A stretch of 64,000 nt of DNA from a virus. Shown in pieces: positions 1 through 64,000 of this stretch (within the stretch, counting starts at the first letter, position 1; every line of letters begins with the position of its first letter). The notes beneath the pieces are model-generated. The model was not told the DNA's origin, searched no databases, and worked only from the letters and a program-made list of their open reading frames with translations. The stretch covers positions 62,001 through 126,000 of the IMG/VR virus record IMGVR_UViG_3300032516_000001. One strand, 5' to 3'. Made by a program: the position numbers and the translations under genes.

Positions 1-36
1 CGCCTACAGTAATAACTGATCTTAATATTCTTTCCA

Positions 37-924
37 TTAATCCCTATTCCCAAACCTCTTGGGTTTATTTACCCCGCTACCATACATTGCCAATGGATCC
101 ACACTTGCGTCAGAATCGGGTACGGACCGAATTTTCTTGGTGGGTTTTTCTTTGGTCTCCTTTGGGTTATCCTGGGCTTCACCCACTATAGCTTGATAGT
201 CAGCCAGGTCGGGTCTAAAGCCCCCGGGAGCGGGTGCGGAAATCCCAGAAGAAATAGAGACTGCCATGATGTTTTGCGAATGCCCTTTCTCATCCACAAA
301 ATCATTGACTATAGTCCTAGGTAGAATTCGCGGGATACTCGTCTTCTGGAATGCCGTATTTAATAACTCAGAAATCGATTCTGACCAGGCGTGACTGCCA
401 TTTACGAATGGTTTATCGATATTCGATATGACCCATGTCGGCTTATCTCTGTCCAATCTATAGGATAGAGCTTCCTCTAGGGCTCCCGGGGCTGCCTTAT
501 TCTTATAATGCATTTCATTAAGTCTAACTGCCATGAGATCCGGCAGGTCCATCAAGTCTTGGAGACTATTATATACTTCAAGGTTTTCGTCATCATTCGA
601 CGATATGCCTCGAGCCGACCTCGAGGCCGCCCCCACATAAACATCTCTGATTTCTCGATCACTAGTTATTTTTATAAATTTATTCGGATATTTCAACATC
701 ATTATTTTGATGATAGCTTTGATATCATTCCAAGAGGATATTACATAGAGTGATCTATCAATTAACTTGATGACTGGAAGTTGTAAATGAGGAAAGGTTA
801 CCCGTGCCTTCCTTATGTATGGCGGCATCTCGGCCGCTCTTCTGCGAATATAGGCGCAGATACACTCATACAACTTACCGTCTTGTTCGATAATGCCCGA
901 ATCCCCACATTTTTCGCAGGGCAT
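37..924 (-). CDS. DnaC/DnaI helicase-loader-like protein, apparently without Walker A
   Basis: A 295-residue protein. The N-terminus carries a zinc-binding pattern (CEKCGDSG near residue 3, then CIC near 21) followed by the basic stretch IRRRAAEMPPYIRKA, an arrangement typical of DnaC/DnaI-type helicase loaders. Later segments (DLMAVRLNEMHY, then ALSYRLDRDKPTWVISN) align in order with the Walker B strand and the sensor-1 region of that AAA+ family. I see no GxxGxGKS/T motif between them, so nucleotide binding looks lost or changed. The C-terminal 70 residues are Pro/Lys-rich and probably disordered. The ATG overlaps the stop of the upstream zinc-ribbon gene by one base (TGATG), implying translational coupling. 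It lies downstream of an SNF2-like helicase, which fits a replication or recombination role. The family is inferred by motif order only; a divergent ssDNA-binding helper is an alternative. Confidence 0.55.
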   Translation of the reverse strand: MPCEKCGDSGIIEQDGKLYECICAYIRRRAAEMPPYIRKARVTFPHLQLPVIKLIDRSLYVISSWNDIKAIIKIMMLKYPNKFIKITSDREIRDVYVGAASRSARGISSNDDENLEVYNSLQDLMDLPDLMAVRLNEMHYKNKAAPGALEEALSYRLDRDKPTWVISNIDKPFVNGSHAWSESISELLNTAFQKTSIPRILPRTIVNDFVDEKGHSQNIMAVSISSGISAPAPGGFRPDLADYQAIVGEAQDNPKETKEKPTKKIRSVPDSDASVDPLAMYGSGVNKPKRFGNRD

Positions 925-1238
925 CAGCCCTTAGCCCTTCTGAAAAAATCCTCTTTCGGGCCCTCAAGCCCACAGGATAAGCATTTGGTCGCAAGCGAGT
1001 CTCTGCCTATACCTGCTTCATTATAATATATTACAGCTTTGTCTAAGAACACTACGTTGGTTCTACGACATCTAGGATCAGGACAAAACGGGCCAATGGA
1101 TGCCTCTTTATATTCTTCATACATCTCGCCACAAGTTCGACACGGATGTTTTTGCGGTTCTATTCCTGCGGCAACAGGGCAATCGCTTTCCCCGTATTTA
1201 CAACCATGGATTATGCAACAATGAGTAGCGTGTGACAT
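924..1238 (-). CDS. small zinc-ribbon protein
   Basis: A 104-residue cysteine-rich protein of unrecognised family. It has several paired cysteines: CRTC near residues 33-36, CPDPRC near 52-57 and CLSC near 87-90, plus CC and single Cys/His residues in the first 20 positions. These suggest two or more structural zinc sites. It is charged and soluble, with no signal peptide or membrane segment. The gene sits between the SNF2-like helicase and the helicase-loader-like gene, with its stop overlapping the next start by one base, so the three are probably co-expressed. A nucleic-acid-binding accessory role is plausible but is inferred only from the zinc pattern and neighbours. Confidence 0.6.
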   Translation of the reverse strand: MSHATHCCIIHGCKYGESDCPVAAGIEPQKHPCRTCGEMYEEYKEASIGPFCPDPRCRRTNVVFLDKAVIYYNEAGIGRDSLATKCLSCGLEGPKEDFFRRAKG

Positions 1239-1255
1239 ACCATCAAAAAATACAT

Positions 1256-4200
1256 CTAAATGGAACTGAGATCGATATCAATTAATTGGGCTGGAGGCAC
1301 TTCATGCTTTGCGGTTGAAATCTTCGGCTTATTCTTGGCGCTGTGTATTTTTCTTGCTGGCGTTGCTTTGTCCGAATGCTCTTCTCGTATAGATTTGAAA
1401 ATATCCATAGTATCAGAAACTTCAAGGCCGCCATGAAGTGTATCTCCGGCAACCTTGTCTATTAACTTTTTCTTGGATTTTAGTGTCTTCAGTACATGAT
1501 GATCTATAGTCTTCTTTCCATTTCTTCTGATCGCCATAAGATGCGTCACCATGACCATGAGGTGGTGCGATCCGATGCGGATCATGCGCCCAGTTGTTTG
1601 CGCGTAGTCTCCAAAGCTCCACGGCATGTCTACAAAAATTAAATGTTCAGCTGATTGCAGATTGATGGATTCGCTTCCTGCCGTCGTAATGAGTATAATA
1701 TTAGTGCCAGAATTCGGATCTTGGAAGATATTCTTCGCTATTTCTCTATCCTTTGCTTTATTCTCCTTACCCGTTATCCTGACACACTTAATATTATTCT
1801 TAATCAATTCTTTCTCGATAAGTGATACCATCTTCTCGAATCTAGAGAAAACGATCGTCTTGGTATCACAGAGTTCATTCTGAAACAAATCTAGCAGAGT
1901 ATTGAGTTTGGATGATTCTCCCTCAAACGGAACGCCATTCTCATCTGCGATGAGCTGTGGGGCGTTTGCCGCTTGCTGAACCATGACCATGGAAGATAAA
2001 ATCTCAGCAGACGATGAATCATCGTCGTTCTTATTTAGTAAACCGACTTCTGCCAAGTCGTATAGCTCTTCTTGATCGGCCGTAAGTTCGCAGACAAGTT
2101 CTCGAGTAACGAGCTGTGGTAACTCTTTTGCGACCTCATGTTTACGCCGTGAAAGATAATACGGTTCAATCAGCTCGATGAATTTATCCAAATTTTTGTA
2201 ACCGACGACGATCGGTACCTTTCTACCTCCACCGATAGGTTGCAGTTTAGTTACACAAAATTCATTCATGAAATGAGAGACTCTAGGAAACAGCTTGGGT
2301 TGAATTATTCTAAATATAGAGAAAAATTCCATGAGCCGATTTTTAACCGGCGTGGCCGTCATGCCGATGACTCTATTGCTTATTGCTGCCACATCATAGC
2401 ATGTGGCGTGGATTTTTCCTCTATAATTTTTGACAGTATGAACTTCATCCATTACAAACATTAACTTGGCATTAGGATGGAGTTTCTGCATTTCCAATAT
2501 ATAATTCATTATGCCCGGCACAATTTTGGGCGGAGCAATTAAGTCGCTCAGTGTTTTAATTGAATTATCGGATTCTTTAACTGCTTCTTTTAACTGTAAT
2601 GTATTGAGCAGCATCTGCTCATCTTTATCATCCCACATGCCCGGTCTGGTAACAGGAGCAGAGGCGCCAAATTGAGCAGCTATGTTAAGCCTATCTTTAA
2701 CATGTTCTTGGATACCAAATGGTCTCTCATTGAAATGCGCTTGAAAAGCAAACTTCCCACTCTCGAAATTAGATAAGATTTGCTTATGCTTCAATTTTGC
2801 TTGTTTAAGTTTATTCTTCGTATCTTTATCGGGCTTTTCCGATCTATCCTTGACCACAGATTCACGTAAATCCTTAAATAGAATTTCGTATGTCAGAATT
2901 AGAAGTCGTTTGCTATCTTTGTTGTAGTTGAGAAAGAAATCCTGATAAATATTATCGCGTTCAAACGGTTGGCCTTCAACTGTGACGGTGCTCATACCGA
3001 CTAGAAATTTTTGGACTTCACTTCCCCATTGATGCAAAGCTGACTTTTTGGCTATGATAATAGGTACATACTCGGGTTCTTTAAGCCAAATATAACCAAT
3101 AGCACTTAATGCTTCCAACGTATTGTGGGTAACAATGAAATGATTCGTTACATATAAATCATTCTCAGCTTCTACACTAATACATACACATTCTGCTTCA
3201 CGAGATAACTCAACCTTGGCAATATAACGAATTGGAGGGTATTTGGTTCTTGGTACCCATCTCGATACTTTTCTTGGAAGATAAAACGGGAGAATACTGT
3301 TTGGAAGAGAAATCGTGACTGTATACGCAAGCCGTCCATTCTTTGCTCTAGATTTACCACGCAAAGTCGGCATTTTAGATTTGACTTTAGCTACACCTCC
3401 TAGCGATTGAATGAGATGAACGAAGTCGTCAACAAGAGTTTTGTTTGATGAATAGAATTGTGTAACTTTTCCATCTTTAGATACATAACCGTCTGTATCC
3501 ATCAAACCTCGTAACAATTCAATTCTCTGTGATACCGATGCTAACAAATATATTGATGGAATAAATTTAGTATACCAATTCTTTTTCATCAGACCGAGTT
3601 CTATAATTCCACGTTGTAAAGAATTTCTCACTCCGGCTCTTCCGATTACGCTTATTGTTATTCCGTCTTTTTTTCTAGTTCCGAATCTACAATCGGCTGG
3701 GAGCCTAGATCGAACTAAATCAAAAAGCTTTGGATCTCCATTCGATACAGCTATAGTTCCGGGCAAAGACCCGCCCCCCAGCAAAACTCCTAGTAAATAC
3801 GGATCAACTGGGAGATGTTTTTCGGTAAACTGGACTGGTTCAACCATTGGGATGGACCACCGACGACCAGTTAATCTATGACAACGTAACAAACCTGCAG
3901 CCACAATGTGTTTTAAGGAAAAAACTTTCCAACCACCGGAACGGCGGGTGTTTCCAGTACGAACTGTCCAAAGGTGATCTTCGCAACATTCTGCACTTGA
4001 GTCATCAGACATTGTAACTTTATATATGTCTTTACGACCTTGGGGGAAAATCCCGCAAATTTTAGTCGGTTTTCCATCAGATCCGATGACACAATCGCCT
4101 ACAGCCAGTTTTCCGATTTCGGTCCAGCCAGAAGGCGTTAAAACGTTCGCATCAATAGGCTGAGCCTTCCCAAGTCCACAGTCGTCCCCCAAAAGAGACC

Positions 4201-4369
4201 GTTCCACCATCAATAAATTTAGAATGCCTGACTTTTGATAATTACGAAGAGCGACCGGATTCGTATTATCATATTCATCGACATATTCGGATTTCAAATA
4301 TGGCGACGGTTTTAACTGGGGGTCAGCAAGGGTGCGGATGGATCTAAGTTTTTCGAGTACTTCGTTCAC
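1256..4369 (-). CDS. SNF2-like DNA helicase interrupted by an intein
   Basis: A 1037-residue precursor. The host protein is a superfamily-2, SNF2-type DNA translocase. The Walker A segment DDCGLGK (residues 62-68) is split and resumes as TLEALSA at 417. The DExH box is VMDEVH near 641, motif III is GMTATP near 669, and the SNF2-style linker SRRKHEVAKELPQL follows. The C-terminal RecA lobe has TIVFSRF, ITTAGSESINLQ and the arginine-finger segment QTTGRMIRIGS near 924. Removing the intein leaves about 689 residues, a normal size for a phage SNF2/UvsW-like enzyme. It probably remodels or unwinds DNA during replication or repair. The start is GTG with no clear Shine-Dalgarno, so the exact N-terminus is uncertain. 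The intein separates Walker A lysine from threonine, so the enzyme should be inactive until splicing occurs. Confidence 0.9.
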   Translation of the reverse strand: MNEVLEKLRSIRTLADPQLKPSPYLKSEYVDEYDNTNPVALRNYQKSGILNLLMVERSLLGDDCGLGKAQPIDANVLTPSGWTEIGKLAVGDCVIGSDGKPTKICGIFPQGRKDIYKVTMSDDSSAECCEDHLWTVRTGNTRRSGGWKVFSLKHIVAAGLLRCHRLTGRRWSIPMVEPVQFTEKHLPVDPYLLGVLLGGGSLPGTIAVSNGDPKLFDLVRSRLPADCRFGTRKKDGITISVIGRAGVRNSLQRGIIELGLMKKNWYTKFIPSIYLLASVSQRIELLRGLMDTDGYVSKDGKVTQFYSSNKTLVDDFVHLIQSLGGVAKVKSKMPTLRGKSRAKNGRLAYTVTISLPNSILPFYLPRKVSRWVPRTKYPPIRYIAKVELSREAECVCISVEAENDLYVTNHFIVTHNTLEALSAIGYIWLKEPEYVPIIIAKKSALHQWGSEVQKFLVGMSTVTVEGQPFERDNIYQDFFLNYNKDSKRLLILTYEILFKDLRESVVKDRSEKPDKDTKNKLKQAKLKHKQILSNFESGKFAFQAHFNERPFGIQEHVKDRLNIAAQFGASAPVTRPGMWDDKDEQMLLNTLQLKEAVKESDNSIKTLSDLIAPPKIVPGIMNYILEMQKLHPNAKLMFVMDEVHTVKNYRGKIHATCYDVAAISNRVIGMTATPVKNRLMEFFSIFRIIQPKLFPRVSHFMNEFCVTKLQPIGGGRKVPIVVGYKNLDKFIELIEPYYLSRRKHEVAKELPQLVTRELVCELTADQEELYDLAEVGLLNKNDDDSSSAEILSSMVMVQQAANAPQLIADENGVPFEGESSKLNTLLDLFQNELCDTKTIVFSRFEKMVSLIEKELIKNNIKCVRITGKENKAKDREIAKNIFQDPNSGTNIILITTAGSESINLQSAEHLIFVDMPWSFGDYAQTTGRMIRIGSHHLMVMVTHLMAIRRNGKKTIDHHVLKTLKSKKKLIDKVAGDTLHGGLEVSDTMDIFKSIREEHSDKATPARKIHSAKNKPKISTAKHEVPPAQLIDIDLSSI
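3122..4165 (-). mobile_element. intein with LAGLIDADG endonuclease, inserted in Walker A of the helicase
   Basis: Residues 69-416 (348 aa) of the helicase precursor. The N-terminal splice block is AQPIDANVLTPSGWTEIG, with alanine as first residue as in several known helicase and terminase inteins. Block B-like sequence follows around SAECCEDHLW. Two LAGLIDADG-type helices are visible: DPYLLGVLLGGG near 189-200 and RIELLRGLMDTDG near 282-294. The C-terminal splice block is YVTNHFIVTHN followed by Thr+1. The insertion point is GLGK/T, a favourite intein site because the P-loop is so conserved. All parts needed for splicing and homing look intact. Whether the endonuclease remains active cannot be seen; the first LAGLIDADG copy lacks its usual acidic residue. 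Confidence 0.92.
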
Positions 4370-4390
4370 ATCATAATGTACAATTAACGA

Positions 4391-5011
4391 TCAAGTATCT
4401 TGTATGGTTTTTACTTTGATCAAATTTAATAGGTCTTGAATTTGTTCTCTGCTGGCAGGTCGAGTCGCTACCGGTTCTTTGATTCTATATTTATAGGAAC
4501 GGTTAATTTTATCTATAGAGTTATTGATTAATATAAACAATGACTTAACCTTAATCCCTCCCTTGATCTGTGCATACCATGCCATGGTTTTGTCTATGGA
4601 CGCCCCGGATATCTTAGTGACATCCTCCAATAATTCAATTTTCTCGGGATAGGTTAAAAAATCACAGGTTATAATCGCATCTTGGACCTTTTTAACATTC
4701 ATATGTTTAATTTTGGCTATAATAACAATAGAACTTGGGGTAGTAAGTTTATTTTTAATCCTATAGATAGTCTCGGATATTAATCTGTCTTCTACTCTGG
4801 ATAAATCACCTTTTCCTATTTTGATTGCGCGCTCGCAACACCAAAGATTGATATTATCAGACGACAATAGTTTATCGAGTAATGCATCTAGTATTTCTGG
4901 ATGAGTAACTTCCTCTAATAACTTGGTAATAGTATCCGGTCTACCAACTCCATCGATCAATACTCTTCTTAATCTTTGAAGCTGATTAACCGATAATTCA
5001 CATTTTACCAT
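4391..5011 (-). CDS. unknown alpha-helical protein
   Basis: A 206-residue protein that I do not recognise. It appears all-helical, with leucine/isoleucine-rich amphipathic stretches, a Lys-rich C-terminal half and a Pro/Arg-containing linker (EPVATRPASREQ). There is no signal peptide or long membrane segment. It is the first gene after the hairpin at 5018-5046 and directly precedes the intein-bearing helicase (about 20 bases apart), so it probably belongs to the replication-type group rather than to the tail module. A role as a small DNA-metabolism accessory factor is only a guess from position. Confidence 0.55.
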   Translation of the reverse strand: MVKCELSVNQLQRLRRVLIDGVGRPDTITKLLEEVTHPEILDALLDKLLSSDNINLWCCERAIKIGKGDLSRVEDRLISETIYRIKNKLTTPSSIVIIAKIKHMNVKKVQDAIITCDFLTYPEKIELLEDVTKISGASIDKTMAWYAQIKGGIKVKSLFILINNSIDKINRSYKYRIKEPVATRPASREQIQDLLNLIKVKTIQDT

Positions 5012-5017
5012 CGATCC

Positions 5018-5046
5018 GAAAATACACCGATCATTGGTGTATTTTC
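5018..5046 (-). terminator. 11-bp perfect hairpin between envelope cassette and replication genes
   Basis: The arms GAAAATACACC (5018-5028) and GGTGTATTTTC (5036-5046) are perfectly complementary around a 7-base loop. The stem is A/T-rich at its base, so each strand has a run of Ts after the stem, as in bidirectional intrinsic terminators. It starts at the lipoprotein stop codon and ends seven bases before the ATG of the 206-residue gene. It may end late tail-module transcription, or act as a 5'-leader structure for the next gene. Confidence 0.6.
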
Positions 5047-5356
5047 ATTTGACATTGCAGACTGTTTCAATTTCTGAACATGTTTTTACTTGTGTTAGAC
5101 AATCGGTATTCCAAAACACCCCATTTGCATGCTGATATTTACAAAAATCCACACATGACATAATCCCACCATCTGTTACAACAACGGGTTTCGATTCTTC
5201 GCATGCTATCATTGCTATATGATCACATGCCGCATTACATTTATCAGCACCAGAAACCGGTGTCACATGCGGATTAATCGGAGGAGCAGGAGGAACAACA
5301 GGAGATGGGCACCCACAGCAAGCCATCAAAACAAATACGAGAAATATGTTTCTCAT
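5045..5356 (-). CDS. small Cys-rich lipoprotein
   Basis: A 103-residue predicted lipoprotein. The N-terminus MRNIFLVFVLMACCGC has a short basic start, a hydrophobic core and a lipobox-like LMAC, with C13 as the probable lipidated residue. A proline-rich stretch (PSPVVPPAPPINP) follows. The mature part has paired cysteines spaced C-x3-C (CNAAC, CVDFC) plus CLTQVKTC, suggesting disulfide-linked helices in the periplasm. It is the third gene of a membrane/secreted/lipoprotein cassette. A small Pro-rich lipoprotein recalls outer-membrane spanins (Rz1-type), but the Cys-rich domain is not typical of them. Alternatives are a host-surface modifier or superinfection-exclusion lipoprotein. Confidence 0.65.
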   Translation of the reverse strand: MRNIFLVFVLMACCGCPSPVVPPAPPINPHVTPVSGADKCNAACDHIAMIACEESKPVVVTDGGIMSCVDFCKYQHANGVFWNTDCLTQVKTCSEIETVCNVK

Positions 5357-5380
5357 CTTCCAGTCCTGTCCTATAAAGGA

Positions 5381-6010
5381 CTAGTACAGTGCGAAGTAAA
5401 CACCTAAGTTCATAGTAGGTATGAATTCTGGATAAATCTTATCATACTTAACGAGGAAATCAACATTCGTACCAAAATTTTTGGTTATATCAATACCAGT
5501 TCCTAATCCAAAACCCGCGGTACCAGCGTTTATTGCCAGATTCCAAATCCCAACATGGAAAAAATCGATCCCAAGTGCTGTATGATAAAATACCTCAAAT
5601 TCCTTGTCCCTGATACTACGAACAATTTCAGGAGCAAGAACTCCAAATTGCGCTCGAAGTCTAAATCTGAATACTGGATCTTCAGGTTCTTCTCGATAAT
5701 ATACTCTAATCGGTAATTGCGCTTCTAAGTCCCTGCTTATAGTGTCTCCGATTGTTAGCTTTAACTTTATCGGGTTCTTCTCACCACCATTTATATATAC
5801 TCTCTGCTCCCAATCTTCGATAATAGTTATGGGTTCAATATCTAACTGAGCTGGAGAATCTTTAATATTTTTCAGTTCCTTAAGAGCAGCCACGATCTGC
5901 TTCTGCTCTTCTTCAGTAAGACACACCTTATAAGGTGGAGGGCATTCAGGTTGTTGAGAATAGGATACGGACGGAATTAATAAAATAAATAGTGGTATTG
6001 CACGTTTCAT
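5381..6010 (-). CDS. secreted, possibly outer-membrane barrel-like protein
   Basis: A 209-residue protein with a signal peptide (MKRAIPLFILLIPSVSYS, likely cut before QQPEC). A short charged helix (TEEEQKQIVAALKELKNI) follows. The rest is beta-rich with alternating patterns such as VFRFRLRAQFGV and NLAINAGTAGFGLGTGI, and it ends in an aromatic residue (NLGVYFALY), a hallmark of outer-membrane beta-strands. It is too short for a large porin, so a small barrel or a periplasmic beta-domain is likely. Its ATG overlaps the stop of the upstream membrane protein by four bases (ATGA). No family was recognised. Action at the host envelope, in lysis or surface remodelling, is inferred from signals and neighbours. 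Confidence 0.6.
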   Translation of the reverse strand: MKRAIPLFILLIPSVSYSQQPECPPPYKVCLTEEEQKQIVAALKELKNIKDSPAQLDIEPITIIEDWEQRVYINGGEKNPIKLKLTIGDTISRDLEAQLPIRVYYREEPEDPVFRFRLRAQFGVLAPEIVRSIRDKEFEVFYHTALGIDFFHVGIWNLAINAGTAGFGLGTGIDITKNFGTNVDFLVKYDKIYPEFIPTMNLGVYFALY

Positions 6011-6528
6011 TTATTAATTTTACCTAACAAATCATCGAGTTCGTGGGAACTAATACCGCCATCATTCCGTTTTACTTCATAGATATTGGGCGTGATCCTA
6101 ATCACTTCCTTAACGTCTTTATTGGTAACTCCGATGGGTAACGGGATTGCAACCTCACCTTTTTCCGGATCAATAATTTCAACAACATTAGGATCGCTAA
6201 AGATCCCAGGTTCTTTAATATCAGTCGATACTGGAGCTTGGACATACCCACCAGTATCTGAGTGTCCTGGCTGAACGGGTTTTCCGTTTTCATCGACCCT
6301 GCCGGTGGGAACAACGTCTCGAGTCGTTGGTTTGTTGCTTACACTCTTACCCCAAAGTTTAGCGAGCAATCCTCCGATTTGTAACTTTTTACCATAAACA
6401 AGGAATGCAGTCGCAATGATAATTATGAATATAGTGATGATCGTTGCCGCGGGATAGCGAAGAAACCACGTAAATAGCGTCTTGAAGAACGACTTAATAG
6501 CTTCCCAGATCTTTATCAGATAGACCAT
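6007..6528 (-). CDS. single-pass membrane protein with a soluble C-terminal domain
   Basis: A 173-residue protein. Residues 1-24 are amphipathic and basic (IWEAIKSFFKTLFTWFLR), followed by a transmembrane segment at about 28-46 (TIITIFIIIIATAFLVYG). The remaining 120 residues form a soluble region with proline-rich linkers and an acidic C-terminus. The start overlaps the end of the tailspike gene by 13 bases, and its stop overlaps the next start (ATGA). With the following secreted protein and lipoprotein it forms a three-gene envelope cassette. One N-terminal anchor plus a soluble domain is the topology of inner-membrane spanin subunits and of some holins, but no coiled coil is visible, so this is weak. 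Function unknown. Confidence 0.6.
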   Translation of the reverse strand: MVYLIKIWEAIKSFFKTLFTWFLRYPAATIITIFIIIIATAFLVYGKKLQIGGLLAKLWGKSVSNKPTTRDVVPTGRVDENGKPVQPGHSDTGGYVQAPVSTDIKEPGIFSDPNVVEIIDPEKGEVAIPLPIGVTNKDVKEVIRITPNIYEVKRNDGGISSHELDDLLGKINK

Positions 6529-9500
6529 AATACTCCAAGGTTAGCACTCATTCTCACTATGTGCCCAAAGGTAAAAGCCGCCGGACTTGCGGCTGATTGT
6601 CCAGTATGACACCCCATCAACGGAGGAGCAAAGGTAGGAGACACGAGACCCGCAGGTGCAGCCCCGCTAATTATATTAACCCAGAGTACGTTCCAAGCGG
6701 TGTTGCCAAATACATTGCCCATTATCATACCTTGGGGTGCACTGTCGATATTGAAATCTATAGTTTGGATTCGCATTTGGAAAGCACCAGCAGTGCTGTT
6801 ATCACCACAATAGTTATTCGTTATTTGTATCCATGAACCACTTCCCCATTGACCAGATCCTATATACACTCCTGGGATACCGAAACCAACAGCATTATTG
6901 TGTACATTATTATCTTCTAGAACGATCTTCAAGACTTGAACGGCAGCCGTATTCATATGTATGCTTATTCCTTGTAAAATATTATTATAAATATGGTTAT
7001 TTCTGAATGTTACGCCTATTTGTTGATTGGCCTCAGCGCTAGTAAGTTCGAAACCCTCCTTATTAGCGGCAAAGGTACTATTTTGAATTACTAAATTATC
7101 GGTAACGACGGGCGATCCGGTATAAAATTGGTTAGTACCCGCTTGAGGAATGAGAAAAGCGTATGAACCATTGCTGAGATCGGAGCATTCGAAACCACTG
7201 ATAAATATGTTAGAAAAATCGACAGCATTTGCGCTTGGTTCATAAGATATGACAGAATCAGAGTGTAACGTACCTGGATCACACGGATTAACACGTATAC
7301 GCCAGTCTCTAATTGTCCCGCCCCTTGTGGTAACGGTTCCCGTTGCGGGCCTCAATCTGACCCTTTGCGGCGGATAGACACCGCTTCCAGCTAACACTAT
7401 GTCTTCCATCGAAACATCATTTACATAAATCCGATTATACCTAATAAATACATCACCGATCGCAGATGCACCAGCAGTGAGTCGCACCAGGTTCTTAAAT
7501 TTAACATGTTCTAAAATCAATTTGGTGCTGGCGTATAACGCGAAAGCCCCCCATTCAGTACCTGGAATAGTAGTATCTACGCCAGTAGCCCAATAGCCTA
7601 CTTCACCTGTAGCTATACCATAATGAGGAGATCCATTACTGAATCCTAATTCAACATTCTTAATTGTTATATTCTCTACACCAAGAATAGTAAATGGATT
7701 AAATAAAGTATTGACTGATGGGCATAACCAACTACCACCATCAATTATGACATTCCCAACACGTGCAAATTCAGTGGTTGTGTCAGATACTATGTTGCCA
7801 TTATTGACTGGCAGCAAATGGATTAATACGCTGACGGTAGAAGAACCGCGATTGGCGACAACAGTACAGTCTTTCCATTTCATTTCTTCTATATTTATAC
7901 CGGTGCCAGTGTTGTAACAACTTCCAATCGGAACTAAATCAATTACTCCGCAATTTCCAGCCAACATCCCACCACTGTTAATAGTCGATCTCAATCCAAT
8001 ATTGCATCTCTCAAATAGCACTCTCGAAATGGTTGTAATCGGGATATCGAAAGCATCCGCATATACTCTAAGAATAGGCTTGCTATTAACCATAACAGTA
8101 AGATCGCAGTCTATACATGTTATTTGTTTGATAGTATCACCATCTCTAAGTATTACACTAATATTCTCGAACCAATTCGTTAAGAATGAACACCGATTCG
8201 CCATAAATTCGGCATTAGTTAATTGCATCGTAACGTATGTCACATCACAATCGGTCATACATACGAATGGGATGGTACCGGAACCAGGGGATGTGACCTC
8301 GACAGCAGAATATGCACCGGATTTACCGTAAAGAGTGATGTTATTCAAATATAAATCTGCCCCTACGGTATTCGTTATGATTGGTGTAGCATCAGTCGAA
8401 TTTCTGATAGTTACTCCACCACTTCCTTCGATTGTCAATCTGCCAATAGTGGCTGGCACAGTAATGGAAGTATTGGCTGCGCTTACTATGTATGTTCCTT
8501 CTTTGCATTGGATCCGCATCGTATTAAGTACAGATGCTGGTGCAGCTGAATAGAATGCTATCGCTTGTTGGATGGCATTCGTTCCATTAAAATCACCGAA
8601 ACTATTTATTCCATCGCCAACAGTCACGGTCCAGGCAGCATTGACTTTTCGAAGTAGACTTGGGCTCTGCATGTTCGCATATTTTTCGAGTATGCGAACA
8701 TATTTAGAATTAACATCAGATAATGTGAGATATTCGGGTCCACCAGTTGATATTCCGGCTGCAACAGTATTATCATCTGCGAAGACTAAATCTGGATCAC
8801 CATATAAAAGCGTACTAGCAGCTAAGGTTGCCTGATGATTATACCCCGCAGCAGATCTTTCAACCCGGAATGGAATGACGCCGCCACCGACATCACGATG
8901 TATCCGAACATTAAACGCTACTGTTGCTGCATAAGAATTATCAGGATCAACATCTACTGTAAATGATGCCGACTTCGCTACCGGGTTGCCATTAGTTCCT
9001 GGCGTTTCAATAATACTGGCGACCAAAGCAGCTACAGTGTTATAACCAGATTTAAAATTACCACGAATGAATTTTGCAAATGTTCTACGCGCTTCTTCAT
9101 ATGCTGGTCTCAATAACTGAGCGTCAATTTGACCATATTGATTTATTAATACGGACTTACCTATATCGGCTACCCCTCTTGACATTCCATTAGTCATGCC
9201 ATAATATCTAATATCAGATAAGGTTGGATCAGAAAAAATCAAGCCAGCTGATAGAGCTCCCTCTTGATTTGCCCCGGCTGTATCATTATTAAATTGTTCG
9301 ACAATTGATTCAGCAGCAGGATCAACTTCACCAAATTCCAAAGCCTCTGGAATCAGGGCTTGAATTTGAACTTGTGTCGTTATAGGGATCGTCGTAGTTG
9401 GAGTGACTCTTAGATCGGGGAAGTTTATTTTTTGCTCACCATTATCTATACCAACAGTGGTAGCAGCGGTAAGGCCCATTCGGGTGAGTGTGATAGCATT

Positions 9501-10859
9501 GACACTGCTCACAACAACACTGCATGAAGATCCCCGACCCAATCCTCTGATTCTGATTTCTGCATCTCCAAACTGTTCGGCTACTATCGTGCCTCGATAC
9601 AGGCCTGGGGTTATGCCCAATCTGGACCAATTGCTTGGAGAATATAAAGATGAACTATTGAAAGCGGGGGTTCTTCCACAAAAATTCAACGAAGAAGTTC
9701 TACCAGTAGTATTAGTACTATTAAATGAAAGATACGTATTCCCATTGCCATCACTTATAGGAACCACATTTAACCCAACTATCGGGGTTCCCGTGATTGT
9801 GGCTGCCACTTGAGCGGCCGTTACATCTGCTGCTGTGAGAACGAATGATTGTATAGCACCTTCATCTACTATTATTGCAAAACGATCTAAAGTCGGTAAT
9901 CCACCGAAGCTATATGGCTGACAAATTGATCCTGTTACTGTAGCAGTTTGCAGTCCTCCGAGTAAAGTACCAAATGCTGTATTTATTGCATCAACTACAT
10001 CATCTCTAGTAAGTCCCGGACCACCAGGGAATATAACAGTTACTGGACCAACTGTCTGTGCCCCAAGTGTAAAAGTAAAGTCTATGGTATCTCCTGCAAC
10101 CAATAAATCGAAGCTGCTATTGAAGGTAATAACCTCTGGCTCAAGTGGCATTCTAGCATAATATTCTATAATGACTTCTGACGAAAAAGCATCATTAACT
10201 AATCTACCATGAATTGGAATTCCACCCGGGACATCAATTTTTCTATTCAAACATTGGATTAGTGCTGGATTATCAGTGAGAATATTTTTACCGTCGAGCG
10301 TCTTAAGACGCACGTACCCACCACGTAAATCAGCAGAATGAGTGACAACACCACGGGTAGGAGCAATAAATCCAGTATAGGTAGTATTAAGTCCGAACTT
10401 AAATAGAACTCCAGCAGTAACGTTGGCAAGGGTTATAGATGATGTTGCAGTAATTGTGGGAGTTGTGGGACTAGTAATTCTAAAACCATCATAATAATCC
10501 GCCGGTCCAAGATTGGCATTCCCGCCTAGGATAAACGCTATGGTAGAACCAAATGTGGTATTAATCCTATCTACAACTCTGGCTGCAGTGGTCTCAGTTC
10601 CGTCAAAAACTATTGGAGTTACAATTCCGCCATCAATCTGAACGGAAATCGTATCGCCATTCACCAATGGAATATTGATCCAAGCTTCTGCTGAAGCTGG
10701 AGTACTTTCCTGGGCCCCATCATATGTATCAGAAATTATATACGGTGCAATATTAGCATATGAAATACCGGTTATATTTACGCCGGCATCTGGAGAAAAA
10801 ACAAATCTGGCATGGCGTGTAAGAACGTCTTTAATTTGCTCTTTACGAGGTTGTGGCAC
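6516..10859 (-). CDS. tailspike/receptor-binding protein with right-handed beta-helix
   Basis: A 1447-residue structural protein starting at GTG, preceded by a strong AGGAGG eight bases upstream. The N-terminal half holds repeated virion-type modules with pieces such as ETTAARVVDRINTTFG and TRDDVVDAINTAFG and the end-motif LGITPGLYRG. Residues from about 800 onward are a typical pectate-lyase-like right-handed beta-helix: repeated short strands rich in Asn, Gly, Thr and Cys (for example LTIEGSGGVTIRNS, MTDCDVTY, VLFERCNIG, NVIIDGGSW, LVIQNSTFAAN). This fold is common in polysaccharide-binding or polysaccharide-depolymerising spikes. No catalytic residues can be assigned by eye. It is the last large adhesion gene before the envelope cassette. 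Confidence 0.82.
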   Translation of the reverse strand: MPQPRKEQIKDVLTRHARFVFSPDAGVNITGISYANIAPYIISDTYDGAQESTPASAEAWINIPLVNGDTISVQIDGGIVTPIVFDGTETTAARVVDRINTTFGSTIAFILGGNANLGPADYYDGFRITSPTTPTITATSSITLANVTAGVLFKFGLNTTYTGFIAPTRGVVTHSADLRGGYVRLKTLDGKNILTDNPALIQCLNRKIDVPGGIPIHGRLVNDAFSSEVIIEYYARMPLEPEVITFNSSFDLLVAGDTIDFTFTLGAQTVGPVTVIFPGGPGLTRDDVVDAINTAFGTLLGGLQTATVTGSICQPYSFGGLPTLDRFAIIVDEGAIQSFVLTAADVTAAQVAATITGTPIVGLNVVPISDGNGNTYLSFNSTNTTGRTSSLNFCGRTPAFNSSSLYSPSNWSRLGITPGLYRGTIVAEQFGDAEIRIRGLGRGSSCSVVVSSVNAITLTRMGLTAATTVGIDNGEQKINFPDLRVTPTTTIPITTQVQIQALIPEALEFGEVDPAAESIVEQFNNDTAGANQEGALSAGLIFSDPTLSDIRYYGMTNGMSRGVADIGKSVLINQYGQIDAQLLRPAYEEARRTFAKFIRGNFKSGYNTVAALVASIIETPGTNGNPVAKSASFTVDVDPDNSYAATVAFNVRIHRDVGGGVIPFRVERSAAGYNHQATLAASTLLYGDPDLVFADDNTVAAGISTGGPEYLTLSDVNSKYVRILEKYANMQSPSLLRKVNAAWTVTVGDGINSFGDFNGTNAIQQAIAFYSAAPASVLNTMRIQCKEGTYIVSAANTSITVPATIGRLTIEGSGGVTIRNSTDATPIITNTVGADLYLNNITLYGKSGAYSAVEVTSPGSGTIPFVCMTDCDVTYVTMQLTNAEFMANRCSFLTNWFENISVILRDGDTIKQITCIDCDLTVMVNSKPILRVYADAFDIPITTISRVLFERCNIGLRSTINSGGMLAGNCGVIDLVPIGSCYNTGTGINIEEMKWKDCTVVANRGSSTVSVLIHLLPVNNGNIVSDTTTEFARVGNVIIDGGSWLCPSVNTLFNPFTILGVENITIKNVELGFSNGSPHYGIATGEVGYWATGVDTTIPGTEWGAFALYASTKLILEHVKFKNLVRLTAGASAIGDVFIRYNRIYVNDVSMEDIVLAGSGVYPPQRVRLRPATGTVTTRGGTIRDWRIRVNPCDPGTLHSDSVISYEPSANAVDFSNIFISGFECSDLSNGSYAFLIPQAGTNQFYTGSPVVTDNLVIQNSTFAANKEGFELTSAEANQQIGVTFRNNHIYNNILQGISIHMNTAAVQVLKIVLEDNNVHNNAVGFGIPGVYIGSGQWGSGSWIQITNNYCGDNSTAGAFQMRIQTIDFNIDSAPQGMIMGNVFGNTAWNVLWVNIISGAAPAGLVSPTFAPPLMGCHTGQSAASPAAFTFGHIVRMSANLGVLWSI

Positions 10860-10901
10860 GAGTATATCCTCCTGAAACTGCGGCTCCGGTCCTATAAGTC
10901 G

Positions 10902-13900
10902 CTATAGAAGCATGAACCAGGCTTCGAGTGTATCTGTGGTTAGTAATGGCGGATTCGATCCACTGACTATGTATGTAACAGTCTGATCTGTTATTCCTCC
11001 AACCGTGTAATCGATTCCATAAACTAATTTAACGCCACGAACAAATAGCATGACTGTTGTTGGATCTATAGGTCTATTCGAAAGAGTGAATACCGTCTGC
11101 CCATTTACCGTTATGGGCAGTAGTTCCTGTTTAAGAGAAGCCAGATTCATATCACTCGATCCATAGAAAATTGGATCATCATAGATGTTATTCACAAATA
11201 ATGGTTTATCCGTAAGCGTCGCAGTGCTAACATCGAGTTGCGCGCGACGCTTTTCAATGGGACGACCCCAAATTCTAAACCTATCGAGAGCGGTGAAACC
11301 TTCATTAGTTCCATTAGCCGAATGCAAAATATCTGTATCTCGGAAATAGGCTGGAGTGGCCTGGGTCACTATAACCATTTGAAGTTCATGACCTGGATGA
11401 ACTTCGATATTATTAAACAATTCGGGCTGCGATCGCACTAAGTATGCCGTGCCTACTAATACTGATCCTACCTCAGAATTAGGACGGGCTTTTGGTAGTC
11501 TGGAAGAAATCGCTCCTCCGGGCCACGGCTCAGTTAGCGACCATCCGGCTCCGCCACGAGCCGTCTTGAATTTAGTAATATCGGAGAAACTAGAAGTACC
11601 ATCGACTTTGATTATAACTTCCCCACCGGCCCCGGATGCACCGTTGGTCTGACCACAAATGAATTCTGTGCCTTCCCATGTAGAATTCCCAGCAGTTGCT
11701 GGATTTGCGGGAGCTTGATACGGTGGAAACGATATTGCTCCCTGTGTGATCATGCCAATGTTACTGGTACTTCTCGTCTGATATAGAGTCTTCCCTATGA
11801 AATCTTTGTCGCGGAAATAAGACCCAAGGGGAAGATGTGATACGCATCCAGCAAACTCTGTATTCATATCTCTATCAAATATCTCCGACATCGCCCCCCT
11901 CTTGATACTGGGACGAGTTAATACTGATGCATCAGTTACTGGGAATTTCGGAGTAACCCAATCCTCAAAACCAACCCTATTCAAAGAGAATCGTCTATTC
12001 AGATCTGGCAACGTACCAGTATAATCCGGTGCTCCATTTGGATTCTCAACTGTATTGAGTAACTTTATCGGAACTGATCCAGACAAACGACCGGTTCCAA
12101 GTGATGTTACGAAATTCGTTGCAGTCAGAACTTCATAACCAACCTTATTCGGCATAGACAGAGTACTGACCGGACCCAATGGGTTTAATTTGAGACTTGT
12201 CGCTTCGGAAATTGCCAGTGGACCGAGACGCTGGACATCATCAGAATAAGCATTCTGACTGCCAAATACATCTCCCTGATATGGTTGACGACTATAATAA
12301 ATAGTGACTTCATTATTGGTAGCATAGAGCGAAAGCGGAGCAGGGGCAATCACTCCAACTCTAGAATCGGATGTATCTATGAAATCATTAGCAGCAATGA
12401 TCCAATCACGAGTATTGAGTACTCGCCCGTTGGTCTCCAAGAAACCTCGATCAAAGCCAAATAACGTGCATTCAATCAGGAATTCAGAGTTATCGAATGT
12501 CGTTCCCGGTGTTGATTTTGTTAAATCAATAACATCTGAATTCAAGATAAAATAAAGATCCCCATTCACGTCGACATCAAGTAAGAATGTCGGACCATCG
12601 AAATCATCACGTAGTAAGTTAACATCAGTACCGACTCCACCAACAAATACGCGATCCAGATTAAATGGAGACGAAGTCGGAACAAGAGCTGGAATGCTGC
12701 GCTTATACACACCAGTAATTCGTGCTGGAGCATAAAATGGCGGGAATTGAATACCCTTGAATGGGCCGCCATTTACGGATCGCAATTTGTTGTTTGTGTA
12801 TTTTTTGCCAAATATCGATGGCAGGGCACCAGTACCGTAAGTTTCACCGACAACAGGAGTTACGATGTAATACCCCGGAGTGGCGGCAGGATAGCTTACC
12901 AGTCCTCTATTCCAATCTGAAGAATTCGATGCCCCAAATGGCCCTTCTTTTGACATCAATACAAAATTGATGCCAGATGGAAAAATAGCGTTTGTTACTG
13001 GAATAATCGGAACATGGTGCAAACCCGGTTTTGGTAAAAAGTTGAGTGGTATTTCAGCATATACAGTTGCACCTGGGCCATTCCAGAATAAACTAAGCGG
13101 GTCAACCGTTGTGTGAACTACATTTATTCCGCTTTGATCCCTTGTCGGCATCGCCCCCCAATAGTTGCCCATTGGGTCCCAATTAAGTCTATTTCCATCC
13201 CGAAACACGACAGCAGGGACTAGAATATTACGATATGGAGCTATATGTATAGTCTTGGAACCAGGATCTACCATCATGTCAGATGTGCGAGATAGATTAC
13301 GGTTCGTTCCAGTCTGAATGCATGGAGATTCATTCAGGTAGGTCGGTATGAGCCTGCTTCGATCGGAAAGACCTGGGCGAAGCATCACCTTTGATGAATT
13401 GGTTGGATCACCACGATAATGAGCAGTATGAATATAATCAGGCTTATGAGATAAACCGCGACCAGCTCCGTATACAACCGCAAATTCTACATGCATGACA
13501 GTAGAAACGGCTGTATCGAGCGCAATAACAGGAACTGCATCACCAAATTCTTGAAATGGGGTCGCCGGAACTACGGGTGGGATTGTTGCATCTGAATTCA
13601 ATTCGATTATTAAGTTTCCTGAACCATCGAGTGATACTGCGATTCCCTGACCATTTTTTAATATTCTATTGCCAGCAATGGGGGTATTTGGATTTGAAGC
13701 CGTTGGGGTGGTGGTACTAAAAGGCACTCCACCATTAGGATCAGTGGTCATGCCTTCAAAATGAATTAATATAGCATCCGGATCTTCACTAGGTAATATA
13801 AATCTGACTTGATCGCTGTCAGTTACTGGCAAACCAGCTCTGAATTCAGCAATGTTTATTTGAATCTTATCACCATTCCACCACCACGGAGCGGCACCGT

Positions 13901-15515
13901 TTAGTCGGGAACCTGGACCGCGACCTGGAGCGGCGGTGTTCCAAAGGACGTTGATATTATATGGAGCGATTGCTACCTGTAACGGATCAGTGACTGATGA
14001 TCCGTTACCTGGAACTTGAACAGCTGCTGAATAGCGTTCGGTAATAACAGAGTCAGACCATGTACGGCGATTGCCGCTTGGGCCATCGAGCCGGCTTAGA
14101 CCGCCAACAAATATTGTGCTGTCGGTAACTCTATCACCATAAAAAACAACTGGGCCAGCCGAAAAAGTTGATCCGAATCGTTTCCATGTGGTGCGCAAAT
14201 TTCCGCGCAAAAGTTCGATCAAATTGGTACGTAAAATTGAATCATAATCAAATTTATCGGCAATTGAATGCCGTAAATCTAGTATATCAGTTAATGTGAC
14301 CTGATCTGAAAATAGTCCGTCAGGTCTAACAGTATATAAGGTAAGCTCCGTCCCTATATTATGTGCTCTGATCGTTGTCTGTAACTGTCCACGATCAACT
14401 GTGACGACATAATTCAAGCCAACCTGGACAACGCTATTTATACGGATTATTTCGTCATCAATTCTAAAATAAGCTTCACCATATGAATTGATCGTAGACA
14501 ATACCGTTCCGGTTATGCTAGCTAGAGTAAATTGTGTATCAACTTCTGCAAATACCGCAGGAAGAGATATGCCGCTTGTAAATTCAGTAGCGTCATTACG
14601 AGTAATGGCAACACTGTTTCGATCGAATGCACCAGCTATATTGCCAACATCTGAAAATCCGGCGCTATTACGTCTGAATACGGCACAAATTGGGATCGCG
14701 TAAACGTACCCATCGACAGTTCCTAAAATCGCCGGATCCCCGGTTCCAGCTCTCCACAAACCGGGGTCGCCCAATTCATTCCGCATATTAGTAAAGCATA
14801 AAGCACTCGGCGCTGATAAAGCTCCTTGAGCGAATACGAGGGTTGAATCAAACCCTTCTGGATATTGTGATATACTGACATTTGGAACTGTCCTAATTCT
14901 ATATTGGATTTGAACCCGCTTTGTAGTCTCATAATTAATGTCAGGGTCTATTAGATCATCGGCGAGATATGAAAATCCGCCTTCGACATTACCAAACCGG
15001 TACAAAAATCCGCGTTGAGGTTTGCCCGGGGATACAGTTGGAGGAGCAGGATCGACATCAATTCTCTGAAGCCAAACCTCGAGGAATGCGAATTCTGCTT
15101 TATTTCCGCCTACTGAATTGTTAGAAGGATTGAGTAATATTTTATTGTGAGTATCAACATTATTTGGGGCTAATGGCGGAGCTCCAGTATTGGTGCCGGT
15201 AACTGGAATGACCCATCCATTTACTATTGCCCAAACAGGATTCCGTGTTTCTCCTGAAGTATTTCTACCGAAATAAAAGAAATTGGATCTATCGGGGTCA
15301 GTATTGAAATCCTCCCGTGGATTGGATTCATTGAGCAACCATCCGGATGGGAAAGTGGAACGTACGGCTTCCGCACGAGCCTCTAATTCCATCAATCCGA
15401 ATAAATTTAATTCTGAATCCAGAGGGGGGCGAGTGGACTCCCATACGACAGCAGCCAGTTGCTTATCGCGACCATCGACATATCGAGAAACACCAGGACC
15501 AAGAGGATTAGGCAT
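10902..15515 (-). CDS. large fibre/baseplate-associated structural protein (paralogue A)
   Basis: A 1537-residue structural protein. The N-terminus has the motif VVWESTRPPLDSELN, like the 'gRPvLDsDlN' signature at the start of several phage structural families. Later come [47 protein letters not shown] and [15 protein letters not shown]. The same segments in the same order occur in the 885-residue protein at 17394-20051, so the two are paralogues. The second half has no obvious match and is beta-rich with many Pro/Gly turns, as in fibre shafts. The C-terminus (TVNGQTVFTLSNRPID, VMLFVRGVKLVYGIDY) resembles the small beta-domains often seen at fibre tips. It is probably part of the fibre attachment platform; function unproven. 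Confidence 0.7.
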   Translation of the reverse strand: MPNPLGPGVSRYVDGRDKQLAAVVWESTRPPLDSELNLFGLMELEARAEAVRSTFPSGWLLNESNPREDFNTDPDRSNFFYFGRNTSGETRNPVWAIVNGWVIPVTGTNTGAPPLAPNNVDTHNKILLNPSNNSVGGNKAEFAFLEVWLQRIDVDPAPPTVSPGKPQRGFLYRFGNVEGGFSYLADDLIDPDINYETTKRVQIQYRIRTVPNVSISQYPEGFDSTLVFAQGALSAPSALCFTNMRNELGDPGLWRAGTGDPAILGTVDGYVYAIPICAVFRRNSAGFSDVGNIAGAFDRNSVAITRNDATEFTSGISLPAVFAEVDTQFTLASITGTVLSTINSYGEAYFRIDDEIIRINSVVQVGLNYVVTVDRGQLQTTIRAHNIGTELTLYTVRPDGLFSDQVTLTDILDLRHSIADKFDYDSILRTNLIELLRGNLRTTWKRFGSTFSAGPVVFYGDRVTDSTIFVGGLSRLDGPSGNRRTWSDSVITERYSAAVQVPGNGSSVTDPLQVAIAPYNINVLWNTAAPGRGPGSRLNGAAPWWWNGDKIQINIAEFRAGLPVTDSDQVRFILPSEDPDAILIHFEGMTTDPNGGVPFSTTTPTASNPNTPIAGNRILKNGQGIAVSLDGSGNLIIELNSDATIPPVVPATPFQEFGDAVPVIALDTAVSTVMHVEFAVVYGAGRGLSHKPDYIHTAHYRGDPTNSSKVMLRPGLSDRSRLIPTYLNESPCIQTGTNRNLSRTSDMMVDPGSKTIHIAPYRNILVPAVVFRDGNRLNWDPMGNYWGAMPTRDQSGINVVHTTVDPLSLFWNGPGATVYAEIPLNFLPKPGLHHVPIIPVTNAIFPSGINFVLMSKEGPFGASNSSDWNRGLVSYPAATPGYYIVTPVVGETYGTGALPSIFGKKYTNNKLRSVNGGPFKGIQFPPFYAPARITGVYKRSIPALVPTSSPFNLDRVFVGGVGTDVNLLRDDFDGPTFLLDVDVNGDLYFILNSDVIDLTKSTPGTTFDNSEFLIECTLFGFDRGFLETNGRVLNTRDWIIAANDFIDTSDSRVGVIAPAPLSLYATNNEVTIYYSRQPYQGDVFGSQNAYSDDVQRLGPLAISEATSLKLNPLGPVSTLSMPNKVGYEVLTATNFVTSLGTGRLSGSVPIKLLNTVENPNGAPDYTGTLPDLNRRFSLNRVGFEDWVTPKFPVTDASVLTRPSIKRGAMSEIFDRDMNTEFAGCVSHLPLGSYFRDKDFIGKTLYQTRSTSNIGMITQGAISFPPYQAPANPATAGNSTWEGTEFICGQTNGASGAGGEVIIKVDGTSSFSDITKFKTARGGAGWSLTEPWPGGAISSRLPKARPNSEVGSVLVGTAYLVRSQPELFNNIEVHPGHELQMVIVTQATPAYFRDTDILHSANGTNEGFTALDRFRIWGRPIEKRRAQLDVSTATLTDKPLFVNNIYDDPIFYGSSDMNLASLKQELLPITVNGQTVFTLSNRPIDPTTVMLFVRGVKLVYGIDYTVGGITDQTVTYIVSGSNPPLLTTDTLEAWFMLL

Positions 15516-15593
15516 CTCAGAGAGACTCCCTCATCAGAAGGCGACTAATATTCACATGTGCTACCACATAAGTGGCTTATATAATAATACCGG

Positions 15594-16253
15594 TCATCCG
15601 TACATGAGTATCCAATCTGATAAATGATATCTAACAGCCCCGATATTGGTAAATTTTAATCTAATTGGTGAGGTTATTCCGGGTGCGGGTGTATCGATAG
15701 CATCAGCATGAGTAAACGTGTGTCTTGAAGTATACGGAGCAGCAGCATCCACTATTTCCACTAGGAAAGACGCATCAGGGTCAAAATCAAAGAAACTAGT
15801 CGATGGATTATAATTATATAATAATCTACTCGGTGCTGGATGAGATACTACGGCTCCTGGATCAGAATATAGAGTGAACCCGTGAAAATGTATGAGAACA
15901 CCAACAACAGGGGGAGCAACTGCTAATACCATTGGGTTAGTATATACATATCCGGCTGGAAGTACTTCGGTTCTTTTATTTGGACCTAAAAAATACCCAG
16001 ACGAAATTGTCGGATCTATTGCATTTGCAGCGAGCGGATCTAAAAGTTCATCATTAAGAATATTTACAAGATTGGGATGGTATGACCCATAGATACCTAG
16101 TTTATCCGTTATAGCATCGGCTACGACATCCGTCTCTGGATAGATCCCATTCGGAATATCCAATACATATCTACCAGATATTGAGAAATCGAGTGGTTCC
16201 TCATAATATCCACGAATTTTGTTAGTTTGTGTATCAACTAATAATTTGGCCAT
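15594..16253 (-). CDS. small virion structural protein, probably fibre-associated
   Basis: A 219-residue beta-rich protein with no recognised family. It opens with AKLLVDTQTNKIRGYYE, a common start for phage fibre or collar proteins that interpret 'T..n.i.Gyy' strands. It contains Pro/Gly-rich turns and a C-terminal beta segment ending SDWILMYG. The start is supported by GAGGA six bases upstream of the ATG. It sits between a collagen-like fibre gene and the 1537-residue structural gene, so a role as chaperone, adaptor or tip in that fibre is plausible. No signal peptide or enzyme motif is visible. Confidence 0.55.
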   Translation of the reverse strand: MAKLLVDTQTNKIRGYYEEPLDFSISGRYVLDIPNGIYPETDVVADAITDKLGIYGSYHPNLVNILNDELLDPLAANAIDPTISSGYFLGPNKRTEVLPAGYVYTNPMVLAVAPPVVGVLIHFHGFTLYSDPGAVVSHPAPSRLLYNYNPSTSFFDFDPDASFLVEIVDAAAPYTSRHTFTHADAIDTPAPGITSPIRLKFTNIGAVRYHLSDWILMYG

Positions 16254-16362
16254 AGTTATTCCTCACTTCACTGATGGTGATTCCGGTCCGATGCAATATC
16301 ACTAACCCAGTGTCAAAAGTCTGATCGTAGAGTCCCAGATGACGTGCTTGGATATAAGCATC

Positions 16363-17394
16363 TCAACTTGCTCCTATATAGACTTGATGCACCGTGCATT
16401 TCCATTCAAATGAATTTTGAGTTCCTCCTTCGATACCCGCGCACGTGATCGATAAGCATTTATTTGTGTCATCAACATTTAGCACTACAGTGGCCGCAAC
16501 GAGCGCAGCGTCCGTCGAACCTCCGTCGTAGGCTATTGAACCCACAACGTAACACGTTCCACCCATTTGCTTGACGCCAGATCCAATACTCCATGTGGTG
16601 ACTTTGCCAGCGTCAGTTCCACCAAGGCAGACACCAACGAGTTCAACGGGATCATCGTCTATACTAGATCCATAGAGATAGACTTCAGGTGATGAACCAG
16701 GAGTACCAGCGGGACCAGTGTAACCAGTGACGCCATCAGGACCAATGGGACCTGTGTAACCAGTGACGCCGTCAGGTCCAACAGGCCCGGTGGCTCCTGT
16801 AACGCCATCAGCCCCCTGCGGTCCGGTGGCGCCTGTGACACCGGGCAATCCTTGTGGTCCAGTGGAACCAGTAACTCCAGCAGGCCCTGTAACGCCTGTA
16901 ATACCAGGATCTCCCTGTGGACCAGTTATCCCAGTTATCCCGGGGGAACCTTGTGGTCCAGTGGAACCAGTTATGCCTATCGGACCTGTAACGCCATCGA
17001 TCCCTGTGGCACCTTGAGGACCAGTGGCTCCTGTAATACCATATGGGCCAGTTGATCCTGTAACACCATCAATTCCTGTGGCACCTTGAGGACCAGTGGC
17101 TCCTGTAATACCATCAGCGCCCTGTGGCCCAGTGTAACCTGTGACACCATCTGAGCCAGTAGGACCGGTGGCTCCTGTGACGCCATTGGCGCCCTGTGGC
17201 CCAGTATAACCAGTTACGCCTATTGATCCTGTTGGACCAATAACTCCTGTAACACCTTCAGACCCAGTAGCACCTTGAGGACCGACAGGGCCCGTTGAAC
17301 CGCCACCTCCACCACCAGGAGGCCCTGGTTCACCGATAAGGCTACCAGGTCCTGAAACCAGTGCAGGGTTCACTTCACTAAATGGTCGTGGCAT
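16363..17394 (-). CDS. collagen-like fibre protein
   Basis: A 343-residue protein. A short N-terminal region with a poly-Gly linker is followed by about 200 residues of Gly-X-Y triplets ([16 protein letters not shown] type) and a 110-residue C-terminal globular domain starting [11 protein letters not shown] and ending VHQVYIGAS, with several cysteines. Collagen triplets in phage proteins form stable trimeric fibre shafts, and the C-terminal domain likely drives trimerisation or binds a receptor. Its ATG overlaps the stop of the 885-residue gene (TAATG). The shaft uses the same triplet vocabulary as the 1636-residue protein at 31222-36132, suggesting duplication or recombination between them. 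Confidence 0.88.
16696..17300 (-). repeat. collagen Gly-X-Y coding repeat
   Basis: Degenerate 9-27-base repeats encode [16 protein letters not shown]-type triplets across residues 34-233 of the 343-residue fibre protein. Codon choice varies between copies, so the DNA repeats are imperfect although the protein period is strict. Confidence 0.9.
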
Positions 17395-20051
17395 TAGAAC
17401 ACCGTCCTTTGCGGATTAATTAAATGCCCACGCACTCGATAAACGGCAGCAGATGATGAACTCAGTATTGAATTTAATTGAATAGTATTTTGATCATCGA
17501 ATTCCAGCCAATTGGTTAAAATAACTAAAACTAATGTTCCCTTCCTTCCAATGCTTGGCACATCTTCTGCTAGCTCCATTAAAACTGGGGAAGCTACCTT
17601 ATGCCGTTGTTTAGCTGTGAGGAGGTGACCGAATACAACAGGAGAATAAACTGGCGTTACGCCATCATCGGATTTTGGCCAAAAATGCCGACCATCACCA
17701 TCAGTTACAATATCTGGAGCTGATTTGTAGAGAGTTACGATGGCATCTGGAAAATATGGAACTTTGGCATCTAATTTAATAAAGCCAGTATTTATTCCAA
17801 ATCCGATGATGCTAACTGGATTCGGATTATCCAATCTGGATTCTGGGTATGTCGAAGATGGTAGTAACCCGACTGGAATTTGTGCACTCGGTGATTCAAA
17901 TGGAAATGAATCATCAGGACTACCAGATCCACTTGTTATTACATAAATATTGTCCGGATTAGTTCTTGGTATCAAATGAAGAGTTTCAGGAGCCATGCCC
18001 CCGGATGCAGGCAGTAATGATTGAATAGCTCGAGATTGATAAAATACTTGATATGAATCATCCGGTGGTGGTCCAACCATAGGAAGCGGTCGGTAAGCAT
18101 AATAATTAGCTTGTACCCATGGATAGGGCGGACCTGGTGGTACTGGCAAAGGAAAGGTTAATGTTACTTCAGTGTAAGCGGTATTGAATGTGTAATTTGT
18201 AGTTGGATATGGCGGATTTATGCCGTCAGTAATTAAGATTGGATCAGTTATTTTATCGGGGATATAAATATGAATTCCATCGGTACATATACAAGGGTTT
18301 GCTATCATTTCTATTGTTTTAAGTCTAATGAACGCTTCCCTATGGGGTTTATCTATCGCCCATAAGGTGGAATCTAGACTGAATCTGTTTGCATCAGAAG
18401 TAGCCGTAAACAGAGTAGCATCAACAAGTAGCACAGCACCATATAATGCATCGATATCTGCCGCGCTCGGGGTCCACACAGCATGATCATCAATAACGTT
18501 TCTGGATAATCCATTCCCAGCAGGATATTCAATGGCAACTTCTACGTAAATATCTGTAGTTCCGTTATAACTATAACCTGGGGGGATCAAATTTATAGTA
18601 GCAATATCAATCGGACCGCCAGGTACTGATGCCGAGTATTGAATGTCCGATACGCCAGTTCCAGGAATCGGAGACGCAAGCATGTCAATTTCATTCAATA
18701 ACACAGATTGATCTACTAATCTAACTTTATTTACTGATACAATATTGGTCCCTGCTGGCGCAACAGACAACAAGTTGAAAGGCGCAAACCATAACTTAAA
18801 TGCTGACAAATCAACCTGAACGGAAAGTATCGGCCATACTCCGGGCGGCCACGGAAAATGAAAATGACAAACTATAGTTTCGGTTATGCTTCGATCACTA
18901 AAATATTGGCGGACGCCATCAGTGTTTATTATGCTGTCCTGGACAGACAATGATGTGCCACCAGGACCTGCTGGTATTAAAATTTCGTGCTCTGTGGAAA
19001 GTGAGTTATTAAATATTTGCTGCACAGCTTTTTGAATGGTTTCGCCATAATCACGAGCAGAACCTTTGCGAAGATCCTTAATATCGCTAATAATAATTTG
19101 ATCTGAGAATAATCCGTCAGGTCTATCAGATGCACCGGCTACAATCAGTGCGCCGCCATTTATGTTGGTTGTCCTATCATATGCAGTGTTGTTCCGTCGA
19201 AATACGGCACAGATCGGAATAGCATACATATAGCCATCAACAGTGCCTAAAGCAGCAGCATCAACTGCAGTTCCAGTTCCTGCTGCCCAGAGACCGGCAT
19301 CATTCGTAACTGGGGAATAGGTGTATGCCGTTGGAGTACCATCGGCCCCGGGTCCCGTGAAATCCGATACGGTATTGGCTGTTACTGATGGATCATCTAA
19401 CCCATCCGGGTATGTATTCGGATCGATGCCACCAATTACTCGATATCGATATTGAATTTGAACACGAGCACTTGTTTCAGCAGCCTCGGTTGGATCGATT
19501 AAATCATCTGCGAAATTCGGGGTCGTATCAGGGGATTTAACATTCCCATGTCTAAAAATTAAGCCCCCGGCACTTTTATTTGCTACTGATGGAACAGCTA
19601 ATACAAGTGCTCGCCACACTTCTAGAATGACCAAATCAACTCTGTAACTCCCTATACCCACAGGAGGCATGGGGAGATTTATAATATTGGTAGAAGTAGA
19701 ATCTGAGCATTGAAATTTAAGATTCCAGCCATTAACTATTAAATTCTGCGGACTGATTAAAAATATATTTTCGGCCCCTGGTAATGGGACAGGAAAAGAA
19801 TATGCATTACTAATATCTGGACTATCAAGAAAACCAGGATTTATCCAACAGGATGGTAACTGTCTACTATTGGAAAGTCTTACACCATGATCGGAAGTTA
19901 TCTCACTTCGTAAATTCATCTCCCAGTCAATGACTGGTTTGGTCGTTTGGATAACTACCGATTCAAAGGATTTCTCTTCACCGGAGAATTGATCTCCAGG
20001 CATTCCTTGTGGGAGTTGACTAACACCAATACCAAGGTTCTTGTATGCCAT
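17394..20051 (-). CDS. fibre/baseplate-associated structural protein (paralogue B)
   Basis: An 885-residue protein whose first half matches the 1537-residue protein at 10902-15515: [15 protein letters not shown] corresponds to its 'RPPLDSELN' motif, and both contain [44 protein letters not shown] and [10 protein letters not shown] in order. The second half differs and is beta-rich, ending with a lectin-like or Ig-like strand pattern. It lies directly upstream of a collagen-like fibre gene, with overlapping stop and start. The shared half is probably the part that docks on the baseplate while the variable half carries specificity; this is inference. No catalytic motif seen. Confidence 0.7.
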
Positions 20052-20196
20052 GGGTCAAATTGACTTCTGTATAAGAGCTGGAATAATAAACATTACCGAT
20101 ATTAGATCCTAGATAAATAAGATCCGATTCGGATAATCGCCAATTTACGTCAAATTGCAATTGCAATTGAAAATTCAAAACTAACAACCGGGAGCA

Positions 20197-20424
20197 CTAA
20201 TCTTCCATTACTGATTCTATTATAGTCTGATCGCAATCCTTAATGGGTCTTTCATTCTGGTTTATGGGATAATCTGACATTTGTCCGCATCTATCACAGA
20301 TTAATACGCCTCCAGTTTCCTGATATGAACTAGTATCGATTTTTATATATATGTCACTCCCGCAATACCTATATAACCGCCATTGATGTGCCATATCTAA
20401 ATAAAGCGACGAGGCGCTGACCAT
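20197..20424 (-). CDS. possible small zinc-knuckle protein
   Basis: A 75-residue open frame with a CDRCG knuckle near residue 43, a lone YRYCG before it and an acidic C-terminus (CDQTIIESVMED). The ATG at 20424 lies in the loop of the hairpin that follows the tmRNA and has no Shine-Dalgarno; ATG at 20394 (MAHQWRLYRY) is an alternative start, also without a clear ribosome site. The composition looks like a real small protein, but expression is doubtful. The 146 bases between its stop and the next gene hold short inverted repeats (for example ATCCGATTCGGAT near 20120-20133) and no gene. Confidence 0.4.
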   Translation of the reverse strand: MVSASSLYLDMAHQWRLYRYCGSDIYIKIDTSSYQETGGVLICDRCGQMSDYPINQNERPIKDCDQTIIESVMED

Positions 20425-20452
20425 TGGGGGGAGGACGGATCAGCGCCTCGTC
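20408..20452 (-). terminator. 13-bp hairpin directly after the tmRNA
   Basis: The arms GACGAGGCGCTGA (20408-20420) and TCAGCGCCTCGTC (20440-20452) are perfectly complementary around a 19-base loop containing CCUCC on the transcript strand. The stem begins one base after the encoded CCA end and is followed by GCTTTATTT. This suits an intrinsic terminator and possibly a 3' processing barrier for the tmRNA. Confidence 0.75.
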
Positions 20453-20791
20453 TGGTGGACCCGGGGGTATCGAAACCCCGTCCGCAAAGTTCCGAATTCG
20501 TCTTCTACGTGCGTATCTGGTGAGACTGCACCAGCACAATATCGCCGAAGCGCGACTCCATCACCTGCTGTTTCTCATCCTATGTCGCAGGAATTCATAG
20601 GACCAGTTCGTGTACTCACGCCAGTAGCACTACTCGAACTCCTCATGCTACCAACGGCGTCACGGTTTCTTAGGCCGCGACGCGAACAGCATTGTCATTC
20701 GCTGCTATTGGTTGCTTGCTTGGTCATGGCAGGGCAAGCACTGCCAGCACGCAGACGTCTTCTTCCCTCCACGTCGAAACCTGTCGGGCCC
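20453..20791 (-). ncRNA. ssrA: tmRNA (transfer-messenger RNA)
   Basis: A complete one-piece tmRNA of 339 nt, read on the minus strand. The 5' strand GGGCCCG (20791-20785) pairs over seven bases with CGGGTCC (20463-20457), including G3-U70, the alanine identity pair. Discriminator A and encoded CCA follow (20456-20453). A D-like segment GGTTTCGAC and a T-arm GGGG-TTTCGATA-CCCC are present. The mRNA part has UAG five bases before resume codon GCG (20702-20700), giving tag ANDNAVRVAA and stop TAA at 20672-20670. Pseudoknot partners are visible: GGCAG/CTGCC with GCTTG/CAAGC before the tag; GTAGCA/TGCTAC with AGTTCG/CGAACT; and TCCTATG/CATAGGA with CCTGC/GCAGG after it. Its known role is to free stalled ribosomes and tag the peptide. 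It begins four bases after an endonuclease gene and looks richer in G+C than its surroundings. Confidence 0.96.
20670..20702 (-). other. tmRNA tag reading frame (ANDNAVRVAA, stop)
   Basis: Ten codons plus TAA inside the tmRNA: GCG AAT GAC AAT GCT GTT CGC GTC GCG GCC TAA. UAGCA immediately precedes the GCG, matching the UAGUC-then-GCA spacing known from Escherichia coli tmRNA. AND start and AA end are usual for degradation tags; the Arg and VAA ending are less common. Confidence 0.88.
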
Positions 20792-20794
20792 TTT

Positions 20795-22564
20795 CTAACA
20801 TAACTTACAATCAAAACCCGAAACAGTTACATTCCGTTTTAACATGAACTTGATTTTTTCTTTACCAAATGACTTGTGATAATTATGCTTATCTGCATAT
20901 TCCTTTTCTTTCATACTCATTTTACATGCCCTGTTATACAATGTCTTCTTGTGTAATATGAACCCGTCTTCCCCGATATAATAATAATCTGGACGAACTA
21001 TTCCTATTTGATCCCAATTTGCAGCTTTGTATATGGTCCCAAAATGACCATAGGTTTTATCAGCGAATGAAACTAGACACACAATCTTACCAAAATTCGG
21101 ATCTTGGAAAATAGACCTGGAAATTCTGGATAGAAACCAAGAAGCGAAATTCTTCTTCTGATATCCAGGGTGTATGCAAAAACGATCAAGTTCCAAAACT
21201 TGTCTCGGATTTATATTCATGGAAGTGGCCACTTCCTCTCGTATTACAGACGAAAACTTACATATGGCAATGCATTGTGATTCAAGAAAAGCCCCGTATA
21301 TTATTTTTGAAGACCTCCCGAAAGCAGCATAATGATATGAGTTTAGGAAATCTACAGCATCACCAGCATTAACTGTAAAAATTCTGATGTCTGATAAATT
21401 GAATTGTTTCTGCTCAATTTCTGGTTCATGGCCGACAATGAAGTTATTGATCTTTGATGTGATGGCATGTGGATTGGAAAATTCATGTTCATACAAATAC
21501 AAAATTCTTGCAGATGGATCAAATTTCTCTAAATAAGTATACTTGGATGCATCTCTACACTGTCTATTAGGCAATGAGTGCCAATATTCCCCTTGACATT
21601 CTATGTATACATTATGATCGGGTAAGAAATAATCAAATAAATATGGCCCGATTGGAACCTGAGATTTATGTTTGATTTGCACACTATTAAGAATTAACTC
21701 AGTAATTTTCTCGATAGACGATTTTCTACCCATTTGAGCAGATCGGATCTTACCCATTTTTTCTCGAAATTTATCATCTTTCCATAATTCCTTACTTTGC
21801 AATATCTTCAATTCTCTATATTCCGGATCTTGCCATCTTCTCTTCAATCCAGAAACCACGGAATCTCTATATTCTGAATTATTCCATTTATTTTTTGCTG
21901 CTTTACAAGCTTTTATCTGAAATTCTGGATCTTGCCATTTGGTCTTAGCTATATTCGATAATTTAGTTTTATATTCTTCGGTCCGCCAAAGATCTTCGTA
22001 GTGTTTTCTATACTCTGGATCTTGCCATCTATCTTTTTGAAGCGTTTTTTGATGATCTTTATACCCTTCCCTTTGCCAAACCGATTTCTGTTGTTTAGAT
22101 TGATTATCTCGATATTCTTCATTTTGCCAAATCAGTGTTTGTTGTTTGGATTGATTATCTCGATATCCTTCTCTCTGTACAACTAACTTTTGTTTTTCTG
22201 ATTGTCCTGTTCTAAATTCTTTTGTTTTAAATTTTCTTTGATTTTCTATATATTCCGGAGTCTGCCACAAGTCTTTTTTTACTTTGATCTGATTTTCTCT
22301 AAATTTCGGATTTTCCCATAGTTCTTTAGTTCTATCAGACAATTGTTTTCTTCGTTCATCAGTATATACACGTTTCCTATTACACACACTGCATAATAAA
22401 ATACCACGTCTTTTAAGTCTCGCTTTTAAGCACAGAATTGATGTTATGATTGTGACATCACAATCATAACATCTTATTATAACATTTGATGAGTTATTCT
22501 GAGGCTGGCCAAACTGTGCTAAGGTCAAATCCCAAACAATATGTTCTTTTATATTTAATTCCAC
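20795..22564 (-). CDS. homing-type protein: repeats, Vsr-like nuclease and Mom-like acyltransferase
   Basis: A 589-residue multidomain protein with a GTG start and no clear Shine-Dalgarno. Residues 32-61 carry CYDC and CSVC, a zinc-finger-like pair. Residues 81-268 are about eleven copies of a 17-residue repeat with core W-x-(D/N)-P-E-(Y/F)-R (Trp at 83, 100, 146, 163, 180, 193, 210, 227, 244, 261), like linkers of phage homing endonucleases. Residues 283-330 (IEKITELIL, FDYFLPDHNVYIECQGEYWH) look like a Vsr/EDxHD endonuclease core. Residues 392-545 (VLELDRFCIHPGYQKKNFAS, VSFADKTYGHFGTIYKAANW) match the GNAT-type Mom-like domain linked to DNA base modification. It is probably a mobile nuclease or a modification-linked nuclease. 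It abuts the tmRNA by four bases, as free-standing homing genes often sit beside a conserved target. Confidence 0.75.
   Translation of the reverse strand: MELNIKEHIVWDLTLAQFGQPQNNSSNVIIRCYDCDVTIITSILCLKARLKRRGILLCSVCNRKRVYTDERRKQLSDRTKELWENPKFRENQIKVKKDLWQTPEYIENQRKFKTKEFRTGQSEKQKLVVQREGYRDNQSKQQTLIWQNEEYRDNQSKQQKSVWQREGYKDHQKTLQKDRWQDPEYRKHYEDLWRTEEYKTKLSNIAKTKWQDPEFQIKACKAAKNKWNNSEYRDSVVSGLKRRWQDPEYRELKILQSKELWKDDKFREKMGKIRSAQMGRKSSIEKITELILNSVQIKHKSQVPIGPYLFDYFLPDHNVYIECQGEYWHSLPNRQCRDASKYTYLEKFDPSARILYLYEHEFSNPHAITSKINNFIVGHEPEIEQKQFNLSDIRIFTVNAGDAVDFLNSYHYAAFGRSSKIIYGAFLESQCIAICKFSSVIREEVATSMNINPRQVLELDRFCIHPGYQKKNFASWFLSRISRSIFQDPNFGKIVCLVSFADKTYGHFGTIYKAANWDQIGIVRPDYYYIGEDGFILHKKTLYNRACKMSMKEKEYADKHNYHKSFGKEKIKFMLKRNVTVSGFDCKLC
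21761..22324 (-). repeat. 17-residue WxDPEYR coding repeats
   Basis: About eleven imperfect 51-base units encode residues 81-268 of the 589-residue protein, each with a Trp (or Phe/Val) followed by a D-P-E-Y-R-like core. One unit spacing is 13 residues instead of 17 (Trp 180 to 193), which marks a small deletion. Confidence 0.85.
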
Positions 22565-22583
22565 ACATAACTATACATTCGAA

Positions 22584-23246
22584 CTATGAACTTACGCGCC
22601 AGGTCCATCCAAGAGTACTTGTCGCTGGTTTATTTATAACTTTGAACGTGACGTAATTAACTAATGCGTCTTTCACCCTAACGTCTACAGTTGGATCATA
22701 TAACCCATTAGGTGGTAATATCGGATTTGTAATCGCCATATTCGTATCAATATCGCCGCCAAGTAATCCCATTTCTACCAATGGACCAACCGCTTCTGAT
22801 TCCGCAAATATTGTAGTGTAATCAACTACATTAGTCGGTTTTGCACTAATAGCCCCAAAGCTATCAATAAAATTAGATGTGGCGACTTGCTTGCGTCCTA
22901 TTTCATCATAAAGGGACCGTTGAGTAGGCTGACCGGATGGTGGGTTCATTGGATCCCAACCAACATCGCCGATCCCAACAGCCAAAGCATAAATTCCAAA
23001 TTTTGGCTCCGATACATTAGCCACCACTCCAGATTTCAGGAGCCTGGCAACTAATATACTAGCATCAATAGTAATGACATTCGTTATGTGACCTTGATCT
23101 TGGATTTCTCCGGTTTTCCCATCCCGCATAACCCAAAATACTTCACCTCTAAGTGATGGTATGCGTTCATGGCCATTGAAATGCATATTCATTCTCAAAT
23201 CCGAGTCAACACATTTGCGAATTTGTTCCTTCATCATACTAGTCAT
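22584..23246 (-). CDS. virion structural protein, fibre-associated
   Basis: A 220-residue protein. It contains YALAVGIGDVGWDPMNPPSG followed by QRSLYDEIGRK and then TIFAESEAVGPLVEMGLLGG. This order (a count-like 'vGtG....nP.....tL..Ei.R', then 'f...ea.g...E.GLfg') is typical of a small structural family found near tail fibres of large phages. The likely role is a fibre hinge or tip component. The ATG at 23246 lies just after the stop of the 1800-residue gene; internal ATGs at codons 4 and 5 are possible alternative starts. No signal peptide or catalytic motif. Confidence 0.6.
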   Translation of the reverse strand: MTSMMKEQIRKCVDSDLRMNMHFNGHERIPSLRGEVFWVMRDGKTGEIQDQGHITNVITIDASILVARLLKSGVVANVSEPKFGIYALAVGIGDVGWDPMNPPSGQPTQRSLYDEIGRKQVATSNFIDSFGAISAKPTNVVDYTTIFAESEAVGPLVEMGLLGGDIDTNMAITNPILPPNGLYDPTVDVRVKDALVNYVTFKVINKPATSTLGWTWRVSS

Positions 23247-23249
23247 CCA

Positions 23250-26200
23250 TCACAAAATCTTGAAAATTGATACCACAGGATTAGAGGCAGTTGGTGGTAA
23301 AAACAACAAAGGAGGCGTCCAGGGATTCACATATATTGAACCATTAAGCGTAAAATGAGTTGGATCAACAAACGTAATAACCCAACTACCGTTCGCTTCA
23401 ATTGTACCAATTACATTCATAATTATGATAGTATATCCTGTTAGAAATCCATGAGCGGAGGTTGTTTCAATTTCGACCTCTCCCCCATTATTGGCTGTAC
23501 CAATGATTTCTTTACCCATTGTACCCACAACCGTATATGCCTTGGGAGCTGTTACGAAATTGGAAGTATTGGTTAAACCTATTGATGGCGATGGCAACAA
23601 TGGTGTAGGACCCCAAGTAAATACTCTACGATTTTTGATTACTGGTGGATAATACGCTTCTGTTGGTGGTACGGGACGTGTTACAATAACCCCGCCACTC
23701 ACCCAAGGATTTATATACGCTGAACCATTAAGTGTAAAATGGGTTAACCCCCACAGACCTGGGGCGACTGTTATATCCCAATCACCATTTGCTTCGATTG
23801 TACCAAGTACATCAGTAATTGTAATATGATAACCAGTTGTAAGTTTATGTGGACTTGCTGTCTCAATTTCAATTTCTCCCCCACTATTATCCGTACCTAT
23901 GACATATAAAGTTTGATTGATATTCCAATGAATCCAATAGGTTTCATCATCAGATATTGGATGGAGATGACCAACATCCCCAGTTGCAAATTGCCAGAAT
24001 TTTATATTATCATATAGAACTCGAGATGGTGGATCTATTCTGATGAATATTGATGAACCATGAACTCCAGGCTCTACTCTATGAGCCTCATATCTGATTT
24101 TAATCTCGTTTGATAAAGTAACTAATGTAGCTGGATCCGAAGCATCTGGGGATATGATAATATTAGTTAAGTCATCGTTGGTATGAATTTTTTGAGTCTC
24201 TTTAATAATTCCAGATATGTGTTCATTGAACATCAATTTAGAAACATTAGCTAAATCAATGGCCGTGAGAAGATTGGAAGCTGGTGCTGGTAGAACAATA
24301 TTAAGTATATCATTAGCAAGATGCACTCTATACTGAATAACATGTAATAGATATTTGATCCTAAATTCATTCAAAATATCTATAGATGTTAATAGATCAA
24401 TCGCTACCGGAGAGATCATTATATTTGATGTATCGTCCTCGAGATCAGTAATATACCCACGTGTATTAATTAAATCTATGGACGAGATTATGTCCAAAGG
24501 TGTGGCAGTTTTCCTTAATCCACCACGTGATTGAAGATCCTGAGTCATCGGAACAGGGACAGTGTCCTCATATAATTCTGTATACGAAGATACTGTCTCA
24601 TCGGCCATGAAGTCATCTACCGGAGTTCCACCTGAATATACCTTAAATCCGAAATGTGGATGGACAACTTGGGTTCTCAAGTGATCTGGCGATACTACGA
24701 CATTGGCTTGATTTAAAACCTGATGAGGAATGATCATTCTTTCATTTAGTGTTATCTTTCCGATCGAATATCTAAGATATGACCATCGAGTCCTCGATAT
24801 TTCTTCAGGATCAAAGCTGCCGAATGAAATTGTAGGTTGTCCATAAACAATCGGACTTATGAAACTAGATGAGAATGGCGGCAATCTCAAAACATCATAT
24901 GATGCTGATATGACCGGGACTGCTCCACCATCTACATAAATAGATAATGAGCTGACTGGGTCTCTTACTATTCTATAAATGTGCGAAGACGTCCAGTCTA
25001 TTTGATGCAAATAGTATGAGCTTAAAAGAGTAGTGTCTCCTCCTCTGTAAATGCCGATATATCTACGACTAGCGGCAGTCAGATCATTAATCTTACTATC
25101 TCTAAATATGGCAATTGATTCCCAATCCACTACAGACTTGGCAGCTCGCATGTCAGAACTAGCAAGCTGATCACTACCAGACCCAAATGAAATGGATGCA
25201 GTTGATACACCAGAATTTAACCCAGAATACGTTGGTGCTGGGCCAAGGGCTGTCAGCGGTAATCCATCAGCATATACATAAACATTATCGATAACTTTCG
25301 AAGTGTAAATATTGAATGTATGAATTTGTCCGTCATTCCATGCAAATGCATACTGAGCCATTACATCTAATGCATCCGTAAATGAGTTATATGATGCTAA
25401 ATTCAAATATTGATCATTTGTAACTGGATCCATCATCAACTGTAATTCAGCATTTTTACCACCGGTACCTTCATTAACAAATATTAGAGCCCCCGCAAAT
25501 CTTAAAGTCAGCAGTGGACCGAGAGCCGGTATCCAATCCCCAGGAACGAATGATTTGACAGTAAGTCTTGCATCCAATTTCCAGTCAACGCTTGGACCAA
25601 ATGCTGGAGTAGTAACTAGCGTATCTGATTGGGTATACGCTAAATAATCAGATGTACTCGAATCGGTAATTCTGAGAACACGTCCCAGCATCGTAGATAA
25701 CTGAGTGCCAGAAACCGCCCACGGTTGACTATCTAGATCTGGTCTGTTAGCCCCAAACCATGAAACTTTTGGTTCCGGATTAGAATCCAACCCCAAATAA
25801 ATGCCGGGACTAAACCCTAATTTTGCAAGAGCACTTCCTTGCACAATTTCAAAACTAGCAGTGACGCCTAGATTTGCAGAAGTGAGTTTAATTTTTCCAC
25901 CATCGTCACTAGCAAATGCAAATCCGACATCCGGATGAATGTTTATTCTTGCTACAACAGCTGCAGCTGTTGTATCACCAGCCTGAAATATAATATTTAC
26001 GTCCGGACCATTATTGATTCTGATAACTAACAAGTCACCAAGAATAATTGTGAATAATTCATGGGCCGTTCCTAGGGTCGTTGCCGCTGATGGGGAATAC
26101 TGTAGGAAAGCGAACTGAATCGAAAAATCTTTATCATCTATGAATAACCCGGCAGACTTGTTGCTCAGCCCAAATGTGTAATAATCAACACTGGTCTGAA

Positions 26201-28652
26201 ATTCGATACTAGAAGCCGTGTCAACGGATAAAATGGGTTCCAAACGTGTATAACCACGATAAGCACCAGAGCTCAACCCCAATGCTGATATCTCAGCATC
26301 GGCTGCTTTGGCTGTTGAATCCAATAATAGAATATCACCCGGTAAGATTCTTTCATGTCCGCCTTGACCGATAGTCATCCAGGGAGCAGTCGGGTCTAAT
26401 TCCGGAATAACTGATGCTGCATAATCGACAAATTTATTGTCCTCAATTAAATTTGCATCTAACGGAGTCAAATTGGCGTATACAAGTTGCCATTTACTTA
26501 TCGATTTGGCATCTCTACCAATCGACCCGAAGAAAATTTGCTGTATCGGATCAAATTTACCATCTATATCAGATATGGCTGGGAGATCTATAACGTCAAC
26601 TTGCACGACTGGAAACACGCTAGCACTTAAATATAGAGACGCGTTACCACTCGGATCACGATAAATTCTATACGATTTGTATTCCGTCCAATCGGTAGCA
26701 TATGATTCCCATGCACTGTCGAATTCAGCATAATTTCTATTGGTCAAAATACCAACTTGTTTAACTTGTTCAACGCTATTTACTGTATCCTCAACAAAAT
26801 GCACCCCAGTTTGTTCACGATGTGCATTGAATTTAGTTCTAAGTTCATTCACTAAACCGATGGCTGTTGTTAAATTTGAAGCATTAGTTGACATAATGGG
26901 ATTCGTTATATCAACCAACTGATGTATTAGGCCTGCCCCACTCCCTTTTGCAATATGGGAATTGAATGTTGACTTTATACTATTCAGTAATATTACTAAT
27001 GATGTTAAATTAGTAGCATCAACGATAGGAATATAGCTACCAACATCATTTGGTTCATGCGATCCGATGTTAGTTAAATGAGCTTCGAATTTAGCTCTTA
27101 TATCATTAGCCATAACTATAGATGACGAGAGATTTGTAGCATCGGTTATGATGAATCCTACAATAATTACTTTTCTGCCATCAGAAATACCAAGAGATAC
27201 GCCAGTTGCCACTCCATCTGGAGTATATTCGCCAATTTTGACTCTAAAAGCAGCCGATATGACACTAGATGTCTCAATTTCAATATCATGAGTAAAGAAT
27301 GGGGGCATACTGTCCGCCCCCGTTTGAATATTCGAGTCAGTTATCATTAGCTCTGTCCCGCCGGAGGCAAGAGACAACACCCCATCACCTTCCAAAATCC
27401 ACGGATCGACTGCATTTTGAGGGAGCGTTGCTGGAATGTATCTAATGATAACTTCCGATATTTTTTGTGATAGAACTGGGAATGTCAATTTATTGATCGG
27501 AACATTTAACAATAAAGTAGTAGGATCATTCAGAGCGGCTGTATATGCGCGCTCATATCCCTTATATTTCCATCCGATTTTCCTAGGTTGGAAAGCAGAA
27601 ATTAAATCTGGAGTATGCCCTGGATTTATTAAATAAGATCTACAACGATATTTATGCTGTGGATAACCACAATAGTTCTTGTTGCCGTCTTGATTGAGAC
27701 AAAACTCTGGGGTGTTCAATCTCAAAAATCGAGCAGGAGGATTACTTATCCAGTCATAATCAACTGTTACAATATCTCCAGAATTTGGTTTAACGGACAA
27801 TACTATGGCTCCGAGCAAGCCAAATACAACATCAACAGCAACTGGATTTCCATTGACATAAGCTCGAACATCTGTTGGGTCATCTGCCACGGTGCCAAGA
27901 CGTGGATTTTGTAATGTCCAAGTTAATGGACCAGTAAGTAGACTCGGATAAGTGTCTGTCACTATTATTATTCTGGGAAGCGTGATGCGATTGATCATAT
28001 CGTCGTCAACATGAAAGTATCTATTCTTTCTATGGGTTTCGTATTTGCTCAAAATTTCATTCGCCAGAACCACAGCATCTTTTAATTGAGTGGCATCGTG
28101 TGCAGTAATAACTTTTCCTGTCAATGGATCAACGTCATCTTCGAATTTATGAACTGGTGGCGTTCCAGATATCATTATTGCATGTGCATTGAACTGAACT
28201 TTGATATCATTTAATAAATCAATAGAAGTGAGTAAATCGATAGCAATTGGCTTAGTTGTTATATTAGTCGTATCATCTGTACCATGAACGCCAGATTCTA
28301 TTCTGTGTTTGTTATAGTTATCTCTAAGAGTGTTTGCCATTGCCACAACCTTAGTAGTTGTAGCAGCAGGATCTGACGTATCTAAATTAGCATTGCGAAG
28401 AGTTAAACGGGTTGGACTACTAATATCAACAGTAAATGTTCCATCATTTCTGGCACCATCACTACCAGAAATTACTAGAAAGTATTCATTATATGCTGAA
28501 GTAAAACTGCCAGTTGGGACCTCAACTTCAGTCTCGGATATGACCTTAAGATTGGCTCCGGTAAGTATATCTAACGGTCTTTTTACAATGGGACCTTTGT
28601 TAGTGAATACGGTGCGGTCCCAAACGGAAGATAGACCAGTAAAAGCAACCAC
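23250..28652 (-). CDS. giant adhesin-like fibre protein with helical and LamG-like modules
   Basis: An 1800-residue structural protein, GTG start with GGGAG eight bases upstream. It has about ten copies of a 40-45-residue helical unit of the form DATNLTTAIxLxNExRxKFNAH followed by xxGVHxxxDxxN, in three clusters (near residues 105-225, 480-600 and 1395-1560). Between them are beta-rich lectin/LamG-like segments (SAGLFIDDKDFSIQFAFLQY, WKLDARLTVKSF) and a FliD-like module (GDTTAAAVVARINIHPDVG with KLGFSPGIYLG). The C-terminus has a tandem pair of 65-residue domains (GGEIEIETASPHKLTTGYHI and GGEVEIETTSAHGFLTGYTI). It starts MVAFTG, like the neighbour's MVALTG. Likely a long fibre contacting the host; the ligand is unknown. 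Confidence 0.75.
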   Translation of the reverse strand: MVAFTGLSSVWDRTVFTNKGPIVKRPLDILTGANLKVISETEVEVPTGSFTSAYNEYFLVISGSDGARNDGTFTVDISSPTRLTLRNANLDTSDPAATTTKVVAMANTLRDNYNKHRIESGVHGTDDTTNITTKPIAIDLLTSIDLLNDIKVQFNAHAIMISGTPPVHKFEDDVDPLTGKVITAHDATQLKDAVVLANEILSKYETHRKNRYFHVDDDMINRITLPRIIIVTDTYPSLLTGPLTWTLQNPRLGTVADDPTDVRAYVNGNPVAVDVVFGLLGAIVLSVKPNSGDIVTVDYDWISNPPARFLRLNTPEFCLNQDGNKNYCGYPQHKYRCRSYLINPGHTPDLISAFQPRKIGWKYKGYERAYTAALNDPTTLLLNVPINKLTFPVLSQKISEVIIRYIPATLPQNAVDPWILEGDGVLSLASGGTELMITDSNIQTGADSMPPFFTHDIEIETSSVISAAFRVKIGEYTPDGVATGVSLGISDGRKVIIVGFIITDATNLSSSIVMANDIRAKFEAHLTNIGSHEPNDVGSYIPIVDATNLTSLVILLNSIKSTFNSHIAKGSGAGLIHQLVDITNPIMSTNASNLTTAIGLVNELRTKFNAHREQTGVHFVEDTVNSVEQVKQVGILTNRNYAEFDSAWESYATDWTEYKSYRIYRDPSGNASLYLSASVFPVVQVDVIDLPAISDIDGKFDPIQQIFFGSIGRDAKSISKWQLVYANLTPLDANLIEDNKFVDYAASVIPELDPTAPWMTIGQGGHERILPGDILLLDSTAKAADAEISALGLSSGAYRGYTRLEPILSVDTASSIEFQTSVDYYTFGLSNKSAGLFIDDKDFSIQFAFLQYSPSAATTLGTAHELFTIILGDLLVIRINNGPDVNIIFQAGDTTAAAVVARINIHPDVGFAFASDDGGKIKLTSANLGVTASFEIVQGSALAKLGFSPGIYLGLDSNPEPKVSWFGANRPDLDSQPWAVSGTQLSTMLGRVLRITDSSTSDYLAYTQSDTLVTTPAFGPSVDWKLDARLTVKSFVPGDWIPALGPLLTLRFAGALIFVNEGTGGKNAELQLMMDPVTNDQYLNLASYNSFTDALDVMAQYAFAWNDGQIHTFNIYTSKVIDNVYVYADGLPLTALGPAPTYSGLNSGVSTASISFGSGSDQLASSDMRAAKSVVDWESIAIFRDSKINDLTAASRRYIGIYRGGDTTLLSSYYLHQIDWTSSHIYRIVRDPVSSLSIYVDGGAVPVISASYDVLRLPPFSSSFISPIVYGQPTISFGSFDPEEISRTRWSYLRYSIGKITLNERMIIPHQVLNQANVVVSPDHLRTQVVHPHFGFKVYSGGTPVDDFMADETVSSYTELYEDTVPVPMTQDLQSRGGLRKTATPLDIISSIDLINTRGYITDLEDDTSNIMISPVAIDLLTSIDILNEFRIKYLLHVIQYRVHLANDILNIVLPAPASNLLTAIDLANVSKLMFNEHISGIIKETQKIHTNDDLTNIIISPDASDPATLVTLSNEIKIRYEAHRVEPGVHGSSIFIRIDPPSRVLYDNIKFWQFATGDVGHLHPISDDETYWIHWNINQTLYVIGTDNSGGEIEIETASPHKLTTGYHITITDVLGTIEANGDWDITVAPGLWGLTHFTLNGSAYINPWVSGGVIVTRPVPPTEAYYPPVIKNRRVFTWGPTPLLPSPSIGLTNTSNFVTAPKAYTVVGTMGKEIIGTANNGGEVEIETTSAHGFLTGYTIIIMNVIGTIEANGSWVITFVDPTHFTLNGSIYVNPWTPPLLFLPPTASNPVVSIFKIL

Positions 28653-28672
28653 GTTCTGCGCTCCCTATTACC

Positions 28673-31222
28673 TCAATAGATTGGGTTGCCTGCTTCATCA
28701 GTCAAATTTATTGCTACGACTGTGTATGAAACAGGTCCCATGTTAATTACTCGTACTGAGGCTCTATCACCACCTATCCAGTCTGCTTCCTTCTGAAGAA
28801 TACCACCTCCTGAAATGGTTAGGTTTGATAAAGATAACGGGAGTTTGCACATTTCTTTAGAGAAAAATACCTCCACAGCATCAGATCCAAACCTCATTCC
28901 ATCCACATTCCCAATAAGCCCTATTCTTGGTATTGCTGATGCTACAGATGGTCTTATAGCCAACCCGATAAATGATGATGTGAAATTAAATCCATGAAAA
29001 AAATCCGTACCAGCATATCCATAATTGGAAAATGGTGGAGGATCACCAAATAAATTATCGTGATATGTATCTTGAAGAGTACCAGAAATTGTATATATCT
29101 CCCCATTTATCATTGAATCGACATCAACAACTATTGTATCATTAATAGGGGCAGAAATCACCCTAAATCCGCGGACTCCATGCGGACCAATCCTAGCTAT
29201 ATGATCCGAACAAACTCGCCTCATATCAGATACTAAATTAGACAAAGATCCAATGTCGGTGGCATCAACCGCTTGCACGATATCGGAATCTGCACATTGC
29301 CAATGCTCAGATGAATTGAGCATATGTCTATTTAGCTTAAATTTGAAACTATTTGCTGCAATAATAATGCTGGGTAAATCAGTATGATGAGCATATTCAC
29401 CGGAAGATGCGAAATCCGAACCGTCTACATATCTATGCATAAGTGGAGGCCACGATAGGTGAAAATCATATGCTTTCACGATATTATTCAAGGCCCACAT
29501 CGATACTGGCAGTGAAGTAATGATATGAGATCTAGTTGCAATAGGTTCATCATCCACTTCAGCTTGGATAGATCCTGGAAGAACGATTTCACGATCAAAT
29601 AAAATAGATGCTGATATTTCAGGTTCAACCAAAATAGATTGTACTCGAGCCGTTCCAATACCTCGCGAACGTGCAGTAATACTACCAGTGTAATTAGCAG
29701 GAGATGTTATACTGAATCCATCTTCACTTGTTACAGTGGCCTCAAGTCGTACTGAAGGGATGTTGGATCGCATTATGAAACGTAAATCGGCGAATAACGT
29801 ATAAGGTCCACGAGTTTCAAATGCCATGTTCGGTGCACCATAACTCGCAAAAACTGCTATTTGATTTATCGGTGAGCCATATGCTGAGCTAAATGAAAGC
29901 GGATATTCGGTCAATAATACATGATTATTATATGCTAATTTTAGACCTATGTTCGGTGGATTTGGTGTATAGCCAGCGAACACACCGCAAGCAATTACTA
30001 AAATAGGATCCGTATAAGATCCGAAGACATCTCTAAAAGTCATGGTATTAATGCTATCATCATATAGATGAACCCCGGCCTGATGCAAGTGATTTATATA
30101 TTTTCTCTGTACTTCATTTACTAGATTGTAAGCAGTGGTGGCATTAGTTGCATCGGCCATCGTGATACGATTAACAGTATCCATATTGGCATGAACAAGA
30201 TCTGAAGAAATGTGCGCATTAAAATCAGCTTTGAATTCATTTACTATAGTTATTAACACTGATAAAATTGACCAACTAAAAATCGGAGAAGTTACTTCAT
30301 TAGCAGTGTCCGCTACAATATGCACCCCGCTTTGATATGCCGCCCAGTTAATTTGAGTATCAGCGTCTAATACTGGTCCATTGAAATAAACTCGTACCAC
30401 TCCCGTGTTGAAATAATCATTACTAACATCTGATACATAAGCATCAATGATTTCAAGTTGAGTCAAACTAGTATAGCTATATGGTAAAGGCGCTCGCGAT
30501 GCCAACGTTAAAGGAACAGTTCCAGTTGCAGTATTTAAAGACCAATCAGTGACTCCAATAAAATCGATAACAAATGAATTAGCCGCCGGCATGCCTCCTG
30601 GTAATTGCACACGAAAAGTCGTTTCAGGTATGCCTTCAGCAGCCCATGGTAATAAAGCCATGGCCACCCCAGGGCCGGGAATACTGGCATCTCGGATGGT
30701 GAATGTTGCCGGTACTATTGCTGATTCGGTCGTTGGACCCACAGACCGATCAAATAAGATGTCAACACATCCGCGTTCTGATTGCCAGGCACCAATAACC
30801 ATTGGCGGGTCTATCACATTAGCATCAAAATTTTTAGCTCCCGATATGATCTCTTCTCCTAAAATACTAAGCACGCCGGCCGTGCCCAAAGAATATGATG
30901 TTCCTGTAGTTAATGGTTGAGCTAAATTCAATACTACGGACCAATGATCAGCATCGTAAAAATCAACTGAATTAATAGTCGGTATTATGGCTATAGGTGG
31001 AGCTGGTGGTACTGTAGGAACAGTCAATGTTAAGATATAATTTACAGGATTGAGAGCTGTATCTGTCAATTCATCATTGTAATAAACACGAACTCTTTTG
31101 GAAGATATTTGATGAACATTAAAATCAAATGTTCCTGGACCAGATGATAAAAATACCGCTCCAGGTACGATTCTGCCAAATCTAGAGCTTGGTAGCCCCA
31201 ATCTCCCGGTTAAAGCAACCAT
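28673..31222 (-). CDS. fibre protein with Ig-like and helical-repeat modules
   Basis: An 849-residue protein. The first 250 residues resemble bacterial Ig-like (SbsA-type) domains: SSKRVRVYYNDELTDTALNP, then SERGCVDILFDRSV and similar beta patterns. It also contains helical units matching those of the 1800-residue protein (VNEFKADFNAHISSDLVH, LVNEVQRKYINHLHQAGVHL, and degenerate copies near residue 610-680). The C-terminus has another Ig-like strand set (GMRFGSDAVEVFFSKEM). The start MVALTGRLG parallels the 1800-residue neighbour, pointing to a shared N-terminal docking motif. Its ATG overlaps the stop of the collagen-like gene (TAATG). Likely part of the same fibre assembly. Confidence 0.7.
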   Translation of the reverse strand: MVALTGRLGLPSSRFGRIVPGAVFLSSGPGTFDFNVHQISSKRVRVYYNDELTDTALNPVNYILTLTVPTVPPAPPIAIIPTINSVDFYDADHWSVVLNLAQPLTTGTSYSLGTAGVLSILGEEIISGAKNFDANVIDPPMVIGAWQSERGCVDILFDRSVGPTTESAIVPATFTIRDASIPGPGVAMALLPWAAEGIPETTFRVQLPGGMPAANSFVIDFIGVTDWSLNTATGTVPLTLASRAPLPYSYTSLTQLEIIDAYVSDVSNDYFNTGVVRVYFNGPVLDADTQINWAAYQSGVHIVADTANEVTSPIFSWSILSVLITIVNEFKADFNAHISSDLVHANMDTVNRITMADATNATTAYNLVNEVQRKYINHLHQAGVHLYDDSINTMTFRDVFGSYTDPILVIACGVFAGYTPNPPNIGLKLAYNNHVLLTEYPLSFSSAYGSPINQIAVFASYGAPNMAFETRGPYTLFADLRFIMRSNIPSVRLEATVTSEDGFSITSPANYTGSITARSRGIGTARVQSILVEPEISASILFDREIVLPGSIQAEVDDEPIATRSHIITSLPVSMWALNNIVKAYDFHLSWPPLMHRYVDGSDFASSGEYAHHTDLPSIIIAANSFKFKLNRHMLNSSEHWQCADSDIVQAVDATDIGSLSNLVSDMRRVCSDHIARIGPHGVRGFRVISAPINDTIVVDVDSMINGEIYTISGTLQDTYHDNLFGDPPPFSNYGYAGTDFFHGFNFTSSFIGLAIRPSVASAIPRIGLIGNVDGMRFGSDAVEVFFSKEMCKLPLSLSNLTISGGGILQKEADWIGGDRASVRVINMGPVSYTVVAINLTDEAGNPIY

Positions 31223-34200
31223 TAGTCGTGGTAAATCTCCAGACGGGCCATATAAACCACTACCGCATCTGAGCCGGTGGGACCAGTGGCTGAACTACCA
31301 AGACTGACCTGAACCTCATAATCTTGTTCCCCAGCGAAAGTCAAATCCGGTGACTTTATATACGTAGGAACACTACTAGTTGTAGCTAGTATCGAATTAC
31401 TAACAAATGTTCCAACCCCGACATCATAGAGCCGAGCGGATCCAGTCAATCCCGACGAAGACCCGAAGTATGCGGCGAATTGAAGATGTTGATTACCTCC
31501 AGTTGGGACCGTCGGTCTATAGTCTGCAGGATCAAATCGAAGAGCACCAACAGTTATATATCCGGTAGCAGAAGAAGACTGCGGGCCGGCAACCCCTATG
31601 ACATAGTGCTTTCTAGCAATTGTTTGTATTATATATCCGGTAAATCCGCCACTAGGACCTGTATACCCAGGAAGTATAATCCCCTTCAGTCCATCAATAG
31701 CTCCCTGTACATTAGTAAAACCAAACGCGGGAAGTGTATCGACAGCTGAAATCAGATCAGCAGAATCGCCCCCAGATGGACCAGTCGCCCCAGTTACTCC
31801 ATCGATTCCTGTTGCGCCTTGGACCCCCGTAGCGCCTTGTGGTCCTGTCGCACCAGTTGCTCCGTCAGGACCAGTGGCTCCAGTTACCCCGCCAATCCCA
31901 GTAGCGCCTTGTGGCCCTGTAGCACCCGTCTCACCTTGTGGTCCTGTTGGTCCAGTAGCTCCTGTTACGCCATCAACGCCTGTCGCGCCTTGTGGACCTG
32001 TCGAGCCCTGCGGACCCGTCGCTCCAGTTACTCCTCGTGGTCCAACCAATTCGGAAGATATCGCTGATTGAAGAATCGAAGGGGAATCGCTAACGATATC
32101 CCCGGACTCCATATTTGTCATGCCGCCGTTATAACCTGACGGACCACTATCCTTTATAGTTGGATATGTATCGCCATCGCCCATTCTCCACCAGGCGACC
32201 AAATTTGGCGGAGCATCGGCTCTATTTACTGCTTTGCCAGTAGCAAGCCACGTTACTTCCGTGCTAGTCAGTACTCTATTATAAACAGTTATTTCGTCAA
32301 GATTGCCTGGGAATGGTGCATAACCCATGCCTGGCACTGCTCCTGCAATCGTAGCACTGGCTGTATTTAATATACTTTGAGTTAGATTACTTTGAATAGT
32401 AAGTATCCCAGTTATAGATCCGTCTATGTAGAATTTAACACCACTAGCGAGTGAAGTCCCCGCGTAGGTGACAACACAATGATGCCAAGTTCCACTGTTT
32501 AAAACTGACACATTATCAGTTACGTATAATTGGCTATTATCGGCCCCGTTCAAAAAAAGAAAAAAGCATCCACTTCGATTACCAACCGCATAACCCGGAT
32601 AGTAAGTGGGCCCATTCTGCATCTTTGCAAAAAATCCATAAGAGTAATTGGTGGTTTTAACCCATAGAGATATAGAGAACGAATCCGTGCGCTCAAAATT
32701 GAGCACATTACCTAGAACCACATATTCATCAGTACCGCCAAAGAGAATGGATTTTTCAGAATTTCCCGCAACGCCCTTCGCACCTGTAGGACCAGTTACG
32801 CCAGTGGATCCTGCCGGTCCTGTGGCACCTCGCGGTCCAGTTGGACCAGTCGCTCCAGTAACACCCTGGGAACCGGTAACGCCTTGCGGGCCTGTTGGTC
32901 CAGTGGCTCCAGTTACTCCGTTGATTCCTGTAGCACCTTGCGGGCCTGTTGGTCCAGTCGCTCCGGTTATTCCATCAATACCCGTAACGCCTTGTGGTCC
33001 AGTGGCTCCTGTCTCCCCCGCGGGTCCTGTTGGTCCAGTGACGCCGGTAACTCCGTCAACACCTGTGGCGCCTTGTGGTCCTGTCGGCCCCGTGGCCCCG
33101 GTAACTCCATCAACGCCTGTTACGCCTTGCGGCCCCGTCGCACCTTGCGGGCCTGTGACACCTGTGACACCGCCGATTCCAGTAGCACCTTGTGGTCCTG
33201 TTACACCTTGTAAACCCGTTGCGCCTTGTGATCCTGTTGGTCCTGTAGCCCCGGTTATTCCATCAATACCCGTAACGCCTTGTGGTCCAGTGGCTCCAGT
33301 TACTCCTGGAGATCCTTGTGGGCCGGTAGACCCAGTTACTCCGTCAACCCCGTTAATTCCTGTCGGTCCAGCAGGACCCGTAGCCCCAGCAGGACCCGTA
33401 GCCCCAGCAGGACCCGTTGGACCAGCAGGACCCGTTGGACCAGCAGAACCCGTTGGACCAGCAGAACCCGTTACTCCGTCAACCCCGTTAATTCCTGTAG
33501 CGCCTTGTGACCCTGTGGCTCCTATCCCCCCCGTGGGTCCTGTTGGTCCAGTAACGCCGGTAATGCCATCAATTCCTGTAGCACCCTGTGGTCCAGTGGC
33601 TCCGGTTGCTCCATTAGGACCTGTTGGACCAATAGCTCCTGTGGCACCACCAGGTCCGGTCGCCCCGGTTACTCCGTCAATTCCTGTGGCCCCCTGTGGA
33701 CCCGTAGGACCTGTAGCACCAGTTGCTCCATCAGGACCCGTAGGACCTGTGATTCCTGGAGATCCCTGAGGACCAGTAACACCAGTTGCTCCATCAGAAC
33801 CAGCGGCTCCAGTGACTCCTGGAGATCCCTGTGGGCCAGTAGCCCCCTCTGGGCCAGTAGTTCCTGTGACCCCGGGTGATCCTTGCGGTCCTGTAGCTCC
33901 AGTAATTCCATCAGAACCTGTAGCACCTGTAACACCATTAGACCCCGTCGCGCCTTGTGGTCCTGTCGCTCCAGTGACTCCTGGTAAGCCTTGTGGTCCT
34001 GTCGCTCCAGTAACACCGTCCGGCCCTGTTGGTCCACCATAAGGACCCGTTGCGCCCTGCGGACCAGTAGCTCCGATTACTCCCGGCTCTCCTTGCGGAC
34101 CAGTAGCTCCGATTGGACCTGTTGGACCAGGTGAACCCTGTGGACCCTGAGGACCAGTTGGTCCACCATAGGGTCCCGTAGCACCGACGGGACCTGTTTC

Positions 34201-36132
34201 TCCTTGCGGGCCGGTCGGACCTGTTGCCCCATCTGGACCTGTAACTCCAGTGACTCCAGGACTACCCTGTGGGCCAGTAGCTCCAGTGACGCCAGTAACT
34301 CCATCGATTCCAGTTGCTCCGATAGGGCCTGTTGCTCCTACTGGTCCAGTTGCACCTGTAACTCCATCAACACCAGTGGCTCCGATAGGACCGGTAGATC
34401 CAGTTACGCCATCGATACCGGTAGCGCCCTGTGGGCCAGTCGATCCCGTGACTCCATCGATACCGGTCGCGCCAATTGGCCCTGTCGGTCCAGTCGCACC
34501 TGTGACGCCATCGATCCCTTGAACACCAGTGGCGCCTATTGGGCCAGTCGCTCCTGTAACGCCATCAATTCCTGTGGCACCTTGTGGTCCTGTCGATCCT
34601 GTAACTCCATCTATACCAGTCGCGCCAATCGGCCCGGTTGGACCAGTAGCTCCTGTAACTCCATCGATTCCTTGAACCCCGGTCTCGCCTTGAGGACCGG
34701 TCCAACCCGTCTCACCAGCTGGTCCCGTTGGTCCAGTAGCGCCTGTAACACCGTCTATACCAGTTGCTCCTTGAACACCAGCCCCTGTAGCACCTGCCGG
34801 TCCCGTCGCTCCGGTAACACCAGCTATTCCTGTAGCACCTTCAGCACCGGCAGGTCCTGTGGGTCCCATTGGGCCTTCCGGACCAGTAGGACCTATTGGC
34901 CCGGTAACTCCATCAGGACCTGCCGCTCCTTGTGGTCCTGTAACGCCTGTAACGCCAGTATAGCCTGCTGGTCCTGTCGGTCCGGGCGCGCCTGTAACAC
35001 CGTCCGCGCCTGTTGCGCCTTGGATCCCATCGGGTCCGGTTGCTCCTGTAACTCCGTCGTTACCTGGTAACCCTTGGACGCCGGTTTCACCTTGTATACC
35101 TGTGACACCATCTGGTCCCGTTGCACCTGTAATGCCTGGTGATCCTTGGGGACCAGTTGCTCCTGTTACACCAGGACCCCCCTGCGGACCTGTTGAACCA
35201 GTAACACCTTGTGGTCCTGTAGCGCCGGTTCCCCCTTTCGGTCCCGTTGATCCGAAAATTCCTTGTGAACCTGTGGCCCCACGCGGCCCGGTTGATCCTG
35301 TGACACCGGTTGCACCTTGGGGGCCTGTAACTCCTATACCCGTAGCCCCTTGCGGGCCAGTTCCACCTTGTGGGCCAGCAGGACCAGTAACCCCCTGCGG
35401 TCCCGTAGAACCAGTAACCCCCTGCGGTCCTGGAGGACCACCAAATGGTCCAGTAGCTCCTGTAATCCCATCTGGTCCAATTGCGCCAGTTACACCAGGT
35501 GATCCCTGTGGACCGGCAGTACCAGTTGCGCCATCAGGGCCGGTGGCTCCTGTGACTCCAGGCGATCCCTGCGGTCCTGTAGCTCCGATAGTTCCATCAG
35601 GTCCCGTTGCGCCTGTAACACCTGGGGATCCTTGAACACCTTGGGGCCCCGTAGAACCAGTAACCCCCTGCGGTCCTGGAGGACCACCAAACGGTCCAGT
35701 AGCGCCTTGTGGTCCGGTGGGACCAGTAGTCCCTGTGACACCAATAGGGCCCGTTGATCCTGTAACTCCAGGAGATCCTTGTGGTCCGGTGGCTCCAGTA
35801 ATACCGGGACTACCTTGCGGTCCCACCGGACCAGTATGGCTTGAAATATCAAATGCAAATTGTGATAAACCGCCGGCAGTCAATACGTGGGTTACAATTG
35901 ATCCGAATGTATGAGCTGCGGCAAGTGTACCCTCTATATGTCTAACAATATCAAATACATTGCCGGCTACCCCGGTAACGAGCATTAACTCATTATCTAT
36001 TTTAATACGGAATTGAGGTAACGGAGGAAATAATGCAGCACTGGCAACTGTAACACTAAGAGCAACTGGACTTATACCGCCCAGTTGATCTATGGTCGTC
36101 TGTGCTGTGTTTGCGAAACGTTCGGTAGGCAT
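31222..36132 (-). CDS. long collagen-like fibre protein with embedded LamG domain
   Basis: A 1636-residue fibre protein. Residues 1-100 form an attachment domain with [20 protein letters not shown] and [20 protein letters not shown], a known head of phage collagen-like fibres. Residues 101-1120 are Gly-X-Y triplets ([16 protein letters not shown] variants) with rare interruptions. Residues 1123-1360 are a LamG/concanavalin-type lectin domain: [72 protein letters not shown] second short collagen stretch (1362-1453) and a 180-residue C-terminal head ([15 protein letters not shown] to ARLEIYHD) follow. It is probably a trimeric fibre whose lectin domain binds a surface glycan. The mid-shaft placement of the lectin is unusual. 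Confidence 0.88.
31775..32040 (-). repeat. second collagen-like coding repeat
   Basis: Gly-X-Y triplets of the same GATGPQG vocabulary, residues about 1362-1453, separated from the main shaft by the LamG domain. Confidence 0.85.
32772..35832 (-). repeat. main collagen-like coding repeat, about 3 kb
   Basis: About 1020 residues of Gly-X-Y triplets (residues 101-1120). Units such as [15 protein letters not shown] recur with synonymous changes, and blocks of 27-60 bases recur closely enough to allow recombination. The opposite strand shows long open frames only because of the repeat. Confidence 0.9.
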
Positions 36133-36189
36133 CTGTCTACTTCGATGATTTATGTCTATCTACGTAATGGAATAAAGACCTGAATTAAA

Positions 36190-36990
36190 TTAGAATAGGT
36201 GTATTTCACCTGTTACCGATTTTATTTTTTTGAATCCTAATGGATCCACCCCATCTATCCCCTCAACGAATTTACGAAAATCTTCATACCCATAATTAGA
36301 TAATGTCCAGTTGAAAGCATCCTTAATTTTGCTAAATTGACCTTTGGTTTCATCCTTCTGACCAATATATTCATCTCTAATGATGAACCGCAGTCTATAT
36401 AAGGTATGAGCTGGTCTAATTATATTAAGAAGGATTCTAATATTCTTCTCTGCCAATATTACGTCCGTACTGCCCGGAGAGTCTAGTATTACATCAACAG
36501 TGAATCCAAATTGATCTGATATATCAAAGAATGATCCAGATTTTCTCGCCTCTTCGAAATTTTCCTTGATGATTACCTGACCATTTACCAATAATTCAAC
36601 GACATCTTGAATTGAAGATGGGACACTACCCTTAAAATATGCATTTAGAATCTGAATAAGGAAAGCACGAAAATCTTTATCATTAAATTCTGGATCAGGA
36701 ATTTCTCCAGGGAACATCATAGATGAAATTACTTGGTACATGAATTCTGTGCGAGTATTGGTGTATGCAATGTCAGCTCTTACATCATCTAAAGCAAGAC
36801 GAATTCTAGATAACTCTATGACCATCGCTTTAATTTCACGAGTATAATTTGGACCATCAATAGTAGACTGCCAATACGAGGATAACATAGCCAAAAATAT
36901 TTTAAATTCCCGGCTTGCTTCTTGGATCAATCTGTTTTGATATTCCTCACCCTCCTCAAAAGTATTAAAGTTAATTCGAGCAAGAGCCAT
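36190..36990 (-). CDS. baseplate protein, tail protein I-like
   Basis: A 266-residue protein immediately downstream (one base apart) of the baseplate J-like gene, the classical J-then-I order of contractile tails. The N-terminal two thirds is helical. Near residue 190 it has IRILLNIIRPAHTLYRLRFI, matching the 'kP.HT...l.f..' signature of P2 gpI-type wedge proteins. A hairpin (AGGTG/CACCT around 36198-36212) overlaps its 3' end. The expected role is to join the baseplate wedge to the fibres, consistent with fibre genes starting next. Sequence similarity is modest, so the call depends partly on synteny. Confidence 0.65.
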   Translation of the reverse strand: MALARINFNTFEEGEEYQNRLIQEASREFKIFLAMLSSYWQSTIDGPNYTREIKAMVIELSRIRLALDDVRADIAYTNTRTEFMYQVISSMMFPGEIPDPEFNDKDFRAFLIQILNAYFKGSVPSSIQDVVELLVNGQVIIKENFEEARKSGSFFDISDQFGFTVDVILDSPGSTDVILAEKNIRILLNIIRPAHTLYRLRFIIRDEYIGQKDETKGQFSKIKDAFNWTLSNYGYEDFRKFVEGIDGVDPLGFKKIKSVTGEIHLF

Positions 36991-36991
36991 T

Positions 36992-39900
36992 TCACACCTT
37001 TTTGTACGTAATTGTTAAATCGCCAGGTGTCAGATATTCTATTTGAGACGTATCAACGTCCTCATACCCAGTTTCGCCATTCACTACATATGACGCTGAA
37101 AATACATGATCAGATGGAACATCGGGTGGTGTTAATCCGTAATTTAACGATACAACAACCTTATTCGCAGTTCTTCTAATTCTCTCTGTATCTATGTCGT
37201 CCTGAGTGATAAATATTGGAGCTAATGTAGCGTCATCAGAGTATCCATCTATAATTGCCCCGTCTTTACCTATGATCCAAGATCGATTAAGACCATTACC
37301 AATATCTGATAGAGAACTCGCCATTTCTATTTGCAATTCATCCATAAATATACCGTGATGCATGTTATCAGGGCCGCCACCATCCATAGTATTAAATGGT
37401 AATGACTGAGTTAATAAATAAACAGCATTAACAGATTTGCTGAGCGACTGAATAAATTCATAATCGGACGATAAAACCTTATCTCTGATTCGTAATGCCC
37501 CGTCTTTAAGTGAACATTTGGAAAATGGTTGGACAACAAAATCAACGCCGCTCGTGTTATCTATGGTGGCAATAACATCTGACACATGTATGGATCCCCC
37601 AATACCCTTAGAATCAGTCAAAATCGTATATGCTGTTCTAACATTTTGATCTACAGTCGCCTGGTCTTGGTTGGGTTTAAGCTGTACAATAGCCTCAACT
37701 GACATCGGATTTTCAAGAGCTTGCTTAACTAAAGCATCAGCTGTTGTGTGCTTCTGAGCACCAATTCTTGTTTGAAGTTGTTGTAATACGTCATTAATGA
37801 CATACACTATAGTGAAATTCTCATCATGTTGATAATCAACTGATATTGTGGAACCTGTCGGAATATTAGAAGATGTTGTCCTAATTATTTTCACCGGGGT
37901 AGTCTGAGTTCCCGCAATGACTAAATAATCAGGATTCGGGTCATTTGGCCCGTTATACTCTAGCGTTCTATTTTCATCATATATAACTAATGTAAAAGTA
38001 TTGATACCAACAGAGTTAAGTGACTCTTCATATTGTCCTATGACAACATGCTTTTCATCATTAATTTGAATAGAATCACCAGATGGTATTCCATCAACCT
38101 GATTAATAGCAACATAATTACTAGCTCGAGTGCTTTCTCCTTCAAGTAATGGATCTTCAGTTTTATACAAACTGAATCCAGATGCTGGGTTGAGAGTACC
38201 TGATACTTCACCAGTCACAGACGTAATTCTAATGATTGGTTGCTTACTCGCTACAAATTCATTATTACTTCTAAATCTATAATCACCTTCCACGAAGTCA
38301 TCTAACATTGTGGTGGGCTGAGGCAGTATTGTATTTAATTGAATAGTTTGATAATCAACAACTGTCACTCCAGTCAGATCATATGATGCTGTTGGCGTTA
38401 TCGAATGGTTCCTGAATCCATAACCACTATTTGGATCATCCAGCATTTCAGAAATCGGATTAGACTCAGTTAACCTCGAGTCTCTAGCCCTGAATACTAA
38501 ATTGATTGGATCGATAACATCAAATCTAACATTTTTAGCAACTTTGAATTGGAATGCGAATGATTCTGAAATAGTCCTCTCCATTGTGCCTTTAACATAT
38601 ATATCAACTTTCCCACCAATATGCTTTTTACGCACATCATCGTAATCCCGCATCATATCGGAATTACCAGATTCAACAATTCTAGTTTCTAATAGTCCAG
38701 GAGTACCAACAGCCGTTCTCTTATATCCACCAGTAGTTCCAGTGTCTAATGAATAAAGAGTTCTCGATGCATTCTCAGCTAATTCCAGATTGCTTTGAGT
38801 ATCCCGTCCAAAATCGGAAGCTACTTCATTTATTGTTTGAAAACCGTCGGCTCCGGATACCACAGAATCTAATGTTTCGGCAGACAAATTCCCAATCGAG
38901 CCTGCAACATCAGCTACCATCTGAACCCTAACTTCGTATCTCTTAGTTTCTGGATTATAAAATGATGCTGCATTTTGTAATGGCATGGTGGCGGCACCCA
39001 TGGATTTAAATCTTGGAGCAGTAGAATTAGAAGACGATGAAACTATGGCTCCTTGTGCAATAATGAGGTTTTTTACTGGAGTAGTAGTTGTATAGAATGT
39101 TTGATATACAATCGCAGAACGTCTACCAAGACGAGGAACACCGAAGTTACCCGCTAAAGATGTGAATGCTCCATCGACTAGTGACTGGACAGCAGAATCA
39201 CTACTAAGGCTCAATGCGGAACGCAACGATTGTTTGTATGCCGAATTTGCTACAGGGATACTGGTTCCAGTTCTTCCCGGATCATCAATTTGTAGCAATG
39301 CTTCAAAAGATTTAGCTCGATGAACAAAATCCATCAAGAAATATGCTTTTTGAATTTCATTCGCAAATGGTTCGATATGGACTTCCCTGACAGTCGAAGC
39401 AGGGATCAATGCTAAAGTCGGCTGTGCTCTTTGCACTTCATCAATGTAGTCTTGAACAACGAGAGCTTGTTCTCTAATTCTAACTCCTCGAATCGTAGTA
39501 TCAATCGGTAATGGAGATCCTGATACTTCTTGAGAATATCTACTTTCAGTTAATTGTCCGGTTGCTTTATTAAAATAAACGGTTGTTACGACATAAAATA
39601 ATGGAGCAGTTCTATCAACTACACCAAAGGTTTCAGAATTCTGAATGCCATTATCAATTCCGTCATCCCTATTATGACTGAATGTATAAAAATTATTAGT
39701 TAATAGACTACTAACACTAACATTTAATTTGAAATTTGATATTCCGATCAGATCATACGTGGTTATGGAAGAATATTGAGATGTAACCGTTGGATCCAAT
39801 TCACCAGTATCTGTTGGTTGTAATCGAGATGATATAACCAACAAGTTTGTTTGTTGGTTGTTTGGATTTCCTGGTGTTCCAGGAACCGGATTTTGTAGAT

Positions 39901-40471
39901 TGTATGAAACCGCATCCCCAATTGGAAATTCTTCAACGACTGTTTTGGTCGGAGATGCGAATGGGACAGTATCTCTATTAACTCTTAAATACCCACTTTC
40001 TGAGCCACCTTGTCCAGTAGAAGCATATATATTATATCCGGTAACCGTAGTTTGAGAATAATCAGACCAAGATAATTCTATAGAAGATGCATTTCTCTGC
40101 AAGTTTATGCCAGTTGGTGGAGAGATGTATGTTTGAGTTTCAACAGAAGAAATGACATTTGCATTGATAGTAGAAATTGCACTATAGGATCCGGATATAT
40201 CCACAGCCCTCAATAATATTGTGTTTTGCCCTTTTTCTAATTCAAGCCCATTTGGATAAGAGGAAGGGTTTGGAATAGTAAAATTGGGAGGAGATACCAA
40301 CACCAAAGCTGGATCAGATACGAATCCGGCTCCATTGATATTTATTTGGACATCAATTGTATTTGGGTCGATTGTCCCCGTGAATACAAGTCCAGATAAA
40401 TTGGTAGTGATGGTCAGTGCAGAAGTAGTACCTGAACCATCGAAATAATTGATTTGTGGAGCCTGTGCCAT
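36992..40471 (-). CDS. baseplate J-like protein with N-terminal FN3 domain
   Basis: About 1160 residues starting at ATG 40471 (MAQAPQINYF); a TTG three codons upstream is a weaker start. An Ig-like segment is followed by a fibronectin type III domain near residues 115-200 (PPTGINLQRNASSIELSWSD, VTGYNIYAST). The middle carries the baseplate-J core: VQMVADVAGSIGNLSAETLD near 490-520, then GGYKRTAVGTPGLLETRIVE, with the typical 'A...G..GN......i' and 'G...G....g..e.r' pattern. The C-terminal part is wedge-like with LTQSLPFN and a final beta-strand domain. J proteins are core baseplate wedge subunits (T4 gp6/P2 gpJ). The FN3 fusion makes this one unusually long. Confidence 0.82.
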   Translation of the reverse strand: MAQAPQINYFDGSGTTSALTITTNLSGLVFTGTIDPNTIDVQININGAGFVSDPALVLVSPPNFTIPNPSSYPNGLELEKGQNTILLRAVDISGSYSAISTINANVISSVETQTYISPPTGINLQRNASSIELSWSDYSQTTVTGYNIYASTGQGGSESGYLRVNRDTVPFASPTKTVVEEFPIGDAVSYNLQNPVPGTPGNPNNQQTNLLVISSRLQPTDTGELDPTVTSQYSSITTYDLIGISNFKLNVSVSSLLTNNFYTFSHNRDDGIDNGIQNSETFGVVDRTAPLFYVVTTVYFNKATGQLTESRYSQEVSGSPLPIDTTIRGVRIREQALVVQDYIDEVQRAQPTLALIPASTVREVHIEPFANEIQKAYFLMDFVHRAKSFEALLQIDDPGRTGTSIPVANSAYKQSLRSALSLSSDSAVQSLVDGAFTSLAGNFGVPRLGRRSAIVYQTFYTTTTPVKNLIIAQGAIVSSSSNSTAPRFKSMGAATMPLQNAASFYNPETKRYEVRVQMVADVAGSIGNLSAETLDSVVSGADGFQTINEVASDFGRDTQSNLELAENASRTLYSLDTGTTGGYKRTAVGTPGLLETRIVESGNSDMMRDYDDVRKKHIGGKVDIYVKGTMERTISESFAFQFKVAKNVRFDVIDPINLVFRARDSRLTESNPISEMLDDPNSGYGFRNHSITPTASYDLTGVTVVDYQTIQLNTILPQPTTMLDDFVEGDYRFRSNNEFVASKQPIIRITSVTGEVSGTLNPASGFSLYKTEDPLLEGESTRASNYVAINQVDGIPSGDSIQINDEKHVVIGQYEESLNSVGINTFTLVIYDENRTLEYNGPNDPNPDYLVIAGTQTTPVKIIRTTSSNIPTGSTISVDYQHDENFTIVYVINDVLQQLQTRIGAQKHTTADALVKQALENPMSVEAIVQLKPNQDQATVDQNVRTAYTILTDSKGIGGSIHVSDVIATIDNTSGVDFVVQPFSKCSLKDGALRIRDKVLSSDYEFIQSLSKSVNAVYLLTQSLPFNTMDGGGPDNMHHGIFMDELQIEMASSLSDIGNGLNRSWIIGKDGAIIDGYSDDATLAPIFITQDDIDTERIRRTANKVVVSLNYGLTPPDVPSDHVFSASYVVNGETGYEDVDTSQIEYLTPGDLTITYKKV

Positions 40472-40498
40472 CTGATACAATACGACAATAAGCTCTTA

Positions 40499-41677
40499 TT
40501 AAGCTCTAGGCAAGAAATTGAATCTAGGATCTAACCGCAAATTTTTAATAGGATCATTCTGCAACGAATATGGATTCGGATTTCCAATTATTCTCTTAAA
40601 AGTCAATGGCTCTCGAGAACGACTCACTATAGTTGATGTCACAACGGCTACTGTTGGATCCTGAGGGGATATTTCAACATTTATCCCGGCTAAAGCGTAT
40701 GGGAATTCAGCATCCGATATTTGCTGAAATCTGAATCTTTGATCTTGTTGTGTTTTGATATTCTGATACGTTTGGAATGCTTGGTTTATGTCCATTGCTA
40801 TTAAAGAATTCATGGATACCCCACCAGCATTCCCTTTACCTCCGATTCGATTAACTATCGCGGATCCAAGCCACCCCCACTTAAAATGGGAGCCGATTTT
40901 AGTAAATACAAACTTATCGAATTCCTGGGATAATAAATCAAGATCAGTTACAATTTCATATTGCCCATCCAATACTCGATAATCGAATTCAATTCTTGAT
41001 CCATGACATCTTCTACAATTTACAGAATCAGTGACATAACTAGCTTGGAATAACGGGGAGTCATTTGGAATTGGATACTCAAGTATAATAACTCTGTCTT
41101 TCCCATCTAATGTAAATGGACTCATTACCAATTGCCAGGAAGGAAAAATCTTTCTACCAGTTATTACACGACCCGGGGTAATACCAAGAATTGAGTATGC
41201 ACCTAAGACTCTAGCGGTTGATATTAAAGAACTTGTAGTATCAGTCCATCTTGGGTCAGGAAATGAAAATGCGGCTCCAGACGTCGGATTTTTAGACCGG
41301 AAAAATATTCTTTTATTTTGTTCATAAATAGATAATTCCGGAATTTTATTTTGCAAATCTTGAGCTAAATCCTTAGCTCTAACCCGAGAACCAGGAATTA
41401 ATTGAACAAATCTTGGAGCGTCAAATCCTATCCTGATATATAATAAATCGTTAACATTAGATTCGATTCGATACGGTTCTGTCTTAATAATTGGTAATTC
41501 GGCATATGAATATAAACCGGTCTTAGGAACCAATACGCCATCAACATATAATGATATATTCTGATTACTCGGCGGTCTTTGAAAATAAAGTGTATTGAAG
41601 GCGTTTGGATCCAATGTCAAAGTCTCAAAAAAGACCTCATGTGGACATATCTGTTGTGTCCCAAAGTCATATGACAT
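40499..41677 (-). CDS. baseplate wedge protein, possibly gp25-like
   Basis: A 392-residue protein directly before the J-like gene. The C-terminal half, from DLDLLSQEFDKFVFTKIGSH onward through SMNSLIAMDINQAFQTYQNI, fits the helical start and middle of gp25/GPW wedge proteins, which are lysozyme-like folds without enzymatic activity. The N-terminal half has a FliD-like module (VRAKDLAQDLQNKIPELSIY, KRIFFRSKN, YSILGITPGRVITG) that also occurs in two fibre proteins of this window. One knuckle CRRCHG near residue 225 suggests a metal-binding turn; the CxxCH pattern is not credible as heme binding in a cytosolic virion protein. Ends in LPRA; ATG start is clear. Confidence 0.6.
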   Translation of the reverse strand: MSYDFGTQQICPHEVFFETLTLDPNAFNTLYFQRPPSNQNISLYVDGVLVPKTGLYSYAELPIIKTEPYRIESNVNDLLYIRIGFDAPRFVQLIPGSRVRAKDLAQDLQNKIPELSIYEQNKRIFFRSKNPTSGAAFSFPDPRWTDTTSSLISTARVLGAYSILGITPGRVITGRKIFPSWQLVMSPFTLDGKDRVIILEYPIPNDSPLFQASYVTDSVNCRRCHGSRIEFDYRVLDGQYEIVTDLDLLSQEFDKFVFTKIGSHFKWGWLGSAIVNRIGGKGNAGGVSMNSLIAMDINQAFQTYQNIKTQQDQRFRFQQISDAEFPYALAGINVEISPQDPTVAVVTSTIVSRSREPLTFKRIIGNPNPYSLQNDPIKNLRLDPRFNFLPRA

Positions 41678-42345
41678 TATTCGGCCCCTTGATTTGAACC
41701 AGGGCCCCCTCTTTGGGCCCCGGCTTCTGCTAACTCTTCAGCAGCTGCTAATGTTCTATCAGCCACATTTCCGATATTCAATCCAAAGAGATCTTGCTGA
41801 TTTTTCACAGTATTAGCTGTATAAGGTGTGTTAGCTTGGATTTCGATCTTCCTAATTAACGTGTCTACTGATGTAGATTCGGTTAGTAATTTATCAATGA
41901 GAACGACTTCTTGTTGTAATTGATCGGAATAATCTAACGCTCTTTTAATCTTGAATTCTAATTTTTCTCGTTTGGATTTTATAATCTCAAGTTGCCATGC
42001 TTTCATTCTTTCAACTCTTAACCCTAAATCTCTGTCATATCTTTGACCACCTCTCCATCGCCTGCTATCAGTATAGGTTTCAGAGTATCCACCAGAAACT
42101 AAACCGTCTTGTCTGACAGTAATAGGTTCTCCTCTAGTCAAAAATACTGGAACATCACGAGTCCTCAATAACATTTCTTTTTCCGGATATCCACCTAATA
42201 TTCTATATGCGGAGAGTAATTTGGCTCCGTAACTATTCAAAGGCGATACCGAAAAAGATTTCGGATAATTATTATCATCGTATTCAGTAGTAAACACACC
42301 GGCTCTTAGTAACTCCTTTTGAAGCCATTTCTTCCGTAATTGCAA
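41677..42345 (-). CDS. virion protein with disturbed 5' end
   Basis: A 222-residue frame from a TTG start, with Arg-rich middle, a coiled-coil stretch (KREKLEFKIKRALDYSDQLQ) and a Gly/Pro-rich C-terminus (AGAQRGGPGSNQGAE). Coding sense continues upstream in the same frame without a stop: HFTQGQWEAFKAFSKIQKLD reads naturally into LQLRKKWLQKE, back to about 42415, but no ATG lies there. The only good Shine-Dalgarno (AAGGAGGT, 42433-42440) serves an ATG at 42424 in another frame, which stops after 16 codons. A +1 shift near 42400 would join them, giving an N-terminus like MYNFF...HFTQGQWEAF. This is either a real frameshift, a mutation or a sequence error. The stop overlaps the ATG of the next gene by one base. 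Confidence 0.6.
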   Translation of the reverse strand: MQLRKKWLQKELLRAGVFTTEYDDNNYPKSFSVSPLNSYGAKLLSAYRILGGYPEKEMLLRTRDVPVFLTRGEPITVRQDGLVSGGYSETYTDSRRWRGGQRYDRDLGLRVERMKAWQLEIIKSKREKLEFKIKRALDYSDQLQQEVVLIDKLLTESTSVDTLIRKIEIQANTPYTANTVKNQQDLFGLNIGNVADRTLAAAEELAEAGAQRGGPGSNQGAE

Positions 42346-42416
42346 ATCAAGTTTTTGAATCTTAGAAAAAGCCTTAAATGCCTCCCATTGACCTTGAGTG
42401 AAATGTGCCGAAGAAA

Positions 42417-43388
42417 TTATACATGTTCTTCTACCTCCTTCCTCTTATGAATGCATATTCCATTACCGATATATTTACTAAAATTGCAATTCCAACACAA
42501 AATTTGATAAAGATTTCTATCCAATGTCTCGTCAAGCAGCCGACGATAAAAATACGACGTTCCACATTTATTCATGTGTCTGACCAAAGACCCATCGTTA
42601 TTAACATGATCTATATTTAATTTAAAAATTTCAGTTTGACCACAACAAGCGCAATGATCTCCTAATAAAGTAATGACCTTAGATCTCAAAATCATATTAT
42701 TTTGTTTTTGACAATATGGACAACCACTACGTTTTCTTGTTCCATATTTCAAATGATATGAAGTCCTTGTTAATTTCGGTCTACCACATGTTTTACACGA
42801 ATCACCATTGAAAGGATGAATAGAAATCGGGTCTTTAAAAAATAATAATTTATTTGCCTTCTCACCATTGCAGTTTCTACATAAAATTTGATAGTTAGTA
42901 ATATCCTGTATACCGCTCGCGATCTTAGAATACAAGCACTTATGATGCATTGTTTTACGTTCAATCGCGCCATCATTATTTATATGATCTATAGTTAAAA
43001 ATTCTATTTCTTTCCCCCCACATTTTACACAAACTCCGCCAAGAAGTTCTATTGTCCGTAATTTATTTCGATAATGCCTGTCTCTGTCTTTCTTATTTAA
43101 TTCTGTTTTATTTACGATTCTATATTTTGCACCATAATTGATCACATACTCTCTATTTTCATGTTTTTTTCTCCAATTCTTAAGATTCAGTAATATCTTA
43201 TCTCTATTGTTTGCTTTATATTTAGGTAACCACTTAATATTATATTTATTCATGTAAGCACGAGTACATTTTCTACATACTGAATTGAATCCGCTTTTCC
43301 TATTGCTTCTCCGACAGAATTCAGAGATACTCTTGATTTCTTTACATTTCGTGCACGTTTTCAGCTGATCAGTTATCTGATCAATCAT
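42417..43388 (-). CDS. HNH homing-type endonuclease with two HNH domains
   Basis: A 323-residue protein with a zinc-finger region (CTKCKEIKSISEF near 12-25, CRKC near 38-41), then HNH domain 1 (C120/C123, IDHINNDG at 133-140, C170/C173) and HNH domain 2 (C246/C249, IDHVNNDG at 259-266, C298/C301). Both keep the DH catalytic pair and flanking cysteines. Its C-terminal end, LCWNCNFSKYIGNGICIHKR, closely matches that of the HNH protein at 45655-46254 (LCWNCNISKHYGGGICRHKR). The ATG overlaps the stop of the 756-residue gene (ATGA). It is probably a free-standing homing endonuclease, inserted upstream of a baseplate gene whose 5' end now looks altered. Confidence 0.88.
   Translation of the reverse strand: MIDQITDQLKTCTKCKEIKSISEFCRRSNRKSGFNSVCRKCTRAYMNKYNIKWLPKYKANNRDKILLNLKNWRKKHENREYVINYGAKYRIVNKTELNKKDRDRHYRNKLRTIELLGGVCVKCGGKEIEFLTIDHINNDGAIERKTMHHKCLYSKIASGIQDITNYQILCRNCNGEKANKLLFFKDPISIHPFNGDSCKTCGRPKLTRTSYHLKYGTRKRSGCPYCQKQNNMILRSKVITLLGDHCACCGQTEIFKLNIDHVNNDGSLVRHMNKCGTSYFYRRLLDETLDRNLYQILCWNCNFSKYIGNGICIHKRKEVEEHV
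42433..42440 (-). promoter_or_regulatory. strong Shine-Dalgarno inside the end of the HNH gene
   Basis: AAGGAGGT eight bases before ATG 42424. The ATG opens only a 16-codon frame (to TAA at 42374-42376), while the long downstream frame is +1 relative to it. The site probably marks the intended start of the 222-residue protein. Confidence 0.65.
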
Positions 43389-45655
43389 AAATTCACTTGT
43401 CCAGCGGTCAATAAGAAGAGAATAACTTTGATGGCGGCTACAAAACCTTCTCCCGGTCCACCAGCAGTAGCAACAATGCCAGAATATAAATTTGCTGATG
43501 GTTCCGGTTTATTTTCGGATTGCGTCAGTAATCCGACCAATGATTCGGCACTACCCTGTCCAGACACCCCAAGAATGCTAGCAGTAAATGAAATATTTAG
43601 TATATCCATAATGTTTATAAGTGTCTGAACGATTTGTTTTAAAGCTTCTACTTTTTGTATCAATGTCTCGATAATTTCAGTAATGGCCTGTAGTGCACTA
43701 TTTACAGCTCGCAATAAAGATAATAGAAATTGTTCAAACTGGAACATGAATGGTAATAATGCTGGAAACAAATCACCAACAATTACAGATTGCCAAACTA
43801 AATATGAAGATTGAGCACCGCCAGATCCGCCAATCGCCAGTCTGAGGAAGTCTGCTAAATCAAGTCTTTCCTGCAGAGTAGCATAGGATAAAGTCGAGAT
43901 GCTAGGGGATAACGGTATAGGCCCACTCAACAGTTCTTTTCCTTTTTTGTATGATTCTTCTTTAGCTAAATATGCGTCTATCCTAAGAGCAGCATGGGTA
44001 GTCATTCCACCGAGTATTCCGATATATGACCAGTCTCTATCAAACATAGCTTCGTTAGCAAATGTGATATCAGCAGAATCTGCTACGTAAAATCTCCTCA
44101 CTAGCACCTTTACATTGTTATTCCATTTTGTGGCAAGCATATCGAGAAGCTTTGGTTTATCGTATATGCTTTCATTTATCATGTTAGCCAGTCTACGCGC
44201 CGCAATGGTGAATAAATAATTACTATTCAATGTTGAGGCAGTGTAAAAAGACGCTTTTATTTGACTAATTTGCCCGCCAAGCATTCCCAATGTGCCCCAA
44301 CCAGTCCTTTGTTGATTTCTATATTCAGTATTCTCCAATCCAGGATCTAGAAATACGTTTCCATATGCATCCGTCTTGTTTTGTCCTGGTGGATAAATTG
44401 GGGGAAATTCGAAATTCAACAACAAACCCATTCTTACAGCATCAAGAACGTCATAATACGGATCAAATGCCGCTGTTTCCGGCATCTTTCTCGGTACAAA
44501 TCCAGCAACGACCGGGCTTGGATTTCCAAGAGTTATTCCATTGAAGTCAACATATACAAAATTCTGATCTTTTTTGACAAGTCCTTTAACTCCATTCTTA
44601 ATACCAACCATTTTATCTCTATATTCCATACCATTTCCAAAATATGCACGAACCCTGTAGTAATAGTTCTTCCCAGGCTGTAATTCTGGATCCTCATCAA
44701 TATACGAATAGGACCCAGTTATATACCCTTCCACAAGACTGGGTTCTGAAACGTCAATAACATTTGGGAAATATCTAAATGGAATGCCTCCTCTTTTTTC
44801 TATGATCGGTGTTTTAGAGTTAATATTCGAAAAACTATATCTCGAGGCCAAAGTCTTTGGTTGTGCCCCCATAGTTGAGGATTCTATTTGAGTATATAAT
44901 ATTTCTCCGTTTGGATCCAATTGAGGACCTGAGTCTTGTGGGAATGGTCCCGTTCTCTCTATTAAGAAACTTGGGAATCTAAAACTGTTGTAGAAAGCTA
45001 TGGCTTGATTCATTATGCCAGAAGAATCCTGCCCGGACGGAGCTTCAGGCATTCTCCATTCAAGAGCTATGGCTTGATTTAGATCAGAATCAAATAAATT
45101 CCTGAATTGTCCAACAATGTCTCCACTTTGTTTAACTGGGCTAGCCTTAACGCCGATAGGCGCCGGTAAAGCCATGTCTATCGGTTGTCCGAACAATCTT
45201 GATATTTTATCTAGTAGAGCAAAAAATTTACCTGGATCCGATGCTTCCAAATAAAAAACCGCCATCGCAATACTAGAACCCGGTGGATATTGAGGTCTAA
45301 ATGAATCAGAAGTGTCGAAGAATTTACTTATTACTTTGGTTTCAAATCCTTGATACCCACCACCAACAGAATTTAGAGTAGCGCTAAAATCAGCTTGACT
45401 AAAATCTGGGTAAACAAACAATAGCGAAAAGCCACTTGATTCAATTTGCTTGATCAGTGCCCGTAGCGCAGCAATTAACGAATTGATGATAGCAGAAAAT
45501 GGATTTGTCAGATCAAGTAAAAATATCTTAATCAATGCGAGAAGCGCCTCTAATACAGCCTCAACAATCTCGAGTAACTGTAAAAATAGTTCTAGAGGTG
45601 GCTTCAGTGGATTGAAGATATCGAACTTAAACTGGATCTTCGACCAAGATGCCAT
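43385..45655 (-). CDS. large virion/baseplate structural protein
   Basis: A 756-residue protein with no family I can name. The N-terminal 75 residues (LELFLQLLEIVEAVLEALLA and after) and the C-terminal 140 residues (LFPALLPFMFQFEQFLLSLL, then IETLIQKVEALKQIVQTLIN) are hydrophobic amphipathic helices. The middle is beta-rich and contains an FN3-like strand pair (GKNYYYRVRAYFGNGMEY). Such protein blocks are frequent in baseplates of large phages. It is bracketed by two HNH endonuclease genes, each joined to it by overlapping stop and start codons, suggesting repeated homing into this locus. Its ATG overlaps the upstream stop (TAATG). Confidence 0.6.
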   Translation of the reverse strand: MASWSKIQFKFDIFNPLKPPLELFLQLLEIVEAVLEALLALIKIFLLDLTNPFSAIINSLIAALRALIKQIESSGFSLLFVYPDFSQADFSATLNSVGGGYQGFETKVISKFFDTSDSFRPQYPPGSSIAMAVFYLEASDPGKFFALLDKISRLFGQPIDMALPAPIGVKASPVKQSGDIVGQFRNLFDSDLNQAIALEWRMPEAPSGQDSSGIMNQAIAFYNSFRFPSFLIERTGPFPQDSGPQLDPNGEILYTQIESSTMGAQPKTLASRYSFSNINSKTPIIEKRGGIPFRYFPNVIDVSEPSLVEGYITGSYSYIDEDPELQPGKNYYYRVRAYFGNGMEYRDKMVGIKNGVKGLVKKDQNFVYVDFNGITLGNPSPVVAGFVPRKMPETAAFDPYYDVLDAVRMGLLLNFEFPPIYPPGQNKTDAYGNVFLDPGLENTEYRNQQRTGWGTLGMLGGQISQIKASFYTASTLNSNYLFTIAARRLANMINESIYDKPKLLDMLATKWNNNVKVLVRRFYVADSADITFANEAMFDRDWSYIGILGGMTTHAALRIDAYLAKEESYKKGKELLSGPIPLSPSISTLSYATLQERLDLADFLRLAIGGSGGAQSSYLVWQSVIVGDLFPALLPFMFQFEQFLLSLLRAVNSALQAITEIIETLIQKVEALKQIVQTLINIMDILNISFTASILGVSGQGSAESLVGLLTQSENKPEPSANLYSGIVATAGGPGEGFVAAIKVILFLLTAGQVNL

Positions 45656-46254
45656 TATTGTATCCTCTTATGACGACAAATCCCGCCACCATAATGTTTA
45701 CTTATATTGCAATTCCAACACAATAATTGATAATCAGAAGTATTTTCGGCATCCCTAACTATACGATAAACGGCCATACCACTTTTCCCTAAAGACCGTA
45801 ATTGACGTCGATGAACTCCGCCATTTTCATGAATGTGATCAACAGTCAAAAATTCTTGTTCCGATTCGCCGCAACAATTGCACCTTCCACCCAATTTCAT
45901 AATGACAGATGACTTTAGTTTATGCCTATATGCTTTACAGGCGTCTAACATCTTTATCTTTTCATCAACGTCGGAATATTTTTCAATAAAATAACCGTGC
46001 ATATATTCTTTTATGGAATTATAATTTTTCCTATAATATTCTTTCCTATTCTTCAATATCTCATTTTTATTGTTTGTATACCATTCATGTTTATACTCTG
46101 TTATCAATTCCTTATTTTGAGCCACATATTTATTATGTGAACTTCGGGCTTTGTTCGTGTTATTGACGTAATATTTTCTACTTCTTTCTTTAATTTTCTT
46201 TTTATTTACTTCATAATATTTTTTCATATATTCTTTTCTATGTTCTTTATCCAT
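45655..46254 (-). CDS. HNH homing-type endonuclease
   Basis: A 199-residue protein. The N-terminal half is lysine- and tyrosine-rich (YMKKYYEVNKKKIKERSRKY type repeats), likely a DNA-binding linker. The C-terminal half is an HNH domain: C125/C128, VDHIHENGG at 138-146 with the DH pair, C179/C182, ending NISKHYGGGICRHKRIQ. The end is nearly the same as that of the 323-residue HNH protein downstream, so both probably derive from one mobile lineage. It is A/T-rich relative to its neighbours. Its stop overlaps the ATG of the 756-residue gene. It is preceded by a 48-base A/T-rich gap without a clear ribosome site. Confidence 0.87.
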   Translation of the reverse strand: MDKEHRKEYMKKYYEVNKKKIKERSRKYYVNNTNKARSSHNKYVAQNKELITEYKHEWYTNNKNEILKNRKEYYRKNYNSIKEYMHGYFIEKYSDVDEKIKMLDACKAYRHKLKSSVIMKLGGRCNCCGESEQEFLTVDHIHENGGVHRRQLRSLGKSGMAVYRIVRDAENTSDYQLLCWNCNISKHYGGGICRHKRIQ

Positions 46255-46302
46255 ATCAAATTTAAAAGATTAAAAATTCATAAATTTGACATCTTTAACA
46301 AT

Positions 46303-46584
46303 CTACGGTTTGAAATTTTTTAATACCTCTCTGTAATTTTTGATTTGATCTTCTGTTTGTTTGATACTTCCCTCAACGCTTTCCTTCAATATAGTTAATA
46401 ATTCCATCATCTGATTATTCGACACCTTTTGATTATGCGCCCATTTTGGTTTTACAAACTCTTCACTATTAATAATTTCTGCTGATTTGCTGCTATTTGT
46501 GTTAGACTGGTCTGGCGTGTCAACTCCGCTCTCACTTTCCTGACCAGTGATCCGTACTCCCGATTTGTTCTCTGTTGAATCCAT
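46303..46584 (-). CDS. small protein overlapping the end of the 1796-residue gene
   Basis: A 93-residue protein whose first 133 bases lie in another frame inside the 3' end of the giant structural gene. GAGGT stands about five bases before its ATG. The N-terminal half is Ser/Thr/Asp-rich and disordered; the C-terminal half is a helix with coiled-coil pattern (MMELLTILKESVEGSIKQTE, DQIKNYREVLKNF). Long overlaps of this kind are unusual in this gene-dense region, and the sensible composition of the non-overlapping half supports it as real. Function unknown; possibly a small capsid or baseplate accessory protein. Confidence 0.55.
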   Translation of the reverse strand: MDSTENKSGVRITGQESESGVDTPDQSNTNSSKSAEIINSEEFVKPKWAHNQKVSNNQMMELLTILKESVEGSIKQTEDQIKNYREVLKNFKP

Positions 46585-49500
46585 AAATACCTCGCGTCAT
46601 AGAGTCTATCGCTATTTGTAAGTATGCCAGACAAATTATCCTTAAACGTCGTGATCTTTGCTTGACGATCACTGATGGCAATCATTCTGGCGGCCTTGCC
46701 GGAATCAGTATGGAAAGAAATAAATGCTTGAGTCGAATTTAAAAATGAGATGGTTTCACGTAAGAACTCTGTTACGAATTCAGACCCTCTACTGCTCATA
46801 AACGAATATGGACGAATTATTATATATGGAGTGGATCCTATTGCAGGAAATTCAGCGTATGGAGTATCTCCAATTATTGTTATGTCATTAGCAGTCACGG
46901 AGTCAATTTTATACAATCCATGGTTGTTACCAGATGATGCAAATAATAGACACCCATTATCGACGCCATCTTGTGTAAAAGTTGCCGTCGGATCATTTAA
47001 TATAGTAGTCGACGTCGTATTACCAGTCCCAGAGACTACCTGTCCCCCCGAATTTAAAATACTATCATCAGAACTTTTAATTTCAGAATCGATTTGTGGC
47101 AGCTGGGCTAATGGGGGAATAGGTCCATTCACATTAGAATCGATGACCAATACTTCTTGATTCCAGATTGAATCTAATTGATCTCCAGTATTCGGGTATA
47201 TTCTACAATCTCTACTAATTGGATCAGCAACTGAAAATTGAGCACTCACTTTAGAATGAGTTGGATCTGATATAGTATCAACTTGTCTTATCTGTCCGGC
47301 ATTTGGCCCATTTAAGAATTCGATCTGATACCCAACATTAACTGGAACATTCGATATTATATCAATCCTATTAGTGGCTACTATAGCTGTCCCTATCTGA
47401 GATAAATTTGCCAATTCTCGAGTCAATAAAAACGACTCAGACACCCTCTTTAATAATGGAGCTGGAACCCTGCCATCATCGTTTAATTCCAATCCATCCA
47501 GGACCGGGATCCTAGCCGGATCTACGTTTTGATTATTATATCTAATCAAAACATCTAATAATTCATCTCCCTTAATTGATGTTTGTGGAATATTGAATGG
47601 TGGAGGAAGAGAGAAGTTATTTATTTGTCCATTGTCGAAATCGACATTCAAATCCTTTCCGTCAACATAATAACTAAGAGTCGAATCTGATCCATCATCA
47701 ATGTTAATATTTCTTAGTATACTCCCAGCCGTTAAAGTGGTAGCAGTATCCAAAGTAACTATATCACCAATTACGTCTAATATTGTACCTGAAACATCGG
47801 GGGTTCCATCATATGCATAAACAGTGGCTTTTTGGTTAATTTCAAGAGGCGGTACTAACCGATCTGGATCCCCATTGGTTAGAACTTTGAATGCGACGCC
47901 TCCATATACTACTTCAAAGAATGATCTACCTTGAGAACTTGTTATTTGTAATACTTTGTTTATATTTTCAAATCCTAAACTCCCCATAGTTGCGCCGAAA
48001 TGGAGGAAGCTTGTAAGATCGTTGACCCCGGCTGTAACAGTTCTAAATGTTGGGAACAATCTTGATAGTTTATTTGGTTCCCCCATTCTAGCATAGACCG
48101 GAACTGAATTAAAAGTGACAAATCCGGTTAAAACTAAACGATCAAATAATTTAATACGGTCATCAATATCATTGGTAATTTGATAATAATTATCGATTGG
48201 CGGGTTATCTAGATTTCCATCAAATCTAAATTTTCCGTTATTACCACCGATAACTCGTCCATCCAGATTTGATAAAATATCTTCATATATGTTAATTGTG
48301 TCATTATAATGCTTGAGTAGACGAATTACCGTGACATCTATGTTGTATTGATGTTGCTCTTCAAAATATGGGCTAGGGCTACCATAATCCTTAGTAACCA
48401 TTGATGAGGCGTTGGCTATGTTTGGACCAGACGCCATAGATCCAACACTTGCCTCCAAAAGCTTCTGAACTTCAGGAATGAAAGTTTCGATGGTTTCTAC
48501 TCGATAGAAAAACGAATCGGGAGCATATAAATGATAAGTTGCTTTTAACTGTTGTCCTTGTATTCCATTAACGTCAATATCAGGAGCAATTTGATAGGCA
48601 TAATTGAATGTGAAATTAGTAAAACCAGGTTGATTTTCCCTATACACATATATAATATAAAGAGAATCGCCGAATTTAACATCAGCCGATAGTTTTATTA
48701 TTCCACCTTCTGAAATTGTGTAATCTACTCTATTAACAAGAATTGATCTAGTATTTCCCATTAATACCAAAGTAAATGGAAAATCGATATCGATCGGCTT
48801 TTCAGTTTCAAAATTAGAACTCGGAAACGTTATTGGGCGAATCGTCCTAGTAAGAATCGGAATTATGTAGTTTTTCTTTGCAGAAGTTGTGACCATCACT
48901 TCTGTTTTACTATTATCAGAATTGTATCTAGATGAACGAACCAAAAATGGATCGTTATTTACGGTTACTACTGTTCCACTTGGGTAATAAGCCGATTTAT
49001 CACCAGATATGTATATTGTAGTCGTATTCTTAGAAAATACGTCGATAGAATTTGTTTCCACTATTCTATACGGCCCATTGATTGGTCCGGTAGCTTGAAG
49101 AGGCGCGCCACTCGAGTTATTCGTTGGAATAGTTTCAAACTTAACATTCGTTACATCATTTGATGAATCATATGATACGGACTCGATTATTATTACTTCG
49201 ACGTTCCTTATTAGAATGGCAGATCCAGCAGATAAAATACTGGTTTGATTCCCATTGAATATCGCTGTTTGTTGTCCACTAATGATCTCAGGCGTGTCGA
49301 TATCGACTGGAGTGTATAACAAATCAAAGTTATTATCACCACCAGTCGATTCTTCTACCCAATAATCAAGTACTACCGTCTGTCCAGGTTGGATCGGAGT
49401 GGATAATTCGATTGTATTCGGTGCCTTATATATAAATTCCGATGCATCGAGTGGCATTCCACCAATATATACATTAATTGATTTTGTTGTACTAATTGTT

Positions 49501-51842
49501 CTGCCATCAGGATTAAAAGTAAAGACGCGAGGACCAGTAACTGGTTGACTTTCTTTCATCCCAAGAAATAAACTTCTTGGCATGCTTCCCAAAGCCGGTA
49601 TTTTCAACGGAACATTGACTGGAGTAGGATCAGGTGCAGCAGTAGCCGTCTCCTGTCTAACCTTAAATAACGCGGTTTCTGTTCTATTGGTTGGTGTCGT
49701 AGTTACTCCGCCATCTGTAGAATCAAGTGAGATATACGAAATGTGAAATACGTCATTCGGTCTAGTTTGAGTGTTTAAATTTACTTGACCGGTTGTTTTT
49801 AATATGCTGAATTGTGAATTATCTATAATTGAAAAAAGCGACGATCCATTAGCTTTCATTAACGTGAATTTTTTATATGGCGGAAGAAATTCAGTCCAGA
49901 ATCTATCGGTTATTATTTCAACATCAGCTTTCAAATCTGCGGTCGTATTTCCAGTAGACATGAATGATGGACTTACTCTTGCAATTTTATCCGATATAAT
50001 TTCCTCTATATGATAGATTCCAACATTATCACCGGATGATACTAATAAATATTTACCGGTATGAGAACTTATGAATATTGACTCATTAGACACGAATCTA
50101 TTAAGTAATGTCACTGCCCCAGTGATACCAAGTATATTTATAGGATCATTCTCTCCAACTGATCCTATGAATTCTATCGTTCCATTTGATGAATTGAAAA
50201 CGAAATCGATCCCGGGTGTTAATGAACTACCACCTGGAACAGATCCACTCCTAAACATAAGTAAACCATTTTTAGATATCTCAAACCCATATTCACTGAT
50301 AGCTGCATCATCAAGTTTAATAATCGGAGTTGGTTTTAATACTACTTGGCTACTAGTTTTTCTATTTGAGAATTTGAATAAATGATGATCTAAATCGAAT
50401 AGATATCCAAATCCGGTTTTAGTAGAATCAGTACCATCAACCAAATCAAAACCAGTTGGCCCCCCTGTTCCAGCACTAAAGTAGGAACTTATACCGGGCG
50501 CTACTTTATAATTAAGAAATGAGTCGATTATTGGAGTTGTAGGAAGCATCAAAAATGGTGAAGCACTTATTTTAGATTCTATAACTTGATCTGTCACTTC
50601 ATAGATTATTGTAAAATCTGGTGCCAATGGAGCATAACTTCCATTAGCACCACTTCTGTAAAATTGAATCGATACGCCATCTTCTATTTGGATAATGGTG
50701 TCAACATATAAGAAATTCCATGCAACATAAGCTATCGCATCAGCATACCTTAAATAAATGGCTCCTGTAGCTGGATCGAAATACACAGTCCCGGGAGGCG
50801 GAGACTTAAATGGCGGATCAGTCATATCAATAATAGTGACTGGAAAATATGATCTGGTAATACCAGATTCAGCAGCTATGATAAATCTATTTGGATCAGT
50901 GTTACCAATTGCTGCTGGGATTGTGAAAGATGGAATTGGATAACTGTTTCCGATCAATCCAACAACGGTTCTGTTTAATTGAATAGACTTGGTAAATACA
51001 CCATCATAATATATAGGTCGATTTATGTTTACTGTCACATCATCTACTGCAAAACGAATTCTGCCAGTATCAAGAGACCAAGTGAAGGTTCCGATGGCAG
51101 GGGATCCCAATGATGATTCATCAGGAACTTCAATTGGAGTCAAATATCTTTGATAGTCAATTTTGATAAGTGGATGTTGCCCAGTCGCCGGCTTTGGATT
51201 CATGAATAGGAAATAATCGATCGATGATGATTGTGGTAAATCTCCAATTTTTCCAGTAGATTGTTTTCTATCAAAGAATGTCTGTCTTGTAGCATAAATT
51301 ATCTGGTATCTATATTGATTTATATCGATATCGCTAAAATTCAGTTTACCATCAGCTTCCGATACTTCAACCGTTCCAGCTACTGGACCTGGTGGAGCAG
51401 TAAAATCGGTCTCTGTTGGAACACCTACTATATTGAATGTAATTGCTCGAGTTGTGGTGCCTATATACACACTAACCGGAGCACTAGTCAATGATAGGTC
51501 TGGTGGCGGAATAGATAATCTCGGGGAATTAGCTATGACTCCAATTCTGCTAGGTGTGCTACCTGGCATCGGGAAAAATCTGCGACCAAAATTGTCATAA
51601 TCAAATCTAACTGCCACCGATTCGTTTTTGGTTATTCTAAATATTAAATCTGGATCAGCAATATCCAATTCATATTTATTCGGATCTAAACTATCAGCTA
51701 TTATAGCGTATTCCGCTCTAGTTGTTGGCACATTAAACACAATTGAATCAGATATATAATTTCGAGGTGGAAATGTAAGAGAGTTGTTTCCAGAGCTAAC
51801 TCTGATGCCCTCAAGTAATCTGCCACCAGTGTCTAGAGTCAT
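46452..51842 (-). CDS. giant virion structural protein
   Basis: A 1796-residue, mostly beta-rich protein with many Asp/Pro/Gly turns and repeated strand pairs such as VFTFNPDGRTISTTKSINVY and IQPGQTVVLDYWVEE, which recall Ig-like domains in phage tails. I find no catalytic motif. The last 50 residues are helical and basic (SLVRKVRAELTRQTSLTQIA). It sits between the spike-associated Gly-rich gene and the HNH/756-residue block, so it is probably a baseplate or fibre-platform component. The family is unknown to me. Its end overlaps a small gene by 133 bases. Confidence 0.65.
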   Translation of the reverse strand: MTLDTGGRLLEGIRVSSGNNSLTFPPRNYISDSIVFNVPTTRAEYAIIADSLDPNKYELDIADPDLIFRITKNESVAVRFDYDNFGRRFFPMPGSTPSRIGVIANSPRLSIPPPDLSLTSAPVSVYIGTTTRAITFNIVGVPTETDFTAPPGPVAGTVEVSEADGKLNFSDIDINQYRYQIIYATRQTFFDRKQSTGKIGDLPQSSSIDYFLFMNPKPATGQHPLIKIDYQRYLTPIEVPDESSLGSPAIGTFTWSLDTGRIRFAVDDVTVNINRPIYYDGVFTKSIQLNRTVVGLIGNSYPIPSFTIPAAIGNTDPNRFIIAAESGITRSYFPVTIIDMTDPPFKSPPPGTVYFDPATGAIYLRYADAIAYVAWNFLYVDTIIQIEDGVSIQFYRSGANGSYAPLAPDFTIIYEVTDQVIESKISASPFLMLPTTPIIDSFLNYKVAPGISSYFSAGTGGPTGFDLVDGTDSTKTGFGYLFDLDHHLFKFSNRKTSSQVVLKPTPIIKLDDAAISEYGFEISKNGLLMFRSGSVPGGSSLTPGIDFVFNSSNGTIEFIGSVGENDPINILGITGAVTLLNRFVSNESIFISSHTGKYLLVSSGDNVGIYHIEEIISDKIARVSPSFMSTGNTTADLKADVEIITDRFWTEFLPPYKKFTLMKANGSSLFSIIDNSQFSILKTTGQVNLNTQTRPNDVFHISYISLDSTDGGVTTTPTNRTETALFKVRQETATAAPDPTPVNVPLKIPALGSMPRSLFLGMKESQPVTGPRVFTFNPDGRTISTTKSINVYIGGMPLDASEFIYKAPNTIELSTPIQPGQTVVLDYWVEESTGGDNNFDLLYTPVDIDTPEIISGQQTAIFNGNQTSILSAGSAILIRNVEVIIIESVSYDSSNDVTNVKFETIPTNNSSGAPLQATGPINGPYRIVETNSIDVFSKNTTTIYISGDKSAYYPSGTVVTVNNDPFLVRSSRYNSDNSKTEVMVTTSAKKNYIIPILTRTIRPITFPSSNFETEKPIDIDFPFTLVLMGNTRSILVNRVDYTISEGGIIKLSADVKFGDSLYIIYVYRENQPGFTNFTFNYAYQIAPDIDVNGIQGQQLKATYHLYAPDSFFYRVETIETFIPEVQKLLEASVGSMASGPNIANASSMVTKDYGSPSPYFEEQHQYNIDVTVIRLLKHYNDTINIYEDILSNLDGRVIGGNNGKFRFDGNLDNPPIDNYYQITNDIDDRIKLFDRLVLTGFVTFNSVPVYARMGEPNKLSRLFPTFRTVTAGVNDLTSFLHFGATMGSLGFENINKVLQITSSQGRSFFEVVYGGVAFKVLTNGDPDRLVPPLEINQKATVYAYDGTPDVSGTILDVIGDIVTLDTATTLTAGSILRNINIDDGSDSTLSYYVDGKDLNVDFDNGQINNFSLPPPFNIPQTSIKGDELLDVLIRYNNQNVDPARIPVLDGLELNDDGRVPAPLLKRVSESFLLTRELANLSQIGTAIVATNRIDIISNVPVNVGYQIEFLNGPNAGQIRQVDTISDPTHSKVSAQFSVADPISRDCRIYPNTGDQLDSIWNQEVLVIDSNVNGPIPPLAQLPQIDSEIKSSDDSILNSGGQVVSGTGNTTSTTILNDPTATFTQDGVDNGCLLFASSGNNHGLYKIDSVTANDITIIGDTPYAEFPAIGSTPYIIIRPYSFMSSRGSEFVTEFLRETISFLNSTQAFISFHTDSGKAARMIAISDRQAKITTFKDNLSGILTNSDRLYDARYLWIQQRTNREYGSLVRKVRAELTRQTSLTQIAANQQKLLIVKSL

Positions 51843-51864
51843 GAATTTACCCTACGTAACGGAA

Positions 51865-52440
51865 CTATGATATTAACCCGCTACCACTACCAGATCCAGG
51901 AGAAGATCCGGCCGCTCCTGTTATGGTTACTACTCCAGTGGCCAATGATAAGGCTGAATCGAATCCAGTAGCTATAGCAGAGGCTAATATGTTAGCACTA
52001 ACACCGACTAGTCCAGCTCCAGCAAATGCTCCACTGAATGCCATGATTCCTGAACTAGGAACCAATGTAACTACCCCAGTACCCGATCCAACTCCAGCAT
52101 GAATGGTATTAATATTGGCCATTCCGAGAGCTTGAGAAAAGCCGGCAGCTAAAGCATTTGCCAGTTGAATAGCTGCGGTTCCTAACATTGACGCTCCAGC
52201 TAACGATGCTGATAATGTGCCCTGTAATACCGGTGTTGCTAATATAATTCCAAATCCAATACCGGTTCCGCTACCGGCGAGGCCGGTATCCACTGTCACA
52301 ACGGTAATACCTGAAGCGGCATGGGCAATTAATCCATTTGCAACAGCCCCGGCCAATTGTGGAATCGTAGCACCAAGCAATGAATTGGCATTCAAGCTCG
52401 ATGTAAAGATCCCTGTGAGTGTTACTGGATCTAGAGCCAT
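51865..52440 (-). CDS. Gly/Ala-rich triple-repeat protein next to the spike
   Basis: A 191-residue protein starting at ATG 52440 (MALDPVTLTGIFTSSL). A TTG 24 bases upstream abuts the spike stop but lacks support. It consists of three units of about 60 residues, each a hydrophobic helix pair (LLGATIPQLAGAVANGLIAH, MLGTAAIQLANALAAGFSQA, LVGVSANILASAIATGFDSA) followed by a Gly/Ser/Thr-rich turn (GSGTGIGFGI, GSGTGVVTL, GAAGSSPGSGSGSG). It follows the spike gene directly, where PAAR-type tip or spike-chaperone genes often lie, but it has no PAAR motif. Function unknown. Confidence 0.6.
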   Translation of the reverse strand: MALDPVTLTGIFTSSLNANSLLGATIPQLAGAVANGLIAHAASGITVVTVDTGLAGSGTGIGFGIILATPVLQGTLSASLAGASMLGTAAIQLANALAAGFSQALGMANINTIHAGVGSGTGVVTLVPSSGIMAFSGAFAGAGLVGVSANILASAIATGFDSALSLATGVVTITGAAGSSPGSGSGSGLIS

Positions 52441-52460
52441 TAGGCAGCACCAAGCATATG

Positions 52461-54746
52461 TCAACCAAGACTAATCGTGGGCACTCCAAGAAGCGCCATA
52501 CCAGTCAAGCTATCAAAACACATAGCCGGCGGCCCAGGCGCTCCAGCTATCGCTGATCCAACAACAGTCATCCCAATCTTAGTCACAGGAGATGCAATAG
52601 CTGCTGTAGCTCCAGCAGAAATTGTCGTCGTAATGCCTCCTGTTACAGTAGCGTTTCCACCGCCCGCTGTTAACGATAAATTTCCGGTTCCAACATTGAC
52701 CGAATAATTCCCTGTTGCGACAGATGCCGTCATATTACCTGTGGTAACGGTAGCATTTATATTTCCTACAGTAGCAGTATCTGATATATCGCCAGCTACT
52801 ACAGTACGAGACATGCTACCGAGTAAAACAGTAGTACTATCAATACCTGCGATTATTGTTCTTTTGTTATTTAACGCGAAAGTGCTGTCTTTATCCTGGG
52901 CATATAACTCAGAAGTCTTACCCAACGTGGTTCTATTCACATCACCCGCAGATTTGAATTTTAATCCACCAAAACCAGCATTATGTGTAATACTAGTAGC
53001 TTCTACAGCCTCTTCACCCCCCACCTGTCGAACATAATTTCCCTGGATGAAATCTAGGGCGCTGCTGCCAACAGATCTAAAATCAGATCCATTAATGACA
53101 TTTTCTCTGCCTTGTATCCCAGCATATGTTGTTCTAATCTTCCCATGCAGTATCAAATCGACAGCTATAGATTCCGGCTGATCTGGATCTCTATTATTAA
53201 AGGCGCCGATGTCTAATTTAACGCCACCCTGAGTACGTAAATCTAAGGATAACCCACTATTGTCATCTCTTCCTATTATGGTCTTTACTGCACCAGCAAT
53301 ATTAGCATCAACAGATTTTCCTTTTTCATTTGAAGTTCCGGTTAATGATTTCGGTATGTGAAGAAATACTCTGCCTTCTTTCGTTATGCCAAATGCGTAT
53401 TGATTGCCACTCGTGGGGCTTGTGACCTTGAATAATCGACACAATGCCCTGGTATCAGCCTCAGTTTGACTAGTGACAGTATTCACTGGATCAAATTTAG
53501 GGCCTGTAGATACAAGTTTGTCATCAGGTGAATCGAATACCCGCATCTTTAGAATTTGCTTATATAAAGAACGACCGGATTGTGTATATGGATCATTTCC
53601 GACAACTGTCCCTAAAACATCTTCAATAAGTATTGGTGGAATTTTATCAATTTGAACTCCGTCACCATCTTCAGTAACGGCCATTATTCCATCATGAGTA
53701 TTACGAATTTCTTTTCTATCTTCAACATAGCATTGATCAGTCGAGTCAAAACTTATTTCGGGTTCTCCATGAGTTGCATAACTGATTCTTTGCCCATCAG
53801 GAGCAACCGTATATGGGTAGTATGTCGATGCACCTGGAACCGGTTTACTCGGATCATTCGGGAATACGGGTTTCCCATTACTATCAACTAGCCCAAATTC
53901 AGCTAATTTATCAAATGCGGGACCGTCAGTCGGAATTTGATTCACATAATTATATACAACATTCCCGTCTTTATCTTTTGCTACATTGAATTTTCCATCT
54001 AAAAATTCATCAATTGTCTTAGTACCATTGATATCGAATCCGGAAGCAGCAAGGTCTGGTAAGAAATTGAATGCGTTGCGCTTAATCAGTCCACGTCTGT
54101 AATATCCGGCTGAATTGCTTTCAAACACATTGACAGTCTGTAGTATTGCGGTTTGATCAGAATCGCGTAGTTTGAATTCATTTCCAGCTCTGTTGGTGAA
54201 AAATGCGTCCCTATCTAATAAAATATCGGATCCGGAACTAGAACTAGCTAAGAAATCTCCAGAATAAGCTTTTCGAAGCTTTATTCTAGTCACGCCTAGA
54301 TTGACATGAGGATCATCAGCAAGCTCTGGAGAAATGATCAGAGCTTCTTCAGCCTCCTTAGGATCAATAGTTGAAAATGGTTCAAATTCTCGAGCTGGAA
54401 ACACACCAACAGTTAGGAATTCGACTATATATGGCTTACATATATCACGAGCATACTGTTTCCATCCTAGAAGTACCTGTGTTCCAGGTTCTGGAATGGT
54501 CCCGGACCAGCATCGTGGACCAGCTCCACCGGGAGCTGGTAATGGAACATCGTGATGTTCTCCAGATCCGGTTCCTAATGCAACGGAACAGACCATGGTT
54601 TCAACATCAACATGTATAATCCTCCCGACCCATAAATATTTATGAGCATCAGATGTTTCCAAGGACATCTGACGGGCGCCACCCAGATATTTATGATCTG
54701 GAGTAGGTATTACCGGTGGGCCGTATTTGTTCCTATCTCTAGCCAT
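52461..54746 (-). CDS. baseplate central spike protein (gp5/gpV/VgrG-like)
   Basis: A 761-residue protein. The N-terminal region, residues 35-115, reads as an OB-fold (HKYLWVGRIIHVDVETMVCS, VPLPAPGGAGPRCWSGTIPE, GTQVLLGWKQ), the phage spike attachment domain. After a long middle, residues 640-725 form a triple-stranded beta-helix of short repeated strands (TVGNINATVTTGNMTASVAT, GNYSVNVGTGNLSLTAGGGN), the classic needle. The C-terminus ends in Gly/Ala-rich turns with no clear metal-binding tip. This is the membrane-piercing spike of a contractile tail. Its gene follows the hub gene, as expected, with the plus-strand gene between them. Start is ATG; no strong ribosome site. Confidence 0.85.
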   Translation of the reverse strand: MARDRNKYGPPVIPTPDHKYLGGARQMSLETSDAHKYLWVGRIIHVDVETMVCSVALGTGSGEHHDVPLPAPGGAGPRCWSGTIPEPGTQVLLGWKQYARDICKPYIVEFLTVGVFPAREFEPFSTIDPKEAEEALIISPELADDPHVNLGVTRIKLRKAYSGDFLASSSSGSDILLDRDAFFTNRAGNEFKLRDSDQTAILQTVNVFESNSAGYYRRGLIKRNAFNFLPDLAASGFDINGTKTIDEFLDGKFNVAKDKDGNVVYNYVNQIPTDGPAFDKLAEFGLVDSNGKPVFPNDPSKPVPGASTYYPYTVAPDGQRISYATHGEPEISFDSTDQCYVEDRKEIRNTHDGIMAVTEDGDGVQIDKIPPILIEDVLGTVVGNDPYTQSGRSLYKQILKMRVFDSPDDKLVSTGPKFDPVNTVTSQTEADTRALCRLFKVTSPTSGNQYAFGITKEGRVFLHIPKSLTGTSNEKGKSVDANIAGAVKTIIGRDDNSGLSLDLRTQGGVKLDIGAFNNRDPDQPESIAVDLILHGKIRTTYAGIQGRENVINGSDFRSVGSSALDFIQGNYVRQVGGEEAVEATSITHNAGFGGLKFKSAGDVNRTTLGKTSELYAQDKDSTFALNNKRTIIAGIDSTTVLLGSMSRTVVAGDISDTATVGNINATVTTGNMTASVATGNYSVNVGTGNLSLTAGGGNATVTGGITTTISAGATAAIASPVTKIGMTVVGSAIAGAPGPPAMCFDSLTGMALLGVPTISLG

Positions 54747-54783
54747 AATCTACGTTACACATTGGATGTAAAGTTTAATCATC

Positions 54784-55161
54784 ATGCCCATAATCCAATT
54801 TACCAAAATAAACGGTGGAATCATTGAAAAAGCCAGATGGGAAGTTGATACGCTAGAGAATTTAAGAGAAGGACACTGGGTCCAATTCAGTTTTAATATC
54901 AAAGAAGATCCTAATCTTATTTCTTATGTATCAAAACGTTCCAATATAGATTGCGTAGTCGAAAAAACAGATAAAGGACAATATTCAATAGTATTGACTG
55001 GAGTAATAAAAACTTTTCGCCATATGGTAGATGCATCTAAACTTGAGAGCATGGTAACAGTAATACCGGTCAATAGAGCAATTGAAAATGTGCTTCTTTA
55101 CATATTAGATAAGGATCAATGTGACCCCAAATTCATCGCTCTATTAAGACAGACTAATTAA
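54784..55161 (+). CDS. unknown protein, only plus-strand gene
   Basis: A 125-residue soluble protein, mixed alpha/beta, with no family I recognise (MPIIQFTKINGGIIEKARWE near its start, IENVLLYILDKDQ near its end). It lies between the divergent spike start (37 bases away) and the convergent hub stop, its TAA overlapping the hub's TAA by two bases. No minus-strand gene occupies this stretch, so it is not a shadow. No strong Shine-Dalgarno (GGA about 19 bases upstream). Its orientation against the whole late operon suggests its own promoter in the 37-base gap, and an antisense transcript may affect the hub or spike. Confidence 0.7.
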   Translation: MPIIQFTKINGGIIEKARWEVDTLENLREGHWVQFSFNIKEDPNLISYVSKRSNIDCVVEKTDKGQYSIVLTGVIKTFRHMVDASKLESMVTVIPVNRAIENVLLYILDKDQCDPKFIALLRQTN

Positions 55162-58100
55162 GGGACGTTTTTCCTTAGAACTGGCCCTATAATTATATTG
55201 TTGGGTGCAGTGATATTCAATTTAGTTCGTAATGTTGGATGAGATGGCGGTTGCCATTGTCCTTTTTGTAATGCTTTTGGTAATTCAGCGTTCTTCTTAC
55301 CCTTGATCGTTTGAATCGATATGGTAGGAAGTTTTGTGGATTGAGCATTACCAGAATCAATAGCCTTTGCCGTTTCTCCTTCTGCGGTAGAACCATCCGG
55401 TAATGAGCTAGACGCGTTAGCCGACCATTGCCCGGTTGGACTCTGCGACCATTGTCCACCCGATCCTGTAGTAGATGGTTGGCCTCCTGCTGATGGTTGA
55501 CCCCCTGTACTTGGGTATGTACTGGCGCCCCACCGTCCACTCGGTCCTACAGTCGATATTGACACGCCTCCGGGAGGCTGGAAATTTCCGGATCCTGGAT
55601 CATATAACTGTCCGGCCAAATCTTCAGTATTCTGCCAGAGTTTGCCGACTTGTCCACTATCTTTGAATTGATCTTTAAATGTCTTCAAACCCTCCGCACT
55701 TTGACCAAAATTGAAGTTGGTACCTCTCTTCAATGCATTTAATGCATCCGGATCACCTTGGGCCGCTCTATCAAATAGAGAATTACCAGGATGTAGTATA
55801 TTGTCTTGTTCAAATGCTGGTGGAGTAACAATGGGCATGTTTCCCGCTATTGCAAATTTTTCTCGTGGCGTATTCCCAGCAATATAATTTTCAGCGAATT
55901 GCAATGTTAAATAATTATAGAGTAATTCAAAGAATTTGGCACTATCCAACGAAAAATTATCGCCAGTAGTCAATAAATTATTTTGTTCTTCAGCTTTACC
56001 TTTCCCACCACTCTTTCTATTTCTATTTTCATAAGCATCAGTTGCTGCATCGACATTGCTTGCAACATTGTTTTCAACATTTGCTACAGACGTATCAGCG
56101 AAAGTTTTTTCAAGATCTATAGTAAACAAAATTGGGGCACTTGTACCGTAACCACCAACATACCATTTACCATTTTGTTTAGTAATGCAACGTTTAATTT
56201 TAGTTACTATTCCAGGAGAAGTCATAAGCACCCCGCGGGCTTGATTAAGAGAAAGTGCTCCACCAGCAGCTGCTTTAGCTGCTGCCTCTTCCTGTGCTGG
56301 AGTTAATTTTATACTACGATTATATGGACGTTGCCCGCCCTCAGTTGTTAAAACACAATAATCTTCTCCAGTAATTCCTTTTGTACTTCCTGCCGGTAAT
56401 ATCTCAGTTACAATTATTGTATGTTGAAAAGCTTTAGCCCCCGTACTATCATCCCCAGGTTTTCCACAAAATATTATATCTCCGGGTCTAAGATCCGGTC
56501 TTTCAGTCAATGGGTTATTATTCCCATTTTCAGTTATAGAACCATGTCGTCTACCAATATCTCTTATATCAGTAATTGCAGATCTAGTATTACTCTGTTT
56601 GTATGGACCCTGTAATTCAGGATCTTGCAGCCCTAACTCACGAAGCATTGCTCTTGCGACTAAAGCACATGATTGAGTTTTATCCCAATTAGGATCGACA
56701 CGCCATACGGGATCACGATCAGCTGGAAACAACAAATCCATATATTTTTGTTGAGTCCCCCCGGGGCCAGACATGAAATTTACCCATGAATTCGCCAAAT
56801 CTGCTGCCTTATTTCTAAGATCCCCACCTCCAGTCAAATTTTTAGGAGGTTCCACTAATTGTTTGGTCTCTTCATATGCATATTCTGGATCTTCGGATTC
56901 TGTTTGATGTGTTTCGGTAGCTGTTGTTGATGTCAATAGCTTTTGTAGGAATTCTTTTGGTAATACTGACAGCCACAAGAATCTGCCGATTCCGCATGCA
57001 CACTTAGTAAATGCTGACCTACCATCAATAGTGGAAAATCCGCTAAATGTCGGTTGTAATTCGGCTAATGTTATTGCTCTGCGGACGGCATCGGCCTCGG
57101 CATAGACACCTGTGGTATCCGATAACGTCTTGTTAATACTAGTAGTATACTGAGTTTCACCGGTTACTTTTACATTTTCGTATAATTCATTCTGGTTATA
57201 TTGTTTTCCCTTAAATGACGCCCCAGTTCTATAATCATCCGGCTGCAGTTCTTCAAAGGCCTTAGCGAATGAAACGGATTCGGGACCAAGTGTCTTATCC
57301 ATAATAACATCGGTTAATGCGCCGCCAGTAGATGCAAACTGAACATTCAATTGATTTATGACTTGCGGGTTCTTATTATTTGATCCGTCGGAATTATATA
57401 GCGTTTTGACTCGACCTCTATCGATAAACGTTCCACGTCCATAACGATAGTGTCCAATAACTTCAAATCCGTATTCATCCGATACGGGACGAATCATGGC
57501 ATTCAATGCCGACAATTTACCAGATCCAATTGCAAGATCTACTAATGCCATATTAGTCTTCGTGCTCATTATCTCTCCTTGTAAGGAGTTTATTTCTGTT
57601 TGAATTACATTGGCATTCGTTTCAGCACCTTTTGTACTTTTGTTCTGCTCATTATTAACTACTGGAGCACTTGAAGATTGTGAAGTCTGAGATGCTTGGG
57701 CACTCTTGAATCTTATTTGAGCATCGGATAATTTTTGCTCTAACTTAGCCAGATTAGCATTCAGTTCTTGTTTTTTCTTGATTGCATCATTTCTGGCCGC
57801 TTGGGCTTTAACTTCATCGGATTTTTGAGTTGTTTCCTTTCCGGCCCAACTAATGGATGTCGTCGGAACAACTGAAAACTCTTTTATTGTACTATCGACA
57901 TCATGGGCATAATCGTAGATCCCAGCACTAGACATTCCAGATTCGTATCTATGGGCCCTCAATTGATCTATTACTTTATATCTTTGTTCACTATTTAACC
58001 TTTCCAACGTCTGACCCTGTAAGTCCGGTCTCTTCCCTCTATTATCATATTGTGTGCCACCAGGCTGAGGGTTGTCACCTTTAACACTTCCAACCTCAGC

Positions 58101-59897
58101 TAATAATTTGGTCATTTTTACATTATCAATAACATTACGATAAACCATTACGGCATTAGGGAAACCGAGTAACCTGCCATTTTCTGGATCACGAACAATC
58201 GCTGGAGCATCAAATCTCAATCCATCGGTCTTTGCTTGTGATGCCCCTGAATTCTGGTCTCCACCAGTAGTTCCACCTGGTACTGCCGCTCCAGATGTTT
58301 CTCCAGCATTTGATGGAAACGATATTTCGTAAGTTACAGTATTTTTATCCTTAGGTACAGAACCAGGAGTTATCTTCATCATGCCTATATTCTTGGGCGC
58401 GATGAATTTCGATCTCTTAGCAGTCAGACTTAGAGTAGATGTCGCTTGTCCTCCGGGTGAAAAATTGTGCGCGATTCCTTGAACGTAGAAGAATGAATCA
58501 TACTTTGGTATCCAGACAGGAAATCCCATACGAAGTTCTGGTCGCATGGGAATAGTAATTGATCCGCTAATGCGTTTGGAGTTTATTTTATCCATTTGGT
58601 CAAGCAAATAATAGAATAGTTTCCGTGCATTACCGGCCCATTCAACCTGTATGTTTAGTCTTCTCCATCCATATCTTCTAAGCAAATGATAATCAATAAC
58701 CCCGGTTCTCGGTGTTGTGATATCATCATTCAATCCGTAATCCATAACACCGCCGAATGCATTCCCACTAGATGTTATGTGTGTATAAATTTCAGCCTCA
58801 GTATCAGTAATACCATCATCTATGATCTCAAAATCTTGTATCCACGAAATAGGCTTATTCGGTATTACATTCATATTATAGAATGGTGGCTTGAATATAA
58901 TATCCCCAGTTGTATCACAGTAAAATTCGTATGCCCCAGCTTGATCACGCGCGGTTAATGCAAGCGACAGTTTACTCTGAAATTCATTTTGGAAGAAATC
59001 AACATCACCAGCTCGAGAAAGCTCTTGTTTGAAAGCAGCGATTTCATGTGGCTGATTTTTAAATTGTGCGGTTTGAGCATTCAAATTCAGCGTCTTGGAT
59101 TCTTCCATAAATATTGCATTTGAAATTTCAGCCGGGGTTTTATTTCCCATTCCTTGAAATGTATAAGCTTGTCCAGAAGTTCCATATAAAACTAACCTAT
59201 TCCAAATATTGCTAAATTTCAATTGCCAATATGCCATTATGCTACTAGCAAACTCTTTTAATGCAAGTCCTTCTCTGCCTTTCTCGGGTATGGATGATAA
59301 GAATGACCCATCGGATAGTGGGAAATCTCCCATCGATTCCCTCGCTAATATCAATATCACGGTATATGGATTAGCACCGGCAAATTTATTCCCCCACATA
59401 TTATATCCAGAAGCCGATTTACCAATATCAAGAAATGCTGGGTTAACTATCGATTGTGTTAATTCCCACCATCTCAAAATATCCTTGCATTGAATTGAGA
59501 TAGAAGTAACCCCATTTGACCAATTCTGTGATACGGTGCTAACTAATCCCCAGAATATTTTGTAATATTGTGGAAATCCTCCTACAGTATAATAACCTTT
59601 GGCATAAATTTCGATTTCCATCATCGGAATGATGATGAATCCGTCATTTACATAGAACTGGTTTACTTGATTATCTGGGATCGATAAATTGATGGTAGCT
59701 GATCCTGGCGGAGAATCAACTGTGCTTTCAGTTGATATTCCGGTGACATATTTATTTATATCAATCTCTCGCCTACATTCACCACATCCAATTACAGTGG
59801 TTTCCCCTTGGACAGCAACATATGCATCCGGAGCCATTGTAACATATGGCCTCTTATTCGGTTTCCATGAACTCCTATATCCAGAAATACGTGGCAT
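55158..59897 (-). CDS. baseplate hub fused to a cysteine peptidase-like domain
   Basis: A 1579-residue protein. Residues 1-500 match the gpD/gp27 hub layout (INKYVTGISTESTVDSPPGS, ATINLSIPDNQVNQF, SIQCKDILRWWE and later GSITIPMRPELRMGFPVWIP). A coiled coil follows near 695-735 (KKKQELNANLAKLEQKLSDA). Residues about 1040-1200 resemble a CHAP/NlpC-P60 cell-wall peptidase or amidase: catalytic-type C near 1076 in QSCALVARAML, H near 1158 in FQHTIIVTEI, and CVLTTEGG after it, with PGDIIFCGKPGD between. The C-terminal 150 residues are disordered and Gly/Gln/Ser-rich. It is probably the tail-tip enzyme that opens peptidoglycan during injection. Domain limits are by eye. Confidence 0.8.
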   Translation of the reverse strand: MPRISGYRSSWKPNKRPYVTMAPDAYVAVQGETTVIGCGECRREIDINKYVTGISTESTVDSPPGSATINLSIPDNQVNQFYVNDGFIIIPMMEIEIYAKGYYTVGGFPQYYKIFWGLVSTVSQNWSNGVTSISIQCKDILRWWELTQSIVNPAFLDIGKSASGYNMWGNKFAGANPYTVILILARESMGDFPLSDGSFLSSIPEKGREGLALKEFASSIMAYWQLKFSNIWNRLVLYGTSGQAYTFQGMGNKTPAEISNAIFMEESKTLNLNAQTAQFKNQPHEIAAFKQELSRAGDVDFFQNEFQSKLSLALTARDQAGAYEFYCDTTGDIIFKPPFYNMNVIPNKPISWIQDFEIIDDGITDTEAEIYTHITSSGNAFGGVMDYGLNDDITTPRTGVIDYHLLRRYGWRRLNIQVEWAGNARKLFYYLLDQMDKINSKRISGSITIPMRPELRMGFPVWIPKYDSFFYVQGIAHNFSPGGQATSTLSLTAKRSKFIAPKNIGMMKITPGSVPKDKNTVTYEISFPSNAGETSGAAVPGGTTGGDQNSGASQAKTDGLRFDAPAIVRDPENGRLLGFPNAVMVYRNVIDNVKMTKLLAEVGSVKGDNPQPGGTQYDNRGKRPDLQGQTLERLNSEQRYKVIDQLRAHRYESGMSSAGIYDYAHDVDSTIKEFSVVPTTSISWAGKETTQKSDEVKAQAARNDAIKKKQELNANLAKLEQKLSDAQIRFKSAQASQTSQSSSAPVVNNEQNKSTKGAETNANVIQTEINSLQGEIMSTKTNMALVDLAIGSGKLSALNAMIRPVSDEYGFEVIGHYRYGRGTFIDRGRVKTLYNSDGSNNKNPQVINQLNVQFASTGGALTDVIMDKTLGPESVSFAKAFEELQPDDYRTGASFKGKQYNQNELYENVKVTGETQYTTSINKTLSDTTGVYAEADAVRRAITLAELQPTFSGFSTIDGRSAFTKCACGIGRFLWLSVLPKEFLQKLLTSTTATETHQTESEDPEYAYEETKQLVEPPKNLTGGGDLRNKAADLANSWVNFMSGPGGTQQKYMDLLFPADRDPVWRVDPNWDKTQSCALVARAMLRELGLQDPELQGPYKQSNTRSAITDIRDIGRRHGSITENGNNNPLTERPDLRPGDIIFCGKPGDDSTGAKAFQHTIIVTEILPAGSTKGITGEDYCVLTTEGGQRPYNRSIKLTPAQEEAAAKAAAGGALSLNQARGVLMTSPGIVTKIKRCITKQNGKWYVGGYGTSAPILFTIDLEKTFADTSVANVENNVASNVDAATDAYENRNRKSGGKGKAEEQNNLLTTGDNFSLDSAKFFELLYNYLTLQFAENYIAGNTPREKFAIAGNMPIVTPPAFEQDNILHPGNSLFDRAAQGDPDALNALKRGTNFNFGQSAEGLKTFKDQFKDSGQVGKLWQNTEDLAGQLYDPGSGNFQPPGGVSISTVGPSGRWGASTYPSTGGQPSAGGQPSTTGSGGQWSQSPTGQWSANASSSLPDGSTAEGETAKAIDSGNAQSTKLPTISIQTIKGKKNAELPKALQKGQWQPPSHPTLRTKLNITAPNNIIIGPVLRKNVP

Positions 59898-59901
59898 GAT
59901 T

Positions 59902-61542
59902 TCACCGAGCGATCCGAGTTTCGATTAATTGCGAACTATCGATATCCAGATCATATCTAACATCAAATGAAAAACTGTATGCCATGTTGAACGGCTTATC
60001 AGCGTTATCATCGATCGAAAAATCATTGAATGACCCGATATAAATATGATTGTCATAATAAATATAAATTGAGCACGTTAAAATTGGTATTCCGGCCTGA
60101 GATTCATTACCGGCAAAAATAACTCCATTGTTCTTATATATCATAAATAAGGACATTAAATTTTGATAACTTAAACTGTGTATTCTATTTTCTGTAGTCA
60201 GACCACCAAATCCACCACCAACTATTGCATATTGACCAGCGCTGACTCCACGACCATTGATTTTCATTGGCCTTTCCAACCATATTTGTACTATATGTCC
60301 GAACCTTCCTTTAATGCTACTATCGGTAGTATGTTCATAATTTCGAGTGAATTCACTCGGGTTAACAAGCATAATTAACGGCGGCGTAGCGTTAATGACA
60401 TCTATTTGTCTTTTCAATTCATTGGTTTGTAATATTGCAGCTCCAACACGATATGCGCTAGCAAGTTCGATATTTTTACCTAAACGCAGTGTAAGGTCAT
60501 CGGTTTCAGCTTGAGTTACTCTGCCATACGCCATCAATGAACGAGTTTCATCACCAATATTGTTGGTAAATCTTGTAGGCTGCGTGGTAGGAGTGTTATC
60601 CGTTTGTTGTTTTAATGCTTCTACCGCAGTTTTATATCCAGGATCATTTTTAATATTCTCAACACGCTGTTTCATATCTTTCATGGTTATTTTTCCATCA
60701 CCATCTAAATCTAATGCTTTATTGCCATTATAATCTTGATCATCCACAACTTGAGCAAGTGGATTATTGGTTTGATTAATAAGGCCGGCTTTGCCAGCAT
60801 TCATCAAATATAATTGCAAGGCATTTAATGGCTTATCACCGGCATACCCTGCCTTACAATTACCAATATATTGATCATAATATGTCAATTGCTGAGTAGC
60901 TGACATATTTGTAATATATGGTGCTATTTTTGCTGGCTTAGATAATTTATTAGCTTCACTTGGTTGTATTTGAAATATACCAACAGCACCTCCTTTGTTT
61001 TTAGCAGTTGATCCTAAATGACTCTCGCCCCAAAAAACAACCAATATGTCTTCAGGAGTGGTATTTTGTCTCTGTGCTACTGTATTTAGAGTACTGTAAA
61101 ATCCAGTATTAGCTAAAGTTTCTAGACTAGATTGATTGATTGTGCCAGCTTCGGCTTGAGTTTTGGGATATAAAGGAGTTACTGGATCATTGGCTGGACC
61201 AAGAGTTCCGTTTTTCGACTTTTGTACTAATTGTTCATTAGTAAATAATCCTCCAGCTGCTTGTGTTTGAGCAGTACTTGAGACACTACTTTTAGCGGAT
61301 CCTAAATCAGAAGTACTCCCTGGTTGTTTAGTTTCTACTGGAAGAAAATTCACAACATTATCGGGCGGAATTATTCCGATGATAAATGGTTTGCAATTTC
61401 GTTTAGCAGCCGTTAACGTCCCATATTGTTCAGGAGTGAAACTACCGGTACTAAGATTTAACTGTCTATTAAGTTGATCCAAATACCCAAGAATACTCGG
61501 GTATGGATTGAGGATCTTTTCAAAAATAGAAAAATCACTCAT
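59902..61542 (-). CDS. baseplate protein with lytic transglycosylase domain and EF-hand loop
   Basis: A 546-residue protein. Residues 140-260 are an SLT-type lytic transglycosylase: GESHLGSTAKNKGGAVGIFQ with likely catalytic E173 and the GIFQIQ turn, then the LQLYLMNAGKAG segment. Residues 278-289 form a canonical EF-hand loop (DLDGDGKITMKD), suggesting calcium control. The C-terminal 170 residues (PPLIMLVNPSEFTRNYEHTT, SYQNLMSLFMIYKNNGVIF, HIYIGSFNDFSIDDNADKPF) match, in the same order, the 270-residue protein just upstream in transcription. With the hub peptidase this gives two muralytic activities on one tail tip. Only four bases separate it from the hub gene. Confidence 0.8.
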   Translation of the reverse strand: MSDFSIFEKILNPYPSILGYLDQLNRQLNLSTGSFTPEQYGTLTAAKRNCKPFIIGIIPPDNVVNFLPVETKQPGSTSDLGSAKSSVSSTAQTQAAGGLFTNEQLVQKSKNGTLGPANDPVTPLYPKTQAEAGTINQSSLETLANTGFYSTLNTVAQRQNTTPEDILVVFWGESHLGSTAKNKGGAVGIFQIQPSEANKLSKPAKIAPYITNMSATQQLTYYDQYIGNCKAGYAGDKPLNALQLYLMNAGKAGLINQTNNPLAQVVDDQDYNGNKALDLDGDGKITMKDMKQRVENIKNDPGYKTAVEALKQQTDNTPTTQPTRFTNNIGDETRSLMAYGRVTQAETDDLTLRLGKNIELASAYRVGAAILQTNELKRQIDVINATPPLIMLVNPSEFTRNYEHTTDSSIKGRFGHIVQIWLERPMKINGRGVSAGQYAIVGGGFGGLTTENRIHSLSYQNLMSLFMIYKNNGVIFAGNESQAGIPILTCSIYIYYDNHIYIGSFNDFSIDDNADKPFNMAYSFSFDVRYDLDIDSSQLIETRIAR

Positions 61543-61544
61543 GA

Positions 61545-62357
61545 CTAAATAATGCCAGGTTCGACATAACCAGGACCGTGTTCCAATGACACATAACCAG
61601 GTGGCATGTCCACTACTTTGTTCTCTGGGGTAACAGGCGGCGGAGTCGGTACCTGAGCTGTTGGTTGAATTGCCTTTGACGCCTCCATTTCTTGTATAGC
61701 TTGAAGATCAGGATTCAATGGCTTTGCAAAATTGGGCTGATTGATTGAAAGTGGGAAGTTGTATATCGATTCTTCTATTTTGAACTCCCAACTCAAACTA
61801 AATAACCAGGGTTTGTCATCATTTTCCGCTACTTCAAATGTCGTAAAGTGGCCGAGATAAACGCCCCGGTCATACATACACATAACACGGCCGCGCAGAG
61901 CCGGTTGCCCCTCGCCATTAAAAATTAGGCCATTACAGCGGAAGGTATCCAACAAATCTTCCTGGCGTTCCCAAGCCATCGTGCCATGACGACCATGCTC
62001 TCCAGCTCGGACATATAACCCATCTTTGTCATTCGGATTAGCTATGCCCTCAGATCCAGCAGTCAAACCCGAAAATGGTCCTAAAAATCCACCAGTTGTA
62101 TGGGATGCTGATATTGTATCGAGTTCATCAGGCCATATGAATTCAACAAATCCACCATATGTCATAACAACATTCTTACTTTTGGTGAATTTCTCGCCAA
62201 AACTCTCCGGATTCGTATGTAAAGCCAACACATAACCAAAGATCGGACGGCCGATTGGATCGGTTATTTGAAACAGCATAGGGCGGCCACGCCGACTACC
62301 GCGCCCAGCTTGGAGTGTATCACCAACAAACGGATTTGGGGTATATGGTAATGGCAT
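61545..62357 (-). CDS. baseplate protein, paralogue of the transglycosylase C-terminus
   Basis: A 270-residue protein. Segments VLALHTNPESFGEKFTKSKN, VEFIWPDELDTISASHTTGG, GVYLGHFTTFEVAENDDKPW and LFSLSWEFKIEE correspond to NPSEF..., IYIGSFNDFSIDDNADKPF and AYSFSFDVRYD of the 546-residue protein. It therefore carries the same structural domain, probably a small baseplate domain that surrounds the hub, without the enzymatic part. The C-terminal 60 residues are Pro-rich. The next gene starts two bases after its stop. The T4 counterpart cannot be assigned from sequence alone. Confidence 0.65.
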   Translation of the reverse strand: MPLPYTPNPFVGDTLQAGRGSRRGRPMLFQITDPIGRPIFGYVLALHTNPESFGEKFTKSKNVVMTYGGFVEFIWPDELDTISASHTTGGFLGPFSGLTAGSEGIANPNDKDGLYVRAGEHGRHGTMAWERQEDLLDTFRCNGLIFNGEGQPALRGRVMCMYDRGVYLGHFTTFEVAENDDKPWLFSLSWEFKIEESIYNFPLSINQPNFAKPLNPDLQAIQEMEASKAIQPTAQVPTPPPVTPENKVVDMPPGYVSLEHGPGYVEPGII

Positions 62358-62361
62358 CTAA

Positions 62362-63156
62362 TTACTCATACTTCAAGATTGATTTATTATCTTGAATTGA
62401 TTTAGCACGACATGTGGTCCTAATGCGATGGCAGTTTGCACATACTAACTCACATTTCGCGATCTCTGCCATCAATTTTTCTCTCGATTGATGTACCATC
62501 GAACCAACACTACGAACTTTAGGTACCATGACATGATCAAAGTCCATCTGGCATGGTTCAAAAAATTCAAGGCAATCTATACATGGATTACTTCGTTTCA
62601 ATTTATCTAGAAATAAACGGTTTCTGATCTTGGTTTCATTGTTATTTTTACTCGGTTTATTTGTACGAAGTCTATGACAATTGGCACATATAACATCGCA
62701 TTTCTGAATTTCATTTAATAACTTCAATAGTGATGAGTGATAAACCATACGATGTATGTCACATGTCTTAATTTTATGACCACGATGATGGAAATCGATT
62801 GCACAAACTGGAAATATTTTTCCACAATCAACACACGGGACAGATTTTAATTTGCGTATTAAATTTATTCTTTCAGATTTTTGTTTTAAATGTGATCTTC
62901 TTTGTACTTCACGAGTTCTATTGGTATTCTTCGTTTTAATCCAACGTTCATGTCGTCTGTCTTTATGATTTAACGAATATTTATTAGCTGCAGCTCGACT
63001 TGCTTCTGGTGACTTCCGACGTTTCGGTAATTTAATTGACTCGTAATATTGATGATCATACGCCTTAAAACAATTATCACATCGTCTATCTCTAAATTTT
63101 AGACGTTTAAAAACAACATCAGGTTCGGATAAACCACATTTAGTACAAACAGTCAT
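62362..63156 (-). CDS. HNH endonuclease-like protein with two HNH-type domains
   Basis: A 264-residue basic protein. The N-terminus has CTKCGLS (4-7) and CDNC (26-29). Two HNH-like domains follow: AIDFHHRGHK at 119-128 with CANCHRLRT at 157-165, and MDFDHVMVPK at 204-213 with CANCHRIRT at 239-247. Each has the aspartate/histidine and the Cys pair expected, preceded by CVDCG or CIDC. It differs from the HNH proteins at 42417 and 45655 (CANCHR rather than LCWNCN), so it is a separate lineage. It lies between tape-measure-type and baseplate genes and is likely a homing endonuclease. Short inverted repeats (AGGATCCTTATAGGATC) sit before its ATG. Confidence 0.82.
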   Translation of the reverse strand: MTVCTKCGLSEPDVVFKRLKFRDRRCDNCFKAYDHQYYESIKLPKRRKSPEASRAAANKYSLNHKDRRHERWIKTKNTNRTREVQRRSHLKQKSERINLIRKLKSVPCVDCGKIFPVCAIDFHHRGHKIKTCDIHRMVYHSSLLKLLNEIQKCDVICANCHRLRTNKPSKNNNETKIRNRLFLDKLKRSNPCIDCLEFFEPCQMDFDHVMVPKVRSVGSMVHQSREKLMAEIAKCELVCANCHRIRTTCRAKSIQDNKSILKYE

Positions 63157-63182
63157 ATTATGTGATCCTATAAGGATCCTAT

Positions 63183-64000
63183 TTAGGATTTCCTAGCATG
63201 CCTATCCATCGCGCCGTATACTGCGTGTTCTAGTTGTTGTGGGCTTAGATCAGTTCCATTTATAGTTATATTATAAACGTTTCCTCCTCCACCTCCGCCC
63301 CCACCAATTCCTCCACCAGTTGTTGGCATTACCCTTTCACCACGATGCATCATATATGATCCAGTAGCTGGGATTATGCCACCAGTTGCTTTTCCGCCCA
63401 AAACATCCTTTTGTATTCTGCCCTCCGGTCCTCCCCAATCCCCCCCATGCCAAGGAAGTTGCACTATCTTATCTATACCAACTCCCGCTTCAGATAAAGC
63501 TTTCCCATTTTCAGTAAGAGCATCCCTGACCTCGGAATTCTCTATTGCAGCCATTAGTATTACATGTTCGAGTAATGCGATTCGCAAAACATCAAGCGTC
63601 ACATCTCTGTATTTCTTGAAGTATTTGGTGAAAAAGGTGCTTTTGAATACTATGCCGTCTCTGAGAGATCCAGAGACATCTACCATTGAATCAGCGGATT
63701 CACGCGTATTCTTGGCGGTTTCACCTGAACTTTCTACTTGTTCTACAGCAGCCTCCATTATTTGTTCATCTGTTGAAGCTGCGGCTATTTCAGCTGCAGG
63801 CGGTGCTCCAGCTGCAGGCGATGCTCCTCCACCACCCCCAAACATTCCAAGCATTGGGAATGTTTTTCCCAATAATTTTTGAGCTCCCTCTTTTTCTATA
63901 TCAGCCGCTGGTGATGCTCCTCCACCACCCCCAAACATTCCAAGCATTGGGAATGTTTTTCCCAATAATTTTTGAGCTCCCTCTTTTTCTATATCAGGGG
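63183..64000 (-). CDS. C-terminal part of a tail/tape-measure-type protein (5' end outside window)
   Basis: The frame is open to the window edge, so the gene begins beyond 64000; residues before about TTG 63965 continue as PDIEKEGAQKLLGK. Visible are 31-residue tandem repeats (LGMFGGGGGASPAADIEKEG), a Gln/Glu-rich helix, VRIALLEHVILMAAIENSEV-like helices and a Gly-rich end (GGGGNVYNITINGTDLSPQQ) followed by a charged C-terminus. The NVYNITI-type end is typical of tape-measure and related tail proteins. The following baseplate genes fit a tail order of tape measure then baseplate. The total length is unknown. Confidence 0.65.
   Translation of the reverse strand, partial: PDIEKEGAQKLLGKTFPMLGMFGGGGGASPAADIEKEGAQKLLGKTFPMLGMFGGGGGASPAAGAPPAAEIAAASTDEQIMEAAVEQVESSGETAKNTRESADSMVDVSGSLRDGIVFKSTFFTKYFKKYRDVTLDVLRIALLEHVILMAAIENSEVRDALTENGKALSEAGVGIDKIVQLPWHGGDWGGPEGRIQKDVLGGKATGGIIPATGSYMMHRGERVMPTTGGGIGGGGGGGGNVYNITINGTDLSPQQLEHAVYGAMDRHARKS
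63820..63997 (-). repeat. 93-base tandem repeat at the window edge
   Basis: Bases 63820-63904 recur identically at 63913-63997 (85 bases, period 93, so 31 residues). Each unit encodes FPMLGMFGGGGGASPAADIE and flanking residues. At least two full copies and part of a third are present; the array probably continues beyond the window. Confidence 0.95.

Follow-up and report, generated by a model that had tools for sequence, protein, structure and literature searches.

A tmRNA gene directly behind a predicted homing endonuclease gene among the tail genes of a jumbo phage

Background

Does a phage that carries a tmRNA gene among its tail genes possess a working tmRNA, how did the gene come to lie there, and what might it be used for? 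These questions are raised by a locus in the IMG/VR phage record IMGVR_UViG_3300032516_000001 (241,648 bp, hereafter G000), for which a preliminary description claimed a tmRNA in the middle of the tail-fiber cluster, flanked 5' by a homing-type gene and 3' by a terminator hairpin. The window analyzed in this work is the stretch of 64,000 nucleotides that corresponds to positions 62001-126000 of the record, and coordinates refer to the window unless another record or contig is named. Phage tmRNAs as such are already known: PMC4131195 lists their genes in mycobacteriophages and in Bacillus phage G, and huge phages have been found to encode tmRNA and SmpB (Al-Shayeb et al. 2020, PMC7162821). The place of the G000 gene is unusual; in the part of the literature that was covered, no tmRNA was described that adjoins a homing gene within a tail-gene cluster.

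Detection and anatomy of the tmRNA gene

ARAGORN and cmscan reported identical ends for a one-piece tmRNA (ssrA) gene of 339 nt on the minus strand (20453-20791), exactly where the preliminary description had placed it without specifying a strand. The covariance score, on which that description had made its case depend, is 106.1 bits for a match to the full length of the Rfam model RF00023 (model positions 1-374; gathering cut-off: 47 bits), and with the E-value of 1.8e-40 a chance match is far excluded. With the same model, the tmRNA annotated in Bacillus phage G obtained 67.6 bits. No second tmRNA was found in the whole 241,648-bp record.

The 5' strand of the acceptor stem (GGGCCCG, 20785-20791) pairs in 7/7 positions with the 3' strand (CGGGUCC, 20457-20463), including the G3:U70 pair, and the 3' strand continues into an encoded ACCA (together 20453-20463). 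The T-arm (GGGGU-UUCGAU-ACCCC, 20464-20479) forms 5/5 stem pairs; its loop has 6 nt (TTCGAT), one fewer than the consensus loop of 7 nt, which shows as a gap in the cmscan alignment. The tag reading frame (20670-20702), delineated by ARAGORN and by the pairing analysis, begins with the resume codon GCG, which follows an AAUAGCA context and starts 2 nt past the UAG, encodes ANDNAVRVAA and terminates with TAA; its end is held in a hairpin with 9/9 pairs (20657-20683). The stems of three pseudoknots are fully paired, namely PK1 (UGGCAG/CUGCCA and UGCUUG/CAAGCA, 6/6 + 6/6 pairs, 20717-20746), PK2 (GUAGCA/UGCUAC and AGUUCG/CGAACU, 6/6 + 6/6 pairs, 20605-20651) and PK3 (UCCUAUG/CAUAGGA, 7/7 pairs, with a complementary 5-mer formed by the loop CCUGC and GCAGG, 20564-20602). 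Thus, the acceptor with G3-U70, the encoded CCA, the UAG-spaced resume codon and the tag frame with its stop had all been recognized correctly, and the claim of pseudoknot partners stands for PK1-PK3, but the PK4 region aligns poorly to the model.

The short T-loop and the poorly aligned PK4, together with the lack of a clear promoter (none of the promoter-like sites at the locus was better than chance), could be taken to mean that the gene is a decaying passenger that recombination has left stranded and that has lost its activity. We regard this as very improbable, as the acceptor, the tag frame and the stems of three pseudoknots are intact and the G000 tmRNA outscores that of phage G (106 vs 67.6 bits). 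A tag-less tmRNA decoy of the DS6A type was ruled out by the presence of the full tag and the pseudoknots. As a separate observation, tmRNA-like genes of only 135-140 nt were found in two jumbo-phage records, G124 (L322:1501-1640, minus strand) and G123 (L323:1501-1635, plus strand, under the Rfam cut-off); they comprise a tRNA-like domain and are too short to hold a full tag and pseudoknot ring as well. In this they resemble the gene reported from mycobacteriophage DS6A, and they are possible decoys.

Tail-gene surroundings

The large genes around the tmRNA are encoded on the minus strand. Upstream of the locus lie a 220-aa tail-region protein (22584-23246) and giant tail-region proteins, and downstream an 885-aa tail-region protein (17394-20051) and a collagen-like tail fiber protein (16363-17394; phrog tail fiber families and Pfam Collagen). 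The assignment of the surroundings to the tail and its fibers is based on this collagen-type fiber, a Baseplate_J gene (36992-40480) and phrog tail matches. The terminase model PF03237 had no match in G000, and nothing matched 20300-22600 at the DNA level among isolated phages. A collagen-like giant protein (3960 aa) is encoded at 199684-211566 of the record (L071-L072), where its GC content rises to about 0.5.

A separate contig, L002, contains the same 5.7 kb at 99.98% identity with the same junction, which argues against an assembly join. This junction, the tail-protein flanks and the related records G001-G003 (see below) place the tmRNA in the phage and not in its host.

Directly 3' of the tmRNA there is a strong terminator-like hairpin on the same strand (20408-20452; -30.5 kcal/mol, z -7.68). 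The hairpin proposed in the preliminary description is therefore real (z -7.7), but it has only a modest U-run (GCUUUAUUU) and is absent from the list of the terminator scan. Between the hairpin and the 885-aa gene lies a small ORF of 65 aa with CxxC, read from the sequence (20197-20394, minus strand); small ORFs with similar endings follow the homing gene of G003.

The neighboring homing endonuclease gene

The homing-type gene claimed on the 5' side was identified with more precision: a 589-aa protein is encoded at 20795-22564 on the minus strand, 3 nt upstream of the tmRNA and in the same orientation. Its sequence reveals CxxC pairs at the N-terminus, helical repeats, a nuclease region resembling Vsr/MTES_1575 (a weak Pfam match, E-value 0.025) and, at the C-terminus, a Mom domain (Pfam E-value 4e-20). 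It matches phrog_3339 (E-value 4e-14) among the phrog homing endonuclease and Mom families, and its predicted structure matches that of phage Mu Mom (8bv8, E-value 1.2e-11). The tblastn search reported distant homologs in isolated Campylobacter and Shigella phages, annotated as Hef-like homing endonucleases, with E-values down to 5e-10 among the matches listed. By homology this is a Hef-like homing endonuclease, with predicted cleavage and homing activity. Mom-fused homing-type endonucleases form a widespread family in large phages (20795-22564 of the window and homologs L003-L063), with at least three copies in G003. Near the start of the G000 gene there is a perfect 15-bp inverted repeat (GATGTTATGATTGTG ACAT CACAATCATAACATC, 22440-22473).

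The analysis of genomic neighborhood of this family revealed a tmRNA in only one of the 60 loci scanned, L002, which is the window's own sequence, and the pairing must thus be regarded as a single case. A homing gene and tmRNA travelling as a fixed unit was unsupported, as other loci of the family have no tmRNA. In other records, an HNH-type gene was read from the ORFs near the tmRNA of G007 and of G010/G012; in G007 it lies between the tmRNA at 207749 and an ORF 2 kb away that by eye resembles IF-3 (205444-205980).

The homing gene SegB of T-even phages co-localizes with tRNA genes and amplifies them, and so defeats a tRNA-cutting defense (PMC13096335). By analogy, the Hef-like nuclease could spread or amplify the adjoining tmRNA as its cargo, for instance as a counter-defense when host defenses damage ribosome rescue. 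The 3-nt adjacency in the same orientation, the SegB precedent and the nuclease genes near the tmRNAs of G007 and G010/G012 are in line with such a role; however, other loci of this nuclease family lack a tmRNA and the G000 locus has no tandem amplification, and we consider cargo of this kind possible but rather unlikely.

Position of the tmRNA in related phages

Relatives of G000 were found with the 885-aa protein as a query (G001, 393 kb, and G002, 182 kb) or with the homing gene (G003, 427 kb). The 242 ORFs of G000 include 116 shared with G001, 81 with G002 and 140 with G003. In G001-G003, homologs of the 220-aa protein (55-62% identical) lie beside those of the 885-aa protein (46-48% identical), which allows the junction to be compared: in G001 there is no insert and the genes are 1-2 nt apart, in G002 the junction contains small ORFs, in G003 it contains a homing gene (46% identity) but no tmRNA, with almost unchanged spacing, and in G000 it contains both the homing gene and the tmRNA. 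The tmRNAs of G001 and G003 are found in another region with common flanking genes, near stop-reading tRNAs. The counterpart of that region in G000 (record positions 10.7-19 kb) has one UUA tRNA and no tmRNA.

The location in the tail-fiber cluster is therefore true of G000 but not a trait of this phage group: because the relatives carry their tmRNA elsewhere and G003 has a homing gene at this site without one, the simplest reading is that the position in G000 is derived. The gene may have moved by homing-associated recombination. The tmRNA tree contains too little signal to link the G000, G001 and G003 genes firmly, so the gene may instead have been lost and a tmRNA acquired anew.

Origin, probable host and selection

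A comparison with the tmRNAs of candidate hosts, suggested in the preliminary description, points to Myxococcota. A pattern derived from the G000 tmRNA retrieved 42 loci from 84,980 species, nearly all of them in Myxococcota or 'delta' bins. As the pattern retrieves almost only Myxococcota, the host is probably a myxobacterium, judging from the tmRNA alone. The GC content is of no help in this assignment: that of the G000 record is 42%, and most myxobacteria are far above this value. The same pattern identified 22 contigs in IMG/VR, many of them longer than 100 kb (for two of the 22, L124 and L133, cmscan did not confirm the tmRNA).

The closest tmRNAs to that of G000 come from other viral contigs (up to 59% identity), and the closest bacterial one is about 55% identical. 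A recent capture from a sampled host was rejected on these grounds, and the low identity to any sampled bacterial tmRNA suggests that the gene has probably been in phages for a long time. The phage tmRNAs have diverged by about 41-47% with their structure kept: G3:U70 is invariant in 19/19 viral and 72 bacterial tmRNAs, and positions 4-6 of the phage acceptor show paired changes on both sides. This covariation around an invariant pair argues for continued selection on the structure.

Two unusual arrangements were seen among the viral sequences. Contigs L151 and L152 (G012 and G010) contain two tandem tmRNA-like genes about 170 bp apart, with the tags ANDNAYAMAA and ANDNAFESFALAA, the first scoring only 41 bits, and a viral contig encodes a permuted (two-piece) tmRNA with the tag ANDNAFLMAA (L135:13106-13397, minus strand).

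Divergent tag ends

The phage tags have ANDN in common, and their last residues often differ. Of 17 distinct phage tags, 13 have a polar residue, G or P at position -3 or -4; among 37 distinct bacterial tags the number is 3 (Fisher p 9e-7, for tags that are not independent and include some from small viral contigs that may be bacterial). The phage tag end thus differs from the tag ends of the presumed hosts, which offers a lead that proteins carrying the phage tag may be degraded less strictly or in another way. R at -4 was rejected as a phage-only mark, as it occurs in three myxobacterial tags.

From this difference one could propose that the phage tmRNA rescues ribosomes and that its altered tag end escapes the host proteases, so that the tagged products survive. 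The skew of 13/17 against 3/37 speaks for it, but besides the dependence among the tags and the doubtful origin of some contigs, the three myxobacterial tags share R at -4 with ANDNAVRVAA, the G000 tag still ends in VAA, and drift under relaxed selection accounts for the skew equally well. We consider the escape from proteolysis unlikely.

Stop-reading tRNAs

The sole tRNA of the 241.6-kb record, outside the window (L064:15604-15679, record position 15604; Rfam: 64 bits), has the anticodon UUA, which reads UAA. Reassignment of this codon as an explanation for a suppressor tRNA was unsupported, as TAA is the commonest stop of G000 (86 of 205 ORFs). No recoded genes were seen either: most of the in-frame stops among the matches listed fall within repetitive collagen-like proteins, at the ends of genes or in wrong-frame matches.

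In several phages such tRNAs lie close to the tmRNA. The two UCA tRNAs of G001, which read UGA, are the two nearest of its 45 tRNAs to the tmRNA (one of 990 possible pairs; L145, 65695-67422), and the single UCA tRNA of G003 is closer to the tmRNA than any other of its 37 tRNAs (75832-80615). Bacillus phage G has its tmRNA separated by 55 nt from an annotated UUA tRNA (L319, 411932-412371). A CUA tRNA is the third nearest in G005, 2.4 kb from the tmRNA. In G012 the stop-reading tRNA is far from the tmRNA, and G006, G007, G008 and G015 have a tmRNA and no stop-reading tRNA.

These arrangements, and the fact that the only tRNA of G000 has the anticodon UUA, would fit a module in which this tRNA causes read-through of stops, ribosomes reach the ends of mRNAs, and the phage tmRNA recycles them. 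Trans-translation is known to handle the read-through that suppressor tRNAs cause (Ueda et al. 2002, cited by PMC3985003). Such a module in G000 is nonetheless doubtful: its tmRNA and tRNA are 66.8 kb apart, four tmRNA-bearing records have no stop-reading tRNA and that of G012 is remote, no gene appears recoded, and G001 and G003 are related to each other. The pairing may be treated as a testable proposal, with suppression by these tRNAs predicted from the anticodon. A broader proposal, in which tmRNA phages combine the two features so that the suppressor reads through stops and a tmRNA with an altered tag recycles the run-off ribosomes without condemning their products, appears improbable.

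Proposed function

The reading we prefer, and consider likely, is that the G000 gene encodes a working one-piece tmRNA of a contractile-tailed jumbo phage, which probably infects a myxobacterium and would use the SmpB of its host, and that its place in the tail cluster beside the homing gene is secondary. Most likely it serves in ribosome rescue, because the anatomy is intact and G3:U70 is kept in 19/19 phage tmRNAs; expression, charging and rescue are deduced from the gene. The further proposals of the preliminary description, rescue during late expression or tagging of host proteins, are conjecture. As tmRNA also occurs in phage records with no or few tRNAs (G008, G015, G006, G013 and G000), it is more than a passenger of tRNA arrays.

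In this reading, the tmRNA would be transcribed from the tail-gene strand, trimmed at its 5' end by the host RNase P and charged with alanine by the host AlaRS through G3:U70. The host SmpB and EF-Tu, with the phage tmRNA, would then free stalled ribosomes, adding the tag ANDNAVRVAA. The host SmpB would have to serve, since no SmpB was found in G000, nor in 17 other records (these may be fragments, so the absence is no proof). From a site near stop-reading tRNAs, as in the relatives, the gene would have ended up directly behind the Hef-like homing gene.

Comparison with known systems

The ssrA genes of Myxococcota, e.g. that of Minicystis rosea (L104), share with the G000 gene the one-piece form, the ANDN start of the tag and the motif GGTTTCGACGTGG; the identity is however about 55%, and the bacterial tags usually end with A[LVMF]AA, whereas the G000 tag ends with VRVAA.

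Among phages, Bacillus phage G offers a tag-encoding tmRNA (gp553) in a jumbo phage, with a UUA tRNA in both genomes. Its tmRNA, with the tag AKLNITNNELQVA, belongs to a tRNA array in which the UUA tRNA is 55 nt away, whereas that of G000 is found in tail genes behind a homing gene and encodes ANDNAVRVAA. Complete ssrA genes are also present in Bxz1, Wildcat and other mycobacteriophages (PMC4131195) and in Streptomyces BE phages; these infect other hosts and have dozens of tRNAs, compared with one in the G000 record. The huge phages (PMC7162821) likewise have tmRNA in genomes of more than 200 kb, but SmpB is reported among theirs, in contrast to G000 and the 17 other records.

In the nuclease region and the C-terminal part, the Hef-like homing endonucleases known from Campylobacter and T4-type phages are homologs of the G000 protein with 25-28% identity; none of them spans 80% of the query. 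In T-even phages, SegB and its tRNA genes (PMC13096335) resemble the G000 locus in that a homing-type gene adjoins a translation-related RNA gene; the G000 nuclease is Hef/Vsr-like with a Mom domain, the RNA is a tmRNA, and the arrangement is known here from its genes. With a tmRNA directly behind a homing gene, the known association of SegB-type homing genes with tRNA genes, which serves against host defenses, is extended to tmRNA, and the comparison makes it a testable question why phages carry tmRNA.
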